From Sphingomonas sp. LR60 (lineage in GTDB: Bacteria; Pseudomonadota; Alphaproteobacteria; Sphingomonadales; Sphingomonadaceae): DNA of 64,000 bases. A model generated the notes under the pieces. That model did no database searches, was not told the DNA's origin, and saw only the letters and a program-made list of their open reading frames with translations. The DNA lies in NCBI RefSeq assembly GCF_036855935.1, contig NZ_JASPFK010000001.1, positions 1,986,501 to 2,050,500 on the forward strand, written 5' to 3'. The position numbers and the translations under genes were made by a program. The stretch's first letter is position 1; each line of letters begins with the position of its first letter. Below are positions 1 through 64,000 of this stretch, piece after piece.

Positions 1-2
1 GC

Positions 3-848
3 ACCGGCGCGGGTATCCGCTTGTTCTGCGCCGGGATCGGCGCCGCACACCCCGATCTTGTCGATGCGTCGCGCCGCCTGCGTCGCAGCGAATATGCGGA
101 ATGCGCGCGCCATGGCGTTGACCAGATCCTGGAGGTGCAGATCGGCATCGACGGCATCGCCTTCGCCGAGGCACTGCAGGGACCCGGTATGACGCTGACC
201 CCGGCCGACATCTATCGCGCGCTCGCCGCCACGCCGCTCGGCCGGCGCAATCGCGCGCGGCTGTGGCGCGACGTGAACCCGGCGCTGCCCGCGATCCCGA
301 TCCAGGTGTATGGCCCGCCGGCTACCAGCGGCACTCGCGATGCACTTGCGGAGCTGATCCTCGCCAAGGGCTGCGAGGCGGTCGAGCCGGACACGGTCGG
401 ATTGCACGACCGTGATCCGAACGCCTTTGCGACCCGCTGCCAGCGGCTTCGCGAGGACGGCGCCTATGTCGATGCCGGTGAGAACGACAATCTGATCGTC
501 CAGAAGCTGCGCTCCAACCCCAATGCGCTCGGCATCTTCGGCTACGGCTATCTCGAACAGAATGCCGGCGTCGTTCGCGGCGTGCCGTTGAACGGCGTCG
601 CTCCCACCTATGCGACGATCGCCAGCGGCGCCTATCCGGGCGCGCGCCCGTTGTTCATCTACGTCAAGAAGGCGCACCTGCGCGCCATCCCCGGGCTGCG
701 CGCGTTCCTGCGCCAATATGCGACATTGTGGGGCGCGAACGGGCCGCTCGTGAAGCGCGGGCTGATCGCCACACCCTTGCCAGTCCAGCGCCGTGCCGCA
801 GCGATCATCGCCAGCGAAACCGCGCTCGACCCGCGCGAGCTGCACTGA
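3..848 (+). CDS. pstS: Phosphate ABC transporter substrate-binding protein PstS (5' truncated)
   Basis: The periplasmic phosphate-binding subunit of the Pst importer delivers Pi to PstC/PstA. The gene begins before the window, and 281 codons are visible. The phosphate-site motif TSGTRDAL is present near the middle, followed by the typical block ENDNLIVQKL and an NALGIFGYGYLEQN stretch as in other PstS proteins. The C-terminal part resembles the family end (LFIYVKKAHL, then a helix). The stop TGA overlaps the pstC start (TGATG), so the genes are probably translationally coupled. Expression is normally induced by PhoB under Pi starvation; the promoter lies outside the window. The first visible codons are not the true start. 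Confidence 0.93.
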   Translation, partial: TGAGIRLFCAGIGAAHPDLVDASRRLRRSEYAECARHGVDQILEVQIGIDGIAFAEALQGPGMTLTPADIYRALAATPLGRRNRARLWRDVNPALPAIPIQVYGPPATSGTRDALAELILAKGCEAVEPDTVGLHDRDPNAFATRCQRLREDGAYVDAGENDNLIVQKLRSNPNALGIFGYGYLEQNAGVVRGVPLNGVAPTYATIASGAYPGARPLFIYVKKAHLRAIPGLRAFLRQYATLWGANGPLVKRGLIATPLPVQRRAAAIIASETALDPRELH

Positions 849-2224
849 TGTCGGCGCTCGCGCTCCTGTTCCTGATCGCGGCGCTCGGACTGATCGGCTG
901 GGTCGTGGCCCGCGCGCGCGCCGTCCGCTTCCGCAGCACGACCACCCGCCGGTTCAGCTCGCTGCCCCAGCATCACGGCTGGTATGTCGCGATGTGGACC
1001 TTGCTGCCCGCGCTGGTGTTCCTCGCGGTCTGGCACTCGGTCGCCCCCGCCTTGGTCACCGACGCGGTCATCGCCACCCCGGCTGCCGCCACGCTGCCAG
1101 CACCGGGGCTGGACCGCGCCGCCATCCTGTCGGAGGCGCGCAACCTCGCCAATGGGGACCCGTGGGGCGCGTTCCACCCGCTGTCGGAACGACTAGCCCC
1201 CGCCTATGCGGCCGCGCAGTCGCGCTATGACCTGATCGCCACCACGATCGCGCTGCTGCTCGCCTTTTCGGGTGGTGCGGTCGCCTTTCTGCGCGTCCGT
1301 CCCGGTTTTTCGGCGCGCTCGCAGGTGGAGCGCGTCGTCATGGGGCTGTTGCTCGTCGCCTCGCTAATCGCGATCCTCACCACAATCGGCATCGTCGCCT
1401 CGCTGCTGGTCGAGAGCGCGCGCTTCTTCCGCATTGTTCCGATTACCGACTTCCTGTTCGGCACGCACTGGAGCCCGCAGGTGATCGACGCGCGCGATCC
1501 CGGCGCGGCGCTGGGCGCGGTGCCGTTGTTCTGGGGCACGTTCTTCATCGGCGCGGTGATCGCGATGGCGGTCGCGGTCCCGCTCGGGTTGATGAGCGCC
1601 ATCTACTTGACGCAATATGCACGCCAGACGACCCGGCGCTGGATGAAGCCGATGCTGGAGATCCTCGCGGGCGTGCCAACCGTCGTCTACGGTTACTTCG
1701 CCGCGCTGACCGTCGCACCGGCGGTGCGCGACCTCGGCGTCGCACTCGGCGTCCGCTGGGCCTCGTCGGAAAGCGCGCTGGCCGCCGGCGTGGTGATGGG
1801 TGTGATGATCATTCCCTTCGTGTCGTCGATGGCCGACGACTCGCTCTCCGCCGTCCCCGCCTCGATGCGCGATGGCAGCCTGGCGATGGGGGCGACCAGT
1901 TCGGAGACGATCCGCCGCGTGCTCGTCCCCGCCGCGTTGCCTGGCGTCGTCGGCGGCGTCTTGCTCGCAGTCAGCCGCGCGATTGGCGAGACGATGATCG
2001 TCGTCATGGCCGCGTCGGGCGTCGCCTCGCTGACCCTGAACCCCTTTGCGAGCACGACGACCGTCACCAAGCAGATCGTCGACCTGCTCACCGGCGAGGC
2101 CGAGTTCGATTCGGCCAAGACGCTCGCCGCCTTTGCGCTCGGATTGACGCTGTTCGTCATCACCTTGCTGCTCAACGTCGTCGCCTTGATCGTCGTGCGC
2201 CGTTACCGCGAAGCCTATGAATAA
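848..2224 (+). CDS. pstC: Phosphate ABC transporter permease PstC
   Basis: Inner-membrane permease of the Pst system, 458 aa. The ATG at 848 overlaps the pstS stop and is preferred to an upstream in-frame ATG at 728 that lies inside pstS. The N-terminal half carries membrane segments and an extra periplasmic stretch typical of the long alphaproteobacterial PstC. The permease domain follows (about residues 235-455) with the ABC-contact loop around SSETIRRVLVPAALPGVVGG and the helix AVSRAIGETMIVV. It overlaps pstA by 8 bases at its end. It forms the channel as a heterodimer with PstA. Confidence 0.94.
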   Translation: MSALALLFLIAALGLIGWVVARARAVRFRSTTTRRFSSLPQHHGWYVAMWTLLPALVFLAVWHSVAPALVTDAVIATPAAATLPAPGLDRAAILSEARNLANGDPWGAFHPLSERLAPAYAAAQSRYDLIATTIALLLAFSGGAVAFLRVRPGFSARSQVERVVMGLLLVASLIAILTTIGIVASLLVESARFFRIVPITDFLFGTHWSPQVIDARDPGAALGAVPLFWGTFFIGAVIAMAVAVPLGLMSAIYLTQYARQTTRRWMKPMLEILAGVPTVVYGYFAALTVAPAVRDLGVALGVRWASSESALAAGVVMGVMIIPFVSSMADDSLSAVPASMRDGSLAMGATSSETIRRVLVPAALPGVVGGVLLAVSRAIGETMIVVMAASGVASLTLNPFASTTTVTKQIVDLLTGEAEFDSAKTLAAFALGLTLFVITLLLNVVALIVVRRYREAYE

Positions 2225-3485
2225 GCGCGCCGCCACCCCCGCGCGCCAGCCGACCGACTGGCAGACGCCCGCGATGCAGCGCCGCGTCCGGCGTCGCTAT
2301 GCGGCGGAGCGGCGCTTCCGCGCGATGGGCGTAGCGGCGGTGTTCGTCTCGGCGGCATTCCTCGTCTATCTGCTCGCCACGATGATCGCGCAGGGGGCGA
2401 GCGGCTTCACCGAAACCCGCCTCGCGCTGCCGCTCGACCTGCGCGCGCATGTCGTGGTCAGCCCGTCGCAACTCGGCGGTCCTGCCGCCGACTTCGCGCT
2501 GGCGGGCGCCGGGCTGGAGAATGCCGTCGATGCCGCTGCCGACCGCGCCTTTCCAGCCCAGGGTGGCGCGGCGTTACTATCGGATGGCGCATGGCTGCGC
2601 ATCCGCGATGCGATCAAGCACGACCCGCAAGTGCTGGCTAGGCCGACGACGCTCGATGTGCCGGTCGCGACCGACATCGACATGGCATACAAAGGCGTCG
2701 GCACGCCCGAAAGCGAAGCAGCGGTCGCGGCGCTCGGCCCACATCTCTCGCGCGGCCTCAACGTCAGCTTCTTCACCGGCGCCGACGCGACTGATCCGAC
2801 CCGTGCCGGCATCTGGGGTGCGCTCAAGGGCTCGCTGCTGACGATGGTCGTGACGCTCGCGCTCGCCTTCCCGATCGGCGTTCTCTCGGCGCTGTACCTC
2901 GAGGAATATGCGCCGCGGAACCGCTGGACCGACCTGATCGAAGTCTCGATCAACAATCTCGCCGCCGTGCCCTCGATCATCTTCGGACTGCTCGGGCTCG
3001 CGGTGTTCCTCGGCACGTTCCACATGCCGCGTTCGGGCGCGATCGTCGGGGGGCTGACACTCGCTTTGATGACGATGCCGGTGATCGTCATCGCCGGGCG
3101 GAACGCGATCACCGCCGTGCCGCCGTCGATCCGCGACGCCGCGCGCGCGCTCGGCGCCTCGCCGATCCAGGTCGTCTTCCACCATGTATTGCCGCTGGCG
3201 CTGCCCGGTATCCTGACCGGCACGATCATCGGCATGGCGCGTGCGCTGGGCGAAACTGCGCCGCTGCTGATGATCGGGATGCGCGCCTTCATCGCCGCTC
3301 CGCCGAGCCGGCTGACCGACCCAACCACCGTGCTGCCGGTGCAGATCTTCCTCTGGTCCGACGACGTCCAGACCGGATTCGTCGAGAAGACCTCGGCGGC
3401 GATCATCGTCCTTCTGGTGGTGTTGCTCACGATGAACGGACTCGCCATCTACCTTCGCAATCGTTTTGAGACCCGCTGGAAATGA
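2217..3485 (+). CDS. pstA: Phosphate ABC transporter permease PstA
   Basis: Second permease of the Pst importer, 422 aa. A first membrane helix near residues 40-60 is followed by an alphaproteobacterial N-terminal extension (DUF3333-like) of about 140 residues. The transmembrane permease domain occupies the C-terminal half, with [26 protein letters not shown] and the coupling loop around [19 protein letters not shown] then [12 protein letters not shown]. The start ATG lies inside the pstC end, and the stop overlaps the pstB start (ATGA). The overlaps support one operon and coupled translation. Confidence 0.94.
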
Positions 3486-4249
3486 CCAACGCCGCGCCGA
3501 AAATGACCGCCACCGGCGTCAACGTCTTCTACGGACGCAAGCAGGCGATCCGCGACGTGTCGATCGACGTCCGCCGCGAGGATGTCACCGCGTTCATCGG
3601 CCCGTCGGGCTGCGGCAAGTCGACCTTCCTGCGCACGCTCAACCGAATGAACGACACGATCCCCGGCGCGCGGGTCGAGGGTGACATCCGCCTCGATGGC
3701 GAGGATATCTACGCCAAGGCCATGGACGTGGTGCAGTTGCGCGCGCGTGTCGGCATGGTCTTTCAGAAGCCGAACCCCTTCCCCAAGTCGATCTTCGAGA
3801 ATGTCGCATACGGCCCGCGCATCCATGGGCTCGCCCGATCGAAGGCCGATCTCGCGCAGATCGTCGAGCGTTCGCTGACGCGCGCCGGTTTGTGGGCCGA
3901 GGTCAAGGATCGCCTGTCCGAAAGCGGGACCGCGCTGTCGGGCGGCCAGCAACAACGGCTGTGCATCGCGCGCGCGATCGCGGTCGATCCGGAAGTGATC
4001 CTGATGGACGAGCCATGCTCGGCACTCGACCCGATCGCCACCGCCAAGATCGAGGAGTTGATCCACGAATTGCGCGGCCGCTATGCGATCGTGATCGTCA
4101 CCCACAACATGCAGCAGGCGGCGCGCGTCAGCCAGCGGACCGCCTTTTTCCATCTCGGCCAACTGGTCGAATATGGCGACACGTCGGACATCTTCACGAA
4201 CCCGCGTCAGGATCGGACGAAGGACTATATTACAGGCCGGTACGGCTGA
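3482..4249 (+). CDS. pstB: Phosphate ABC transporter ATPase PstB
   Basis: ATPase that powers phosphate import, 255 aa, the normal family length. Visible motifs are Walker [10 protein letters not shown] (about residue 40), the Q-loop region [16 protein letters not shown], the ABC signature [16 protein letters not shown], Walker [14 protein letters not shown], and the switch His in [12 protein letters not shown]. The ATG overlaps the pstA stop by four bases. PstB also acts with PhoU in signalling Pi status to the PhoR/PhoB system in well-studied bacteria. Confidence 0.96.
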
Positions 4250-4260
4250 GGATTGCAGGC

Positions 4261-4946
4261 ATGGGGAACACGCAGGAACATACCGTCAAGGCGTTCGACC
4301 AGGACATTGGCCAGCTTCGCGGGTTGATCTCGCAGATGGGCGGACTGGCCGAAAGCGCCATCGCCGACGCGATGATCGCGTTGCAGCGCGGCGACGCCTC
4401 GCTTGCCGAGCGGATCGCCGCCGACGACAAGCGGATCGACGCGATGGAGGCCGAGGTCGAGCGGACCGCCGTCCGCATCATCGCGTTGCGCGCGCCGATG
4501 GCCGACGACCTGCGCGAGGTCGTCGCCGCGCTCAAGATCGCCAGCGTGATCGAGCGGATTGGCGATTACGCCAAGAACATCGCGCGCCGTGTTCCGCGGA
4601 TCGAGAGCGAGCATCGTATCGAGCCGGTGTCGATCCTGCCCGCGATGGGCCGGATGGCCGCCGCGATGGTCCACGACGTCCTCAACGCCTTCGCCGCGCG
4701 CGATCCCGAGGCGGCGCTGGCGGTGTGCCAGAGCGATAATGCGCTCGACGATTTCTACGACAGCATCTTCCGCACACTGGTCACCTTCATGGTCGAAAAC
4801 CCGAAGACGATCAGCGAGTGCGCGCAATTGCTGTTCGTCGCCAAGAATCTCGAACGGATCGGCGATCACGCCACCAACGTCGCCGAGATGGTCTATTTCG
4901 CCGCAACCGGGGTGCGGCTCGTGGAACGCGAAGAGGAGTCGATTGA
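4261..4946 (+). CDS. phoU: Phosphate signalling protein PhoU (3' end frameshifted)
   Basis: PhoU is a cytoplasmic helical regulator that links the Pst transporter to PhoR/PhoB. It has two PhoU repeats: DDKRIDAMEAEVERTAVRII and later the paired helix VAKNLERIGDHATNVAEMVY. The start ATG at 4261 is 11 bases after pstB. The frame has no stop at the expected place. It stays open out of frame through most of phoB to 5400, while a TGA one frame away at 4944-4946 overlaps the phoB ATG (TGATG). One missing base near codons 215-228 would restore a normal protein of about 228 aa. The coordinates given use that expected end. A sequencing error is as likely as a mutation. Confidence 0.85.
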
Positions 4947-5638
4947 TGGCCAAGGCCCGCATGTTGCTGGTGGAGGACGATGCCAGCCTCGCCGAGCTGC
5001 TGGTGTGGCATTTCACCCGCGAGCATTTCGACGTCCAGCACACGATCGATGGCGAAGAGGCGTTGCTGCTCGCCAAGGAGACGCCGCCGGATATCGTCCT
5101 GCTCGACTGGATGGTCGAGGGCATTTCCGGGATCGAGGTATGCCGTCGCCTGCGCCGCGCTGCCGAGACGCAGAATGTGCCGATCATCATGCTCACCGCG
5201 CGCGGCGAGGAGGAAGATCGCGTGCGCGGGCTCGAAACCGGTGCCGACGATTATGTCACCAAGCCGTTTTCGCCGCGCGAATTGGTCGCACGCGTCGGTG
5301 CGGTGCTGCGCCGCGTGCGCCCCGCGCTCGCCGGCGAGCAACTCACCTATGCCGATCTCGAGATGGATACGGTCGGCCACAAGGTCCGGCGCGGCGGTGA
5401 CGTCGTCGCGCTAGGGCCGACGGAATTCCGTCTTCTCAAGCACTTCCTCGAACATCCCGGCCATGTCTTCTCGCGCGAGCGTCTGCTCGACAGTGTCTGG
5501 GGCCACGACAGCGACATCGAGAGCCGTACCGTCGACGTCCACATCCGCCGGCTGCGCAAGGCGATCAATGAAGGCGGACGCCCCGACATCATTCGTACTG
5601 TGCGTTCGGCAGGTTACGCGCTCGACACCGGCCATTGA
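4946..5638 (+). CDS. phoB: Phosphate regulon response regulator PhoB
   Basis: OmpR/PhoB-type transcription activator, 230 aa, that switches on the Pho regulon. The receiver domain (residues 4-120) has the acidic pair D11/D12, phospho-acceptor D54 (IVLLDWMVEG), the conserved Thr in MLTARGEEED and Lys in DDYVTKPFSP. The winged-helix DNA-binding domain (about 130-228) has LGPTEFRLLKHFLEHPG and SRTVDVHIRRLRKAI. The order pst-phoU-phoB is the usual alphaproteobacterial one. The kinase gene phoR is not in the window and may lie upstream. Confidence 0.95.
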   Translation: MAKARMLLVEDDASLAELLVWHFTREHFDVQHTIDGEEALLLAKETPPDIVLLDWMVEGISGIEVCRRLRRAAETQNVPIIMLTARGEEEDRVRGLETGADDYVTKPFSPRELVARVGAVLRRVRPALAGEQLTYADLEMDTVGHKVRRGGDVVALGPTEFRLLKHFLEHPGHVFSRERLLDSVWGHDSDIESRTVDVHIRRLRKAINEGGRPDIIRTVRSAGYALDTGH

Positions 5639-5746
5639 ATCTTTCCGGTGTCGCAACAACGGACCTTTTTCTGTCGTGGGGCGTTGCCCGGACCGCGTGA
5701 TAACAACGCGTTTCTGACCGAACGCACACGGCAGGAGAAAGATAAG

Positions 5747-6247
5747 ATGAAGGCCATTCTTCTCGCGGCAGCCGCCGTCATCGCCATCCCCACGATGGCG
5801 GTTGCACAGGACACGCCGCAGACCACGACGACCGCGCCGGACACCGGTGCTGCGCCGGCGACGACCGCGGACCCGAGCATGCCCGCCGATCCGGCCGCCG
5901 CGCCGCAGACCGACACCACGATGCCCGCCCCGACGACTCAGGCCGATCCGGCTGCGCCGGCCCCCGAAGCCAATGCGCCGATGACCCCGCCGGCCGGTGA
6001 CGCGATGACCCCGCAGTCGGGCGGCGCGATTGGCACGATGAGCGGTGGCGGCTACCAGCCGTCGCAGCCGGCCGTGTCGGGCACCCCGCAGCCGGGTGCG
6101 ATCGTCCGCTACCAGGCCGCGCCATCGCCGTCGCAGGCGTATCCGGCACCTGCGCCCAAGGCGAGCTACCCGATCTGCAAGAAGGGCCAGTATGACGGCT
6201 GCATGCAGGCCAGCGACGCGCGCAAGTCGACGCGGCGCCGCCGCTAA
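5747..6247 (+). CDS. Secreted Ala/Pro/Thr-rich protein of unknown function
   Basis: A 166-aa protein with a clear N-terminal signal sequence (MKAILLAAAAVIAIPTMAVAQ, cleavage expected after AVAQ or nearby). A long low-complexity region rich in Ala, Pro, Thr and Asp follows, then a short C-terminal part with two cysteines (PICKKGQYDGCMQ) and a basic tail ending KSTRRRR. The ATG at 5747 is chosen because GCAGGAGAAA lies just upstream and the signal peptide starts there. The Cys pair could form a disulfide in the periplasm. I do not recognise a family; the role is unknown. Confidence 0.75.
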   Translation: MKAILLAAAAVIAIPTMAVAQDTPQTTTTAPDTGAAPATTADPSMPADPAAAPQTDTTMPAPTTQADPAAPAPEANAPMTPPAGDAMTPQSGGAIGTMSGGGYQPSQPAVSGTPQPGAIVRYQAAPSPSQAYPAPAPKASYPICKKGQYDGCMQASDARKSTRRRR

Positions 6248-6296
6248 CCAAGGTAACTTCGGACGGGCATTGCGCACGTTCGAAGGATGAGTATGG

Positions 6297-6332
6297 AAGG
6301 CGCTTCATTCGTTCAGGAGGGAGCGCCTTTTC
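6297..6332 (+). terminator. Hairpin upstream of the SDR gene (terminator-like)
   Basis: Perfect 8-bp arms AAGGCGCT (6297-6304) and AGCGCCTT (6322-6329) are followed by TTCC. This could end transcription of the secreted-protein gene. The 17-base loop holds AGGAGG, the best ribosome-binding sequence before the ATG at 6334, though its spacing is long. Confidence 0.5.
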
Positions 6333-6333
6333 C

Positions 6334-7236
6334 ATGTCGATCCGTTTCGACGATCGCGTCGCCATCGTCACCGGCGCGGGCGGCGGCCTTGGCCGGCATT
6401 ATGCGCTCGAACTCGCGAAACGCGGTGCCCGCGTCGTCGTCAACGATCTGGGCGGCGATCGCAGAGGCACCGGCGCCTCCGACGCCGCACTGGCGGTCGT
6501 CGAGGAAATCCACGCTGCCGGTGGCACCGCGATGGCGAACGGCGCCAGCGTCGCCGACTATGAGCAGATGGTCGAAATGGTCGCGCACGCCACGGAGGTG
6601 TGGGGCGGCGTCCATATCCTCCTCAACAACGCCGGGGTGTTGCGCGACAAGTCGTTCGCCAAGATGGACCCGGCCGATTTCGCCTTCGTCGTCCAGGTCC
6701 ACCTGCTCGGCAGCGCCAACGCCACCAAGGCGTGCTGGGAGACGTTCCGCGCGCAAAATTACGGCCGCGTTCTGATGACCTCCTCATCGTCCGGCCTGTT
6801 CGGCAATTTCGGGCAAGCGAATTATGCTGCGGCCAAGCTCGGCATCGCCGGGCTTGCGCGCACCTTGCATCTGGAAGGCGCGAAGCACGACATTCGCGTC
6901 AACACCATCGCCCCCACCGCCGGCACCCGCATGACGGAGGGGCTGTTCCCCGATGCCGCCTTCGCTGCCTTCGCGCCCGAAAAGGTCGCGCCGGCCGCGC
7001 TCTATCTGGTCAGCGAAGAAGCGCCCTCCGGCCACATCGTCGGCGCCGGAGCAGGCGTCGTACAAGCCAGCTATATCACGCTCACTCCCGGCGTAGCGCT
7101 GGAAGGCGAAGACCTTTCACCCGAAGGCGTGGCGCGTCACTGGGCCGAGATCCTCGACCGTTCCGACGAGATCGTTCCCGGCTCGGGCGCCGAACAGGCG
7201 ATGCTGATCGCGCGAACCTTGCAACACCCCCAGTGA
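6334..7236 (+). CDS. SDR-family oxidoreductase (MFE-2 dehydrogenase-like)
   Basis: NAD(P)-dependent short-chain dehydrogenase, 300 aa, longer than the 250-aa classical form. The cofactor motif TGAGGGLGR sits near residue 13, then NNAG (LLNNAGVLRD) and the catalytic Ser plus YxxxK (SSSSGLFGNFG ... NYAAAKLGIAG). The sequence style and the C-terminal extension resemble the 3-hydroxyacyl-CoA dehydrogenase domain of peroxisomal multifunctional enzyme type 2, so a role in beta-oxidation or a related acyl-CoA step is likely. The substrate cannot be told from sequence. Confidence 0.88.
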   Translation: MSIRFDDRVAIVTGAGGGLGRHYALELAKRGARVVVNDLGGDRRGTGASDAALAVVEEIHAAGGTAMANGASVADYEQMVEMVAHATEVWGGVHILLNNAGVLRDKSFAKMDPADFAFVVQVHLLGSANATKACWETFRAQNYGRVLMTSSSSGLFGNFGQANYAAAKLGIAGLARTLHLEGAKHDIRVNTIAPTAGTRMTEGLFPDAAFAAFAPEKVAPAALYLVSEEAPSGHIVGAGAGVVQASYITLTPGVALEGEDLSPEGVARHWAEILDRSDEIVPGSGAEQAMLIARTLQHPQ

Positions 7237-7282
7237 AGCCGTGCGCCAAGGCTCGGCACGCGGGCCTTGAACCGTCCTGAAG

Positions 7283-7627
7283 CTATTCCTCGACCAGCTT
7301 CATCAACCGCCGTTCGACCGGCGCGAGCACCGGGCCAAGCTCATGCCCGCGCCGCACCACTTGACCTGCCTCGCCGACCAGCGCCCACATGCCCTGCCGA
7401 TTGCGCAGCGCCGGGCGCTTCTCGACGCGGAACTCGGGGCGCTCGGTGGCACGGCGAAAGGCCGAAAACACCGCAGCGTCGCGCCCAAGATCAAGCGCAT
7501 AGTCCCGCCAATGCCCGGCGGCGACCATCCGGCCGTACAGGTCGAGGATCCGCATCAACTCGGCCCGGTCGAAGGCCACCTGTCGCGATTGACCGGCACC
7601 GGCCGGAAAGGGCGTCACGATCCCCAT
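7283..7627 (-). CDS. DUF2794 family protein
   Basis: Small 114-aa cytoplasmic protein. It matches my memory of the alphaproteobacterial DUF2794 family through YALDLGRDAAVFSAFRRA, a basic stretch EFRVEKRPALRNRQGMWAL and an LMKLVEE end. The stop of the upstream serine acetyltransferase touches this start at 7627, so the two are co-transcribed. The function is not known. Confidence 0.85.
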   Translation of the reverse strand: MGIVTPFPAGAGQSRQVAFDRAELMRILDLYGRMVAAGHWRDYALDLGRDAAVFSAFRRATERPEFRVEKRPALRNRQGMWALVGEAGQVVRRGHELGPVLAPVERRLMKLVEE

Positions 7628-8320
7628 CAGGCGCGGTCACGCTCCTGTCCGCCTTCGGGCTGTTGTTCGGCGATCAGCGCATCGAGCCGCTTCTTCATCG
7701 CCTCCAGCTCGCAGCGCAGCGATTCCACGCGCTGCGTCGCGGGATCGAACATCTCGCGACATGGCGTGCCATAGGGGACGAAGCGCGACTCGGGCGCCGC
7801 CCCGCCCTCGACGACGGTCGGGCGCGCCGGAATGCCCACCATCACCGCCCCCTCGGGCACGTCGCGCGTGACGACAGCGTTCGCGCCGACCCGCGCACGC
7901 GGCCCGACCGTGATCGGCCCCAGCACCTGCGCGCCCGATCCGATGATCGCCCCATCGGCGATCGTCGGATGGCGCTTGCCCGCGACACCGTTATCGGGGC
8001 TGGTCCCGCCCAGCGTCACGCATTGATAGATGGTGACGTCGTCACCGATCTCCGCCGTCTCGCCGATCACCACAAAGCCGTGGTCGATGAAGAAATTGCG
8101 CCCGATCGTCGCCCCGGGATGGATGTCGATCGCGGTCAGCGCGCGGGAGAAATGGTTCACGATCCGCGCCGGCAGGTAGAAACCCGCGCGATACAGCCGA
8201 TTGGCGACCCGATGCCACGCCAGCGCCCAAACGCCGGGATAGGTCAGAACCTCAAGCCGCGAGTGCGGCGCCGGGTCGCGCGCGCGGATCGAGATCCAGA
8301 TAGTTGATCAGTCGCGACAT
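7627..8320 (-). pseudogene. epsC: Serine O-acetyltransferase (EpsC type), frameshifted at codon 10
   Basis: Serine acetyltransferase makes O-acetylserine for cysteine synthesis. The C-terminal 177 residues in one frame give the left-handed beta-helix domain ([44 protein letters not shown]). Upstream, the true start MSRLINYLD (ATG at 8320, AGGGA upstream) is in another frame. One extra base in the sequence around 8290-8297 separates it from the continuation [20 protein letters not shown] and [20 protein letters not shown]. Without that base the protein would be about 230 aa. If the shift is real, a GTG start at 8160 could yield a protein lacking the N-terminal helices. Confidence 0.88.
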
Positions 8321-8477
8321 CCGCGTTCCCTTTTGCCTTCGCCGCAAGATAGAGCGTCGTCGCGCCCGTTTCCATAAGCAGCGCTATCGAGCGAGAAACC
8401 GGATTTTCCTATCGTCATTATGGGATATGACCGATGACGGGCTGCACGGTCCTTCCTGATCGTGCTGGGGAGACCGA

Positions 8478-9248
8478 ATGCAGGCGCTGACGCAACTCGA
8501 TTTTGCCGCACTTTGGCCGTTCATCGCGGTCGGTTTCGGCGCTCAGCTCGTCGATGGCGCACTCGGCATGGCATTCGGAGTCATCTGCAACACGTTGCTC
8601 GTCGCGGTGATCGGGCTGCCCCCGGCGCGTGCGTCGGCGAACGTCCACATCGTCGAGACCTTCACCACCGCGATCTCGGGGATCAGCCACGCGATCACCG
8701 GCAACATCGACAAGGGGTTGTTCCTGCGGCTGCTCGTCCCGGGCGTGATCGGTGGCGTTGCCGGCGCCTATCTGCTGACCAATATCGACGGCGCGGTCGT
8801 GAAGCCGTTCGTGCTCGCCTATCTGGTCGCGATTGGCATCTATCTGCTCGTGCGCGGGCTGATGTTCCCGCCCAAGGTCAGCAAGCCGAAAGTGGTCGAG
8901 CCGCTCGGGCTGCTCGGCGGCTTCATGGACGCTGCCGGCGGCGGTGGCTGGGGGCCGATCGTCACCTCGAATCTGCTGGTGCAGGGCGTCGAACCGCGCA
9001 AGGTCGTCGGCACGGTCAGCGCGGTCGAGTTCTTCCTCACTGCGGTCGTCTCGGCGACCTTCATCTACCATCTGGGCATAAAGGACTTCGCGACTGCGAC
9101 TGTCGGCTTGCTGATCGGCGGGGTGTTCGCCGCGCCGCTGGGCGCGTTCTTCGCCAAGCGCATTCCGATGAAGGTGATGCTGGTGATGGTCGGCACCGTG
9201 CTGACCATCACCAGCACCTACGGCTTCATCCGCGCCGTGCTGATGTAG
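8478..9248 (+). CDS. TSUP-family membrane transporter (TauE/SafE)
   Basis: Inner-membrane protein, 256 aa, with about eight hydrophobic helices and two related halves. Each half starts with a Gly/Asp-rich turn: GAQLVDGALGMAFGV near residue 18 and GGFMDAAGGGGWGP near residue 140. These are marks of the sulfite/organosulfonate exporter family. GGGGAGA-like GGGGAGACCGA precedes the ATG. It is divergent from the serine acetyltransferase gene, which suggests, but does not prove, a sulfur-related substrate. Confidence 0.88.
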   Translation: MQALTQLDFAALWPFIAVGFGAQLVDGALGMAFGVICNTLLVAVIGLPPARASANVHIVETFTTAISGISHAITGNIDKGLFLRLLVPGVIGGVAGAYLLTNIDGAVVKPFVLAYLVAIGIYLLVRGLMFPPKVSKPKVVEPLGLLGGFMDAAGGGGWGPIVTSNLLVQGVEPRKVVGTVSAVEFFLTAVVSATFIYHLGIKDFATATVGLLIGGVFAAPLGAFFAKRIPMKVMLVMVGTVLTITSTYGFIRAVLM

Positions 9249-9254
9249 GCATCC

Positions 9255-9288
9255 GCGTCATTCCCGCTTTCGGCAGGAATGACGATCA
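9255..9288. repeat. Short palindrome between convergent genes
   Basis: The sequence CGTCATTCCCGC ... GGCAGGAATGACG forms an imperfect hairpin between the convergent exporter and ahpD genes. It looks like the core of the longer palindromic repeats elsewhere in the window and may act as a bidirectional terminator. Confidence 0.5.
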
Positions 9289-9293
9289 TCGCC

Positions 9294-9812
9294 TCAGGCG
9301 ATCGCGTGCACCGTAGCGACCGCCTTCATTACCGAAGCGATGCGCGCCGCGGTCTGAATGACCTCGGCGGTGACGCCAGCCTTCTTGAGCACCTGCTCAT
9401 GGCTGTCGATGCACATGCCGCACCCGTTCATCGCGCTGACCGCGAGGCTGAACAGCTCGAAATCGACCTTGTCGATCCCCGGCGCGCCGATCACGTTCAT
9501 GCGCAGCTTGGCCGGCATCCGGCTGTATTCCTCGTTGCTGGCGAGGTGCGTGAAGCGATAATAGACGTTGTTCATCGCCATCACCGCAGCCGCCGCGCGC
9601 GCCGCGGTCGCCGCCTCAGGCGAAAGCTTGCCCGCGACTTCCGCCTCGGTCGCCTCGACCAGCGGCTTGTAGCCGGAGCCATGCGCGCAGGCGAGCAGCG
9701 TACCGTACTTGCGTTGGTCGTTGAGGACCGTCTCGTTCAACAGCGAACCGACGTTGAGGCGAATGTCCTTGGCGAAGTCGGGCAACGCGCCCGCGAATTC
9801 CTTGAGTGCCAT
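9294..9812 (-). CDS. ahpD: Alkyl hydroperoxide reductase AhpD / carboxymuconolactone decarboxylase-like
   Basis: Thiol peroxidase partner of AhpC, 172 aa. The redox motif CGMCIDSH (CxxC with a following His) is at about residue 130, in the AhpD position, with the upstream Glu-containing helix also present. Start chosen at MALKEF (9812); an earlier in-frame ATG lies in the repeat region upstream. It sits downstream of ahpC on the same strand, separated by an inverted-repeat element, so it should be reduced and induced together with AhpC under peroxide stress. Confidence 0.9.
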   Translation of the reverse strand: MALKEFAGALPDFAKDIRLNVGSLLNETVLNDQRKYGTLLACAHGSGYKPLVEATEAEVAGKLSPEAATAARAAAAVMAMNNVYYRFTHLASNEEYSRMPAKLRMNVIGAPGIDKVDFELFSLAVSAMNGCGMCIDSHEQVLKKAGVTAEVIQTAARIASVMKAVATVHAIA

Positions 9813-9835
9813 GTTTCTCTTTCGACATAAAAAAG

Positions 9836-9946
9836 CCCTCTCCCCCATGGGGAGAGGGTTGGGTGAGGGGCAGGTGTCTCGCAGAGAGGCAGATCTCGGT
9901 TAGACCCCGGCCCCTCACCCCGGCCCTCTCCCCGACGGGGAGAGGG
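9836..9946. repeat. Palindromic CCCTCTCCCC repeat pair between ahpC and ahpD
   Basis: Two hairpins face each other. One is CCCTCTCCCCCATGGGGAGAGGG (given in part, 9836-9858) followed by TTGGGTGAGGGGC. The other is GCCCCTCACCCC (9910-9921) followed by a second CCCTCTCCCC/GGGGAGAGGG stem (9925-9946). This is a well-known intergenic repeat type in Proteobacteria. Here it separates two co-directional genes and could tune the ahpD message level. Confidence 0.8.
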
Positions 9947-9957
9947 AGAAGCATCAA

Positions 9958-10503
9958 TCAGGCCGCGACCTGCAGGACGTCGTCGCCCTTGTTCCAGTTG
10001 CACGGGCACAGCTCGTCCGTCTGCAACGCGTCGAGCACGCGCAGCGTCTCGGCCGGGTTGCGCCCGACGTTCAGGCCGTTGACCTGCACCGCCTGGATGA
10101 TGTTGTCCGGATCGACGATGAACGTCGCGCGGAACGCGACATGCTCGTTCTTGTCGACGATGCCGAGCGCGTCGGCCAGCTTGCGACCGTTATCCGCCAG
10201 CCACGGGAAGTCGGACGCCGCCAGATCCGGGTCCGACTTGCGCCATGCCAGGTGAACGTGCGCGGTGTCGGTCGACGCACCGATCAGCACCGCGTCGCGG
10301 TCTTCGAAATCGCCCTTGATCTGGCTGTAGCCGACGATCTCGGTCGGGCAGACGAAGGTGAAGTCCTTCGGCCAGTAGAACAGCACCTTCCACTTGCCCG
10401 GATAGGCGGTGGTCAGGTCGAGCGTCTCGCCGTTCGGGAGCGCGCTGGTGCCCTGCTGGACGGGGACGGTGATGGCGGGGAAGGTGTCGCCGATGGTCAG
10501 CAT
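9958..10503 (-). CDS. ahpC: Alkyl hydroperoxide reductase subunit C (peroxiredoxin)
   Basis: Two-cysteine peroxiredoxin, 181 aa, that reduces H2O2 and organic peroxides. The peroxidatic Cys52 lies in DFTFVCPTEI and the resolving Cys is near the end in ELCPCNWNKG. The conserved Arg and Trp regions are present (HLAWRKSDPDL). Start MLTIGDTFPA at 10503; longer in-frame reading upstream is the shadow of oxyR. The gene is divergent from oxyR, the classical arrangement for an OxyR-controlled gene. Confidence 0.95.
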   Translation of the reverse strand: MLTIGDTFPAITVPVQQGTSALPNGETLDLTTAYPGKWKVLFYWPKDFTFVCPTEIVGYSQIKGDFEDRDAVLIGASTDTAHVHLAWRKSDPDLAASDFPWLADNGRKLADALGIVDKNEHVAFRATFIVDPDNIIQAVQVNGLNVGRNPAETLRVLDALQTDELCPCNWNKGDDVLQVAA

Positions 10504-10656
10504 GTCTGGCTCCTGTAAATAGAATGCGGAGTTCCAGTCATCCTCTCTGCCGGGGCCGCGTCGCTGCGCCGCCTCTCGTTGCGATGGCGATATAGGGGGC
10601 TTCGCGTGATCGAACAAATCGTCTATTCCACGGGCAGTGATCGCTGGAGACGATGA
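10504..10656. promoter_or_regulatory. Divergent ahpC/oxyR promoter region
   Basis: This 153-base interval must hold both promoters and any OxyR site. ATAG occurs at 10592-10595 and CTAT at 10623-10626, as in OxyR half-sites, but the spacing does not match the classical ATAG-N7-CTAT ladder. I therefore mark the region only and not an exact operator. Confidence 0.5.
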
Positions 10657-11559
10657 ATGGCCGCCACCTACCTCCCGACGCTCAAGCAATTGCAATATCT
10701 CGTGGCGCTCAAGGATCATGGTCATTTCGGCCGCGCGGCGGAGGCATGTTTCGTGACCCAGTCGACGCTCTCGGCGGGGCTGCGCGAGCTGGAAACGCTG
10801 ATCGGCGTGACATTGGTCGAGCGCACGCGCCGCGTCGTACGCTTCACCCCGCTCGGCGAACAGATCGCCGCCAAGGCGCGAGTCGTGTTGCGCGAGGCGG
10901 AGGAACTGGGTGACCTCGCCCGCGCCGCCGGCCGTCCCTTGTCGGGCGAGATGCGACTGAGCGTCATTCCGACGATCGCACCCTTCCTGCTCCCGCGCAT
11001 CCTGCCGCGGCTGCGGCGCGACTATCCCGACCTGAAGCTCTACCTGCGCGAGGAGCCGAGCGGCCCGGCCTGCGAAGCGCTCCACAACGGCCGCACCGAT
11101 TGCGTGCTGCTCGCGCTGCCCTATTCCTGCGGTGAGGTGACGGTGCTCAAGCTGTTCGACGACCGCCTGTTCCTCGCCTTTCCCGAGGGCGAGATGCCCG
11201 CCAGCCTCGCCGCGGTCCGCCCGGAAGAAATCGACGAGACGCGGCTGCTGCTGCTCGAGGACGGCCATTGCCTCAAGGAACATGCGCTGGCGGCGTGCAA
11301 CCGCGCCGAATTGCGTGCCGAGGCGACGATGCTCGGCACGTCACTTCACACGATGGTGCAGATGGTCGACAACGGGCTGGGCGTCACCATGCTGCCCAAG
11401 ATCGCGCTCGACGCCGGCATACTCGACCATACCAAGGTCGTCGCGCGTCCGCTGGACGCTGCCGCGCCGGTCCGCACGCTGGCGTTGGTCTGGCGCCGCG
11501 CCTCGCCGCGCGAACGCGATTTTCACCTGCTCGGCGAGGTGCTGAAGGCCGCCGCCTGA
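10657..11559 (+). CDS. oxyR: Hydrogen peroxide-sensing LysR regulator OxyR
   Basis: LysR-type activator, 300 aa. The N-terminal winged helix-turn-helix reads HFGRAAEACFVTQSTLSAGL. The redox pair Cys205 and Cys214 in LEDGHCLKEHALAAC has the same nine-residue spacing as Cys199/Cys208 of E. coli OxyR, which form the activating disulfide. Divergent from ahpC, so it most likely activates ahpC-ahpD upon peroxide exposure. Confidence 0.94.
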   Translation: MAATYLPTLKQLQYLVALKDHGHFGRAAEACFVTQSTLSAGLRELETLIGVTLVERTRRVVRFTPLGEQIAAKARVVLREAEELGDLARAAGRPLSGEMRLSVIPTIAPFLLPRILPRLRRDYPDLKLYLREEPSGPACEALHNGRTDCVLLALPYSCGEVTVLKLFDDRLFLAFPEGEMPASLAAVRPEEIDETRLLLLEDGHCLKEHALAACNRAELRAEATMLGTSLHTMVQMVDNGLGVTMLPKIALDAGILDHTKVVARPLDAAAPVRTLALVWRRASPRERDFHLLGEVLKAAA

Positions 11560-11675
11560 GTGGACCATCGTCGCGATTGACGCGCAGTCGCAATCGGCGC
11601 AGCTTCATTTCCTGGAGCTCGTCGTTCGTCGGGCAACGTGTCCGTCGCGGCGCCTCCGGTCGGGAGGTTGGTCGC

Positions 11676-12350
11676 ATGGCTTATGCAAATCGCATCGACA
11701 ATTCACGGCGTTTCACCACGATCGCGGGCGTCGCCGCGATCCACGGACTGATCGGCTATGTCTTCATCAGCGGCATGGCCACCAGCTTCGTCCATTCGAT
11801 CTCCAAGCCGTTCATCACCACCAACATCCCGATCGAAACCCCGCCGCCGCCCGACGTCACCCCGCCCAAGCTGGAAAAAGTGACACCGCGACAGAGCAGC
11901 GTCGCGCCACCGCGCGTCACCGTCACGCCGATCGTCCCGACGCAGCAGAGCACCGACACCTTCGTGCTCGTCGACACGCCTACGCTTCCGCCGCTCGCAT
12001 CCGGCAACGACGGCGTGACCGTCGACCAGCCCGCAACGATTGCGGCCGTCAGCAAGGCGAGCGGCGTGCTCGCACGCGGCAACCGCAACGATTGGATCAC
12101 GACGGACGACTATCCACCATCGGCGATCCGCGCCGAGGAGGAAGGCGTGGTCGGCATCGCGCTGCGGATCAACGCGGAGGGGCGGATCGATCCGTGCAGC
12201 GTCACCGCGTCGAGCGGCCATGCCTCGCTCGATCAGGCGACGTGCCGCCTCTACCAGCGCCGCGCGCGCTTCACCCCGGCGCACGACGATGCCGGGGCAC
12301 CGGTCACGGCGACCTTCACCGACCGCATTCGCTGGCAATTGCCGCGGTAA
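11676..12350 (+). CDS. tonB: Energy transducer TonB-like protein
   Basis: A 224-aa protein of the TonB family, which passes energy from ExbB/ExbD to outer-membrane receptors. One membrane segment lies near residues 14-32 (FTTIAGVAAIHGLIGYVFIS), followed by a proline-rich periplasmic linker (IETPPPPDVTPPK) and a C-terminal TonB domain of about 85 residues (DYPPSAIRAEEEGVVGIALRI, ending TFTDRIRWQLPR). CGGGAGG precedes the ATG at 11676. No exbB/exbD neighbours here; several TonB paralogues are usual in sphingomonads, so its receptor partner is unknown. Confidence 0.86.
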   Translation: MAYANRIDNSRRFTTIAGVAAIHGLIGYVFISGMATSFVHSISKPFITTNIPIETPPPPDVTPPKLEKVTPRQSSVAPPRVTVTPIVPTQQSTDTFVLVDTPTLPPLASGNDGVTVDQPATIAAVSKASGVLARGNRNDWITTDDYPPSAIRAEEEGVVGIALRINAEGRIDPCSVTASSGHASLDQATCRLYQRRARFTPAHDDAGAPVTATFTDRIRWQLPR

Positions 12351-12782
12351 TTACGACCAGCGCGCCGCCGCGTTATCGTCGGCGGCGCGCGCCTCTACCC
12401 AGCGAGACGCGCCGTCGACCGTCTCGCGCTTCCAGAATGGCGCATCGGTCTTGAGCCGGTCGATCAGGAAGGCACAAGCGTCGAGCGCGGCGGCGCGGTG
12501 GGCCGAACAGGTGCCGACGAACACGATCCGCTCGCCCGGCGCCATCGGCCCGACACGGTGGACGATCGTCGCCGCGGTCAACGACCAGCGCGCGCTCGCC
12601 TCTTCGGCGAGCCGCGTCAGCGCCGCCTCGGTCGCGCCCGGATAATGCTCCAGCTCCAGCGTCGCGACACCATCGTCGGCGCGCACCAGCCCGGTGAAGG
12701 TCGCGACCGCCCCGCCCCGCTCCACGCGCTCGAATTCGGCCGCGACATCGATCGGTTCGCGCGAGACGAGCACGCGGATCAT
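12351..12782 (-). CDS. moaE: Molybdopterin synthase catalytic subunit MoaE
   Basis: Large subunit of molybdopterin synthase, 143 aa, which with thiocarboxylated MoaD adds sulfur to precursor Z. Family features are FTGLVRADDGV, LELEHYPG, HRVGPMAPGERIVFVGTCSAHR and the catalytic Lys region LKTDAPFWKRE. The ATG at 12782 overlaps the moaD stop by four bases. A long in-frame extension upstream is moaD read in another frame and is rejected. Confidence 0.95.
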   Translation of the reverse strand: MIRVLVSREPIDVAAEFERVERGGAVATFTGLVRADDGVATLELEHYPGATEAALTRLAEEASARWSLTAATIVHRVGPMAPGERIVFVGTCSAHRAAALDACAFLIDRLKTDAPFWKRETVDGASRWVEARAADDNAAARWS

Positions 12783-13030
12783 CCGCCCGTCACCGGCGGA
12801 AAGATCGCGACCTCGCGCGCGCCTGCGATCGGCGTGTCGAGCGAGACGAACGCCTGATCGACCGCTGCGCGCAGCCGCGCCGGATCGGCGAAAGCGGCGG
12901 TGTGGCCGGGGCTGCGCGGCGCGAGCCAAGCGACGAGATCGGCGACGGTCGCGACCTCGGCGGGCGCGGTCACGTCTTCCTCGGCCAGTCCGATCCGCTC
13001 ACGCACCCAGGCGAAATAGAGTAGTTTCAT
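12779..13030 (-). CDS. moaD: Molybdopterin synthase sulfur carrier subunit MoaD
   Basis: Ubiquitin-like sulfur carrier, 83 aa, with the invariant C-terminal Gly-Gly (PPVTGG) that is adenylated and thiocarboxylated. Starts MKLLYFAWVRERIG, typical for MoaD. It overlaps moaE downstream (ATGA) and follows pgsA on the same strand after a palindromic repeat. Confidence 0.95.
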   Translation of the reverse strand: MKLLYFAWVRERIGLAEEDVTAPAEVATVADLVAWLAPRSPGHTAAFADPARLRAAVDQAFVSLDTPIAGAREVAIFPPVTGG

Positions 13031-13046
13031 ACGCGTTCCTGACCCG

Positions 13047-13115
13047 CCGCCGTTCGTGCTGAGGAGGCATTGAGCGAAGTCGACAAGCTTAGCCTCCGCT
13101 CAGGACGAACGGCGG
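13047..13115. repeat. Inverted repeat between pgsA and moaD
   Basis: Left arm CCGCCGTTCGTGCTGAGGAG and right arm CCGCTCAGGACGAACGGCGG form a long imperfect hairpin of about 22 bp with a 23-base loop. It fills the whole gap between pgsA and moaD. This looks like a dispersed intergenic palindrome, and it may also attenuate transcription. Confidence 0.75.
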
Positions 13116-13129
13116 AGAAGCCGGCTCCC

Positions 13130-13696
13130 TCAATCCATATGCTTCAAACCGACCCGTAGATAATCCCATCCGGTGACGATCGTCAGCGCCGCCGCGCCCC
13201 ACAGGCTGGCGAGGCTCGCCACCTTGATCCACGCCTCGCCCGGCAACGCGCCGGACAGGATCAGACCGCCCAGCGAGACGAGCTGCAGCGTCGTCTTCCA
13301 CTTCGCCAGCCGTGAGACCGGCAGCGACACCTGCAACCCGGCGAGGAATTCGCGCAACCCGCTTACCGCGATCTCGCGCAACAAGATCACCAGCGCGGCA
13401 ATGATATGCACGCCGGTGATGGCAGCGACATCGTCGTGCCGCGTTCCGACGAGCATCAGGATCACGGCCGCAACCATGATCTTGTCGGCGATCGGATCGA
13501 GGAACACGCCCAGTTTCGACACCGTGCCCTGCGCCCGCGCCAGGTAGCCGTCGAAATAGTCGGTGATCCCCATCAGGCAATAAAGGCCGAAGGCGATCCC
13601 GAACCCGAACCGCCAGCTTGGCCACCAAAGGAACGCCACCAGCAGCGGCACGGCGACGATCCGCGACAGCGTCAGGATGTTAGGCAGGGACAGCAT
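13130..13696 (-). CDS. pgsA: CDP-diacylglycerol-glycerol-3-phosphate 3-phosphatidyltransferase PgsA
   Basis: Inner-membrane enzyme, 188 aa, that makes phosphatidylglycerol-phosphate for PG and cardiolipin synthesis. The CDP-alcohol phosphotransferase signature is complete: DYFDGYLARAQGTVSKLG then FLDPIADK (about residues 46-74). Five to six hydrophobic helices are visible. The start MLSLPNILTLSRI is the usual family start. Divergent from the MFS gene. Confidence 0.95.
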   Translation of the reverse strand: MLSLPNILTLSRIVAVPLLVAFLWWPSWRFGFGIAFGLYCLMGITDYFDGYLARAQGTVSKLGVFLDPIADKIMVAAVILMLVGTRHDDVAAITGVHIIAALVILLREIAVSGLREFLAGLQVSLPVSRLAKWKTTLQLVSLGGLILSGALPGEAWIKVASLASLWGAAALTIVTGWDYLRVGLKHMD

Positions 13697-13824
13697 CGGT
13701 GCGACGTGGACCCGCGGGGCGGACAGCGCAAGCGCCTGTCGACCGAAAAACGCCGTTGGATCGCAGCGGGCCAGCGGCTATGGCTCGGCGAATTGCCAAC
13801 AATCCGGGGGCCGGGTCCCGCGTC

Positions 13825-15120
13825 ATGATCAATGCCCTCGGGCTTCTCAAGCGGCGGCGTTTCCTGCCGCTGTTCACCACGCAATTTCTCGGTGCCTTCA
13901 ACGACAATCTGTTCAAGACCTCGATGGTGCTGTTCGCCACCTATGAGATCTTCGCCGACGAAACGCAGGAGAGCTTCTTCAACGCGCTGACCGCGGCGCT
14001 GTTCATCCTGCCGTTCTTCGTGCTGTCCGCGCTGTCGGGCCAGCTTGCCGACTCGAGCGACAAGGCGCGGATCATTCGCATCGTGAAGACGGTCGAGATC
14101 GCGATCATGGGCGTCGGCGGCGCGGGGCTGATGCTCGCGCGCACGGGGGCGGTGACGCTGCCGCTCGTGCTGATGCTCGCCGCGGTGACCGGGCTCGGGG
14201 TGCATTCGACGTTCTTCGGTCCGATCAAATACGCGATCCTGCCGCAGCATCTCGACGAGGACGACGTGCTCGGCGGCACCGGGCTGGTCGAGGCGGGAAC
14301 GTATCTGTCGATCCTGCTCGGCACGATCCTCGCCGGCTTCGTCTATAAATCGCCCTTGCTCGTCACCGTGCTGACACTTGCGGTCGCGCTGCTCGGCTGG
14401 CTGACCGCGCGTGCGGTGCCGCCTGCGCCGCGGCTCGGACCGAAGCTGGTGCTCGACTATAATCCGATCCGCGCCTCGTGGCGGCTGATTGCCGAGACGA
14501 TGCACATCCCGCGGCTATTCCTGGCGATCTGCGCGATCAGCTTCTTCTGGACGATCGGCTCGGTACTCATCATCGTCTTCCCGCCGCTGGTGAAGAACGT
14601 CCTGACCGCCGATGCCAGCGTCGCCAGCCTCGTGCTCGCGGTGTTCTCGATCGGCGTCGCGATCGGCTCGGTGGTCATCAACCTGATGTTGCGGGGGCAG
14701 ATTTCGGCGCGCTTCTCGCCCGGATCGGTGATCGCGATGGGGCTGGCGGTGCTTGCCTTCTGGTGGGTCGTAGGGCTGTGGACGCCGGCGCCCGTTGGGC
14801 ACCTGTTCGACATGGCCAGCTTCATCCGGCAACCGCACGCGGTGCTGGTGCTGCTCGCCCTGCTCGGCGTCGCGATCTTCGGCGGGATGTTCGTGGTGCC
14901 GCTCTATGCGTTCCTGACCACCACCGTGACCAAGGACCATACCGCACGCACGGTGGCGGCGAACAATGTCGTCAATGCCGGCGCGATGACCTTCGGGTCG
15001 ATCGCCGTCGCGGGGATCACCGCCTTGGGCGTCACCCCGTCGGAGCTGTTGCTGGTGGTCGTCGGGATGTGCGTGATCTCGGCGCTGATCGCGCAGCGGC
15101 TGCACCGCGCCTGCGACTGA
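13825..15120 (+). CDS. MFS transporter, lysophospholipid transporter (LplT)-like
   Basis: A 431-aa membrane protein with about 12 helices. The start (LLKRRRFLPLFTTQFLGAFNDNLFKTSMVLF) and the motif FFGPIKYAILP resemble the MFS half of LplT and Aas-type lysophospholipid flippases, which move lysolipids across the inner membrane for re-acylation. No acyltransferase domain is attached. Start taken at MINALGLLKRRRF; an upstream in-frame extension overlaps the pgsA promoter area. Divergent from pgsA, which fits a phospholipid role but does not prove it. Confidence 0.85.
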   Translation: MINALGLLKRRRFLPLFTTQFLGAFNDNLFKTSMVLFATYEIFADETQESFFNALTAALFILPFFVLSALSGQLADSSDKARIIRIVKTVEIAIMGVGGAGLMLARTGAVTLPLVLMLAAVTGLGVHSTFFGPIKYAILPQHLDEDDVLGGTGLVEAGTYLSILLGTILAGFVYKSPLLVTVLTLAVALLGWLTARAVPPAPRLGPKLVLDYNPIRASWRLIAETMHIPRLFLAICAISFFWTIGSVLIIVFPPLVKNVLTADASVASLVLAVFSIGVAIGSVVINLMLRGQISARFSPGSVIAMGLAVLAFWWVVGLWTPAPVGHLFDMASFIRQPHAVLVLLALLGVAIFGGMFVVPLYAFLTTTVTKDHTARTVAANNVVNAGAMTFGSIAVAGITALGVTPSELLLVVVGMCVISALIAQRLHRACD

Positions 15121-15124
15121 CCGC

Positions 15125-15298
15125 CTAAAAGAACAACGTCGAGAAGGTGATGAAGAAGGCGCCGAAGCTGAGCAGGAACAAACGCACGTCCTGATCGCCC
15201 GCCTTCGCCGCCTGCGGTGCAGGCGGTGGCGGCAGGGTGCGGCGGAAAGGATGTCGTGCACCCTCGTTCGTCAGGACCAGTCGGCGTTGCATAGCCAT
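15125..15298 (-). CDS. Small membrane protein of unknown function (57 aa)
   Basis: A short frame starts MAMQRRLVLTNEGARHPF, has a Pro/Ala linker (LPPPPAPQAA) and ends in one hydrophobic segment LFLLSFGAFFITFSTLFF directly at the stop. The tail-anchor layout is not expected by chance and the codon use is GC-rich like its neighbours. It is convergent with the MFS gene (stop only 4 bases away). No strong ribosome-binding site is evident. I do not recognise the family. Confidence 0.6.
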   Translation of the reverse strand: MAMQRRLVLTNEGARHPFRRTLPPPPAPQAAKAGDQDVRLFLLSFGAFFITFSTLFF

Positions 15299-15381
15299 CT
15301 CTTAACGCTTCGTTTACGAATTCGGCCACCATTCCCTGTCGCGTCCCCTGTGTCGCGACGGGACAACCGGGGAACGACGCG

Positions 15382-15924
15382 ATGCCGCTCTACGCCTTCA
15401 AGGGACAACGCCCGACCCGAGCCGCCTCTGCGTGGGTCGCGCCCAGCGCCGACGTGATCGGCGATGTCGTGCTCGGTGAGGACGTCGGCGTGTGGTTCGG
15501 CGCGGTGATCCGCGGCGACAACACCACGATTGCCGTGGGCGCGCGCAGCAACGTGCAGGAAGGCTCCATGCTCCACTCCGACCCCGGCGTGCCGCTGACG
15601 ATCGGCACCGAATGCACGATCGGCCATCATGCGGTGCTCCACGGCTGCACGATCGGCGACCGCACGCTAATCGGCATGGGCGCGATCGTCCTGAACCGCG
15701 CGGTGATCGGCGCGGACAGCATCGTCGGCGCCGGCGCGCTGGTCACCGAAGGCAAGGTCTTTCCGCCGCGCTCGCTGATCGTCGGCAGCCCGGCGCGCGT
15801 GGTGCGGGAGCTGGACGATGCGGCCGTCGCAGCGCTCCGGATATCGGCAGCGCATTACGTGGAGAACGCGCGCGCGGCGGCAGCGGGGCTTGAACGCGTG
15901 GACGAGCCCACCCAGCGGAAATGA
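15382..15924 (+). CDS. Gamma-class carbonic anhydrase family protein
   Basis: Left-handed beta-helix hexapeptide-repeat protein, 180 aa. The three metal-binding His positions of the gamma class are present: LHSDPG, then IGHHAVLHGC. The entry Arg/Asp pattern (VIRGDN, NVQEGSMLHSD) matches the YrdA/CaiE branch. Trimeric by analogy. The gene follows an intergenic gap after the small membrane protein and stands alone. Real carbonic anhydrase activity is not assured in this branch. Confidence 0.9.
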   Translation: MPLYAFKGQRPTRAASAWVAPSADVIGDVVLGEDVGVWFGAVIRGDNTTIAVGARSNVQEGSMLHSDPGVPLTIGTECTIGHHAVLHGCTIGDRTLIGMGAIVLNRAVIGADSIVGAGALVTEGKVFPPRSLIVGSPARVVRELDDAAVAALRISAAHYVENARAAAAGLERVDEPTQRK

Positions 15925-16003
15925 CGAACGGGCAAAAACCCGCGCGCAGGTGACGTGGCGTCAATCTTGCCACACCCCCGCCCGCCCCACATAACCCACT
16001 GCC

Positions 16004-16957
16004 ATGTCGATCCACCCGTTGCTCTCGCACCTGCGCCTACCCGTGATCGGGTCGCCGCTGTTCATCATCTCCAACCCGGATCTGGTGATCGCGCAGTGCA
16101 AGGCGGGGATCGTCGGATCGTTTCCCGCGCTCAACGCGCGTCCGGCCGCGATGCTCGATGAATGGCTCCACCGTATCACCGAGGAACTGGCGACGCACGA
16201 CCGCGCCAACCCCGATGCGCCCGCCGCGCCGTTTGCGGTCAATCAGATCGTCCATAAATCGAACGACCGGCTGGAGGCCGATCTCGCGGTCTGCGCCAAA
16301 TGGAAGGTGCCGATCACGATCACCTCGCTCGGCGCGCGCGAGGAACTCAACCAGGCGGTGCACGCATGGGGCGGGATCACGCTCCACGACGTCATCGACG
16401 ATCGCTTCGCACGAAAGGCGATCGAGAAGGGCGCCGACGGACTGATCCCGGTTGCGGCCGGGGCCGGCGGCCATGCCGGTCGGCTCTCGCCATTCGCCTT
16501 GGTACAGGAAATCCGCAGCTGGTTCGACGGCCCGCTCGCTTTGTCGGGCGCGATCGCCAGCGGTGATGCGGTGCTCGCCGCGCAGGCGATGGGCGCGGAC
16601 TTCGCCTATATCGGCTCGGCATTCATCGCGACGCACGAGGCGAATGCCGACGAGCGCTACAAGCAGGCGATCGTCGACGGGCGCGCCGCCGACATCGTCT
16701 ACTCGGACCTGTTCACCGGCGTGCACGGCAATTACCTGCGCGCCTCGATCGTCGCTGCCGGGCTCGATCCCGACAACCTTCCGCAGGGCGACCTGAAGAC
16801 GATGAGCTTCGCGTCTGCCGGTGCTGCCAAGGCGTGGCGCGACATCTGGGGCTCGGGCCAGGGGATCGGCGCAATCGACACGATCGTCTCCGCCGCCGAG
16901 CGGATCGAACGACTGGCCGCCGAATATCGCGCCGCGCGCGAACGGTTGCTGAGGTAG
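16004..16957 (+). CDS. Nitronate monooxygenase (2-nitropropane dioxygenase family)
   Basis: FMN-dependent TIM-barrel enzyme, 317 aa, that oxidises nitronates such as propionate-3-nitronate. Typical blocks are LRLPVIGSPLFIISNPDLVIAQ at the N terminus, GADGLIPVAAGAGGHAG (FMN phosphate site and conserved His), PLALSGAIASGDAVLAAQAMGADFAYIGSAF, and a C-terminal TGVHGNYLR. It is the longer branch common in Alphaproteobacteria. It stands alone. Confidence 0.9.
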   Translation: MSIHPLLSHLRLPVIGSPLFIISNPDLVIAQCKAGIVGSFPALNARPAAMLDEWLHRITEELATHDRANPDAPAAPFAVNQIVHKSNDRLEADLAVCAKWKVPITITSLGAREELNQAVHAWGGITLHDVIDDRFARKAIEKGADGLIPVAAGAGGHAGRLSPFALVQEIRSWFDGPLALSGAIASGDAVLAAQAMGADFAYIGSAFIATHEANADERYKQAIVDGRAADIVYSDLFTGVHGNYLRASIVAAGLDPDNLPQGDLKTMSFASAGAAKAWRDIWGSGQGIGAIDTIVSAAERIERLAAEYRAARERLLR

Positions 16958-17073
16958 AGTTTGATCCAGCTAGCTTGGAACATCTCGTTCTATACCCCGC
17001 CCGTCGGCGGGGGACGTTTCCAGCTCAAATCTATCACACCCTAGATCAAGATGACGTGGAGACGACCCACGTT

Positions 17074-17150
17074 CGTCATTGCGAGCGTAGCGAAGCAATC
17101 CAGGGCCGGACCCAGACGCCCTGGATTGCTTCGCTACGCTCGCAATGACG
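17074..17150. repeat. Palindromic repeat, GTCATTGCGAGCGTAGCGAAG type, copy 1
   Basis: Long near-perfect inverted repeat: left arm begins CGTCATTGCGAGCGTAGCGA and continues to GCAATCCAGG. The right arm is its reverse complement ending GCAATGACG. A second, more degraded copy is at 21082-21158. This palindrome type is dispersed in many bacterial genomes. The surrounding 16958-17242 interval shows no gene. Confidence 0.85.
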
Positions 17151-17242
17151 GCTTCCGAATCGACGCTATGTCATCGCAGTTTAGTTCAGCGAGCCGCTAC
17201 CATCGTCGCGACGGAGCTGATCCAACGTGACGGGAAAAACTC

Positions 17243-17704
17243 CTAGAACGCCGTCGCCAACCGATCGAGCATCGAGCGCGCCGGGCTGACCACCGCCACC
17301 TCCCCCGTCAGCGCGGTATCCAGCAGCGCCACCCGTCGATGCAAATCGACGCTGCTCCAGATCAGCCCGCGCGCCTGCGTCGGAAAGCGCGCCAACAGCT
17401 CCACATCGGTGGCCGGCGCCACACCGAGCCGCCGCGCCGGATCGAGCGCCCAGGTTTCCGGCAGCTCGCCGGCAGCGATCGCGCGCTGCGTCAGCAACCA
17501 TGAGATGACGTGCATCAACCGCGTCGTCACCTTGAGCGATTCACAGCTGAACGCCACGCGCTCCATCGGGGGCAACGCCTCGCGCTCCGCACGTCCGCCC
17601 TCGTCGAAATAATGGCGCGCTTCGTCCGCCAGCACCATGGCCTCTGTATAGAAGGAGTCGACCAGGCGGCGTTGCAGGCGGGGATCATGCGCGTATTCTG
17701 CCAT
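17243..17704 (-). CDS. rcdA: DUF1465 / RcdA-family protein (CtrA-degradation adaptor-like)
   Basis: A 153-aa protein of the DUF1465 family. In Caulobacter the family member RcdA is a ClpXP adaptor in the hierarchy that degrades the cell-cycle regulator CtrA. Visible features are SFYTEAMVLADEARHYFDE, RVAFSCESLKVTTRLMHVISWLL and a helical body consistent with the three-helix RcdA fold. Whether it acts in CtrA turnover in this organism is inferred. Confidence 0.83.
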   Translation of the reverse strand: MAEYAHDPRLQRRLVDSFYTEAMVLADEARHYFDEGGRAEREALPPMERVAFSCESLKVTTRLMHVISWLLTQRAIAAGELPETWALDPARRLGVAPATDVELLARFPTQARGLIWSSVDLHRRVALLDTALTGEVAVVSPARSMLDRLATAF

Positions 17705-17798
17705 GATATTTCAATGCCATGGCGGCAGGTAGCCCGCCAAGCGCGTTTATCGCGCCGCGGACGCGAAACCGTCCCGAAACGCGCCAATCGTGACAGGG

Positions 17799-18008
17799 TC
17801 AGGCGATGATGTCGGGGATCAACTGATCTTCGAGCGCAGCGATCTCGTCACGCAGCCGCAGCTTGCGCTTCTTCAGCCGCATCAACTGCAATTGGTCGGA
17901 CGAGCCGCCGCCTGCCAGCGCGGCGATCGCCGCGTCGAGATCGCGATGCTCCACGCGCAGCATCTCGACGCGCCGTTCCACCTCGGCGTCTTCGCCCCTG
18001 TCGTTCAT
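17799..18008 (-). CDS. YdcH-family (DUF465) small coiled-coil protein, copy 1
   Basis: A 69-aa Lys/Arg/Glu/Leu-rich helical protein: VEMLRVEHRDLDAAIAAL, then LQLMRLKKRKLRLRDEIAALED. The KKRKLRLRDEI core is the DUF465 signature. The ATG at 18008 starts MNDRGEDAEVE. A related gene lies divergently 165 bases away. The function of the family is unknown. Confidence 0.85.
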   Translation of the reverse strand: MNDRGEDAEVERRVEMLRVEHRDLDAAIAALAGGGSSDQLQLMRLKKRKLRLRDEIAALEDQLIPDIIA

Positions 18009-18173
18009 CCCGGCACTCCCGACGCCTGAGTCGCGCCTGCATAGCCGCCGCGCCCGTATGACGCGACCCGTCGTACGAAAGTCGCAGATGATCGCGTGCA
18101 AGCAAAAGTCACGGGACATATCCCCCGTTTCGTGATTTTCTTGCTCTCCCTCTCAACCACAAAGGAGACTGCC

Positions 18174-18332
18174 ATGCAGACTGCGCACATCTCGGCCCTC
18201 GAGGCCAAGCATGCGACGATCGACCAGCGCATCGCCGCCGAGTCGCAACGTCCCGTGCCCGATACGATCGTGCTTGCGGATCTGAAGAAGCAGAAACTAC
18301 GGTTGAAGGAGGAAATCACCTCCTCACACTAA
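18174..18332 (+). CDS. YdcH-family (DUF465) small coiled-coil protein, copy 2
   Basis: A 52-aa protein: MQTAHISALEAKHATIDQRI, then ADLKKQKLRLKEEI. AAAGGAGA precedes the ATG with good spacing, so this start is firm. It shares the KKQKLRLKEEI core with the divergent copy 1 but lacks its N-terminal extension and acidic tail. An intrinsic terminator follows. Confidence 0.87.
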   Translation: MQTAHISALEAKHATIDQRIAAESQRPVPDTIVLADLKKQKLRLKEEITSSH

Positions 18333-18345
18333 GCTGAGCAAGGTG

Positions 18346-18382
18346 GCGCCCGGTGGACACGTTCCGCCGGGCGCTTTGCTTT
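18346..18382 (+). terminator. Intrinsic terminator after YdcH copy 2
   Basis: Stem GCGCCCGG (18346-18353) pairs with CCGGGCGC (18367-18374), followed by TTTGCTTT. It lies between the convergent ends of the YdcH gene and the 18381-18812 gene. Confidence 0.75.
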
Positions 18383-18812
18383 ATGCCGCGCAGCCGATCA
18401 GCCCCGCGAGCGGCACCACGACCGTGTCGCGACCCTCGCGATCCAGCCGGAGCGTCGCCACCGGCACCGCCGCCCCGGCAGACAGGTTCTGGCGCATTTC
18501 CGCGGTCATCTGCACCGTCGCGACGATGTCGCCGCTGCGATAGACATTCTCCGCATTGAGGCCGAGCGTCGCCGCACCGGTCGCGCCCGTCCGCGGCAGG
18601 TCGATCACCTTTCCATCGATCGACACCCGCAGGGTCGCGGGATCGGCTGTCGCCATCGCCGCCAGCGTCCGCGTCGTCCCCGTCGAGAAAAGATAGGCGG
18701 CGCAACCGCGCGCGGGCAAAGCCTGTTGCGGCAGGGCGCCGATCGGCAAACCATCGATGCCGGGCGCGGGCGCAGCCGCCTGCGCCGCCATCAGCAGAAA
18801 CGCGAACTTCAT
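18381..18812 (-). CDS. Hypothetical secreted protein
   Basis: A 143-aa protein with a short signal-like start (MKFAFLLMAAQAAAPAPG), two cysteines (RGCAAYLF and the C-terminal GLIGCAA) and a beta-rich body (TLRVSIDGKVIDLPR, VATVQMTAEMRQNLSAG). Its ATG overlaps the stop of the prepilin peptidase gene (ATGA), so they are co-expressed. I do not recognise a family. Confidence 0.7.
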   Translation of the reverse strand: MKFAFLLMAAQAAAPAPGIDGLPIGALPQQALPARGCAAYLFSTGTTRTLAAMATADPATLRVSIDGKVIDLPRTGATGAATLGLNAENVYRSGDIVATVQMTAEMRQNLSAGAAVPVATLRLDREGRDTVVVPLAGLIGCAA

Positions 18813-19546
18813 ACCGCCATCCCTACCATGAGCAGCCACGCCGGGTAAGCCGCGATCGCGAGCAGCGTGCCGAGCGGCAAGGAGTCGTCCGCGGCGATCG
18901 TTCGCCCACCCAACCGCTGGACGAGTACCCAACCAAGCCCGACCAACCCCGCGACCAGCAGCACCGCCGGCAACATCCGCCAGCCGAGCGCGAGCCCGAT
19001 CGCGCCGAACAGTTTCGGATCGCCACCGCCCAGCCCTTCGCGGCCGCGCCATCGGCGATAGCCCGCGCCGACCAACCACAGCAGCGCGAAGCCTCCGATG
19101 CCGCCGATCACCCGCTCGCTCAGCGCAGGCGGAGCGAGCCACGCCCCCGCTGCCGCAACCAGCGCCAGGGCCGCGACCAGCGGATCGGGAAGCCAGAAGT
19201 CGCGCGCATCCATGACGGCGAGCAGCAACAGCAGCCACCCGAACGCTGCCCCCGCCAGCGCCGCCGGACCCGGCGCGACCAACGCCGCCGCGATACCGAC
19301 GCCCACGCACCCTGCCTCGATCATCAGGTGGAGCGGATCGATCCGCGCACCGCACGTCCGGCACCGCCCGCGCGCGACCAGCCACGACAGCAGCGGGATC
19401 AGTTCATGTGAACGCAGCGTCCGCCCGCAGCCATCGCACGCCGACCGCCCGTGCATGACCGACCGCTCCTGCGGCCAGCGCAGCGCGATCGTTGCGAGGA
19501 AGCTGCCGATCACGGCGCCCAGCACGCCCAACCCGAGCACCCACAT
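18809..19546 (-). CDS. Prepilin peptidase (A24 family)
   Basis: Bifunctional inner-membrane aspartyl peptidase/N-methylase for type IV prepilins or pseudopilins, 245 aa. Two CxxC zinc motifs at the N-terminal cytoplasmic loop (CDGCGRTL, CRTCGARI) and the two catalytic Asp motifs (MDARDFWLPD and GGGDPKLFG) are all present. About seven helices are visible. No pilus or secretion genes are next to it in the window. Confidence 0.92.
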   Translation of the reverse strand: MWVLGLGVLGAVIGSFLATIALRWPQERSVMHGRSACDGCGRTLRSHELIPLLSWLVARGRCRTCGARIDPLHLMIEAGCVGVGIAAALVAPGPAALAGAAFGWLLLLLAVMDARDFWLPDPLVAALALVAAAGAWLAPPALSERVIGGIGGFALLWLVGAGYRRWRGREGLGGGDPKLFGAIGLALGWRMLPAVLLVAGLVGLGWVLVQRLGGRTIAADDSLPLGTLLAIAAYPAWLLMVGMAV

Positions 19547-19554
19547 CCACCGTC

Positions 19555-19803
19555 TCAGCCCTGCTTGCGAATCAGATACCGATACACGCCGAAGCTGTTG
19601 ATGCCGAGCAAGACGCCATTCTGCACGCCCAGCGGTTCGTCACCGGTCAGCCACGCGCCGGTGATCCACGCGATCGACGAGGTCACGAAGATCGCCATGC
19701 CCCAGCCGGTTACCCGGCGGCCGTTATCGAGCGACACCATGAACGCGGCCGCGATCCCGCTGAGCGCCGCATACCATTTCAGCGCTTCGGCAATGGCTTG
19801 CAT
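19555..19803 (-). CDS. Small membrane protein, PQ-loop/SemiSWEET-like
   Basis: An 82-aa protein with three hydrophobic segments: ALKWYAALSGIAAAFMVSL, GWGMAIFVTSSIAWITGAWLTG and VQNGVLLGINSFGVYRYLI. The three-helix layout and GVLLGINSFGVYRYL resemble bacterial half-transporters of the SemiSWEET/PQ-loop type, but the PQ motif itself is not seen. It sits just upstream of the peptidase gene on the same strand and is divergent from the thiolase. Confidence 0.6.
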   Translation of the reverse strand: MQAIAEALKWYAALSGIAAAFMVSLDNGRRVTGWGMAIFVTSSIAWITGAWLTGDEPLGVQNGVLLGINSFGVYRYLIRKQG

Positions 19804-19882
19804 GAACAGGTGCGTAGTCGTTTGCTCCCTGCCGGACGAGCGCTTACATGCCGATCGAGATCAAGCGAGGAACCGCGGAATC

Positions 19883-21070
19883 ATGGCTACCGACCCCATC
19901 GTCATCCTGTCCTATGCGCGCACCCCGATGGGTTCGATGCAGGGTAGTCTCGCCGCTTTGTCGGCCAGCGAACTGGGCGCTGCCGCGGTGAAGGCCGCGG
20001 TCGAGCGCGCCGGTGTCGATGCCGCTGCGATCGAGCGCATCTACATGGGCAACGTCCTGTCGGCGGGCGTCGGCCAGGCTCCGGCGCGGCAGGCCGCAAT
20101 CGGCGCCGGGCTCGGCGAGCATGTCGAGGCGACCACGCTCAACAAGGTCTGCGGATCGGGGATGCAGGCCGCGATCCTCGGTGCCGAGGCGCTGGGCGCG
20201 GGCTCGATCGACCTGCTGGTCGCCGGCGGGATGGAGAGCATGACCAACGCGCCCTACCTGTCGAAGGCGCATCGCGGCGGCGCGCGCTTCGGGCACGACC
20301 GGTTGTTCGATCACATGGCGCTCGACGGGCTCGAGGATGCCTATCAGTCAGGCACCGCGATGGGCGTGTTCGCCGACGAAACCGCGCGCGACTATCAATT
20401 CACGCGAGAGGCACAGGACGACTTCGCGATCGCCTCGCTGACCCGCGCGCAAAAGGCGCAGGCGTCGGGCGCGTTCGACCGCGAGATCGTCGCGGTCGAG
20501 GTCAAGGGCCGCAAGGGCACCGTCACCGTCGCGACCGACGAACAGCCGACCAAGAGCGATCCCGCCAAGATCCCGTCGCTGCGCCCCGCCTTCAGCAAGG
20601 ACGGCACCGTCACCGCTGCCAACGCCTCGTCGATCTCCGACGGCGCGGCGGCGCTGGTGCTAACCCGCCTGTCGGTCGCGGAAAAGCTCGGCATCACCCC
20701 GGTCGCGCGGATCGTCAGCCACGCCGCGCACGCGCACGCCCCGTCGCGCTTCACCACCGCCCCGGTGCCCGCGATGCGCAAGGCGCTCGAAAAGGCCGGC
20801 TGGTCGGTCGGCGACGTCGACCTGTGGGAGGTCAACGAGGCGTTCGCCTGCGTCGCGATGGTCGCGATGCAGGAACTCGCGCTCGATCACGAGAAGCTCA
20901 ACATCAACGGCGGCGCCTGCGCGCTCGGCCATCCGATCGGCGCGTCGGGCGCCCGCATCCTCGCCACCTTGCTGGGCGGGTTGCAGACGACCGGCCAGAA
21001 GCGCGGCATCGCCTCGCTGTGCATCGGCGGCGGCGAAGGCGTCGCGATGGCGGTCGAACTGATGAGCTGA
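19883..21070 (+). CDS. Acetyl-CoA C-acetyltransferase (thiolase)
   Basis: Biosynthetic/degradative thiolase, 395 aa, joining or splitting acetoacetyl-CoA. The nucleophilic Cys is in NKVCGSGMQAA (about residue 90). The His is in GGACALGHPIGASGAR and the second Cys in ASLCIGGGEGVAMAVE near the C terminus. ATG at 19883 (MATDPIVILSYARTP). It could feed polyhydroxybutyrate or fatty acid routes; no pha genes are adjacent. Confidence 0.94.
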   Translation: MATDPIVILSYARTPMGSMQGSLAALSASELGAAAVKAAVERAGVDAAAIERIYMGNVLSAGVGQAPARQAAIGAGLGEHVEATTLNKVCGSGMQAAILGAEALGAGSIDLLVAGGMESMTNAPYLSKAHRGGARFGHDRLFDHMALDGLEDAYQSGTAMGVFADETARDYQFTREAQDDFAIASLTRAQKAQASGAFDREIVAVEVKGRKGTVTVATDEQPTKSDPAKIPSLRPAFSKDGTVTAANASSISDGAAALVLTRLSVAEKLGITPVARIVSHAAHAHAPSRFTTAPVPAMRKALEKAGWSVGDVDLWEVNEAFACVAMVAMQELALDHEKLNINGGACALGHPIGASGARILATLLGGLQTTGQKRGIASLCIGGGEGVAMAVELMS

Positions 21071-21081
21071 GCCGTCCCCGT

Positions 21082-21158
21082 CGTCATTGCGAGCGTAGCG
21101 AAGCAATCCAGGGCGTCCTGATCCGACTCTAGATTGCTGCGCTGCGCCCGCAGTGACG
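21082..21158. repeat. Palindromic repeat, GTCATTGCGAGCGTAGCGAAG type, copy 2
   Basis: Left arm identical over about 28 bases to the copy at 17074. The right arm has diverged (AGATTGCTGCGCTGCGCCCG then CAGTGACG). It sits in the gap after the thiolase gene. Confidence 0.8.
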
Positions 21159-21264
21159 CAAAACCCCAAGACAAATCATTGCACCCACCCGGATCAGGCC
21201 GCTGAACGGTTGCGCCCGGCGTCACTTCCGGCGATCCCCTCCCTGTTCCCAATCCCGAAGGAGG

Positions 21265-22911
21265 GTGTCCGCTTTGGAAGTCGTCTCGATCGTTCTGTTG
21301 TTGTTGTTTGCCGTCGTTATCAGCGGCGCGATCGCGCGCATCCTCCCGATCAACATCCCCGCCCCATTGGTCCAGATCGCGTTCGGCGCGGCGATCGGCA
21401 TGGCGGCAGACCTGCGCGTCACGCTCGACCCGGAGCTTTTCCTGCTCGTCTTCCTGCCCCCGCTGCTGTTCATCGATGGCTGGCGTATCCCGAAGGACGA
21501 GTTGCTCAAGGACGTGCCGGTCGTGGTCGAGCTTGCGCTCGGGCTGGTGCTGATCACCGTCATCGGCGTCGGCTTCTTCATCGACTGGCTGATCCCCGCG
21601 ATGCCGCTCGCCGTATCGTTCGCGCTCGCCGCGGTCGTCTCACCAACCGACCCGATCGCGGTGTCGGCGATTGCGGCGCGCGTGCCCATACCGCGCCGGA
21701 TGATGCACATCCTCGAAGGCGAGGCCTTGCTCAACGACGCCTCGGGGCTGGTCTGCCTGCGCTTCGCGATCGCCGCCGCGCTGACCGGCGCCTTCTCGCT
21801 TGCCGACGCCGCGGTCAGCTTCGTGTGGCTCGCCGCCGCCGGGATCGCGATCGGCGTCGTCACCACGCTGGCGATCACCCGCGCCAAGGCGTGGGTGTCG
21901 CGCCGCTTCGGCGAGGATATCGGGTCGCAGGTGCTGGTCAGTTTGCTGATCCCCTTTATCGCCTATATCGCCGCCGAACATGTCCACGCCTCGGGCATCC
22001 TCGCCGTGGTCGCGGCCGGGGTGACGATGACCTTCGCCGAATTGTCGCGCCAGGCGCTTCCCGCCACGCGGATGCGCCGCAATTCGGTGTGGGACACGAT
22101 CCAGTTCGCGCTCAACGGCATCATCTTCGTGCTGCTCGGCGAGCAATTGCCGGTGATCCTCGCCGGCGCGCGCCAGACGGTGCGACTGACCAACCACGAC
22201 AATCCGTGGTGGCTGGCGCTCTACGTGCTGGCGATCGTCGCGGTGCTCGGCGGCCTGCGCTTCCTGTGGGTGTGGGTGTCGTTCCGGTTGACGGTGCTGC
22301 GCCGGAGCGTCGACGATTCGCCGCTGCGCAGCCCCGACTGGCGCGTGTTCGCGGCGATGTCGCTCGCGGGCGTGCGCGGCGTCATCACGCTGGCGGGCGT
22401 TTTGACGCTCCCGCTGGCGATGAGCGACGGATCGCCCTTCCCCGCGCGCGATCTCGCGATCGCGCTCGCCGCGGGGGTCATCATCGTGTCGCTGGTCGCG
22501 GCGAGCATCGGCCTGCCCTTGGTCCTGCGCGGACTCGCGCTGCCCCCCGAACCGTCGAAGCAGGGTGAGGAGAACCGCGCCCGCGTCGCGGCAGCGCGAG
22601 CCGCGATCCGCGCGGTGGATGGCGCGCAGCACGATCTGTCGCGCGACCGCGACGATCCCGACGTCTATGCAGAGGCCGCGACGCGGATCATGGACCTGTA
22701 TCGCGAGCGCATCCGCGTCCGCGTCGACGGTGAGCCAGAACTCGCGGTAATCCAGCAGAATGAGCGGATCGATCGACTGCTACGACTAGCGGCGATCCGT
22801 GCGGAGCGCGAAGAGGTGTTCCGGATGGAACGCGCCCGCGCGATCGGCAGCGAAACGGGCCGCAAGCTGACCCGCGAACTGGACCTGCTGGAAGGCCGTT
22901 TGCGGGGATGA
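21265..22911 (+). CDS. Na+/H+ antiporter (CPA1 family)
   Basis: Inner-membrane cation/proton exchanger, 548 aa, with about 12 helices and a charged cytoplasmic tail of roughly 120 residues (helical, rich in Arg/Glu). Motifs include LPPLLFIDGWRI, AVVSPTDPIAVSAI, EGEALLNDASGLVCLRFA and SLAGVRGVITLAG, which hold the conserved Asp and Arg of the NhaP/YjcE branch. It starts with GTG at 21265, with GAAGGAGG upstream. Likely pH and sodium homeostasis. Confidence 0.92.
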   Translation: MSALEVVSIVLLLLFAVVISGAIARILPINIPAPLVQIAFGAAIGMAADLRVTLDPELFLLVFLPPLLFIDGWRIPKDELLKDVPVVVELALGLVLITVIGVGFFIDWLIPAMPLAVSFALAAVVSPTDPIAVSAIAARVPIPRRMMHILEGEALLNDASGLVCLRFAIAAALTGAFSLADAAVSFVWLAAAGIAIGVVTTLAITRAKAWVSRRFGEDIGSQVLVSLLIPFIAYIAAEHVHASGILAVVAAGVTMTFAELSRQALPATRMRRNSVWDTIQFALNGIIFVLLGEQLPVILAGARQTVRLTNHDNPWWLALYVLAIVAVLGGLRFLWVWVSFRLTVLRRSVDDSPLRSPDWRVFAAMSLAGVRGVITLAGVLTLPLAMSDGSPFPARDLAIALAAGVIIVSLVAASIGLPLVLRGLALPPEPSKQGEENRARVAAARAAIRAVDGAQHDLSRDRDDPDVYAEAATRIMDLYRERIRVRVDGEPELAVIQQNERIDRLLRLAAIRAEREEVFRMERARAIGSETGRKLTRELDLLEGRLRG

Positions 22912-22915
22912 GGGC

Positions 22916-22969
22916 GTCGCCTCCCCGGTCCATCATTCCCGCCTTGGCGGGAAGGACGGCGGAGGCGAC
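22916..22969. terminator. Palindrome between convergent genes (bidirectional terminator-like)
   Basis: Outer arms GTCGCCTCC and GGAGGCGAC enclose an inner TTCCCGCC-TT-GGCGGGAA hairpin. It lies exactly between the antiporter and mutarotase gene ends. Confidence 0.6.
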
Positions 22970-22974
22970 AGGAC

Positions 22975-23325
22975 CTACCCCTGCTCCGCCAGCGAAAAGA
23001 TCCGCCGCGCCTCGACCCACTTCACCCCGGCATCGGCCCACGGCAAGCGGCGCTGGTAGGCGTCCATCTTCGCCTCCCACGCCTGCACGTCCGGGTCGGC
23101 CGCATCCGCCGCCGCCTTGGCTTCGGCATCGAAGGAAGCATCGGTCTCCATCACCATCACCAGCCGCCCGCCGGTGCGATAGATATCCATCGCCACGATC
23201 CCCGCCGCCCGGATGCTCGCAACGATCGGCGCCGGCACCGCGCCCGCGGCATGCCACGCCTCATAGGCAGCGACCGCCTCGGGCTCGTCGGCGATGTCGA
23301 CCAGCAGGACGTGGCGCTCGGTCAC
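22975..23325 (-). CDS. L-rhamnose/L-fucose mutarotase family protein
   Basis: A 116-aa protein of the RhaM-like mutarotase family (ferredoxin-like fold), which interconverts sugar anomers. Visible: AYEAWHAAGAVPAPIVASIRAAGIVAMDIYR and DPDVQAWEAKMDAYQRRLP. The GTG start at 23325 overlaps the stop of the hydrolase gene (GTGA). Last gene of the probable fucose operon; a similar mutarotase-like gene is found in other L-fucose loci. Confidence 0.85.
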   Translation of the reverse strand: MTERHVLLVDIADEPEAVAAYEAWHAAGAVPAPIVASIRAAGIVAMDIYRTGGRLVMVMETDASFDAEAKAAADAADPDVQAWEAKMDAYQRRLPWADAGVKWVEARRIFSLAEQG

Positions 23326-24167
23326 TGGCCGTACGCCACGACGGTCTGGCGCTGCTGCCCCAGCCCTTCGATCCCCAATTCCATCACATCGCCCGCCTTC
23401 AGGAACACCGGCGGCTTCTGCCCCATGCCGACGCCCGGCGGGGTGCCGGTCGAGATCACGTCGCCGGGCTGGAGCGACATGAACTGGCTGACATAGCTGA
23501 CGAGAAACGCCGGCTTGTAGACCATCGTCGACGTCGACCCGTCCTGGTAGCGATGGCCGTTGACCTCCAGCCACATGCCGAGCGCGGTCGGATCGGCGAC
23601 CTCGTCGCGCGTCACCAGCCACGGCCCGATCGGCCCGAACGTGTCGCACCCCTTGCCCTTGTCCCACGTGCCCTGGCGCTCGAGCTGGAATGCCCGCTCC
23701 GACACGTCGTTGATGACGCAATAGCCCGCGATGTGACGTTCGGCATCGGCCTCGTCGACATAGCGCGCTTCGGTCCCGATCACGATCCCCAGCTCGACTT
23801 CCCAGTCGGTCTTGGTCGAGCCCTTGGGGATCTCGACATAGTCGTCGGGGCCGATGATCGCGCTGGTCGCCTTGGTGAAGATCACCGGCTCGGTCGGCAC
23901 GCTGGCGCCGGTCTCGGCGGCATGGTCGGAGTAATTCAGCCCGATGCACAGGAACTTGCCGACCGCCCCGACGCACGGACCGTAGCGCTCGACCTCGACC
24001 ACCGGCAGCGTCGCCGGATCGATCGCCGCCAACCGCTCCAGCTCGGCCTCGCCCAGCGCCGCGCCCGCGATATCCGCGACATGCGCTGACAGGTCGCGGA
24101 CCTGCCCCTGCGCATCGACCATTCCCGGCTTCTCGGCGCCCGGCGCCCCGTAACGTACCAGCTTCAT
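23322..24167 (-). CDS. FAH-family hydrolase (probable 2,4-diketo-3-deoxy-L-fuconate hydrolase)
   Basis: Fumarylacetoacetate hydrolase-fold enzyme, 281 aa. The metal-binding Glu-x-Glu is in DWEVELGIVIG and an Asp follows in INDVSERAFQ. CIGLNYSDHAAE and GDVISTGTPPGVG are family hallmarks. In the oxidative L-fucose route such an enzyme cleaves 2,4-diketo-3-deoxy-L-fuconate to pyruvate and L-lactate. That assignment rests on the neighbouring SDR, dehydratase and mutarotase. Confidence 0.88.
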   Translation of the reverse strand: MKLVRYGAPGAEKPGMVDAQGQVRDLSAHVADIAGAALGEAELERLAAIDPATLPVVEVERYGPCVGAVGKFLCIGLNYSDHAAETGASVPTEPVIFTKATSAIIGPDDYVEIPKGSTKTDWEVELGIVIGTEARYVDEADAERHIAGYCVINDVSERAFQLERQGTWDKGKGCDTFGPIGPWLVTRDEVADPTALGMWLEVNGHRYQDGSTSTMVYKPAFLVSYVSQFMSLQPGDVISTGTPPGVGMGQKPPVFLKAGDVMELGIEGLGQQRQTVVAYGQ

Positions 24168-24177
24168 GCGCTTTTCC

Positions 24178-24909
24178 TCAGTTGACCCAGCCGCCATCGA
24201 TGACATGCACCGCACCGGTCGTGAACGCAGCGTCGTCGCTGCTCAGATAGGCGACCAATGCGGCAATCTCTTCCGCGCGCCCCAGCCGACCCATCGGCTG
24301 CCGCGCCACGAACGCCTGTTGCGCCGCCTCGTAGTCGCCGGTGTCGCGCAACCGTTGCTGCAGCGACGGCGTGTCGACCGTTCCGGGGCAGATCGCGTTG
24401 CAGCGGATGCCCTGCCCGACGAAATCGGCGGCGACTGCCTTGGTGATTCCGATCACCCCGGCCTTGGTCGCGGTATAGGCGAAGCGATTGGGGATGCCCT
24501 TCACCGAACTGGCGATCGACGACATGTTGACGATCGCCCCGCCACCCGCCGTCAGCATCCCCGGCAGCACCGCGCGGATCGTGCGCATCATCGCGGTCAT
24601 GTTGATCGCGATCGCCTGTTCCCATTCGGTATCGCTCAGGTCGAGGATCGTACCGGCGTGGACGATGCCTGCGATGTTCGCGAGCACGTCGATCCGACCG
24701 ATCTCGGCGACCAGCGCCGCGATCTGCGTCGCATCGGTGACGTCGAGCTGCCGCTGCTCGCACCCGTCCAGCCCCGCCAGCGCGCCCGGATCGACGTCGG
24801 TCGCGATCACCCGCGCGCCCTCGGCGGCATAGCGCAGCGCGGCGGCGCGCCCGATCCCGTTGCCCGCCGCGGTGATCAGCGCGACCTTGCCCTTCAACCG
24901 GCCTTCCAT
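24178..24909 (-). CDS. SDR oxidoreductase (probable 2-keto-3-deoxy-L-fuconate dehydrogenase)
   Basis: Classical short-chain dehydrogenase, 243 aa: TAAGNGIGR cofactor site, ANIAGIV in place of NNAG, catalytic Ser in NMSSIASSVKG, and YTATKAGVIG (YxxxK). The Asp after beta-2 (TDVD) favours NAD. The sequence style resembles the 2-keto-3-deoxy-L-fuconate dehydrogenase/DHRS6 branch. It starts 3 bases after the dehydratase stop. Confidence 0.88.
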   Translation of the reverse strand: MEGRLKGKVALITAAGNGIGRAAALRYAAEGARVIATDVDPGALAGLDGCEQRQLDVTDATQIAALVAEIGRIDVLANIAGIVHAGTILDLSDTEWEQAIAINMTAMMRTIRAVLPGMLTAGGGAIVNMSSIASSVKGIPNRFAYTATKAGVIGITKAVAADFVGQGIRCNAICPGTVDTPSLQQRLRDTGDYEAAQQAFVARQPMGRLGRAEEIAALVAYLSSDDAAFTTGAVHVIDGGWVN

Positions 24910-24912
24910 CGA

Positions 24913-26115
24913 TTAACTCCGTGCAGCGACCGGCAGGCATGCCGGCCCCACCGGGTCGAATGCCTTGTAGGTCAGGATGAATTCGCGGTGGCCCAGCGCC
25001 TCGGACACGCTCGGCTGCCCGGCGGCCACCGCCATGATCGCATCGACGATCTCCGCGCCGACCTCGTCGAGCGTCGCCTCGCCTTCGAGGATGCGCCCGG
25101 CGTTGATGTCCATGTCCGCCGCCAACCGCCGTGCCGTCTCCGGATTGGCGCAGATCTTGATGACCGGCGCGATCGCCGACCCGACTACCGATCCGCGCCC
25201 GGTGGTGAACAAGGTCAGGTGACACCCGCACGCGATCATTTCGACGATCTCGGCATTGTCGGAGATGTTCGGGAAACCGAACCGCGGCTCTCCGTCCGGC
25301 ACGACGTCGAGCAGATACAATCCGCCCGCCGGCGGCACGTCGCCGGGCTTGATGATCCCGCTGATCAGCGACGATCCCGATTTGGAATACGCCCCCATCG
25401 ACTTCTCTTCCTGGGTGGTCAGCCCACCCTCGGCATTGCCGGGTGCGAAGCTGCCGAAGCCCATGATCGTGTAATATTGCTCCGCCTTGCGGACGCAGGC
25501 CATGATCTCCTCGCCCAACTCGGGGGTCAGCGCGCGGTCGGCCATGATCCCCTCGCAGCCGACGAGCTCGCCGGTTTCCTCGAAGATGCAGGTCGCGCCG
25601 TCCGCCACCAGCTTGTCGAACGCGCGCCCGACCGCAGGATTGGCAGTGATGCCGCTGGTACCGTCCGACCCGCCGCAGATCGTTCCGACGATCAATTCGT
25701 CGACACGCATCGGCACGCGCGGCACGTCGGCGATCTGCGCCTTGACCCGCGCCACCGCCGCCAGCCCGGCAGCGATCGTCGCCGCGGTGCCGCCGGTCTG
25801 CTGGATGACATACAACTCGACCGGGCGGCCGCTATCCTCGATCACCTTGGTCAGCCGCTCGCGATCGAAGCTTTCGCAGCCCAGCGACACGATCACCACC
25901 CCACCGACATTCGGGTGCGTCGTCACCGCCTCCATCACCCGCGCCGCATAGGCATTGGGGTAGCAGCCGGGAAAGCCGATCAGATGCACGTCGGCGTCAT
26001 CGGCCTTGTCGACGATCTTGCGCGCCACATGATGCGCGCACTCGACCAGATACGCGACCGCGACGGTGTTGCGGATGCCCTTGCGCCCGTCGGCGCGCTG
26101 CCACGCCTCGATCAT
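24913..26115 (-). CDS. UxaA-family dehydratase, large domain (probable L-fuconate dehydratase)
   Basis: A 400-aa protein equivalent to the C-terminal catalytic part of altronate dehydratase UxaA. Markers are GRKGIRNTVAVAYLVECAHHVA, GCYPNAYAARVMEAVTTHPNVGGVVIVSLGCE, TICGGSDGTSGITANPAVGR and FEETGELVGCE, with cysteines and histidines that bind iron in the family. Related split UxaA genes occur in the Campylobacter L-fucose locus. The SAF domain normally paired with it is here fused to the upstream aldo/keto reductase, whose stop overlaps this ATG. The substrate is inferred. Confidence 0.86.
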   Translation of the reverse strand: MIEAWQRADGRKGIRNTVAVAYLVECAHHVARKIVDKADDADVHLIGFPGCYPNAYAARVMEAVTTHPNVGGVVIVSLGCESFDRERLTKVIEDSGRPVELYVIQQTGGTAATIAAGLAAVARVKAQIADVPRVPMRVDELIVGTICGGSDGTSGITANPAVGRAFDKLVADGATCIFEETGELVGCEGIMADRALTPELGEEIMACVRKAEQYYTIMGFGSFAPGNAEGGLTTQEEKSMGAYSKSGSSLISGIIKPGDVPPAGGLYLLDVVPDGEPRFGFPNISDNAEIVEMIACGCHLTLFTTGRGSVVGSAIAPVIKICANPETARRLAADMDINAGRILEGEATLDEVGAEIVDAIMAVAAGQPSVSEALGHREFILTYKAFDPVGPACLPVAARS

Positions 26116-27413
26116 GCGCGCTGCTCCGTCACGGTGCTGCGCGTATGGCTGGCGATATAGTCGCTCTTCATATTGTGCATATGGACCCATTGTCCGGCCG
26201 CCGCGGCGTCGGTCATCGACCCGATCGGCGCGCCATATTTGATGACCTTGTCGCCCGGCTTCAGTCCGGTACGCGCGATCTTGTGCCCGACCGTCACGCC
26301 CTCGCGCGCCGGGATCGTTCCGCCCGACACCGGCAACAGATCGCCCGCCGCTATCGGCGCGACGCAGATCATCACATTGTCGTCCGGGTGGAGCAGGATC
26401 AGTTGTTGCGGCGCGCGCGCCTCCAGCGCTGGCCACAGATCGTCGGGGATCGGCGCCGCGATCCGGGTGCGCAGATCGGCGACCTCCTGCGGATTGCCGA
26501 GCCCGGCCAGCACGCACGCCACCGCCGGATGCCGCAGCGGGAACTGGATCGCGGCGGCCGGCAGCGCCACGCCTGCGGTGTCGCAGGTCCTGGCCAGCGC
26601 GCGGGTCCGCTCCACCAGCGCGGAGGGCGGCGCGGCATAATCGTAATGCGACTGCGCCGGATCGGCCTCCCGCGGATCGCGCGCGAGGATGCCGCTGTTG
26701 TACGCGCCGCCGATAACGACGCGCACGCCTTGCGCATGGCATCGGTCGAGGAACGGCTTCGCGCTGCGATCGAGCAGCGTATAGCGCCCCGCAAGCAGGA
26801 TCACGTCGAGCGGCACCCGGTCGAGCAGCTCCTCGCAGACCGCGACCTCGTTGACGCCGACGCCGATCGCCCCGACCACGCCGGCCTCACGTAACGCCAC
26901 CATCGCCGCATAGCCGCCGTCGAGGAAGTCACGCAGGTGCCGTTCATGCGCCGCGCTATGCGTCAGCCGCCCGAGATCGTGCGCCAGCAGCACGTCGATC
27001 CGGTCGCGCTGCAACCGCGCGCAGCTCGCGTCGAACGAGCGCCGCACGCCGTCGGCGCTATAGTCGAACGCCGGCTCGAACGGATCGGCATCGACGAAAC
27101 CATGCCGCGTTCCCGCCGCCTCGGTCGGCACGAGCACGCGCCCGACCTTGGTGGAGATCGCGCTTACCCGCTCCGGATCAAGCCGCGCCAGCGCCGCGCC
27201 GAGCCGCCGCTCCGCAAGCCCGAAGCCGTAATGTGGCGCGGTGTCGAAATAACGGATGCCGGCATCCAGTGCGGCAGCCACCGTCGCCTCGGCAGTGGCG
27301 TCGTCGACCGCGCGATAGAGGTTGCCGATCGCCGCCGTCCCCATGCCGAACCGCGGCAGAATCTCGCCAGCCCGGTCGAGCGGCGACGAAGCGGGGGTCG
27401 AGTCTTGGATCAT
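26112..27413 (-). CDS. Fusion: aldo/keto reductase (L-fucose dehydrogenase-like) plus UxaA SAF domain
   Basis: A 433-aa fusion. Residues 1 to about 325 form an aldo/keto reductase barrel with the tetrad regions RYFDTAPHYGFGLAERRLG (Asp, Tyr), STKVGRVL (Lys) and DVLLAHDLG (His), like D-threo-aldose/L-fucose 1-dehydrogenases. Residues 330-433 (LILLHPDDNVMICVAPIAAGD to HMHNMKSDY) are the SAF domain that forms the small part of UxaA dehydratases. These are usually separate proteins. The junction (DLWPALEARAPQQLILLHPD) is clean and in frame, with no stop or new start. The product could bring the first oxidation and the dehydration step together. A deletion fusing two genes is the alternative to a selected fusion. 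Confidence 0.85.
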   Translation of the reverse strand: MIQDSTPASSPLDRAGEILPRFGMGTAAIGNLYRAVDDATAEATVAAALDAGIRYFDTAPHYGFGLAERRLGAALARLDPERVSAISTKVGRVLVPTEAAGTRHGFVDADPFEPAFDYSADGVRRSFDASCARLQRDRIDVLLAHDLGRLTHSAAHERHLRDFLDGGYAAMVALREAGVVGAIGVGVNEVAVCEELLDRVPLDVILLAGRYTLLDRSAKPFLDRCHAQGVRVVIGGAYNSGILARDPREADPAQSHYDYAAPPSALVERTRALARTCDTAGVALPAAAIQFPLRHPAVACVLAGLGNPQEVADLRTRIAAPIPDDLWPALEARAPQQLILLHPDDNVMICVAPIAAGDLLPVSGGTIPAREGVTVGHKIARTGLKPGDKVIKYGAPIGSMTDAAAAGQWVHMHNMKSDYIASHTRSTVTEQRA

Positions 27414-27492
27414 GCACGCTTCCTCTCTCGGCTATCCCTTGTCGCGGTATCGCCGAGCCGGCAACCTAAGAGATGGCTCCCAGAATTGAAAT

Positions 27493-27509
27493 ATGAAAGA
27501 TGCTTTCAT
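27493..27509. promoter_or_regulatory. Probable IclR operator (palindrome)
   Basis: Perfect arms ATGAAAG and CTTTCAT separated by ATG lie between the divergent fucose operon and the IclR gene, with partly symmetric A/T-rich flanks. It is placed for autoregulation and control of the operon. The ATG inside the left arm could open the IclR frame but is rejected as a start. Confidence 0.6.
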
Positions 27510-27567
27510 TTGCGCGCGACCATCCCCGCTGGCGCCTTCCACCGCGCGAAGCTACGGTACGCCGACC

Positions 27568-28320
27568 ATGACCACTCCACCCCGCTACCAGGCCCCGGCG
27601 CTCAAGAAAGGGCTGGAGATCCTGGAACTGCTCGCCACCTCCGAACAGGCGCTGACGATGTCGGATATCTCCAGTGCGCTGGGCCGGTCGGTCGGCGAGA
27701 TATTTCGGATGCTGCAGGTGCTCGAGGAGCATCGCTACATCGCGCGCGACGATGAGGGATACCGCCTCACCAACCGGCTCTTCGCGCTCGGGATGGGCCG
27801 GCCGCCGGTCCGCGATCTGACCGTCACGGCGCTTCCGGTGATGCAGGGGCTTGCGCGTGCCACCGGGCAAAGCTGCCATCTGGCGGTTGCGTCAGGCGCG
27901 GAGATGGTGGTCATCGCCGGGGTCGAGGCGCCCCGGCTGTCGGGTTTCGCGGTGCGCGTCGGCTACCGCCGCCCGCTCCATCGCTCCAATTCGGGGCGCG
28001 TGCTGCTGGCGTTCCAGCCGCCGGCGATCCGGGCGGCGATGCTGGACGAGGTGCGTGAGGCCGGCGGCGACATCGATCCGGCGCTCGACGAACGGCTCGC
28101 CACGCTCGTCTCCGACGGGTACGCCGTCACCCCCAGCCCGATGCTGGAGGGGATCACCGATTTGTCCGCACCGGTCCTCGAACACGGCGCCGCGCGCGCC
28201 GCGCTGACCGTTCCGTTCGTCGCCGGGCGGGCGGCGCTCGTCTCGCTCGAGGAAACCCGCGCGCTGCTCCGCGAAGCCGTCCGCTCGATCAGCGCGCAGC
28301 TCCAGCCGACGGTCGACTAG
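27568..28320 (+). CDS. IclR-family transcription regulator of the fucose operon
   Basis: A 250-aa regulator. N-terminal winged HTH (ALKKGLEILELLATSEQALTMSDISSALGRSVGEIFRMLQVLE) is followed by the IclR effector domain (from about residue 95: SCHLAVASGAEMVVIAGVE, HRSNSGRVLLAF, DLSAPVLEHG). Start at 27568 (MTTPPRYQAP) because the longer frame would begin in the palindromic operator and encode an unlikely N terminus. Divergent from the five-gene operon it probably represses or activates. Confidence 0.88.
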   Translation: MTTPPRYQAPALKKGLEILELLATSEQALTMSDISSALGRSVGEIFRMLQVLEEHRYIARDDEGYRLTNRLFALGMGRPPVRDLTVTALPVMQGLARATGQSCHLAVASGAEMVVIAGVEAPRLSGFAVRVGYRRPLHRSNSGRVLLAFQPPAIRAAMLDEVREAGGDIDPALDERLATLVSDGYAVTPSPMLEGITDLSAPVLEHGAARAALTVPFVAGRAALVSLEETRALLREAVRSISAQLQPTVD

Positions 28321-28368
28321 CCGATCCGTCGGCGCGAGCGGCCAGCCACCCGCTCGTTCGTCGACGGA

Positions 28369-33076
<4,708 letters not shown>

Positions 33077-33180
33077 GGGACCTACCGTCGCCCCGGACGT
33101 TAGGCGCGGCCCGCTTCTTCTTGCCGACCGAAGAAGCGGGCCCCCGGGCTCAAGACCAGTAAGGCGCCCGATCACCACCC

Positions 33181-33275
33181 CGTCATCCCCGCGAAGGCGG
33201 GGATTCAGACGAGCAGGTCTATGTGAGGGCCGCAACGTCAGAGGTTCTGGATTCCCGTTTCCGCGGGAATGACGA
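33181..33275. repeat. 95-bp palindromic repeat, copy 1
   Basis: Begins CGTCATCCCCGCGAAGGCGG and ends with CCGCGGGAATGACGA, with a conserved core (CAGACG...AGGTCT...CCGCAACGTCAGAGGTTCTGG in part). Other copies are at 38854 and 40470. It lies between the beta-galactosidase and DUF454 genes; nothing else is seen in the 294-base gap. Confidence 0.82.
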
Positions 33276-33370
33276 GGGTAATAGCCCAGCCCCCACCCAA
33301 AACCGCTTGCGCGGCACCGATCCGCCACGCGAAACGTTCCCCCGCACGCCGCAGAGGAACCGCAACGATC

Positions 33371-33796
33371 GTGACCGACCTCCCCGCCGACCCGATCAAG
33401 CCCGGCCGCCTGCACGCCGCAGCGCGCTACGGCTGGCTGGCGCTCGGGTTCGTCTTTGTCGCGCTCGGCGTGATCGGCGCGTTGCTGCCGCTGATGCCGA
33501 CCACGATCTTCCTGATCCTCGCCGCCGGCTGCTTCGCGCGCTCGTCGCCGCGGCTGGAGGCATGGCTGCTCGACCACCCGCGCTTCGGCCCGACGTTGCG
33601 CGCGTGGCGGCGTGATCGCGCGATCCCGCGCCGTGCCAAGCTGATGGCATGCACCGGCATCACCATCGGCTATGTTATCTTCCTCGCCACTGCGCGCCCG
33701 CATCTGCCGCTCGCCCTTCTCGTCGCCGCCGCGATGGGCGGATGCGCATTGTTCATCCTCTCGCGCCCGACCGCCACCGCATGGCCGGACGCGTAA
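33371..33796 (+). CDS. DUF454 (YbaN-like) inner-membrane protein
   Basis: A 141-aa protein with three hydrophobic segments. The family core is plain: LGFVFVALGVIGALLPLMPTTIFLILAAGCFARSSPRLEAWLLDH, then LRAWRRDRAIPRRAKLMA. GTG start at 33371 with GAGGAAC upstream. The role is unknown, although YbaN relatives are sometimes found near heme or fatty acid genes. Its stop overlaps the start of the HNH gene. Confidence 0.88.
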   Translation: MTDLPADPIKPGRLHAAARYGWLALGFVFVALGVIGALLPLMPTTIFLILAAGCFARSSPRLEAWLLDHPRFGPTLRAWRRDRAIPRRAKLMACTGITIGYVIFLATARPHLPLALLVAAAMGGCALFILSRPTATAWPDA

Positions 33797-34128
33797 GGCG
33801 CAAGGCCGGGCTCGCCGAAGCCGAAGCGCTCCTGCGCCAAATGAGCACCGCGCCGCCGACATGCGCGCTTTGTGGGCGACCGCTCGGCACCCGTGTCGAG
33901 TGGCACCACGTTATTCCGCGCAGCGAAGGCGGTACCGGCACGGTTCCGCTCCACCCCATTTGTCACCGCGCGATCCACGCAGCGGCCGACAATGCCGCCC
34001 TCGCCCGCGCCGGCACGCTCGACGCGATCCGCGACCTGCCGTCATTGAGTCGCTTCCTGCGGTGGATCGCCGACAAGCCCGCCGACTTCCACGCCCCCAC
34101 CCGCCACCGCCGCGACATGTTGCAATAA
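33781..34128 (+). CDS. HNH endonuclease family protein
   Basis: A 115-aa protein with a zinc-type HNH motif: CALCGRPLG, then VEWHHVIPRSEGGTGTVPLHPICHRAIHA. CxxC and CxxH ligands and the catalytic His of the HH pair are present. The ATG overlaps the end of the DUF454 frame by 16 bases. No restriction-modification partner is adjacent; a stand-alone nuclease or nicking role in repair is possible. Confidence 0.85.
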   Translation: MAGRVRRKAGLAEAEALLRQMSTAPPTCALCGRPLGTRVEWHHVIPRSEGGTGTVPLHPICHRAIHAAADNAALARAGTLDAIRDLPSLSRFLRWIADKPADFHAPTRHRRDMLQ

Positions 34129-34349
34129 GGCCATATTGCGGCGCAGCATCCGGACTGTGGCAGCGATGCGGCAGGCTCGTTCATCTTCTCGACAGATTGC
34201 GTGTCTTTCCCGCAACACCTCCCGAATTCCCTGCCAAACCGGCGCTTTTTCGCGCAACCAAGCGGGGGAGGCGTGGTTAGAGCAGTCCCCGGCCCGGCCG
34301 CACTTGGTGCTGCGACAATCCGGGCAACGAAACTGTATTGAGGTATTTT

Positions 34350-34946
34350 ATGCGTAAGCTCGTTCTTGCGGCCGTTGCCGCATCCGCCGCGTTCGTCGCC
34401 ACCCCCTCGCTCGCGCAGGATATGTCGACCACCGACACCACCACCGCGACCGCGCCGGATGGCACCCGCGCCTTCGGGATCGAGCCGTATGTCGCCGTGC
34501 GCGGCGGCTGGGAAGAGTTCCAGAGCGACAGCGTTCCGGGCGCCCCGCGTCAGAACAAGCTGAACGGTTCGATCGTCGAAGGTCTGGCCGGCGTCAACAT
34601 TCCGCTCGGGCCGGTGTTCGTCGGTGCCGAAGGCAACGTTGCCAAGGGCGTCTCGGGCGACATCGACTGGCAGTATGGCGCCGCGGGCCGCTTCGGCTTC
34701 CGCGCCGGCGACAGCGGCCTGATCTACGGCAAGGTTGGCTACCAGTGGGTGAACTTCGACAAGCGCGTCAACACCGACCGTGACTTCCACGACATGACCT
34801 ACGGCATCGGCTTCGAAGTCGGCCCGAAGGACATCGGTCTGGGCGGCATCACCAGCAACTCGGGCATCCGTCTGCGCGGCGAAGTGTCGAGCTACGGCTG
34901 GACCAACAGCTTCCGCCCGACGCTGGGCATCGTCGCGCACTTCTGA
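34350..34946 (+). CDS. Outer-membrane beta-barrel protein (OmpA/opacity-like)
   Basis: A 198-aa protein with signal peptide MRKLVLAAVAASAAFVATPSLAQ and a barrel of alternating strands (FGIEPYVAVRGGWEEFQSD, DWQYGAAGRFGFRAGDSGLIYGKVGYQWV), ending in aromatic HF. The final Phe is the usual outer-membrane insertion signal. Strong independent gene with its own terminator. Exact role unknown. Confidence 0.85.
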   Translation: MRKLVLAAVAASAAFVATPSLAQDMSTTDTTTATAPDGTRAFGIEPYVAVRGGWEEFQSDSVPGAPRQNKLNGSIVEGLAGVNIPLGPVFVGAEGNVAKGVSGDIDWQYGAAGRFGFRAGDSGLIYGKVGYQWVNFDKRVNTDRDFHDMTYGIGFEVGPKDIGLGGITSNSGIRLRGEVSSYGWTNSFRPTLGIVAHF

Positions 34947-35023
34947 TGCGATGACGAAGAGTTTCCGGTCGCCAAGGGAGCACCAGGCGACCGGACCGCA
35001 CCAGTTGCGTTTCGTGCGGGGAG

Positions 35024-35055
35024 AAAGGGGCGGGGCCGAAAGGTCTCGCCCTTTT
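35024..35055 (+). terminator. Intrinsic terminator after the outer-membrane protein gene
   Basis: Imperfect GC-rich stem AAAGGGGCGGGGCC with GGTCTCGCCCTTTT, closed by a GAAA tetraloop and ending in TTTT. Confidence 0.75.
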
Positions 35056-35092
35056 CCATGTCTGAAACTTATCTGGCGCCAGCCAGCAAACG

Positions 35093-35788
35093 CTAACGCC
35101 GCCGCTTGCGCCGCGTCACGGCCTGCGTGCTCAAGACCTCCAGCAACGCCCGGGCGGCTTCGGTCTCCGCCTCCTGCTTGCTGGTCCCCTCCGCGCTCAC
35201 TTCGTCCTTGCCCACCGTCACCCGCACCGTGAAGCGCGGCGCATGGCCCGGCCCGGATCGATCGACCAGTTCATAGGCGGGCACCGCACGCCGGTTCGCC
35301 GCCGCCCATTCCTGCAACGCGGACTTGGGATGTTGCGGGGCCTTGTCGTCGCTATGAATGCGATCCGCCCACAACCGCCGGATCGCGGCCCGCGCCGCAT
35401 CGAGCCCGGCGGTACGATACAAGGCGCCGAGCAGCGCCTCCATCACGTCTCCGAGTAGATTGTCGCCATGCTGCGCGCCATCGTCCCGCGCTTGCTTGCC
35501 AAGCCGGACATGCGCGACCGCACCGATCCCGCGCGCTACTTCCGCACAGACCGCGCCCGTCACCAGCGCATTGAACCGCTTCGACAATTGCCCTTCAGGC
35601 TCGTCGGGGAAGACCTCGCTCAGCCATTCCGCCATGACGAGCCCGAGTACGCGGTCCCCAAGGAATTCGAGCCGCTCGTAGCTCTCGCCGGCATGGCTCG
35701 AATGCGTCAGCGCGCGAACGAACAAATCGGGCTCGTCGGGCCGGACGCCCAGTACCTCGCCGACCCACGCGGCGACGTCGTCGCCCAC
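35093..35788 (-). CDS. rnc: Ribonuclease III
   Basis: Double-strand-specific RNase for rRNA and mRNA processing, 231 aa. The catalytic signature ERLEFLGDRVLGLV (about residue 40) and second acidic site DVMEALLGALY are present, then the dsRNA-binding domain (HPKSALQEWAAANRRAVPAYELVDRSG ... EVSAEGTSKQEAETEAARALLEVL). A basic tail RRKRRR follows. The GTG at 35788, two bases after the lepB stop, fits the family length. An upstream ATG at 35854 would overlap lepB by 64 bases. The lepB-rnc order is a common bacterial operon. Confidence 0.93.
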   Translation of the reverse strand: MGDDVAAWVGEVLGVRPDEPDLFVRALTHSSHAGESYERLEFLGDRVLGLVMAEWLSEVFPDEPEGQLSKRFNALVTGAVCAEVARGIGAVAHVRLGKQARDDGAQHGDNLLGDVMEALLGALYRTAGLDAARAAIRRLWADRIHSDDKAPQHPKSALQEWAAANRRAVPAYELVDRSGPGHAPRFTVRVTVGKDEVSAEGTSKQEAETEAARALLEVLSTQAVTRRKRRR

Positions 35789-35790
35789 GC

Positions 35791-36606
35791 TCAGAAGCCG
35801 TGTCCGATCCGGCTGAACCGCGCCGCCGATACCCACGTCCACGGCTTGATCCATTCCGCTGACCCGTCGGTCGACCAGAAGGTGACCAACGCCTTGCCCT
35901 CGATCCGCTCCATCGGAATATAGCCCATGCCCTCGGGCGGTGCGAAGCGGCTGTCGGCGCTGTCGTCGCGATTGTCACCCATCAGGAACACGTCGCCCGC
36001 GGGCACGGTATAGACGTCGGTATCGTCGGCGATCGGCAGATTGCCCTGATCGAGCACCTCATAGCTGCGCCCGCCCGGCAGCGTCTCGCGGAAGCGCGGA
36101 TAGCGGCAGATCGGCTGCCCGCTCGCGTCGACGTCCTGGAACTCCGCACCGCACTTCTCGGCCGGGAAGTTGGGTGTCAGCGGCACGATGAAGTCGGCGA
36201 CGCGCTGCTTGGGAATCGCCTGGCCGTTGAGGAACACCTGGCCGTTGCGCATCTGGATCGTATCGCCGGGCAGCCCGATCACGCGCTTGATGACGTCATG
36301 ATCGTCCGGCCCCATCGATCGGAACACCACCGTGTCACCGCGCGTCGGCGTGCTCGCGAAGATCCGGCCGGGGATCAGCGGAATGCCCCATGGCAGCGAC
36401 CAGCGCGAATAGCCGTAATTCCACTTCGACACGAACAGATAGTCGCCGATCAGCAGCCGCGGCAGCATCGATTCGGACGGGATCGAAAAGGGCGAGAAGA
36501 TGAAGCTGCGCAGGATGAACACGAACAACGCCAGCTTCAGCAGGAAGCGGACCGTCTCGCCGGTTTCGGAACGCGCGGGCTTGCCGGGGGCAGCAGGGGT
36601 GGCCAT
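35791..36606 (-). CDS. lepB: Signal peptidase I LepB
   Basis: Membrane protease that removes signal peptides, 271 aa. One N-terminal membrane helix (RFLLKLALFVFILRSFIF), then catalytic Ser in PFSIPSESMLP and catalytic Lys in DVIKRVIGLPGD, followed by the box GDVFLMGDNRDDSADSRF. Start MATPAAPGKPARSE at 36606; a longer frame upstream is the shadow of the divergent pgi gene. Next gene in the operon is rnc. Confidence 0.95.
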   Translation of the reverse strand: MATPAAPGKPARSETGETVRFLLKLALFVFILRSFIFSPFSIPSESMLPRLLIGDYLFVSKWNYGYSRWSLPWGIPLIPGRIFASTPTRGDTVVFRSMGPDDHDVIKRVIGLPGDTIQMRNGQVFLNGQAIPKQRVADFIVPLTPNFPAEKCGAEFQDVDASGQPICRYPRFRETLPGGRSYEVLDQGNLPIADDTDVYTVPAGDVFLMGDNRDDSADSRFAPPEGMGYIPMERIEGKALVTFWSTDGSAEWIKPWTWVSAARFSRIGHGF

Positions 36607-36701
36607 GAAGCACCGCGTCGCGCAACCGCTCGCCTTCGTCAAGCGGAGCCTTGGCTTGCGCGAACGGTTGTGACCCGCAATTGCTCGGAAGGAAGTTGCA
36701 C

Positions 36702-38192
36702 GTGGCGGATTGGTCAAGGATCGAAGCGCTCCCGAAGGAGCGGCTGGAGACGCTGTTCGCGAACGACCCGGATCGGCTGGCGAGACTGTCACTCGACGTC
36801 GCCGGGATCCATTTCGACTGGTCGAAGACGCATTTGACCCCCGACGCGGTCGCGGCGTTCGAGGCGCTGGCAAAGGAAACCGATCTCGCCGGCAAGCGCG
36901 AAGCGATGTTCGGCGGTCAGAACGTCAACGTCACCGAGGATCGCCCGGTCGAGCACACCGCCGAACGTGGCGAAGGCAAGGACGAGAGCGTTGCCCGCGC
37001 CGCTTCCTATCACGCGCGGATGCGCGCGGTGATCGACGCGATCGAGGCCGACGCCTTCGGCCCGATCCGCCACGTCCTGCACGTCGGCATCGGCGGCTCG
37101 GCACTCGGCCCGCACCTGCTCATCGACGCGCTCGGCCGCGACAGCGACCGCTACGACGTCGCGATCGTCTCGAATGTCGACGGCATGGCGCTCGACGACG
37201 TCTTCGACCGCTTCGATCCCGCGACGACGTTGCTGGTCGTCGCCTCGAAGACCTTCACCACCACCGAGACGATGATGAACGCCGACAGCGTCATCGCATG
37301 GATGACCGGCGCGGGCGTCGAAGACCCCTATGGCCGCGTCGTGGCGCTGACCGCCTCGCCCGAAAAGGCGATCGAATGGGGCGTCGACGAGACGCGCATC
37401 CTGCCCTTTTCCGAGGGTGTCGGCGGCCGTTATTCGCTCTGGTCCTCGATCGGCTTCCCGGCGGCGATCAAGCTCGGCTGGGAACAATTCGAGGAATTGC
37501 TCGACGGCGCGGCCGAGATGGACCGCCATTTCCGCCTGACCGCGCTGCATGAAAACGCCCCGGCACTCGCCGCCTTCGCCGACCTTTATTACACGCAGGT
37601 GCGCGGTTGCGAGACGCGCGCGCCCTTCGCCTATGACGAGCGTCTGCGCCTGTTGCCGAGCTACCTCCAGCAGCTCGAGATGGAGTCGAATGGCAAGGGC
37701 GTGACGGTCGATGGCCAGCCGGTCGGCCGTCCGACCGCCGCGATCACCTGGGGCGGGGTCGGCACCGACGCGCAACATGCTGTGTTCCAGTTGCTTCACC
37801 AGGGCACGCACCTCGTTCCCGTTGAGTTCCTCGCCGTGATCGAAGCCGGCGACACGCTCCCGGCGGAGCATCACCGCCAGTTGCTGCTGAACGCCTTCGC
37901 ACAGGGTGCGGCGCTGATGCAGGGCAAGCAGGTCGACGATCCCGCGCGCAGCTATCCCGGCGACCGGCCGTCCTCGACCTTGCTGCTCGACCGGCTCGAC
38001 GCGCGCACGCTCGGCGCGCTGATCGCCTTCTACGAACATCGCGTGTTCGTGAATGGCGTGCTGCTTGGCATCAACTCCTTCGACCAGTTCGGCGTCGAGC
38101 TGGGCAAGGAGATGGCCAAGGCCGCAGCGAAGGGCGGCGGCGACTTCGACCCCTCCACCACGGACCTGATCGCGCGCGCCGGTCTGGCGTAA
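36702..38192 (+). CDS. pgi: Glucose-6-phosphate isomerase
   Basis: Glycolysis enzyme, 496 aa, interconverting glucose-6-P and fructose-6-P. Motifs are HVGIGGSALGPHLLIDAL, VVASKTFTTTETMMNA, GGRYSLWSSIGFPAAIKLG, catalytic Glu in LEMESNGKGV, and Lys in NSFDQFGVELGKEMA. GTG start at 36702 with GGAAGGAAG upstream. Divergent from lepB. Confidence 0.95.
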   Translation: MADWSRIEALPKERLETLFANDPDRLARLSLDVAGIHFDWSKTHLTPDAVAAFEALAKETDLAGKREAMFGGQNVNVTEDRPVEHTAERGEGKDESVARAASYHARMRAVIDAIEADAFGPIRHVLHVGIGGSALGPHLLIDALGRDSDRYDVAIVSNVDGMALDDVFDRFDPATTLLVVASKTFTTTETMMNADSVIAWMTGAGVEDPYGRVVALTASPEKAIEWGVDETRILPFSEGVGGRYSLWSSIGFPAAIKLGWEQFEELLDGAAEMDRHFRLTALHENAPALAAFADLYYTQVRGCETRAPFAYDERLRLLPSYLQQLEMESNGKGVTVDGQPVGRPTAAITWGGVGTDAQHAVFQLLHQGTHLVPVEFLAVIEAGDTLPAEHHRQLLLNAFAQGAALMQGKQVDDPARSYPGDRPSSTLLLDRLDARTLGALIAFYEHRVFVNGVLLGINSFDQFGVELGKEMAKAAAKGGGDFDPSTTDLIARAGLA

Positions 38193-38209
38193 GGGCGCAC
38201 GACCGATTA

Positions 38210-38237
38210 TGTGTATGGCTCTGCGGAGCCATACACA
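38210..38237. promoter_or_regulatory. Perfect 28-bp palindrome touching the vapB start (operator)
   Basis: Arms TGTGTATGGCTC and GAGCCATACACA flank TGCG. The last base of the right arm is the A of the vapB ATG. VapB/VapBC complexes normally bind such palindromes to autorepress. The position leaves no space for a Shine-Dalgarno site. Confidence 0.78.
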
Positions 38238-38449
38238 TGCGGACCAATATCGAGATCGACGACGCTCTCATGGCGGAAGCCATGGAAGCGCTCGGCGTGA
38301 CCACCAAACGCGAAGCGGTCACGGAGGCGCTTCGCCGTTCGATCCGCGCGAGGCGGCAGTTGGATGCCATCCGCGGCCTGCGCGGGCTGGGCTGGGAGGG
38401 CGACCTCGCCGACATGCGAACCAGCAAATACATTCCTGAAGGCGAATGA
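38237..38449 (+). CDS. vapB: VapB-type antitoxin
   Basis: A 70-aa antitoxin. N-terminal ribbon-helix-helix DNA-binding part MRTNIEIDDALMAEAMEALG with TKREAVTEALRRSI is followed by a C-terminal toxin-neutralising tail (GWEGDLADMRTSKYIPEGE). It overlaps the toxin gene by four bases. The start is fixed by the palindrome just upstream. Confidence 0.9.
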   Translation: MRTNIEIDDALMAEAMEALGVTTKREAVTEALRRSIRARRQLDAIRGLRGLGWEGDLADMRTSKYIPEGE

Positions 38450-38844
38450 TCCTTGTCGATAGCAGCGTTTTGATCGACGTGCTGAACGGGCGCGAAACGT
38501 TGCAGACTCGTAGGCTTGAGGAATTGTCGCTGGACGAGCAGGATCTGGCGGTCGGCGATTTGATGATCGTGGAGGTCCTGCAAGGCACGCGAACGAATAG
38601 AGCCTTCGAGTTGGCCCGCGCGTACCTGTCGGATTTTTCGCAGCTGCGGATAAGTGACGTGCCGGTGGCCGAGCAGGCGGCCCGAAACTATCGCGCTCTC
38701 CGACACCGCGGCATCACCATCCGCAAGACCATCGATACGCTGATCGCAACGCGGCGCATCATGGCCGAAGTGCCGCTACTGTATAACGATCGCGACTTCG
38801 ACCCGTTCGTCGAGCATCTCGGCCTGCGCTCCGCAATGACGTAG
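38446..38844 (+). CDS. vapC: VapC-type PIN-domain toxin
   Basis: PIN-domain ribonuclease, 132 aa. Acidic residues of the active site are visible: D5 in ILVDSSVLIDVL, E43 in MIVEVLQGTR, Asp in TIRKTIDTLIA, and Asp in LLYNDRDFDPF. ATG overlaps vapB (ATGA). VapC toxins cleave tRNA or rRNA in known cases; the target here is unknown. The codon use is somewhat less GC-biased than the neighbours, in keeping with transfer. Confidence 0.92.
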   Translation: MILVDSSVLIDVLNGRETLQTRRLEELSLDEQDLAVGDLMIVEVLQGTRTNRAFELARAYLSDFSQLRISDVPVAEQAARNYRALRHRGITIRKTIDTLIATRRIMAEVPLLYNDRDFDPFVEHLGLRSAMT

Positions 38845-38853
38845 CCTCCGCCC

Positions 38854-38950
38854 CGTCATCCCCGCGAAAGCGGGGATCCAGACGCGCAGGTTTCTCGATA
38901 GAGCCGCAAACGTCGGAGGTTCTGGATCCCCGCCTGCGCGGGAATGACGA
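38854..38950. repeat. 95-bp palindromic repeat, copy 2
   Basis: Starts CGTCATCCCCGCGAAAGCGG and ends GCGCGGGAATGACGA, with the core TTCTGGATCCCCG. Same family as 33181 and 40470. It follows vapC, upstream of gor. Confidence 0.83.
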
Positions 38951-39078
38951 GGGAACCCCGCCCTGTCCTACCCCGCCCCGCCCTGCTAACAGCGGCACCA
39001 TCCGGCGCCCCGCTGGTTCACCATCCAACCCGCGATCGTCTCAACATTCGCAACTTTCGCGCCCCACGGAGCCTGTCC

Positions 39079-40428
39079 ATGTCCGACTTCGACTACGACC
39101 TTTTCGTCATCGGTGCAGGTTCCGGCGGCACGCGCGCCGCGCGCGTCTCGGCAGCGCACGGCGCGAAGGTGGCGGTGGCGGAGGAGTATCGCGTCGGCGG
39201 CACCTGCGTGATCCGCGGCTGCGTCCCCAAAAAGCTGCTCGTCTACGGCGCGCACTTTGCCGAGGACCTGCGCGACGCGCGTCACTTTGGCTGGGACGTG
39301 CCCGACGATTGCGCCTTCAGCTGGCCGCGACTGCGCGACAATGTGATGAAGGAGGTGGACCGCATCAACACCGCCTACACCACCACGATCGAAAGCTCGG
39401 GCGCGGAGATCATCCACCAGCGCGCGACCGTCTCCGGGCCGAACGAAGTCACACTCGCCGACGGCACGAAGAAGACCGCCAAGACGATCCTGATCGCGGT
39501 CGGCGCGCATCCTGCAATTCCCGACTGCCCCGGCCACGAACACGGCATCACCTCGAACGAGGCGTTCCATCTCGACGGCATTCCCAAGCGCATCCTGATC
39601 GCGGGCGCGGGCTATATCGCCAATGAATTCGCGGGCATCTTCCATCAACTTGGCGCGCACGTCATCCTGATGAACCGCACCAAGGAGATCCTGCGCGGCT
39701 ACGATCTGCAGATCCGCGACCGGCTACTGCAGATCAGCATGATGAAAGGTCTCGAATTCCGCTTCGACGCCGCTTTCCAGGGCATCGACAAGGGCGACGA
39801 CGGCTGCCTGACCGTCCACATGTCGAACCACGAGCCGGTCACCGTCGACCTCGTGATGTTCGCCACCGGGCGAAAGCCCAACACCCGCGGCCTGGGGCTC
39901 GAAACCGCAGGCGTCGAACTCGACGATCACGGCGCGATTACGGTCGACGACGACAATCGCTCGACCTGCGCGTCGATCTACGCGGTCGGCGACGTCACCA
40001 ACCGCATCCAGCTCACCCCGATCGCGATCCGCGAGGGGCAGGCGTTCGCCGACAATATGTACGGCGGCAAGGCCACCAAGGTGGATTACGAATGCGTCCC
40101 CTCGGCAGTGTTCAGCCACCCGCCGCTCGCCGGCGTCGGGCTGACCGAGGCACAGGCACGGCAGAAGCTCGGTTCGGTGAAGGTCTATTCGTCGGACTTC
40201 CGCCCGATGAAGAACGTGCTGGCGGGCCGCGACGAGCGCGCGCTCTACAAGATGGTCTGCGACGGCGAGACCGACCGCGTCGTCGGCATCCACATGATCG
40301 GCCCGGACGTGCCCGAGATCATCCAGGCCGCCGCAGTCGCGGTGAAAGCCGGGCTGACCAAGGCGCAGTTCGACGCGACGGTCGCGCTGCATCCGACGAT
40401 GGCGGAGGAATTGGTGCTGCTGAAGTAA
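39079..40428 (+). CDS. gor: Glutathione-disulfide reductase
   Basis: FAD/NADPH enzyme, 449 aa, that regenerates glutathione. FAD site DLFVIGAGSGGTRAAR, redox disulfide in GGTCVIRGCVPKKLLVYG, NADPH site ILIAGAGYIANEFAG, and the C-terminal His-Glu pair in ALHPTMAEELVLL. ATG at 39079; an in-frame start upstream in the repeat is rejected. Confidence 0.94.
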   Translation: MSDFDYDLFVIGAGSGGTRAARVSAAHGAKVAVAEEYRVGGTCVIRGCVPKKLLVYGAHFAEDLRDARHFGWDVPDDCAFSWPRLRDNVMKEVDRINTAYTTTIESSGAEIIHQRATVSGPNEVTLADGTKKTAKTILIAVGAHPAIPDCPGHEHGITSNEAFHLDGIPKRILIAGAGYIANEFAGIFHQLGAHVILMNRTKEILRGYDLQIRDRLLQISMMKGLEFRFDAAFQGIDKGDDGCLTVHMSNHEPVTVDLVMFATGRKPNTRGLGLETAGVELDDHGAITVDDDNRSTCASIYAVGDVTNRIQLTPIAIREGQAFADNMYGGKATKVDYECVPSAVFSHPPLAGVGLTEAQARQKLGSVKVYSSDFRPMKNVLAGRDERALYKMVCDGETDRVVGIHMIGPDVPEIIQAAAVAVKAGLTKAQFDATVALHPTMAEELVLLK

Positions 40429-40469
40429 ACCGTCATCGCGCTCGCTCCTCCGGCATCCCCGCCCCCTTT

Positions 40470-40563
40470 CGTCATCCCCGCGTAGGCGGGGATCCAGACG
40501 CGAAGGTCTTCGCAAGGGTCGCACCGTCAGCGTTTCTGGATTCCCGCCGTCGCGGGAATGACA
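40470..40563. repeat. 95-bp palindromic repeat, copy 3
   Basis: Starts CGTCATCCCCGCGTAGGCGG and ends CGCGGGAATGACA. The core keeps GCACCGTCAGCGTTTCTGG. It lies between the convergent gor and thioesterase genes. Confidence 0.83.
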
Positions 40564-40573
40564 AAGGCGCCGA

Positions 40574-41044
40574 TCACCCCACGCCGCCACGCCCCGCCGC
40601 GATCACCGCCGCCGTCATCCGCGCGAGGCACACCAGCCGCTCCGCCTCGTCGGTCACGCGGATCGTCCAAACCTGCGACGACCGCCCCCGCGCCTCGCTG
40701 ATCGCGGTGGCATAGACGAAGCCTTCGCCGACCGGCCGCAGATGGTTGGCGTTGATCTCCATCCCCACCGCGGCCGACTGCGCAGGATCGAGCGTCGCCA
40801 TCGCCGCGACCGACGCGACCGTCTCGGCCAGCGCGACCGATGCGCCGCCGTGCAACCGCCCGTACGGCTGACGCGTGCGCTGGTCGACCGGCATACGCGC
40901 GCGCAGCCAGTCGTCACCCGAGGCGACGAACTCGATCCCGAGCAGGCCGGGCATCGAACCTGCACAGCCTGCGGTCAGGGCGTCGAGATCAATGGGGAAT
41001 GCCAGATGCTCACGCAGTATCTCCGAACGGCAGGATGGTTTCAT
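40574..41044 (-). CDS. PaaI-family hotdog thioesterase
   Basis: A 156-aa hotdog-fold acyl-CoA thioesterase. Features are PYGRLHGGASVALAETVASVAAM (HGG motif with helix) and VGMEINANHLRPVGEGFVYATA. ATG at 41044 overlaps the upstream gene by 35 bases; a later start is possible. The substrate is unknown. Confidence 0.86.
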   Translation of the reverse strand: MKPSCRSEILREHLAFPIDLDALTAGCAGSMPGLLGIEFVASGDDWLRARMPVDQRTRQPYGRLHGGASVALAETVASVAAMATLDPAQSAAVGMEINANHLRPVGEGFVYATAISEARGRSSQVWTIRVTDEAERLVCLARMTAAVIAAGRGGVG

Positions 41045-41480
41045 AACGCGCCAGTGCCGGCGCACCCGGCACGATCGCCTTGTGCCGCAACAGAAAGGCG
41101 TGACGAACGATCTCGGCCTGCTGCTCCAGGCCATAGCGTTCCAGCCGCCAGCCGGGACGGATCGCATAATCATAGCGGCAGAACGGATGCCGCTTAAGCG
41201 GCAGGAAGATGCCACGCTGATGCTGCCAGATGTGGCACATCTCGTGGATGAACAGCCCCTGTCGATCGAGCGCGGCGGCACCGAAATCCTCGCACCACAG
41301 GTCGCCGTGCGGATGAAAGTGGATGCAGCCGCGCGGAGCCATCACCACGTCACGCGGCTGGAAGAATGCCCATTTCCGATTGGCCAGCCGCACCGCCGCA
41401 TAGTCGATGGCATCGCCGTACATCGACCGTGCCAGCGCGACCTCCGCATCCGTCAGGAATCGCTGGCCCTTTATACCCAT
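41010..41480 (-). CDS. 'Vgr related' protein with HExxH motif
   Basis: A 156-aa protein of a group that I recall being labelled 'vgr related' in sphingomonads. A zinc-metallopeptidase-like HEMCH (LFIHEMCHIWQHQRG) lies at about residue 80, after a His-rich stretch (CIHFHPHGDLWCEDFG) and before RHPFCRYDY. No signal peptide. A peptidase role is suggested by HExxH only. It overlaps both flanking genes in an apparent operon. Confidence 0.75.
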   Translation of the reverse strand: MGIKGQRFLTDAEVALARSMYGDAIDYAAVRLANRKWAFFQPRDVVMAPRGCIHFHPHGDLWCEDFGAAALDRQGLFIHEMCHIWQHQRGIFLPLKRHPFCRYDYAIRPGWRLERYGLEQQAEIVRHAFLLRHKAIVPGAPALARYETILPFGDTA

Positions 41481-41758
41481 AGCTCCGCGAGCAGCGTGAT
41501 CGGGCTCGTTCCGATGCGCTGGTGACAGGAACGCTCAAGCCACACGACCGACAGCCCGCCGAGCACCACCGGAAAGGCAATGCCCAGCGCCGCGATCATG
41601 TCGATCGTCTCGCGGTCGCCAAAATGAAGCACGATCAATGCAGTGATCGCCGCGACCACTAGCTCGGTCAGCAGCGTCAAGACGAACCCGAGGACCGCCG
41701 GCGCCCCGCTCCACCGATCGGCCAGTGGGCGAAATCCGGGCTCACTCCGGTGCGACAT
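41471..41758 (-). CDS. Small inner-membrane protein
   Basis: A 95-aa protein with two hydrophobic segments: APAVLGFVLTLLTELVVAAITALIVL and MIAALGIAFPVVLGGLSVVWL. Short N- and C-terminal tails. It overlaps the PCu(A)C gene by 17 bases upstream and the HExxH gene by 10 bases downstream. Family not recognised. Confidence 0.72.
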   Translation of the reverse strand: MSHRSEPGFRPLADRWSGAPAVLGFVLTLLTELVVAAITALIVLHFGDRETIDMIAALGIAFPVVLGGLSVVWLERSCHQRIGTSPITLLAELWV

Positions 41759-42179
41759 CGCCCGCCGCGATCACCTTCGCCTCGACCTGCGTCGCCGCAC
41801 CATCTGCGAAGCGCAATGTCAGCGGCAGGCGCGATCCCGGCGTCACCGTGTGCGGTACGTCGAACAGCATCACGTGCCGCCCGCCCGGCGCGAACGCGAC
41901 ATCGGTCTTGGCCGGCACCGGCACGTTCGCCAGCGACTCCATCGTCACCATCCCGTTCGCGGTCATCTTGCTGCCGTGCATTTCGGCGCGCGAGACGCCT
42001 GGCGCTTCGACGCGCACGAGCGTGGTGTCCTTCATCCCGCCGCGCAGCGCGAAATAGCCCGCCGCCGGCCGCCCCGGCACCGCCGCCAGCCGGACATAGC
42101 CATCGTTCGCCACCGGTGCGGCGCTCTGCGCCGAACATCCCGCCACGAAGATCGAACCTGCCAATATCAAGCGGCGCAT
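41742..42179 (-). CDS. PCu(A)C copper chaperone, lipoprotein-like
   Basis: A 145-aa periplasmic copper(I) chaperone. It has a signal with lipobox (LILAGSIFVAGC) and the PCu(A)C ligands RAEMHGSKMTANGMVTM then GGRHVMLFDV (His, Met, His, Met). It delivers copper to cytochrome oxidase CuA or CuB sites in known cases. Start at MRRLILAG with GGGGA eight bases upstream; earlier Mets exist. Confidence 0.88.
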   Translation of the reverse strand: MRRLILAGSIFVAGCSAQSAAPVANDGYVRLAAVPGRPAAGYFALRGGMKDTTLVRVEAPGVSRAEMHGSKMTANGMVTMESLANVPVPAKTDVAFAPGGRHVMLFDVPHTVTPGSRLPLTLRFADGAATQVEAKVIAAGDVAPE

Positions 42180-42278
42180 GACCATTTTCCCCATCCGACG
42201 CATGGATGTACGGTCGCCCATCGACGCGGGCAAGCGCCGTCGGCTTCGACCTTTTTCGACTAGCCGCGTGTCGCCCGG

Positions 42279-44696
42279 TCACTTGTTGCGCCGCGCATCC
42301 GCATTCTTGGTGCGCAGCGTCGGCGCGGCCGCGGCGGGATCGTCGGGCCAAGGATGACGCGGATAACGGCCGCGCATCTCGCGCGCGACATCGCGCCAGC
42401 TCCCCTGCCAGAAGCCGGGCAGATCGCGGGTCGTCTGGATCGGTCGTCCGGCCGGCGAGGTAAGCGACAGCACCAGCGGCACCCGCCGCTCGCCGACCAC
42501 CGGATGCTCGCCCAGCCCGAACAACGCCTGTACGCGCAACTCGACCGTCGGCCCGGCCTCGGCACCATAATCGATCGCGTGCGTCGATCCGGCCGGGCTG
42601 GTGAAGTCGGCCGGCGCCAGTCGGTCGATCTGGCGCAGGGCATCCCAGCCGAGCAACGTGCGCAGCGCCTCGGTCAACGCGCCCGGCGGGATCGCATCGA
42701 GCCGCCGCCGCCCGGCGACCAGCGCCGGGAGCCATTCGTCCAGCCGCTCGACCAGCGCTTCATCGTTGAGCGGCACCCCGGCATAGGCCGCGCGCGTTCG
42801 CAGCGCCCGCGCCCCCTCCGACCACGGCAGCAGATCGACGCCGTGAGCCCGCACCCCCTCGATCAGCGCCGCCGCCACTGTCGCCGGGTCTGCCTGGCTG
42901 TCCAGCCCGCTCGACACGCGGATCGCGCCGATCCGCCGCTCGCGCAATGGCTGGACGCCGCCTGTTGCCGGATCGAACACCGCGGTACGCCGCGTTTCGA
43001 TCCGCTCGGCGAACAGCGCCTCGAGCTCATCCGCCTCGATCGCGGCACCCGAGAGGATGCGCGCGCCCGCCGCCATGCCCTGCGTTTCCGCGACCGCCAG
43101 CCATTCGGCCCGCGCCAACGATGAGGTCGCATCGAGCCGGAACCCCCGCCCGCCCGCCGAGACCCAGCGCTCGCCGCTCGCATCACGCCGCCGCGCGACG
43201 CGATCGGGAAAGGCCAGCGCGACGCACGCCGCGATCGTATCGCCACTGCCTTCGCGACCCGCCATCGCCGCCCAGCGCTTCGCCAGCGCCCTCGCACTCT
43301 CCGCCTTGGGCGAGCGATCGCCACGCCAGCGTCGCAGCCGGAGTTCGAGGTCGGCATCCTGCCCGCCCAGCCCGCGCTCCTGCAACAGCACTGCGATCTC
43401 CGCCGCCAGCCGTTTGTCGCCCGCGCTGAGCAGCATGTGCGCCAGCCGCGGTGTCATCGGCAGCCGTGCGATCCGGCGACCATGCGCCGTCGGCCGCCCA
43501 TACTCGTCGATCGCTCCCAGCCCGAGCAGTCGGGCGCGCGCTTCATTGATCGCCACTTCCGGCGGCGGGTCGATCCATCGGAGCGCACGTGGATCGGCGA
43601 CGCCCCACAAGGCGCACGCCAGCACCAGCGCCGACAGATCGGCCTCGAGGATCTCGGGCGGGTCGAAGCGTGGGATGCCCGCCGTCGCGGCCGCTTCCCA
43701 CAAGCGATAGGCCACGCCCGGCGACTGCCGTGCCGCGCGGCCGGCGCGCTGGGTCGCCGCGGCCTGGCTCGCGCGCTCGGTCACCAGCCGGGTCATGCCG
43801 GCGGCGCGATCGTAGCGGGGACGGCGTGCCAGTCCGCTGTCGATCACCACGCGGATGCCGTCGAGCGTCAGGCTCGTCTCCGCGATCGAGGTCGCGAGCA
43901 CCAGCTTGCGTGCGCCATCGGGTTCGCCGCGGATCGCCGCGCGCTGCGCCGCCGGATCCAGACTGCCGTGCAGACGGTGCAGGCGCACGCCGGGCAGGTC
44001 GCCGATCCGCTCGGCAGTGCGCTCGATCTCGGCGACGCCGGGCAGGAAGGCGAGCACCCCGCCCAATTCCTCGGCCAGCGCGCGCCGGACGGCCGCCGCC
44101 ATCGCATCCTCGATCCGCGCCTCGGCGGCCCGGCCAATATGCCGCAGTTCCAGCGGGTGGCTACGCCCCTCGCTCTCGATCACCGGCGCATCGTCCATCA
44201 GCGCGGCGAACCGCGCGCCATCCAGCGTCGCGGACATCGCCACCACGCGAAGGTCGGGCCGCAGCCCGGCCTGGGCATCGAGCGCCAGCGCCAGCCCGAA
44301 ATCGCCGTCTAGGCTACGCTCGTGCACTTCGTCGAACAGGATCGCCGACACGCCGGTCAGCTCCGGATCGTCCTGCAACCGTGCTGTCAGGATGCCCTCG
44401 GTCACGACGGTGACCCGCGTCGCCGCCGAGCGTTTGGTGTCGAGCCGCGTCGCATAGCCGAAGGTGCGCCCGACCGGCTCGTCCGCCTGCGCCGCCATCC
44501 GCTCGGCCGCGGCGCGCGCGGCGAGCCGGCGCGGGCTGGTGACCAACACCTCGCCCGTGCACCACGCTTCACCGATCAGCGCGGGCGCCACCGCGGTGGT
44601 CTTGCCCGCCCCCGGCGGCGCGACCAGCACCGCCGACGACCGCTCGCGCAAGGTGGCGAGCAGGTCGGGCAGCACGGCATGGATCGGCAACGACGT
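42279..44696 (-). CDS. hrpB: ATP-dependent RNA helicase HrpB
   Basis: DEAH-box helicase, 805 aa. Walker A APPGAGKTTAV, DEVH in LFDEVHERSLDGD, SAT in VVAMSATLDG, then the helicase C domain (VIDSGLARRPRYD, QRAGRAARQSPGVAYRLW with the QRxGRA motif), HA2 region and the HrpB C-terminal domain. GTG start at 44696 (TSLPIHAVLPDLLA) gives the usual beginning; a start at 44747 is possible. Physiological RNA target unknown. Confidence 0.93.
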   Translation of the reverse strand, partial: TSLPIHAVLPDLLATLRERSSAVLVAPPGAGKTTAVAPALIGEAWCTGEVLVTSPRRLAARAAAERMAAQADEPVGRTFGYATRLDTKRSAATRVTVVTEGILTARLQDDPELTGVSAILFDEVHERSLDGDFGLALALDAQAGLRPDLRVVAMSATLDGARFAALMDDAPVIESEGRSHPLELRHIGRAAEARIEDAMAAAVRRALAEELGGVLAFLPGVAEIERTAERIGDLPGVRLHRLHGSLDPAAQRAAIRGEPDGARKLVLATSIAETSLTLDGIRVVIDSGLARRPRYDRAAGMTRLVTERASQAAATQRAGRAARQSPGVAYRLWEAAATAGIPRFDPPEILEADLSALVLACALWGVADPRALRWIDPPPEVAINEARARLLGLGAIDEYGRPTAHGRRIARLPMTPRLAHMLLSAGDKRLAAEIAVLLQERGLGGQDADLELRLRRWRGDRSPKAESARALAKRWAAMAGREGSGDTIAACVALAFPDRVARRRDASGERWVSAGGRGFRLDATSSLARAEWLAVAETQGMAAGARILSGAAIEADELEALFAERIETRRTAVFDPATGGVQPLRERRIGAIRVSSGLDSQADPATVAAALIEGVRAHGVDLLPWSEGARALRTRAAYAGVPLNDEALVERLDEWLPALVAGRRRLDAIPPGALTEALRTLLGWDALRQIDRLAPADFTSPAGSTHAIDYGAEAGPTVELRVQALFGLGEHPVVGERRVPLVLSLTSPAGRPIQTTRDLPGFWQGSWRDVAREMRGRYPRHPWPDDPAAAAPTLRTKNADARRNK

Positions 44697-44751
44697 CACG
44701 CGCGGGTCTGTGACAGATCGCCACGCGGTTGAGAACCGTTGCCCCACACAC

Positions 44752-44883
44752 CGTCGTCCCTGCGCAGGCGGGGGCCTATGGCTGCAGAGTGAGAGTAAGA
44801 CGCTGACACAAAGGCGACGCGCCCGTGTCCAAGGTTAAATCCTGACGACAAAGACATAGGCCCCTGCCTGCGCAGGGGCGACG
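44752..44883. repeat. Large inverted repeat between kinase and hrpB genes
   Basis: Left arm CGTCGTCCCTGCGCAGGCGG (plus GGGCCTATG) and right arm CATAGGCCCCTGCCTGCGCA (plus GGGGCGACG) are reverse complements with a single bulge, with a 74-base loop. Another palindrome family. It covers the whole 140-base gap. Confidence 0.82.
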
Positions 44884-44885
44884 CC

Positions 44886-45884
44886 TTACACCCCCGCCGT
44901 GATCGCCTTCAAATCGACGATCGGCCGGGCGCCGAAATGCTGGATCACCTCGGCTGCGCAGATCGCGCCGAGCGTCAGCGACGCCTCCAGCGACTTGCCC
45001 TGCGCCTGCCCGTGGAGGAAGCCCGCCGCGAACAGATCGCCCGCGCCGGTCGTGTCGACCACCTTGTCGATCGGCTGCGCCGGAACCACGACACGCTCAC
45101 CGCCAGCGACCGCCATCGCCCCGCGCTCGGCCAGCGTGACGACGACCAGCGGCACCTTTCCCTGCACCGCTGCGACCGCCGCATCGACCGTATCGGTCTG
45201 CGTCAGGAACATGATCTCGGTCTCATTGGCGAACAGCACGTCGATCAGCCCCTGATCGATCAGCGCGTGGAAGGCGTCACGGTGGCGGTCGATCACGAAC
45301 TCGGCCGACAGCGTGAAGGCGACCTTGCGCCCCGCCCCGCGCGCGATGTCGATCGCGGCGCGCATCGCGGCGCGCGGCTCTTCGGGGTCCCACAGATAGC
45401 CTTCAAGATACAGATAGCGCGCATCGGCGATCAGCCCGGCGTCCAGCGCCTCGGCCGGCAGATAGTGCGACGCGCCCAGGAACGTATTCATCGTGCGCTG
45501 CCCGTCGGGCGTCACGAAGATCAGGCAGCGGCCGGTCGTCGGTGCACCGGCGCGCGATGCCGTGTCGAACCGGATGCCCGCCGCGCGGATATCATGCGCG
45601 AACACCTCGCCGAGCTGATCGTCGGCGACCTGCCCGAGGAACGCGCACTGGCTGCCCAGCGCCGCCATCCCGGCGATCGTGTTCGCGGCCGACCCGCCCG
45701 AAACCTCCTGCCCCGGCCCCATCTTCGCATAAAGCGCGTCGGCTTCCTCCGGCGAGAAAACCAGCGCCATCGCGCCCTTGGTCATGCCGTTATCGGCGAT
45801 GAACGCGTCGGTAGCGGGCGAGAGGATGTCGACGATGGCATTGCCGATCGCGACCACGTCATAGCGGGGTTCGGTCAAGATCAC
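44886..45884 (-). CDS. PfkB-family kinase, adenosine kinase-like
   Basis: A 332-aa ribokinase-fold kinase. AIGNAIVDILSPATDAF at the N terminus, GGSAANTIAGMAALG (substrate site), and VDTTGAGDLFAAGFLHG with the GAGD anion hole and catalytic Asp. The style fits the adenosine kinase/sugar kinase branch of Alphaproteobacteria. Start is uncertain: GTG at 45884 or TTG at 45878, both after AGGA. Confidence 0.88.
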   Translation of the reverse strand: MILTEPRYDVVAIGNAIVDILSPATDAFIADNGMTKGAMALVFSPEEADALYAKMGPGQEVSGGSAANTIAGMAALGSQCAFLGQVADDQLGEVFAHDIRAAGIRFDTASRAGAPTTGRCLIFVTPDGQRTMNTFLGASHYLPAEALDAGLIADARYLYLEGYLWDPEEPRAAMRAAIDIARGAGRKVAFTLSAEFVIDRHRDAFHALIDQGLIDVLFANETEIMFLTQTDTVDAAVAAVQGKVPLVVVTLAERGAMAVAGGERVVVPAQPIDKVVDTTGAGDLFAAGFLHGQAQGKSLEASLTLGAICAAEVIQHFGARPIVDLKAITAGV

Positions 45885-45965
45885 GGTTCCTGGCAGCGGG
45901 GAAAGCGCCCGACTAGAGCGCGGTCGCGGCTTGCGCAACGGCCAAGCGAGGCGCATCGCACGACG

Positions 45966-46634
45966 ATGGTGCGCGCATTCTGGCTTTCGGTGCAGCAACT
46001 CGGCGACCCTGCGATCCTGCGCGTGCTCGCCCTGTCGCTGGCGATCACGCTCGGTGTCTTCGTCGTGCTGGGCGCGGGCGCGTGGTGGTTGATCGACACC
46101 GCGCTGAATGGCGTGAGCTGGCATGGGACGCTTGCCGGAGTAGCGGCCACGGCGCTGACGTTGCTCGGCGGATGGCTGCTGTTCCGCGCGGTGGCGATGC
46201 TGGTCGTCGGACTGTTCGCCGACACGATCGTCGAGGCGGTCGAGCGGCGGCATTATCCGCAGGCGTTGACCAGCGCGCACGCCGTATCGCTGGCGCGCGG
46301 ATTGCGGATGGGGCTCGCGTCGGCCGCACGGTTCATCGCGGTCAACCTGCTCGCCGCGCCGGTGTATATCGGATTGCTCGTCACCGGCGTCGGCACCGCG
46401 GCAGCCTTCTTCGTCGTCAATGGCTGGCTGCTTGGCCGCGATCTCGGCGAAATGGTCGCGGCGCGTCATCTGCCGGCTGCGGCGATGCGAGACTGGCGCG
46501 CGGCGACCGCCGGTCGGCGCTTCGCGCTGGGGCTTGCCGCGACCGGGCTGTTCGTGGTTCCGCTCCTCAACATCCTCGCGCCCGTGCTGGGCGCGGCGAT
46601 GGCGACGCACCTATTCCACGGAACCCGCCGATGA
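45966..46634 (+). CDS. EI24/CysZ-like membrane protein
   Basis: A 222-aa protein with about four to six hydrophobic helices (LALSLAITLGVFVVLGAGAWWLI, LAPVLGAAMATHLF) and the EI24 domain pattern RRHYPQALT then MGLASAARFIAVNLLA and GRDLGEMVAARH. The family includes the sulfate importer CysZ. ATG at 45966, directly divergent from the kinase. It overlaps the next gene by four bases. Confidence 0.83.
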   Translation: MVRAFWLSVQQLGDPAILRVLALSLAITLGVFVVLGAGAWWLIDTALNGVSWHGTLAGVAATALTLLGGWLLFRAVAMLVVGLFADTIVEAVERRHYPQALTSAHAVSLARGLRMGLASAARFIAVNLLAAPVYIGLLVTGVGTAAAFFVVNGWLLGRDLGEMVAARHLPAAAMRDWRAATAGRRFALGLAATGLFVVPLLNILAPVLGAAMATHLFHGTRR

Positions 46635-47005
46635 AGCCTTTAGCCTCCGCCGCGCTGCTGCTTCTGCCCGTGCTCGCCGGATGTGCGACCACTACCGCAC
46701 AGCGTCCCGCAGTCGCGCGTGCGGTCCCGGTCGCGCTGCCGACGCTCGGGCTGGAGGCGGTAATGGGGCAGGATGCCGCACAATTGACGCGCAGCTTCGG
46801 ACAACCCGACGCCGACGTTCGAGAAGGGACGGCGCGCAAGCTGCAGTTCTCGAGCGCGATCTGCATCCTCGACGCCTATCTCTATCCCACCGCCGCTCGC
46901 GCCGAGCCGCGCGTCACCTGGGTCGACGCACGACAGCGCGATGGCAGCAGCATCGATCGCGCCAGTTGCGTCGCCGCGCTCACCCGCCGGACAGGCGGCC
47001 GATAG
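46631..47005 (+). CDS. Hypothetical lipoprotein
   Basis: A 124-aa protein with lipobox signal (MKPLASAALLLLPVLAGC), then QDAAQLTRSFGQPDADVREGTARKLQFSS. The FGQPDADVREG...W/LQFS pattern resembles small SmpA/BamE-like outer-membrane modules. Two further cysteines could pair. The ATG overlaps the EI24 stop (ATGA), so co-expressed. Confidence 0.75.
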   Translation: MKPLASAALLLLPVLAGCATTTAQRPAVARAVPVALPTLGLEAVMGQDAAQLTRSFGQPDADVREGTARKLQFSSAICILDAYLYPTAARAEPRVTWVDARQRDGSSIDRASCVAALTRRTGGR

Positions 47006-47072
47006 CGCAAACATCGTCGTTGAGCGCGCGCGCTACTGCCGCTAGCATGCGGAAAACGGGTGGGGATTCGTG

Positions 47073-48374
47073 ATGGCACCGGCGCAGCTCAGCGTCCTCT
47101 TCTTCATGCAGCTGTTCGCGATCGTTGCGGTATCTCGCGGCGTCGGATGGCTGGCGAAACGCTATCTCGGCCAACCGCAGGTCGTCGGAGAGATGATCGC
47201 GGGGGTGCTGCTCGGGCCGTCACTGCTCGGGCTGCTCGCGCCCGAATGGCAGACGTTGCTGTTCCCGAAGGAGACGCGGGGGCTCCTCTATGCCGTCGCG
47301 CAACTCGGCGTCGGGCTGTACATGTTCATCGTCGGGCTCGGCTTCCGCGCCGATCATTTCCGCAGCAACGCACGCAGCGCCACCGCCGTCTCGCTGTCGG
47401 GAATGCTCGCGCCGTTCGCGGTCGCGGTCGTGCTCGCGCCGTGGCTGCGCTCGATCCCCGGGCTGTTCGGCCCGACCGTCACAGCGACGCAGGCCGCCTT
47501 GTTCACCGGCGCATGCATCGCGATCACCGCCTTCCCGATGCTCGCGCGGATCATCCACGAGCGCGGCCTGTCGGGCACGCCGCTCGGCACGCTTTCACTC
47601 TCCTCGGGCGCGATCGACGATGCCGGAGCGTGGACGGTGCTTGCCGTCGTGCTGGCGACCTTCGGTGACGGGGCCGGCGTCGCGATCAAGGCGATCGGTG
47701 GCGCCGCGATCTTCGCGGTCGTGGTGCTGGGCGTCGGACCGCGGCTGCTGCGACCGCTCGGCGCACGCGCCGAGCGCACCGGGGTCGTCGGTCAGACCGA
47801 GACCGGCATTGCGCTGATGCTGTTCCTGCTCGCCGCCTTCGCGATGGATGCAGTCGGGATGCACGCGGTGTTCGGAGGCTTCCTGCTCGGCGTGGCGATG
47901 CCGCGCGGCGCGTTTGCGGAGGGGTTGCGGCGGCAGCTGGAGCCGATGACCGTCCTGCTGCTGCTGCCCTGCTTCTTCACCTTCAGCGGGCTGAACACGC
48001 AACTGGCGCTGGTCGCGGACCCGGCGCTGCTCGTCGTCACGCTGGTCGTGCTCGCCGCGTCGATCGTCGCGAAGGGCGGCGCGTGCTGGGCGGCAGCGCG
48101 GCTGACCGGGCAGGACAATGCCACCGCGCTCGCCGTCGGCGCGCTCATGAACGCGCGCGGGCTGATGGAGCTGATCATCATCAACATCGGGCTGGCGCGC
48201 GGCATGATCGGGCCGGCGCTGTTCTCGATGCTGGTGCTGATGGCGATCGCGACGACCTTGATGACGTCGCCGTTGTTCGAGATTGTCTACGGTCGGAGCG
48301 CCCGCGCGCGCGGTGAATTGGGTGCGCTGGGCGAGGAAGACGCAAAACCCGCTTCGTCTCAGGCGCTCTCCTAG
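47073..48374 (+). CDS. Cation:proton antiporter (CPA2/KefB type), C terminus set by an inserted element
   Basis: A 433-aa antiporter with about 12 helices: YLGQPQVVGEMIAGVLLGPSLLG, TGACIAITAFPMLARIIHERG, SLSSGAIDDAGAWTVLAVVLA (conserved Asp pair), and NARGLMELIIINIGLARG. Start ATG at 47073 with GGGGA upstream; GTG at 47070 possible. The TAG stop (48372-48374) is made by the first bases of a 270-bp inverted-repeat element, so the original C-terminal tail may have been replaced. Confidence 0.91.
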   Translation: MAPAQLSVLFFMQLFAIVAVSRGVGWLAKRYLGQPQVVGEMIAGVLLGPSLLGLLAPEWQTLLFPKETRGLLYAVAQLGVGLYMFIVGLGFRADHFRSNARSATAVSLSGMLAPFAVAVVLAPWLRSIPGLFGPTVTATQAALFTGACIAITAFPMLARIIHERGLSGTPLGTLSLSSGAIDDAGAWTVLAVVLATFGDGAGVAIKAIGGAAIFAVVVLGVGPRLLRPLGARAERTGVVGQTETGIALMLFLLAAFAMDAVGMHAVFGGFLLGVAMPRGAFAEGLRRQLEPMTVLLLLPCFFTFSGLNTQLALVADPALLVVTLVVLAASIVAKGGACWAAARLTGQDNATALAVGALMNARGLMELIIINIGLARGMIGPALFSMLVLMAIATTLMTSPLFEIVYGRSARARGELGALGEEDAKPASSQALS

Positions 48375-48641
48375 GGTCTGTACTCAGTCGCAACAAGGTC
48401 GTGGCGGAGCGGATTTTGGCGCCAGGCCAGGAGCAAGGAGGGAGCGATGCCAAAGCATCGTGACCGAGGCGCGACGCCGCATGGCGCCAAAATCCGCCCG
48501 CCGCTTTGCGGTCGCCCCTGGAAGACCGCCCAGCATCGGCGCTTGCTTGCGGGTAGCGCAGCTACCCGACTGCGCTTCGCTCCTCGTGGGCGGCCTTACA
48601 CGGGCGATCACGATCCTTGTTGCGATTGAGTACAGACCCTA
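48372..48641. mobile_element. MITE-like inverted-repeat element with TA ends
   Basis: Terminal inverted repeats of about 33 bp: left TAGGGTCTGTACTCAGTCGC then AACAAGGTCGTG; right CACGATCCTTGTTGCG then ATTGAGTACAGACCCTA. TA at both outer ends fits a TA target duplication. An inner inverted repeat (GCGGATTTTGGCGCC/GGCGCCAAAATCCGC) adds folding. No transposase gene fits in 270 bp, so it must rely on an IS elsewhere. Confidence 0.8.
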
Positions 48642-48669
48642 AGCCCGAACCGGCGCGACGTCCGTCACT

Positions 48670-48867
48670 TCAAAGACTGATGTTGCGCCGGCGCATTTCG
48701 ACCTCGGCCATGTCGCGCAACGGCGTCGGATCACGGTCTGAAAAGATGTCGGCGAAGTCGAGAAGATCCTCGTCATCGAGTGCGATGATGGCCGCCTCTA
48801 CGGCAGCAAGCCGCGCGAATGCTCGCTCGGTTTCGATCGCGCGGCGCTTCTCTCGTACTCTCAGCAT
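48670..48867 (-). CDS. Small hypothetical protein (65 aa)
   Basis: Acidic/basic helical frame: MLRVREKRRAIETERAFARLAAVEAAIIALDDEDLLDFADIFSDRD (quoted in pieces: VREKRRAIETERAF, ALDDEDLLDFADIFSD), ending AEVEMRRRNISL. Composition looks coding and helical, but no good ribosome-binding site is visible and no family is recognised. Confidence 0.45.
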   Translation of the reverse strand: MLRVREKRRAIETERAFARLAAVEAAIIALDDEDLLDFADIFSDRDPTPLRDMAEVEMRRRNISL

Positions 48868-49070
48868 ACGAGACTGCTAGCAGGATTTGCCAAAATGCGA
48901 AGTGCTCCGTGTCGATCTACGCGTGTGTCTCCGCCACCGCGGGACATTAAGCACGTTCGCGAGACAAATACCTGACGATCAAAGGCTTTTAGTAGTTTGA
49001 CAGTGTTTGTCGCTTACCAAGCATCCAGCGAGAGGGTTGACATGGGCAGCCTCGGAAGAAGGGGATGCAC

Positions 49071-50129
49071 ATGGATGCCGCCGGGATTGTCGCGCATGTC
49101 GGCCGCAAGGGACTGGGCTTCGCCCTGACCGACAGCGCCGGAGAGCTGGTTGCCAGCAGTATGCGGCGATATGGGTCCGAGCAGAATTCGAGCGTTTCGG
49201 GTGCGCTTTCGACGTTTCAGCATGACTCGAAACTGGCACGCCTGCCCGCCAATCTGGCGATTGCCGTCGCCGGGCTGCCGCGCGGTGACGCGATTTCGAT
49301 CACTCACACGCGCTGGTATGTGTCGCGGTCGGGATTGCAGGCCATGCTCGGGCGCCCGCCGCTCATCCTCAACGATTTCGAAGCCGAGGCCTGGGCGCTC
49401 GGCGATCATCGCAACCACCGATTGCTTCCGCTCGGCGCGATCCCCGGCGTCTGCCTGCAACGTCCCGGCACCTATTGCGTGGTCGGGATGACGTCGGGGC
49501 TAGGCGTGTCGGTGCTCGTCCATGACCCGGATGGCGGCGTGAACGTCCTCGCCACTGAGGCCGGACATGCCGGCTTCGCCCCGGCATCGCGGACGATGGC
49601 CGATCTCGTCGCCGCGATCTTCCCGGATCGCTATCCCGTCGTGGCCGAGCATCTGATCTCCGCCAACGGCCTCGTCGCCATCTACAACGAACTGGCGCGC
49701 GCGCAGAAGCTCGAGAAGAGGTTCACCAAGCCCGAGGATATCACGCGCCTTGCCGGCATCGATCCGCTGGCGCGCAAGGCGTGCGAGCTATTGTGCGAAG
49801 CTTTCTGGACCTACACGAGTGGGCTCGTGCTCAGCTTCGGCGCTTGGGACGGCGTGATCGTCACCGGCAAGCTGGCGGTCGCGCTACGCGAGATCCTCGC
49901 GCTCGGGTCGATGGCGGGGGTCTTTCAGGGAACCGGCAAGTACATGCGGCTTCTCGCATCGGTGCCGCGCTCGGTGACCGCGCTGGAGCATGGCGAACTC
50001 AGCGGCGCCGCACGCGCGCTGGCCCATCATACGAGCCGCGAGACAAGCCCGTCGCGACCATCGGAGCGACCAGGCGGCGTCCCGAGCTTCCTGCGCCACA
50101 CCGAGCGTTCGCCGATCCTTCCATTATAA
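49071..50129 (+). CDS. glk: Glucokinase-like protein (Glk family, unusual ATP motif)
   Basis: A 352-aa protein of the Glk (PF02685-like) group. N-terminal GIVAHVGRKGLGFALTD, the catalytic-Asp stretch LILNDFEAEAWALGDH, EAGHAGFAPASRTM, and a GVIVTGKLAVALREIL helix. The second phosphate loop reads VVGMTSGLGVSVL where GPGTGLG-type is usual, and the N-terminal loop lacks the clear GGT. ATG at 49071 with AAGGGG six bases upstream is preferred to ATG at 49065. The last 40 residues are low-complexity. Confidence 0.75.
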   Translation: MDAAGIVAHVGRKGLGFALTDSAGELVASSMRRYGSEQNSSVSGALSTFQHDSKLARLPANLAIAVAGLPRGDAISITHTRWYVSRSGLQAMLGRPPLILNDFEAEAWALGDHRNHRLLPLGAIPGVCLQRPGTYCVVGMTSGLGVSVLVHDPDGGVNVLATEAGHAGFAPASRTMADLVAAIFPDRYPVVAEHLISANGLVAIYNELARAQKLEKRFTKPEDITRLAGIDPLARKACELLCEAFWTYTSGLVLSFGAWDGVIVTGKLAVALREILALGSMAGVFQGTGKYMRLLASVPRSVTALEHGELSGAARALAHHTSRETSPSRPSERPGGVPSFLRHTERSPILPL

Positions 50130-50396
50130 TCCCGCGCGATCGATCATGGTCGCGATCTCGGCCGGCAAGGTCGCATCCTTCTTCGGCAACAGCCGATTGA
50201 GCGCCGTCTGCACGCGCGTCCGCGCGACTTGATAAGCCTTGTGCCGGATTGCCCGCGTCGCATTGGTACGCCACGACGAACTCTCGCCAAGCAGCGCTTC
50301 CCATTTCGCTTCCTCCGCTTCGAGGATCGACAGCGCCTGACGAAGCCCATCGCGGCGTCCGCGCGCATAATCATCGGTGATCGGCGGCTTTTCCAT
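50124..50396 (-). CDS. Hypothetical helical protein (90 aa)
   Basis: Begins MEKPPITDDYARGRRDGLRQ and continues ALSILEAEEAKWEALLGES, then RTNATRAIRHKAYQVARTRV and QTALNRLLPKKDAT. Alpha-helical throughout with coiled-coil character. Convergent with and overlapping the glucokinase end by six bases. GAAG is the only weak ribosome-binding candidate. Family not recognised. Confidence 0.5.
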   Translation of the reverse strand: MEKPPITDDYARGRRDGLRQALSILEAEEAKWEALLGESSSWRTNATRAIRHKAYQVARTRVQTALNRLLPKKDATLPAEIATMIDRAGL

Positions 50397-50585
50397 CGCA
50401 GCGCTTCATCGACCACGCAGCGCCGCTTGGCAACGGCCGGGATCGCCACGGCTGCAGCCGGAGGTTTGACGACGCTCCGACACGGGCCAGTCCGTGCCGC
50501 ACCGTCGATCGCTCATCGCGGGAAGCCGTAGCGCCACGACATGCTTCATCGAAGCGGAAGCGTCATCTCGTCTGAACTTGGACCG

Positions 50586-51611
50586 TCATGCCGGGCTCGT
50601 TCCGGCATCCACCATCCCGCAAACACGCCAGCAATGCTTCTGCGGAACAGTCGATCCCGGCGTGTGATCCATCCAAGCTAAAGCGTCACCCCGGCGAAGG
50701 CCGGGGCCAGTGGCCGCCGCCGCCTCGGGCGCGATCTGTTCGGGAGCGGCCTGCACCACCGGCGGCGCTGCGGGCACCGGCTCGGGGGTCCGGACGATAT
50801 TGTCCTGAGCCCGGTTCGGGTCGAGCGTCGGCGGTATCACTTGCGGCGGCAGCGCCTGCGCCTCGAGTTCGTCGAGTACCGCCGATGCGACATAGCGATC
50901 GACCAGGCAGGCAAAGCCGAGGCGCTCGAGCGCGCAAATGAAGGCTTCCGGCGACTGGAAGACACCGTCGCGTCCGCAATGACGCAGCAGCGATTCATAG
51001 TAGAGCGTCGAGCCGGGGCCGCTGTCGACGATGGGCTGCCAGTGAAGGGACAGGCAGCGCCTGTCTTTGATCTTGACCGCCGCCTCGGGCAGCAGCAGCG
51101 GCAGCAACTCGGCGGCCAATGCCATGTCGTCGCGATAATGCGCCGCCGCCTCGACGGTATCTTCGATCGGAAGCCCGCCGAACGCGAACAGCCGCCCGTT
51201 CTGCACGGTCGAGACGTCCCAGTCTCCGGAAAGCCAGACGCAAAGCTGACCAGCGTCGGTTTTCACCGGACGGCGCATCATCGCAGAACAGAAGGTCGGA
51301 AACCATGCCAGGATCAGAGCAACGACGACGTCATCGCCGAACTCGAGGTCGTCGCCAAAGGTTGCCGCCAGCACACCATTCGGCCGCTGCGCGATTCGTG
51401 CTGACGACGGAAGTGCCTGACCAAGTCTCCGCGCGACTTTCGCAACGACGTCCTCAGCGACATCTTCGCCGTAAGCATGGGAAATATGGGTGTGATTACA
51501 AATACGTACAGTAAGCCTGATCGGATCTGCATTGGCATGACGGACACTCAGGCCCGGGCCGAAGGTTCGCGCCATCGCACGAACAATATTCTGCCACCCC
51601 GTCTTCATCAT
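50586..51611 (-). pseudogene. Truncated EAL-domain (c-di-GMP phosphodiesterase-like) gene
   Basis: A 341-aa frame. Residues 30-100 keep GGDEF-like remnants (SHAYGEDVAEDVVAKVARRL, ARIAQRPNGVLAATF). About residues 190-255 are the first third of an EAL domain: LHWQPIVDSGPGSTLYYESLLR then SPEAFICALERLGFACLVDRYV. The EAL motif is ESL. The rest of EAL (about 170 residues) is missing. Instead there is a Pro/Ala-rich run (PEPVPAAPPVVQAAPEQIAP) and a tail translated from an intergenic palindrome (GPGLRRGD...). It looks like a deletion scar; catalysis is unlikely. Confidence 0.7.
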
Positions 51612-52245
51612 CCCCGCTTCCCCCGCGGGATGTCTGTCAAGTCATCACGCAGATGACGATTTATTGTAGATTATACTTGCAGGCAAGTTTGTAATTTTTT
51701 CAATAGCTAGTTTGTAGGTAGACATTGAAGTTATTGGAGATTTTTTACTCTACTCTTTTGAGCATCATCAAATACTACGAAATTTATTAACTAGGTTAGC
51801 GTAAATTGAGGGATTTGCTGAATTTATGCCGATATTTCAGATGCTTAGTGCCATTAGTGTCTTGAGGTTTTACCGCGATACATGGACAATACAACGTCCG
51901 TTCTTCAATACATACCACAGTCGTAATCATCCTCAGTGACGAGGTCTATACGTTCTTGATAGTCTTTATCAAAGGCAATCCGTATGAGGTCATGTGAATA
52001 ATGACATAAAGAACGCTTAGCGTCATGGCGACGGCCACATTGGCGCCAAGTAACACTGCAAGGATCTGATTAGACACGGTTATCATGACGCCGAGCCCGT
52101 CGTCCTCGGCCAAGACACGCGCAGCCTCTGTAGCCACCCAAGCTTCGATCCAGCCGCACTCGTCCTCACCGGCAAGCATGGCACGCCGCCACCTATTGCG
52201 AGATCCCTCGCATTCCTATATGTCGCCGCGCCGGGGGAAATCATC
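51612..52245. other. AT-rich intergenic region, no confident gene
   Basis: Within 51640-51960 the sequence is A/T-rich (for example TTTGTAATTTTTTCAATAGC), unlike the rest of the window. A 77-codon minus-strand frame (51946-52179) with one hydrophobic segment could be a gene but has little support. The last bases hold GGGGGAAATC, the ribosome-binding site of the siderophore receptor gene. Confidence 0.7.
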
Positions 52246-54432
52246 ATGAAGACGTTCACAGGCGGCCTGCTGGCAGCAGCGGGCCTGTCGCTCGCATCGA
52301 CCGTTCACGGCGCGCTGCCTGGCGCCATCGGCGTACCTGTCGGATCGCCCGCACCGGACGCGACCGGGCAGGAGGTCGTCGTCACCGGCCGCGCTTCTCC
52401 CGCTCCGAAGGCCGCGGATGACCGCTACAAGCCGACACCCGACGCCTCGACGTTGCGCAGTGCCGCCGATCCGCTCGACACACCGCAAACGGTCAACATC
52501 GTCCCCGCGCAGGCGATCCGCGACCAGCGCCCGCGCTACCTCGACGATGTGCTGACCAACGTCAGCGGCATCACGCAAGGCAACACGTTGGCGGCGACGC
52601 AAGACACCGTGCTCAAGCGGGGCTTCGGCGGCAATCGCGACGGATCGGTGATGCACAACGGAATGCCGCTGGTGCAGGGACGCGCGTTCAACGCCGCAAC
52701 GCAAAGCGTCGAGGTGCTGAAAGGCCCGGTGTCGCTGCTCTACGGCATCATGGATCCGGGCGGGGTCATCAACATCGTCTCGAAGAAACCGCTGCTTGAC
52801 CCGCAATTGACCGTCGCGCTGACCGGATCGAGCTATGCGGCGGCGCGCAGCGGCCTGGAGGCGATGGCCGACCTGACCGGCGCGATCGCCGGCGATCTCG
52901 CTGCGCGGCTGGTGCTCGATCATCAGGACGAGGACTATTGGCGCAATTACGGCACCCGTCGCGACACGCTGATCGCCCCGTCGCTCGGCTGGTACGGGGC
53001 GGCGACCCAGGCGGTGCTCTGGTACGAATATCGCCGCTTCGATTATCCGTTCGACCGCGGCACCGCGCTCGATCCGCGCACTATGCAGCCGCTGGCGGTG
53101 CCGCGCCGCCGCCGGCTCGACGATCCCAACAACCGGATGACCGGCGACAGCCACCTCGTCCAGCTCGCGCTCGATCATCGGCTGGGCGGCGGATGGGCAG
53201 CGCATCTCGCCGCCAGCCTCAACAGCGAGCGCTACGACGCCGGGCAGTTGCGAGTCACCGGCGTCAACGTCCAGCGCGGCACGTTGACGCGCAGCAACGA
53301 CGCCACGCTCGGCGCGCTGAGCACCGACGCCTATCTCCAGACCTATATCGACGGCGGCTTCGACGTGGCAGGAACACGCCACGCCGTCATCTTCGGCGCA
53401 GAGGGCGAATACCGCCGTTACTACCGCCGCGACCTGATCCGTCAGGCGGTGCGGAACACGTTCAGCTATCTGGCCCCGCTCTATGGCCGCGAGCCGTTCC
53501 CGACCAGCGTCTCCGCGACCGACAGCGACCAGACCGATCGTCTCTACAACTATTCGCTGTTCGGGCAGGATTCGATCCACGTCGGTGAACGCTGAACCCT
53601 CGTCGCTGGCGGGCGGCTGATCGGCTTCGACCAGCGCGCCGGGCGCGGACGTCCGTTCGTCGCCAACACCGATCTGACCGGATGGGCGTTCGTCCCGCAG
53701 GCCGGGCTGGTGTGGCGCGCCGCACGGACCTTCTCGCTGTACGGCAGCTACACGCGCTCGCTCAAGCCGACCTCGACGATCGCGCCGCTGGCGAGCGGGG
53801 TCACCATCACCTCCGCCGTCGCGCCGGAACGCGGCCGATCGTTCGAGCTGGGCGCCAAGCTCGACATTCCCGATCGCATCACGGGCACGCTGGCGCTCTA
53901 CGATATCGACAAGCGCAACGTGCTGGTGTCGCAGTTCAATTCCGTCACCGCGCTGACCGACTATCGCACCGCCGGCCGCGCCACCTCACGCGGCGTGGAG
54001 CTGGATCTCGCCGGACAGATTACCCGCACGCTGAACCTGATCGCCAGCTACGCCTATACGAAGGCGCGCACGGTCGACGACCCCGTGTTCGCTGGCAAAC
54101 GGCTGGCGAACGTCGCGCCGCATACCGCCTCGCTGTCGGCCGCCTATGACGTGGGTGCGCTCGCGGGCGACGACCGGCTGCGGCTCGGTGCCGGCGGCCG
54201 CTATGTCGCACGCCGGCCCGGCGACAGCGCCAACAGCTTCTGGCTGGCCGACTATGTCGTTGCCGATGCGTTCGTCACCTATGACACACGACTGGCCGGG
54301 CGCCGGGTGACGCTCCAGTTCAACCTGAAGAACATCTTCGACAAGACCTATTACACCTCGGCGGTGAACCCGTACGGCGTCGCCATCGGTGACCCGCGAC
54401 GCGCGATCGGGACGCTGGCGTTCGCCTTCTGA
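52246..54432 (+). pseudogene. TonB-dependent siderophore receptor with in-frame TGA
   Basis: One frame of 729 codons encodes a signal peptide, plug and barrel. The plug has ATGQEVVVTGRASPAPK (TonB box region), LDTPQTVNIVPAQAIRDQRP, LDDVLTNVSGITQGN and LKGPVSLLYGIMDPGGVINIVSKKP. The barrel ends FNLKNIFDKTYYTSA ... IGTLAFAF with a terminal Phe. A TGA at 53593-53595 interrupts it. The expected protein reads VGER-W-TLVAGGRL, so TGG (Trp) appears changed to TGA. Frame and family similarity continue unbroken past it. A single-base read error or a recent nonsense mutation both explain this. Confidence 0.9.
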
Positions 54433-54453
54433 TGCGCCGCGCTTTCGCGATGG

Positions 54454-56655
54454 CTATTCCGCGGGATCGCCGTACATGATCCCGCGCCCGTCGGTCCCGA
54501 CGTAGACGCGTCCGAACCGCCGCGGGTCGCCGCTGATGACGCGCAGCCGCAGCCCCCATTGATGCGCGGTGTCGTTGATCCGCGTCCAGCGTGCACCGCC
54601 GTCAAGCGAGCCATAGATGCCGCGCACGTCCGCGACCGCTCCGATCGCGTACAGCGCGGGCCACGCCGCACCCGTCGCCGCCTTGCCAATGCCGTATCGC
54701 GCGATCGCGATACCATTGGTCGCGCGCGCCCAATGCTCGCCGAAGTCGACCGATCGGTAGAGATCAGCGCCGACCAACAGCCAAAGCGCTCCGGCGCGTC
54801 CTGGCACCGCGACCAGCGGATTGGCTGCCTCGCGCCCAACCGCCCGCGCGCCTGACAGGTCGGCGGGCAGCCCCACGCTCGCCGCCGCATCGAAAGTTGC
54901 GCCGCCGTCGTCGCTTCGCAGCACCCGCCCGCCATCCGCATCCACCGCATAGAAACGCCGCGCATCCGCCTTGTCGGCGGTCACGCGCACGCGGGTCGGC
55001 AAGCCGTCGACGACGTTCCAGCTCCGCCCCCGATCGCGCGTCAGCAACGGTCGCTCGGTTTCGACCACGAACGTCGCGCCATCGGCGGAAACGGTGATCG
55101 CCGCACTACCGGTCTGCGCACGCGATGGTGCCCCGCTCTCGCCACGCTGCGCCGGGACACGCATCGGTTGCCACGTATCGCCGCCATCCGCCGACCACGC
55201 CAGCGACGTGTCGGGCACGAGCGGCTTGTGCGTATTGCCGCTGCGCACCATCACCTGCGGCGCGGTGCCGGCATAATCGAGCGAATTGGTGTTGGTCAGC
55301 ATCGGGTTACGATGCACGTGGGGCGGTGATTGCGTCAGGTCGTCGTGCCGAAAGCCACCGAGATCGCCGAAGCCCGACACCAACGGCGCACCGCCGGTCG
55401 GACTCACCAGGGTAATGATCGCGGTCTGCTCGATCCCGCGCGTCCACGGTGCCCAGCGCATCGTGCGCGACGCGGTGAAATCGTCGGTGCCATAAACGGT
55501 CGCGCCGGTGACATAGGCGGCGTGGCCGGCATCGAACGGATCGATTGCCAGCCCCGCGATCCAATGGCCGAAGTCCGCCCTTCCCTCGAAATCGAGGAAC
55601 GGCGTAGCGGCCACGTCGCGGACGCTGTCGCGCGCCAGCTCGCGCCACGTCGTCCCGGCATCGGCCGAGCGCCACACCGTATCGCCAAGGCGATAGCGAT
55701 TGACCGTCGCCACCGCGATCACCCGCGGATCGCGCGCGGCGACCGCCACGCCCATATAGCCGCCGGGCACCACCGCCGCGCCCTTCAGCGGGGTGACGTC
55801 CTTCCATGCGCCATCGCGGGGATCGAACCGCCACACCGCGCCGCGCGTGATCCCGTTCGGCCCGATCGCGTCGCAATAGGTGAGCGTCAGCACGCCGTCC
55901 GCGCCGATCACGCCCTTGACCGGCAACATGTCCGCCGCCGGCCCGCCCGCCACCGCCTGCCAGTTGGCACCACCGTCGTCGGAGCGGAACAGATGCTGCG
56001 CGTCGGGATCGGCGCTGGCGACGAAGATCCGCCCGCGTTGCGCCGGATCGAACAACACGAACGACAGGCCGCCGTGCGTCACACGCGGGCGATCGGGTCG
56101 CCCCAGGCCGGCGAGCGGAAACGTCGCGACCTTCCGCCAGCTCGCGCCCGCATCGTCGCTGCGCCACAACCCGTCATGCCGCGATCCGAACATCAGCGTG
56201 GCGGTGCGATGCGGATCGATCGCCAGCCGCTCGCCCAGCCCGCGGCCATCCTCGTTGCCGCCCATCGCGAACGGCACGATCGTCTTACGCCAGCGCGCGC
56301 CGCGGTCGGTCGAGCGGAAGATCGCCGCCGGGCCACGCGCCGACATCCCCGCCGCCAGATAGACGATGTTCGCGTCGCGCGGATCGGGCGCGATGCTCTC
56401 GATCCCCATGAAGTTCGATTCCGCTTCATCGTCCTGCAGCGGCTGCCACCGACGGCTGCTTGCGTCCCAGCGATAGGCGCCCCCCATGTCGGTGCGCAGA
56501 TAGGCCAGCCCACGCTCGACCGGGCTGAACACGATCCCCGGCGCGAACCCGCCACCCCCCACCACGACATTCTGCCAGCGATACGGCGTCGCGGGCGGCG
56601 GGGCAGCACCGACCGCTCCTAGGGAAACGAGCGCCATCAGGAACCGATACCGCAT
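54454..56655 (-). CDS. GH74 xyloglucanase (beta-propeller glycoside hydrolase)
   Basis: Secreted endo-xyloglucanase-like enzyme, 733 aa, made of two seven-bladed propellers. N-terminal block NVVVGGGGFAPGIVFSPVERGLAYLRTDMGGAYRWD is the GH74 hallmark with the first catalytic Asp. Repeated BNR-like motifs (RSTDRGARWRK, RSDDAGASWRK, RSDDGGANWQ) mark blades. WIAGLAIDPFDAGHAAY may carry the second Asp region. Start MRYRFLMALVSLGAVGAAPPP at 56655, with GGGAG nine bases upstream; an ATG at 56664 overlaps the halogenase stop. Part of the TonB/halogenase locus. Confidence 0.88.
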   Translation of the reverse strand: MRYRFLMALVSLGAVGAAPPPATPYRWQNVVVGGGGFAPGIVFSPVERGLAYLRTDMGGAYRWDASSRRWQPLQDDEAESNFMGIESIAPDPRDANIVYLAAGMSARGPAAIFRSTDRGARWRKTIVPFAMGGNEDGRGLGERLAIDPHRTATLMFGSRHDGLWRSDDAGASWRKVATFPLAGLGRPDRPRVTHGGLSFVLFDPAQRGRIFVASADPDAQHLFRSDDGGANWQAVAGGPAADMLPVKGVIGADGVLTLTYCDAIGPNGITRGAVWRFDPRDGAWKDVTPLKGAAVVPGGYMGVAVAARDPRVIAVATVNRYRLGDTVWRSADAGTTWRELARDSVRDVAATPFLDFEGRADFGHWIAGLAIDPFDAGHAAYVTGATVYGTDDFTASRTMRWAPWTRGIEQTAIITLVSPTGGAPLVSGFGDLGGFRHDDLTQSPPHVHRNPMLTNTNSLDYAGTAPQVMVRSGNTHKPLVPDTSLAWSADGGDTWQPMRVPAQRGESGAPSRAQTGSAAITVSADGATFVVETERPLLTRDRGRSWNVVDGLPTRVRVTADKADARRFYAVDADGGRVLRSDDGGATFDAAASVGLPADLSGARAVGREAANPLVAVPGRAGALWLLVGADLYRSVDFGEHWARATNGIAIARYGIGKAATGAAWPALYAIGAVADVRGIYGSLDGGARWTRINDTAHQWGLRLRVISGDPRRFGRVYVGTDGRGIMYGDPAE

Positions 56656-56660
56656 CACGC

Positions 56661-58160
56661 TCATCTCCCGCGCGCCGTCGCGCAATGCCGCGCGATGAAG
56701 GCGGCGTGATCCGGCATCGCCGCCGCGGTCTGCGCGATCAGGCCGCGCAGATGGTGGAGGAACCGCCCCGCCTCCTCCGCGGGCAGCGCGCCGAGCAGCG
56801 GGTCGAGCGCAGCCGGCGCGGCATCCTGCCCCGCCAGCACCGCGAGCCAGCTATCGTCGGTGAACAATTCGCCCGGCTCGGGCAGCACCCGCCCGCGCTC
56901 GCGCCACAGCGCCAGCTTCTCGGCGAGCGTGTCGGGCGGCGTCATCGTGCGGCAATGCTTCCAGAACGGCGAATCGTCGCGCGCGGTCGCGTGGTAATGG
57001 AGGATGATGAAGTCGCGGATCTGGCGATATTCGGTGCCGAGCAGCCGATTGTAGGTATCGCGCTCCACCGGGGCATGCGCGCTGCCCGGGAACAGGCTCA
57101 TCAGCCGCGCGATGCCCGATTGGATCAGATGGATGCTCGTCGATTCGAGCGGTTCCAAAAACCCGCCCGCCAGCCCGATCGCGACGCAATTGCGCTCCCA
57201 CAGCCGTTCGCGCACCCCGGCGGTGAAGCGCAAGGCGCGCGGCTCGGCCAGCGCCGCCCCGTCCAGCCCGTCGAGCAGCGCGTCCGCCGCCCGCTGATCG
57301 TCGACGAACGCGCTGGCATAGACATGCCCGTTGCCGACGCGATGCTGGAGCGGGATGCGCCAGCGCCATCCGGCCGTCTCCGCGGTCGCACGCGTATACG
57401 GCAGCAACGGCGCGGTGGAGGCGCTCGGCACTGCCAGCGCGCGGTCGCACGGCAGCCAATGCTGCCAGCTGACGAACGGCACCCCCAACGCCTCGCCGAG
57501 CAGCAGCGAGCGGAACCCGCTGCAATCGACGAAGAAGTCGCCCGCGATCCGCCGCCCATCGTCCAGCACCACCGCCGCGATATCGCCGGTCTCCGGGGCC
57601 AGCTCGACCGCGCCGATCCGCCCCTCGATACGCGTCACGCCCTCGCCGACCGCCCGCTCGCGCAGGAACGCGGCGTACAATCCCGCATCGAAGTGGAAGG
57701 CGTAGCGCAACGACGACAGCACCGCCGCCGGATCGCGCGACGGCCGCGCGAAGCGTGCCTGCCGCGCCGCCACCGCGGTCAGGCAATACTCCTCGAGCGC
57801 GCCTACGTCGTCGCCGTCACGCTGCGCACGCGCCCAAAGCTGGTGGAACTTCACCCCCTGCACATCACGCCCGAACGTGCCGAAGGGATGCAGATAGCTT
57901 TCCCCGACACGCCGCCAGTCGACGAACGCGATCCCCAGCTTGAACGTCGCGGCGGTCGCGCGGACGAATGCATCCTCGTCGATGCCCAGCCGCTGATTGA
58001 AGTCGTGCAGCGACGGGATCGTCGCCTCGCCGACGCCGACGGTCCCGATCTCCTCTGACTCGACCAGGGTCACCGCGATCCCCGCCTCGGTCAGCCGCGC
58101 GAGCACGGCGGCGGTCATCCAACCGGCGGTGCCACCCCCGACGATGACGACCCGCTTCAC
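56661..58160 (-). CDS. Flavin-dependent tryptophan halogenase-like protein 1
   Basis: A 499-aa FADH2-dependent halogenase-family protein. GGGTAGWMTAAVLAR (FAD GxGxxG), catalytic Lys74 in TAATFKLGIAF (aligned with PrnA Lys79), and WRWRIPL (WxWxIP, residues about 265). Structure-family features such as GVGEATIPSLHDFNQRLG and FLEPLESTSIHLIQ are present. Its GTG overlaps the stop of halogenase 2 (GTGA). Substrate is not known; similar genes beside TonB receptors brominate indole-type compounds in tested cases. Confidence 0.9.
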   Translation of the reverse strand: MKRVVIVGGGTAGWMTAAVLARLTEAGIAVTLVESEEIGTVGVGEATIPSLHDFNQRLGIDEDAFVRATAATFKLGIAFVDWRRVGESYLHPFGTFGRDVQGVKFHQLWARAQRDGDDVGALEEYCLTAVAARQARFARPSRDPAAVLSSLRYAFHFDAGLYAAFLRERAVGEGVTRIEGRIGAVELAPETGDIAAVVLDDGRRIAGDFFVDCSGFRSLLLGEALGVPFVSWQHWLPCDRALAVPSASTAPLLPYTRATAETAGWRWRIPLQHRVGNGHVYASAFVDDQRAADALLDGLDGAALAEPRALRFTAGVRERLWERNCVAIGLAGGFLEPLESTSIHLIQSGIARLMSLFPGSAHAPVERDTYNRLLGTEYRQIRDFIILHYHATARDDSPFWKHCRTMTPPDTLAEKLALWRERGRVLPEPGELFTDDSWLAVLAGQDAAPAALDPLLGALPAEEAGRFLHHLRGLIAQTAAAMPDHAAFIARHCATARGR

Positions 58161-59688
58161 GCCGCGCCGAACCCGCGAACGCGCGCGTAATCGATCAGTT
58201 GTCGGTTGCTCGGCAGGTTGGCGACCGCATAGGCCGCCTGCCGCTCGACCTCGGCGAACGCCCGCCGCGCCTCCTCGGCATAGCGATACGCGCCCGCACG
58301 CGCCGTCAGATCGGTCTTCCAGCCCATGCCGTACAGCACATATTGCCAGCTCGCATCGGTGAAGATGTCGACGTTGGCGTCCATGTCGATCTCGTTCGGG
58401 GGACGGAAGCGCCAGCAATCGAGCATGTCGTGGAGGCTGTCAGGGATCGAGGAGTCCGCGACATTGTCGCACCAGAAATCGGAATCGCGCCGTTCGGAGA
58501 TGCAATAATGCAGCTTGATGAAGTCGCGCGCGCGTTCGTATCGCCGCAGCATGTTGGCGTTGAACTGTCGCGCCGACGTCTCGTAATCGCCGCCCCACGG
58601 AAAAAGGTTCGCGACCATCCCCGCCGCCACTTCGGAAAAGACGATCCCGGTTGCCTCCAGCGGCTCGAAGAACCCGCTCGACAGCCCGATTGCGACGCAG
58701 TTGCGATGCCAGTTGACCTTGCGATAGCCGGCCTCGAAGCGGATCTTGCGCGGCTCCAGATCCTGCCCGGTATAGGCGCGCAGCAGCTCCGCCGCGCGTG
58801 CATCGTCGGTGTGCGCCGACGAATAGACGTGCCCCACCCCGCGACGGCGATCGAGCCCGATGTCCCACATCCACCCCGCTTCCTGCGCGGTGGCGACGGT
58901 ATAGCTGACAATCGGCTCACGCTCGTCGCGATACGGCACCTGCACCGCCAGCGCGCTGTCGCAGAACAGCACGTCACGGCACGACCGGTACGGCATCCCC
59001 AGCGCCTTTCCGATCAACTCGGCGCGAAAGCCGGTACAGTCGATGTAGAGATCGGCGGTCAGCGTGCCATGGCGGTCGGTCACCACGCCCGCGATCGCGC
59101 CATCCTCGCCGACGGTCACCGCGTCGACGTGCCCGTCGAGATGCGCCACCCCGCTCGCGACCGCCCGATCGCGCAGCAGCGCGGCGAGCGCCACCGCGTC
59201 GAAGTGGAACGCATAATTGAGCGGCGCGACATAATCGGGGTGGCTGGGCAGCTTGGGCGCGCGATGCGCGTCAGCGGCCTTCTTCTGCGGACTGCATACC
59301 GCGTCCCAATTGTCGGCCCCGCCGTGCCCGAGCAGCCAATAGGGCAACAGCTCGACGCCATTCGGCGCCTCCGCCACCTGGAACGGATGGGTATAATGGT
59401 CCGGCCCCGGCGCGCCGGGGTGAAGCGCCAGTGCGCGAACTTCGCGCCCTGTTTGAAGCTCGCGCCGCAATGACGGACGAGATCGGCCTCGCTGATCCCG
59501 ATCGTCGCCAGCGTCTTGCGGATCGTCGGGAAGGTCCCCTCCCCCACGCCCAATATGCCGATGTCGGTCGACTCGATCAGCGTGATCGCGACCCCGCCGG
59601 GCAGGTCCGCGCTCAGCCGTTTCGCCAGATAGCCGGCGGTCAGCCAGCCGGCGGTCCCGCCACCGACGATCAGGACGCGCTTCTTCAT
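58157..59688 (-). pseudogene. Flavin-dependent halogenase-like protein 2 (single-base frameshift)
   Basis: Two overlapping frames together encode about 510 aa. First part: MKKRVLIVGGGTAGWLTAGY, GVGEGTFPTIRKTLATIG and Lys79 in CGASFKQGAKFAHWRFTP (same number as PrnA). Second part, from about codon 91: APGPDHYTHPFQVAEAPNG, FLP-like LLPYWLLGHGG, GWMWDIGLDRRRGVGHVYSSAH (variant of WxWxIP) and SSGFFEPLEATGIVFSE. One C is missing from a C run (59417-59420), where four are seen and five expected. AAGGAG lies six bases before the ATG at 59688. Confidence 0.88.
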
Positions 59689-59700
59689 CTCCAACTCCTT

Positions 59701-59730
59701 CGCAGGCCCGCCCCGTAGAGCGGGCCTGCG
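59701..59730. terminator. Intercistronic hairpin between TonB receptor and halogenase 2
   Basis: Perfect 11-bp arms CGCAGGCCCGC and GCGGGCCTGCG with an 8-base loop. No T-run on the minus strand, so more likely a stabilising or attenuating stem than a full terminator. It would let the receptor be made in larger amounts than the halogenases. Confidence 0.7.
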
Positions 59731-59737
59731 CATCCTA

Positions 59738-62724
59738 TCAGAACGACAGGTTGATACCGGTACTGATCCGGCGATCCGCCTGGAACCAGCTCCGCCCGAT
59801 CAGCGTGCCGCCCGGATACCCCCCATCAACGTCCGCTGCGTCGCCGCGGTCAGGTTGGTGCCCTGGATCCCGAACGAGAAATTCTCGGTCACCTTGAAGC
59901 GCACGCCGGCATCGAGCGAGCCGTAGGCCGAGCCATAGACCGGCAGCGCGATCTGGATCGGAGTCGAGGCGCCGGCGCTCGTATAATAATTATACGACGG
60001 GTTTGTCCCGTTGCTGTTGGTCGATTGCAGATACTTCGACCGCCACGAATAGGCGACGCGGAAGGAGATGGGATTGCGTTCGTACAACAGCGTGGCGTTG
60101 AGATTATGCTTCGACAGTCCGACCAGCGGCGCGTCGCGGCGGATCACGCCGTTGATGTCGCGGTAGAAGTCTCCGGGGTTCGAGCTTTCGATGAAGGTAT
60201 AATTGCCTTCGAAACCAAAGCCGCTGAGGACGCCGGGCAGCATGTCCAGGAAGAAGCGGCCGCCGACTTCGACGCCCTTCACGGTCGCCGCGCGATCGGC
60301 ATTTACGTAATCGCTGGCCGACGCGTTGACGTTCTCGGTCGTGCCGTCGCTGAACACCACCGTCACCTGTCGCTCGGTTAGCGAGAAGATCGGCAGGTTC
60401 GTCAGGCGCTTGTAGAACGGTGCCAGGTGGAACGACGTACCCGGCCGCAAATAATATTCCAACGACAGGTCAAAGTTGTTCGACATCGTCGGCTTCAGCA
60501 ACGGATTGCCGGTGTCCGCGGTGAAATTGGTGAAGATCGGCGGCGTCGCAGAGCCGGTGGTCGCCGCGCCGACCGAACCCGACGAGCGCAGCGCGTTGAA
60601 CGTCGGCAGGTCGAGCGTGATGTTATAGCCGGCGCGCAGCTTGATCTCGGTGGTCGGCGAGAATTCGAGGTTCACCGACGGCAGGAAGCGCGTGAACTCC
60701 GCACGCCCGCCACGCGGCACCACTGCGGCTGCCAGCGTCTGCTGCACGCCATTGCGGATGAAGGTGTTACCGTTCTGGCGAATGAAGCCAGAGCCCTCGT
60801 TCTTGATGTTGACGACACGCAGCCCGACGTTGCCCGAAATGCCTGGCGCGTCACCCTGCGGGCCGAATCGCATCAACGCATAGCCGGCGAGATTCTCGGT
60901 GCGGTTCCGTACCTCGTCGCCAAGGCGGAAGCCCGGCGGCGTGATGCCCTGATTGCCACCATAGCCGCTGCCCAGCGGCAACTGGCCGGCTTGGGTACAA
61001 TCGCCACCGGGGCAGAAGCCGGCGGGCGGCGATGCGACCAGCCCGGTCCGATCGCGGACGTACCGGCGCGCCAACTCTTCGCTCGCGAACATCAAATTGC
61101 CCGGCAGCGGCGTCTCGCCACGGAAGAAGTCGTTGAACGCGTGGTATGAGACATCGCCCGGCGCGGCGTTGGCGTAGCTCAACTGCGGATCACCGTTCCA
61201 ACCCTGGCCGAGCGCCGCCCAATTGTAGCCGTTCGCGAAATCACGCTCGGTGCGTTTGGCGTAGCGGCCGCCGAGCTTGACCGACCGGAAGAAGCCGTCG
61301 TCGAACTTATATTCGAGGTCGACCTGCCCGGCGTCGAGCCGTCCGGTGTTGTTCTCGTTGTGCGGCATCGATGCCGTCCAGAGATAGCTTGCCGGATCGG
61401 CGAAGCCGGCCTGCGTCGCTTGCGAGACGCTGATCCGCGGCAAGTCGCCGGTCAGGTCCATGCCGAACCCGGGACCGAAGCTGACGCTGCGGAAGATGTC
61501 GAGCCGATCGTAGATCTGCTTGGAATCGACGCGCTGCAACGCACCGCTGATCCGCAGGCCGCTATCCTCGGGCGCGTAAGCGAACGACAGCGAGTAATCG
61601 CGGGTCAGGGTGTTGCTGGTGACATAGCCCTTGTTGCCGCTGCTCAACACGTTGCCGCTCGGCAGGAAGGTGTTGGGATCGCGATTGAACAACGAATTGG
61701 TCTTGAGCAGCAGCCCGTTGTCGTCGAACTCGCTTGTCGCCGGATCGACCGACAGCGTCTGCGACGACACCTGGGCGCCGTAATCGCTCGACTTGCTCTT
61801 GTAGCGCGACTGGAAGAAGCTGCCAGTGAAGGTCAGCGCATCGGTCGGCGCCCACTGCACCGCGCCATAGATGCCGTAGCGGCGATACTGGAACGCCTCG
61901 TCACCATAAGTGAAGCCACCGGGGATGTAGTAATCGTTCGAGTTGATCCGCGTCTTGAAATACGGCTCGGTCCGGATGAACTGCGACAGCGAGCTGAACT
62001 GGCTGTACGCCACGTCCGCCAAGATGCCGATCCGGCCGATGCCGGTATCGAACGACTTGGTGACCAGCACCGATCCCATCGGGTCGGCCTTGTTTGCCAT
62101 GTCGCCCAGGCTCAACTCGCCGGTGCCCGCGACATGCCAGTCGCCGTTGAAGTCGAACGGCATCTTCGTGCGCAGGTCGATCTGGCCGCCGGTTCCGCCC
62201 TCGATCAGATCGGCCGTCGACGCCTTGTACACGTCGACCGCCGCCATCAACTCCGGCGTCACGTCGCTCCACAGGATCGCGCGGCCGTTGTTGGCGCTGA
62301 AGATCTCGCGGCCGTTCAGGCGCGAGGCGACGCCGGTCAGGCCGCGCACCTGCACGCCCGAGCCCTGCACCGAATAGTGATCGGGATCGCCGAGCGCCGC
62401 GAAGCGGACGATCGACACGCCGGAGACGCGCTGCAACACTTCGGTGATCGAATTGTCGGGGAGCTTGCCGGCATCGTCGGCGACGATCGAATCGACGATC
62501 GTCTCGCTGCGGCGCTTGCGCTCGTCGGCGGCCTGCAACGCGGCGCGACGGCCGGTGACGACGACGTCGCCCGCGCCAGCCTCTTCACCCGTTGCTTCCT
62601 GCGTGGTGCCGACCGACCCCTGCGGCTCGATCTGTGCGTGTGCCGTGGTTGCGAGCACGACGGCCGCCAGTGCGAGCGTCGAGGCGCTGCGACGGAGCAC
62701 GCGTGCGTGACGGTGTGAAATCAT
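59738..62724 (-). CDS. Large TonB-dependent receptor (3' end frameshifted)
   Basis: Outer-membrane carbohydrate-type receptor, expected 995 aa. Signal MISHRHARVLRRSASTLALA...TAHAQ, then TonB-box/plug: GDVVVTGRRAALQAADERKRRSETIVDSIVADDAGKLPDNSITEVLQRVSGVSI (in pieces) and RLNGREIFSANNGRAI. The barrel follows with aromatic strands. In the given frame the protein stops at 59800 after LMGGIRAAR. A G6 run (ATGGGGGGTATCC) just before would, with seven Gs, lead to YPGGTLIGRSWFQADRRIST and a terminal GINLSF ending at 59738. A terminal Phe is needed by most receptors for insertion. GGGGGAGG precedes the ATG. Confidence 0.88.
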
Positions 62725-63029
62725 ATCCTCCCCCTTCGATGATCAGTGGTGCGCTTGTCGCGCTTTCGATAGCGCTCCCAATACCGCCGCACTTTTCAAA
62801 AAACAAAGCATTTTAATCTTACGATTTCGACAAAGATGGCGCGCAAACGTGTGCGAAGTCGGCGCCTCCAGGTTTTTCAAACATGGTAGCGTAACCATTT
62901 AACTGTCGCGCTTTAGTCGACAAAGCTTCGTGCGGCGGCTCAGATCGGTCGGTCGGGCGACCAAGGTCTTCACACGCTTAACTCTGACATTTAGGAAGGT
63001 GCGATAAGGCCGTACCGAGAGGGGATGAC
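62725..63029. promoter_or_regulatory. Divergent promoter region of receptor and GH27 genes
   Basis: This 305-base gap contains A/T-rich promoter-like stretches (AAAAAACAAAGCATTTTAAT) and the LacI-type palindrome given separately. No gene is seen. Confidence 0.65.
62883..62898. promoter_or_regulatory. Probable LacI-family operator
   Basis: ATGGTAGCGTAACCAT is a near-palindrome. It resembles the TGGTAGCGCTACCA type bound by LacI-family sugar regulators in Xanthomonas, Caulobacter and sphingomonads, differing at the central two positions. It stands between the receptor and GH27 genes, so one regulator could control both. The regulator gene is not in the window. Confidence 0.65.
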
Positions 63030-64000
63030 GTGACGAGGACAGGGATCAACCGGCGCCAGGCATTGGTCGGCGCAACGGCGGCCGGCGTAACGGCCATGAC
63101 GATGACGGGCAGCGCCACGGCACAAAGCGGTGCCGCACCCGCCGGCACCGCCGCGGCGATCCTCGCGCCGCGCCCGCCGATGGGGTGGAACAGCTGGAAC
63201 AGCTTCGCGACGACGATCACCGAGGCGCAGGCGCGCGAAACCGCCGCGATCATGCGCGCCAAGCTGCTGCCGTTCGGCTATGATGTCTTCACCGTCGACA
63301 TCCAGTGGTACGAACCCGAGGCGTCCAGCTACACCTACAATGCGAAGCCGACGCCCGCGCTCGACGCCTACGGCCGGCTGATCCCCGCGCCGAACCGCTT
63401 TCCGTCCAGCGCCGACGGATCGGGCTTCAGCAAGCTGGCGCGCGACGTCCACGCGATGGGGATGAAGTTCGGCATCCACCTGATGCGCGGCATCCCGCGG
63501 CTGGCGGTCGAGAAGAACCTGCCGATCCTCGGCACCAGATACCGCGCCGCGGACGTGGCGGACAAGAACAGCATCTGCTCCTGGAACCCCGACATGTACG
63601 GCGTCGACATGACGAAGCCGGGCGCGCAGGCCTATTACGACAGCGTGTTCGCGCTCTACGCCGGCTGGGGCGTCGACTTCGTCAAGATGGACGACATGTC
63701 CCGCCCCTATGACGCGCACGCGCCGGAGATCGAGGGCGCGCACAAGGCGATCCTCGCCTCGGGGCGTCCGATGATGCTCAGCCTGTCGCCCGGCGAGACG
63801 CCGGTGATCCGCGGCGGGCATGTGCGCGACCATGCGCAGATGTGGCGCATCTCCGACGATTTCTGGGACGATTGGGCGATGCTGGAGGCGCAGTTCACGC
63901 GGCTCGAGAACTGGAACCCGTGGCGCCGCCCCGGTGCGTGGCCCGATGCCGACATGCTCCCGCTCGGCCGGCTCGCTCTCGGCCAGCGCGACACCAAATT
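63030..64000 (+). CDS. GH27 alpha-galactosidase (3' truncated by window edge)
   Basis: Secreted glycoside hydrolase family 27 enzyme, 323 codons visible, open to the window end. It begins with GTG at 63030 after GAGAGGGG. N-terminal twin-arginine style signal (TGINRRQALVGATAAGVTAMTMTGSATAQ, in parts) suggests Tat export. Core motifs are PRPPMGWNSWNSFATTITE, then nucleophile Asp in VDFVKMDDMSRPYD and acid/base Asp region MWRISDDFWDDW. Removes alpha-linked galactose; in this locus it may help break down hemicellulose side chains. Confidence 0.88.
   Translation, partial: MTRTGINRRQALVGATAAGVTAMTMTGSATAQSGAAPAGTAAAILAPRPPMGWNSWNSFATTITEAQARETAAIMRAKLLPFGYDVFTVDIQWYEPEASSYTYNAKPTPALDAYGRLIPAPNRFPSSADGSGFSKLARDVHAMGMKFGIHLMRGIPRLAVEKNLPILGTRYRAADVADKNSICSWNPDMYGVDMTKPGAQAYYDSVFALYAGWGVDFVKMDDMSRPYDAHAPEIEGAHKAILASGRPMMLSLSPGETPVIRGGHVRDHAQMWRISDDFWDDWAMLEAQFTRLENWNPWRRPGAWPDADMLPLGRLALGQRDTK

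Follow-up and report, generated by a model that had tools for sequence, protein, structure and literature searches.

The first enzyme of a sugar pathway and the small subunit of its dehydratase appear to be made as one polypeptide in Sphingomonas sp. LR60. The window, a stretch of 64,000 nucleotides, contains a gene for an aldose (most likely L-fucose) 1-dehydrogenase barrel whose C-terminus continues into a SAF domain, read as the small subunit of an L-fuconate dehydratase of the UxaA/GarD type that is split over two chains. The probability of this reading is about 0.77. The fusion gene itself is real, inherited, and constrained.

The initial annotation described one 433-codon frame that joins a reductase barrel to a SAF domain, and it was correct in coordinates, strand, and domains. 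The frame runs from an ATG at 27413 to a TGA at 26112-26114 and has no internal stop when the DNA is read. It is made up of the following parts.

26112..27413, minus strand: AKR-SAF fusion gene, 433 aa, a single open frame with PF00248 and, at about residues 337-418, the N-terminal domain of altronate/galactarate dehydratases
26433..27413, minus strand: aldo/keto reductase (AKR) domain, predicted L-fucose/aldose 1-dehydrogenase, residues 1-327, with the SD GAGAGGAAG 5' of the ATG
26403..26435, minus strand: junction W327-Q337, read from the DNA, with neither ATG nor GTG at the old SAF start
26115..26405, minus strand: SAF domain, dehydratase small subunit, residues 337-433 (3k3s, TIGR03248; PF08666 below cut-off; modelled beta strands 347-399)

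The junction had been placed at 26400-26440, and it was found there, with the W327 codon at 26433-26435 and the Q337 codon at 26403-26405. Re-reading it for a stop codon revealed none. Between the W327 codon and the D345 codon lie 51 nt, in frame.

The reductase part has both the profile and the fold of the AKR barrel. PF00248 matches residues 23-331 with 129 bits in the Pfam scan, and the structure model of the fusion shows an AKR fold up to residue 334 and SAF strands at 347-399. Fold searches with this model are filled by AKR barrels, and the nearest solved folds are L-galactose dehydrogenases. The AKR catalytic tetrad is Asp-Tyr-Lys-His. Residues D57, Y62, K89, and H145, which we take to be the tetrad positions, are invariant in all 38 loci compared, fused and separate. 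The solved L-galactose/L-fucose dehydrogenases 7smi, 9w6y, 7ezi, and 8scc share the barrel fold and the sequence family with the fusion. However, they are 324-362 aa long and align in sequence with the barrel only, while the SAF domain of the fusion begins about ten residues past W327.

The C-terminal part resembles the N-terminal SAF-type domain of the UxaA/GarD superfamily. Altronate hydrolase 3k3s matches this region with an E value of 3.6e-14, and residues 339-416 partially match the N-terminal end of TIGR03248, a model for galactarate dehydratase (29.3 bits, E 2.9e-7). The SAF model PF08666 scores 20.0 bits against a cut-off of 21 and is absent at the fusion locus from the profile scan of the organism's own genome, so the name SAF rests on the altronate and galactarate matches. 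Among four homologues, the three separate SAF proteins pass this cut-off (23.6, 21.4, and 33.3) and a fused one (L086) fails (18.9). Residues G376-H377-K378, H411, H413, and N414 do not vary among the 38 loci, whether fused or separate. The C-terminal 21 residues have pLDDT below 50 in the single-chain model, and this is the region expected to contact the large subunit.

The large UxaA part had been noted as the next gene with a four-base overlap, and the sequence ATGA at 26112-26115 bears this out. The genes around the fusion are as follows.

24913..26115, minus strand: UxaA-type dehydratase large subunit, 400 aa (PF04295 98.6 bits, PF20629 272.5 bits; galactarate dehydratase 6u7l, E 1.1e-43)
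24178..24909, minus strand: SDR dehydrogenase, candidate 2-keto-3-deoxy-L-fuconate 4-dehydrogenase of the FucF type (PF13561/PF00106; operon position)
23322..24215, minus strand: FAH-family hydrolase, candidate 2,4-diketo-3-deoxy-L-fuconate hydrolase (PF01557; NF053535)
22975..23325, minus strand: rhaM-family mutarotase (PF05336 77.3 bits; GTGA overlap with the FAH gene)
27493..28320, plus strand: IclR regulator, divergent from the fusion, on its upstream side (PF01614, PF09339)
28369..29763, minus strand: Sugar_tr MFS transporter (PF00083 334 bits; synteny)
29462..33076, plus strand: GH2 beta-galactosidase (PF02836 and others; a mechanical ORF whose true start is later)

The large-subunit gene has the GD_AH_second and GD_AH_C domains (PF04295 and PF20629) and no SAF domain. 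Eight of its cysteines are conserved in every row that is not gapped there (37 or 38 rows, in our own alignment numbering). Four iron-binding cysteines have been proposed for the UxaA/GarD dehydratase superfamily (PMC6336799). The FAH gene scores 422 bits against NF053535 (2,4-didehydro-3-deoxy-L-rhamnonate hydrolase), below the cut-off of 500, and its likelier start is the ATG at 24167, which is preceded by an SD.

The gene content gives good grounds to propose that the SAF domain on the fusion pairs with the large subunit, in which case the small subunit of the dehydratase would tether step 1 of the pathway to step 3 in a predicted complex. The topology fits this proposal. In GarD (6u7l) the SAF match spans residues 19-90 and that of the large part 124-505, and with this order a barrel attached to the N-terminus of SAF would leave the C-terminus of SAF facing the large subunit. 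The initial annotation held that the fusion would couple oxidation and dehydration and might hint at channelling; what stands is that the dehydrogenase and the small part of the dehydratase are physically coupled in one protein. The fused SAF is the sole match at E values up to 0.01 in all eight window-clade genomes searched (eight of the nine in the clade; G020, which is 79% complete, was left out), and the large subunit is single-copy in the window genome. No free SAF protein of the Paraburkholderia mimosarum type was found apart from the fusion in these eight genomes. With no second SAF found in them, the dehydratase, if it depends on SAF, must use the one borne by the dehydrogenase.

Known enzymes of the superfamily carry the SAF domain in other ways. 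In UxaA the SAF domain and the large part are in one chain. UxaA and GarD (3k3s, 3laz, and 6u7l) have SAF and large domains of the same families as the window proteins, but GarD has both on one chain, while the window has two chains with the SAF on the AKR chain. In P. mimosarum the genes A19U_RS0100650 and A19U_RS0100655 of an L-fucose cluster likewise form a two-gene dehydratase (PMC6336799), the small gene presumably encoding the SAF part. The same paper concludes from gene context that an L-fuconate dehydratase of the UxaA superfamily is heteromeric. In the P. mimosarum type the small subunit is free, whereas in the window it is attached C-terminally to the dehydrogenase of the pathway. 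Sulfolactate sulfo-lyase SuyAB is another heteromeric member of the superfamily (PMC6336799). Its substrate differs from the one predicted for the window system. To our knowledge, the small subunit of SuyAB has no extra enzyme attached. A 2019 paper in Molecular Microbiology reportedly deals with altronate-dehydratase-family enzymes of L-fucose pathways. No description of an AKR-SAF fusion was found in searches of the open-licence literature. AKR-SAF brings known parts together in a domain arrangement that is new.

The fusion recurs among sphingomonads, as a search suggested by the initial annotation showed. With the full fusion as query, 295 genomes of the genus gave full-length, stop-free matches in 13, one of them the window's own, and these hold 14 copies. 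The 13 other copies are 69-91% identical to the window fusion, and the next best genus matches among those listed cover the reductase part only. In Sphingobium, the genus of S. scionense, 19 of 94 genomes have the fusion, while five match by the reductase part alone at 65-66% identity (E up to 1e-90). Novosphingobium rosa also has it, and in total 34 fused loci were found in 33 genomes. Several of the genomes of the window's genus with this arrangement are in two or three contigs. Two broader samples were searched: in the order (396 genomes, E up to 1e-112) three genomes are fused, the window's own included, and in the phylum (398 genomes, E up to 1e-72, which reaches near relatives of this sequence) no fusion was found besides the window's own. 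Among the best 79 loci of 208 GTDB relatives, again near relatives of this sequence, no fusion was found outside the order; distant fusions of independent origin may exist. These 79 comprise 24 fused loci, eight with a separate neighbouring SAF, and 47 without an adjacent SAF found, four of which are unscored with a match beyond the position limits. L084 is also beyond these limits and was counted as fused from the same locus, L068. Homologous loci are therefore not always split into two genes, a possibility raised against the fusion, although loci outside the fused group do have two genes.

Both domains of the fusion are constrained. In the window's clade the dN/dS ratio is 0.15 for the AKR domain and 0.17 for the SAF domain (7 gap-free sequences, 21 pairs). 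The same sequences give 0.22 at the junction, a rough value from only 14 codons. The large subunit has a ratio of 0.05 (5 sequences, 10 pairs), and the N-terminal tail, residues 2-18, has 1.24.

Separate genes in this order are a single small step away from fusion. Leaving aside the split group described below, eight loci of the order have separate AKR and SAF genes (L074, L075, L108-L112, and L162), and all eight share one register, 2 mod 3. This register fits a four-base stop/start overlap; the letters ATGA were read in seven, and L162 was taken from its annotation. Because the stop and start overlap by four bases, one small indel in the reductase tail suffices for fusion. In two Gilvimarinus loci the AKR and SAF genes are apart, in registers that differ from those of the order's separate loci. 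The codons W327 to D345 of the linker occur in eight distinct lengths, 51-96 nt, across the 34 fused loci (29 loci plus six further rows, one of which is a genome already counted), so linker length has changed repeatedly. The fused loci are in frame by definition, and the only close group out of frame is the split five. At the old SAF start, the 34 fused junctions have an in-frame ATG in 19 cases, GTG in two, and neither in 13. The nine loci of the window's clade have the shortest linkers and neither start codon.

Five genomes of the Sphingobium group have the parts separated. The two frames stand in a third register there, at a distance of 94 nt (1 mod 3), and overlap by 8 bases; the reductase, SAF, and large-subunit genes are in the same order as in the fused loci. 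Since the reductase and SAF are separate genes in these five, the fusion is not needed for the pathway. A tree of AKR, SAF, and UxaA (49 rows, 815 columns; L171 is identical to L097, and L161 was left out) places the fused and split-Sphingobium rows in one group, whose support of 92/91 falls short of the starred level. The 19 fused Sphingobium rows (97/97) have the split five (100/100) as their sister group. In a first tree S. scionense was unresolved amid the fused Sphingobium rows, and addition of four split genomes gave the sister placement. A single clade of fused loci that excludes the split group is rejected (p-AU 0.0003). Parsimony counts two changes both for one fusion with one re-split and for two independent fusions. 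Counted by register, one fusion with a re-split (2 to 0 to 1) is mildly favoured over two fusions, which need the change 2 to 0 twice and 2 to 1 in addition.

These observations give an even chance to the view that the fusion is a by-product of gene overlap, in which coupled genes were merged by an indel, a fixed ratio and co-expression are benefit enough, and nothing is gained from closeness of the active sites. The overlap register of the eight separate loci, the survival of the split five without a fusion, and a candidate lactonase encoded in trans in the window genome all agree with this view. On the other hand, the fusion has been kept through many changes in linker length, and 13 of 34 junctions have lost the internal start. 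Both facts suggest a joined form that is well tolerated at the least, which the by-product view can also accommodate.

The gene context points to L-fucose as the most likely substrate of the reductase. The non-phosphorylating L-fucose route uses a mutarotase, L-fucose dehydrogenase, lactonase, L-fuconate dehydratase, SDR, and FAH hydrolase, and it yields pyruvate and L-lactate (PMC11199699). An unfused operon on a plasmid of S. parapaucimobilis is annotated with fucP, an SDR, an amidohydrolase, an aldo/keto reductase, and small and large UxaA-family genes, and a mutarotase, a zinc alcohol dehydrogenase, and an IclR gene are in its vicinity. Other separate homologues have FucP and an amidohydrolase upstream. 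Of the 19 fused loci that do not belong to the window's clade, 16 have a FucP homologue upstream. With FucP beside many relatives, and with the mutarotase, SDR, and FAH hydrolase, the setting does look like an L-fucose pathway, as first proposed.

It is unlikely, though still a serious possibility, that the operon serves another sugar of like configuration, such as D-arabinose or L-galactose. The nearest solved folds belong to L-galactose dehydrogenases, and an AKR described in PMC6336799 acts on D-arabinose, L-fucose, and L-galactose. No FucP was found in the flanks of the window-clade loci, the window's own operon included. In its place this clade has the Sugar_tr porter and the GH2 beta-galactosidase, which adjoin the operon in eight of nine loci; the contig of the ninth stops short. 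However, the FucP homologues beyond the clade and the annotated fucP of S. parapaucimobilis argue for L-fucose, and the SDR and FAH genes fit the route of PMC11199699.

A wider reading sees in the fusion a novel type of composite enzyme, in which the dehydratase is split, has the pathway's dehydrogenase as its small subunit, and is always assembled as a dehydrogenase-dehydratase complex. Such a complex may hand on L-fuconolactone or L-fuconate and so ease the need for a lactonase in the operon. Present-day sphingomonads would still display the stages of its origin, from overlapping genes to a fusion with an internal start and then to an obligate fusion, perhaps with reversal. Taken as a whole this is improbable, at about the level of the other-sugar reading.

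It is less probable again that in many fused species a free SAF, translated from an internal start, accompanies the fusion protein. The 21 of 34 junctions with ATG or GTG at the old SAF start would allow this, and L098 has AAGGAG at good spacing. Against it, 10 of the 14 internal sites scored pair weakly with the anti-SD (-3 kcal/mol or weaker). Weak pairing is poor evidence, however, because four of six true SAF starts in separate loci are equally weak. Neither ATG nor GTG stands at this position in the window or in the eight other fused loci of its clade.

Channelling of the unstable L-fuconolactone, or of L-fuconate, from the dehydrogenase towards the dehydratase, which would make a lactonase dispensable, is doubtful and the least likely of the functional readings. 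An amidohydrolase (lactonase-like) gene lies beside the reductase in 4 of 28 fused loci and in 7 of 10 separate loci; that is, it was not found at 24 fused loci and is missing from three separate ones. Presence and absence were coded by hand in flanks that were 4-8 kb as a rule and 1.2 kb upstream in L084. A link between lactonase loss and fusion is not significant in these loci, where the tree offers two independent contrast pairs, too few for the purpose. The four fused loci that retain the gene represent three genomes, and three separate loci lack it without being fused. In addition, a lactonase homologue is present somewhere in all 34 genomes searched. Those of the window's clade are 38-41% identical, with 48% in one genome. 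The candidate in the window genome shares 38% identity with its S. scionense counterpart and 25% with the one from S. parapaucimobilis. It lies away from the fusion locus, and its neighbours are a FucP homologue, 71% identical to the S. parapaucimobilis protein, together with a zinc alcohol dehydrogenase (63%) and a regulator of the IclR type (58%). The L-fucose pathway of this genome may therefore be split over two loci, and because the candidate lactonase is found beside a FucP homologue elsewhere, gene content does not require lactone channelling.

The initial annotation named a deletion that merged two genes as the alternative. A recent deletion in a decaying locus, or an assembly error, has nothing found in its favour and can be dismissed, because the fusion is full-length and stop-free in 13 of 295 and 19 of 94 genomes of two genera and dN/dS is well below 1 in both domains.

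If the dehydrogenase-SAF reading is correct, nature has here fused the enzymes of steps 1 and 3 of one pathway, which do not act consecutively, through the transfer of a subunit between enzymes. The fused loci and their close unfused relatives form matched sets for asking whether such a fusion brings channelling, a fixed ratio, or no gain. AKR-SAF proteins could also be mistaken in annotation for plain aldo/keto reductases, and the dehydratase would then seem to be without its SAF domain.

A second sugar cluster is found in the genome that carries the window, at locus L163.

L163:6107-10153 (G000:C1:1868106-1872152): amidohydrolase, IclR regulator, FucP homologue and zinc alcohol dehydrogenase

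The FucP homologue of this cluster stands at 71% to the FucP of S. parapaucimobilis, and the cluster may provide the half of this genome's L-fucose pathway, transport and lactonase, that is otherwise missing. In another genome, G324, the fused operon is present in two diverged copies (L072 and L073), both of which include FucP and lactonase homologues. S. parapaucimobilis itself has an annotated fucP operon (locus L162) with a layout similar to that of the fused operons. In the combined tree of reductase, SAF and UxaA sequences, L162:9277-10512 has a very long branch (1.89), which may reflect genes of another subfamily or partial matched pieces.

The reductase and SAF genes are separate in five genomes of the Sphingobium group (L107 and L164-L167), where they overlap by 8 bases. 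The register of the two frames was not seen at any other locus of the order where these genes are separate, and the five loci may either have split again from a fusion or never have been fused. Within the fused frame of another locus, L098, an AAGGAG motif and an ATG are retained at the old SAF start (4900-4970). This internal site would be good for producing free SAF besides the fusion. At the N-terminus of the window's fusion, residues 2-18 (window 27360-27410) are weakly constrained, with a dN/dS of 1.24, despite a strong Shine-Dalgarno sequence at the start that is conserved across the window's clade.

Two further genes lie elsewhere in the window.

44886-46610 (-): PfkB kinase frame, 574 codons
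52246-54432 (+): TonB-dependent receptor gene; the plug domain spans 52246-53595, the barrel end 53710-54432

A Pfam scan (E up to 1e-5) gave zero matches in the N-terminal half of the PfkB frame, and the kinase domain is confined to residues 301-563 in the C-terminal half. The receptor gene appears to be broken; its plug and barrel end share one frame, and the sole internal stop is at codon 450 of 729.
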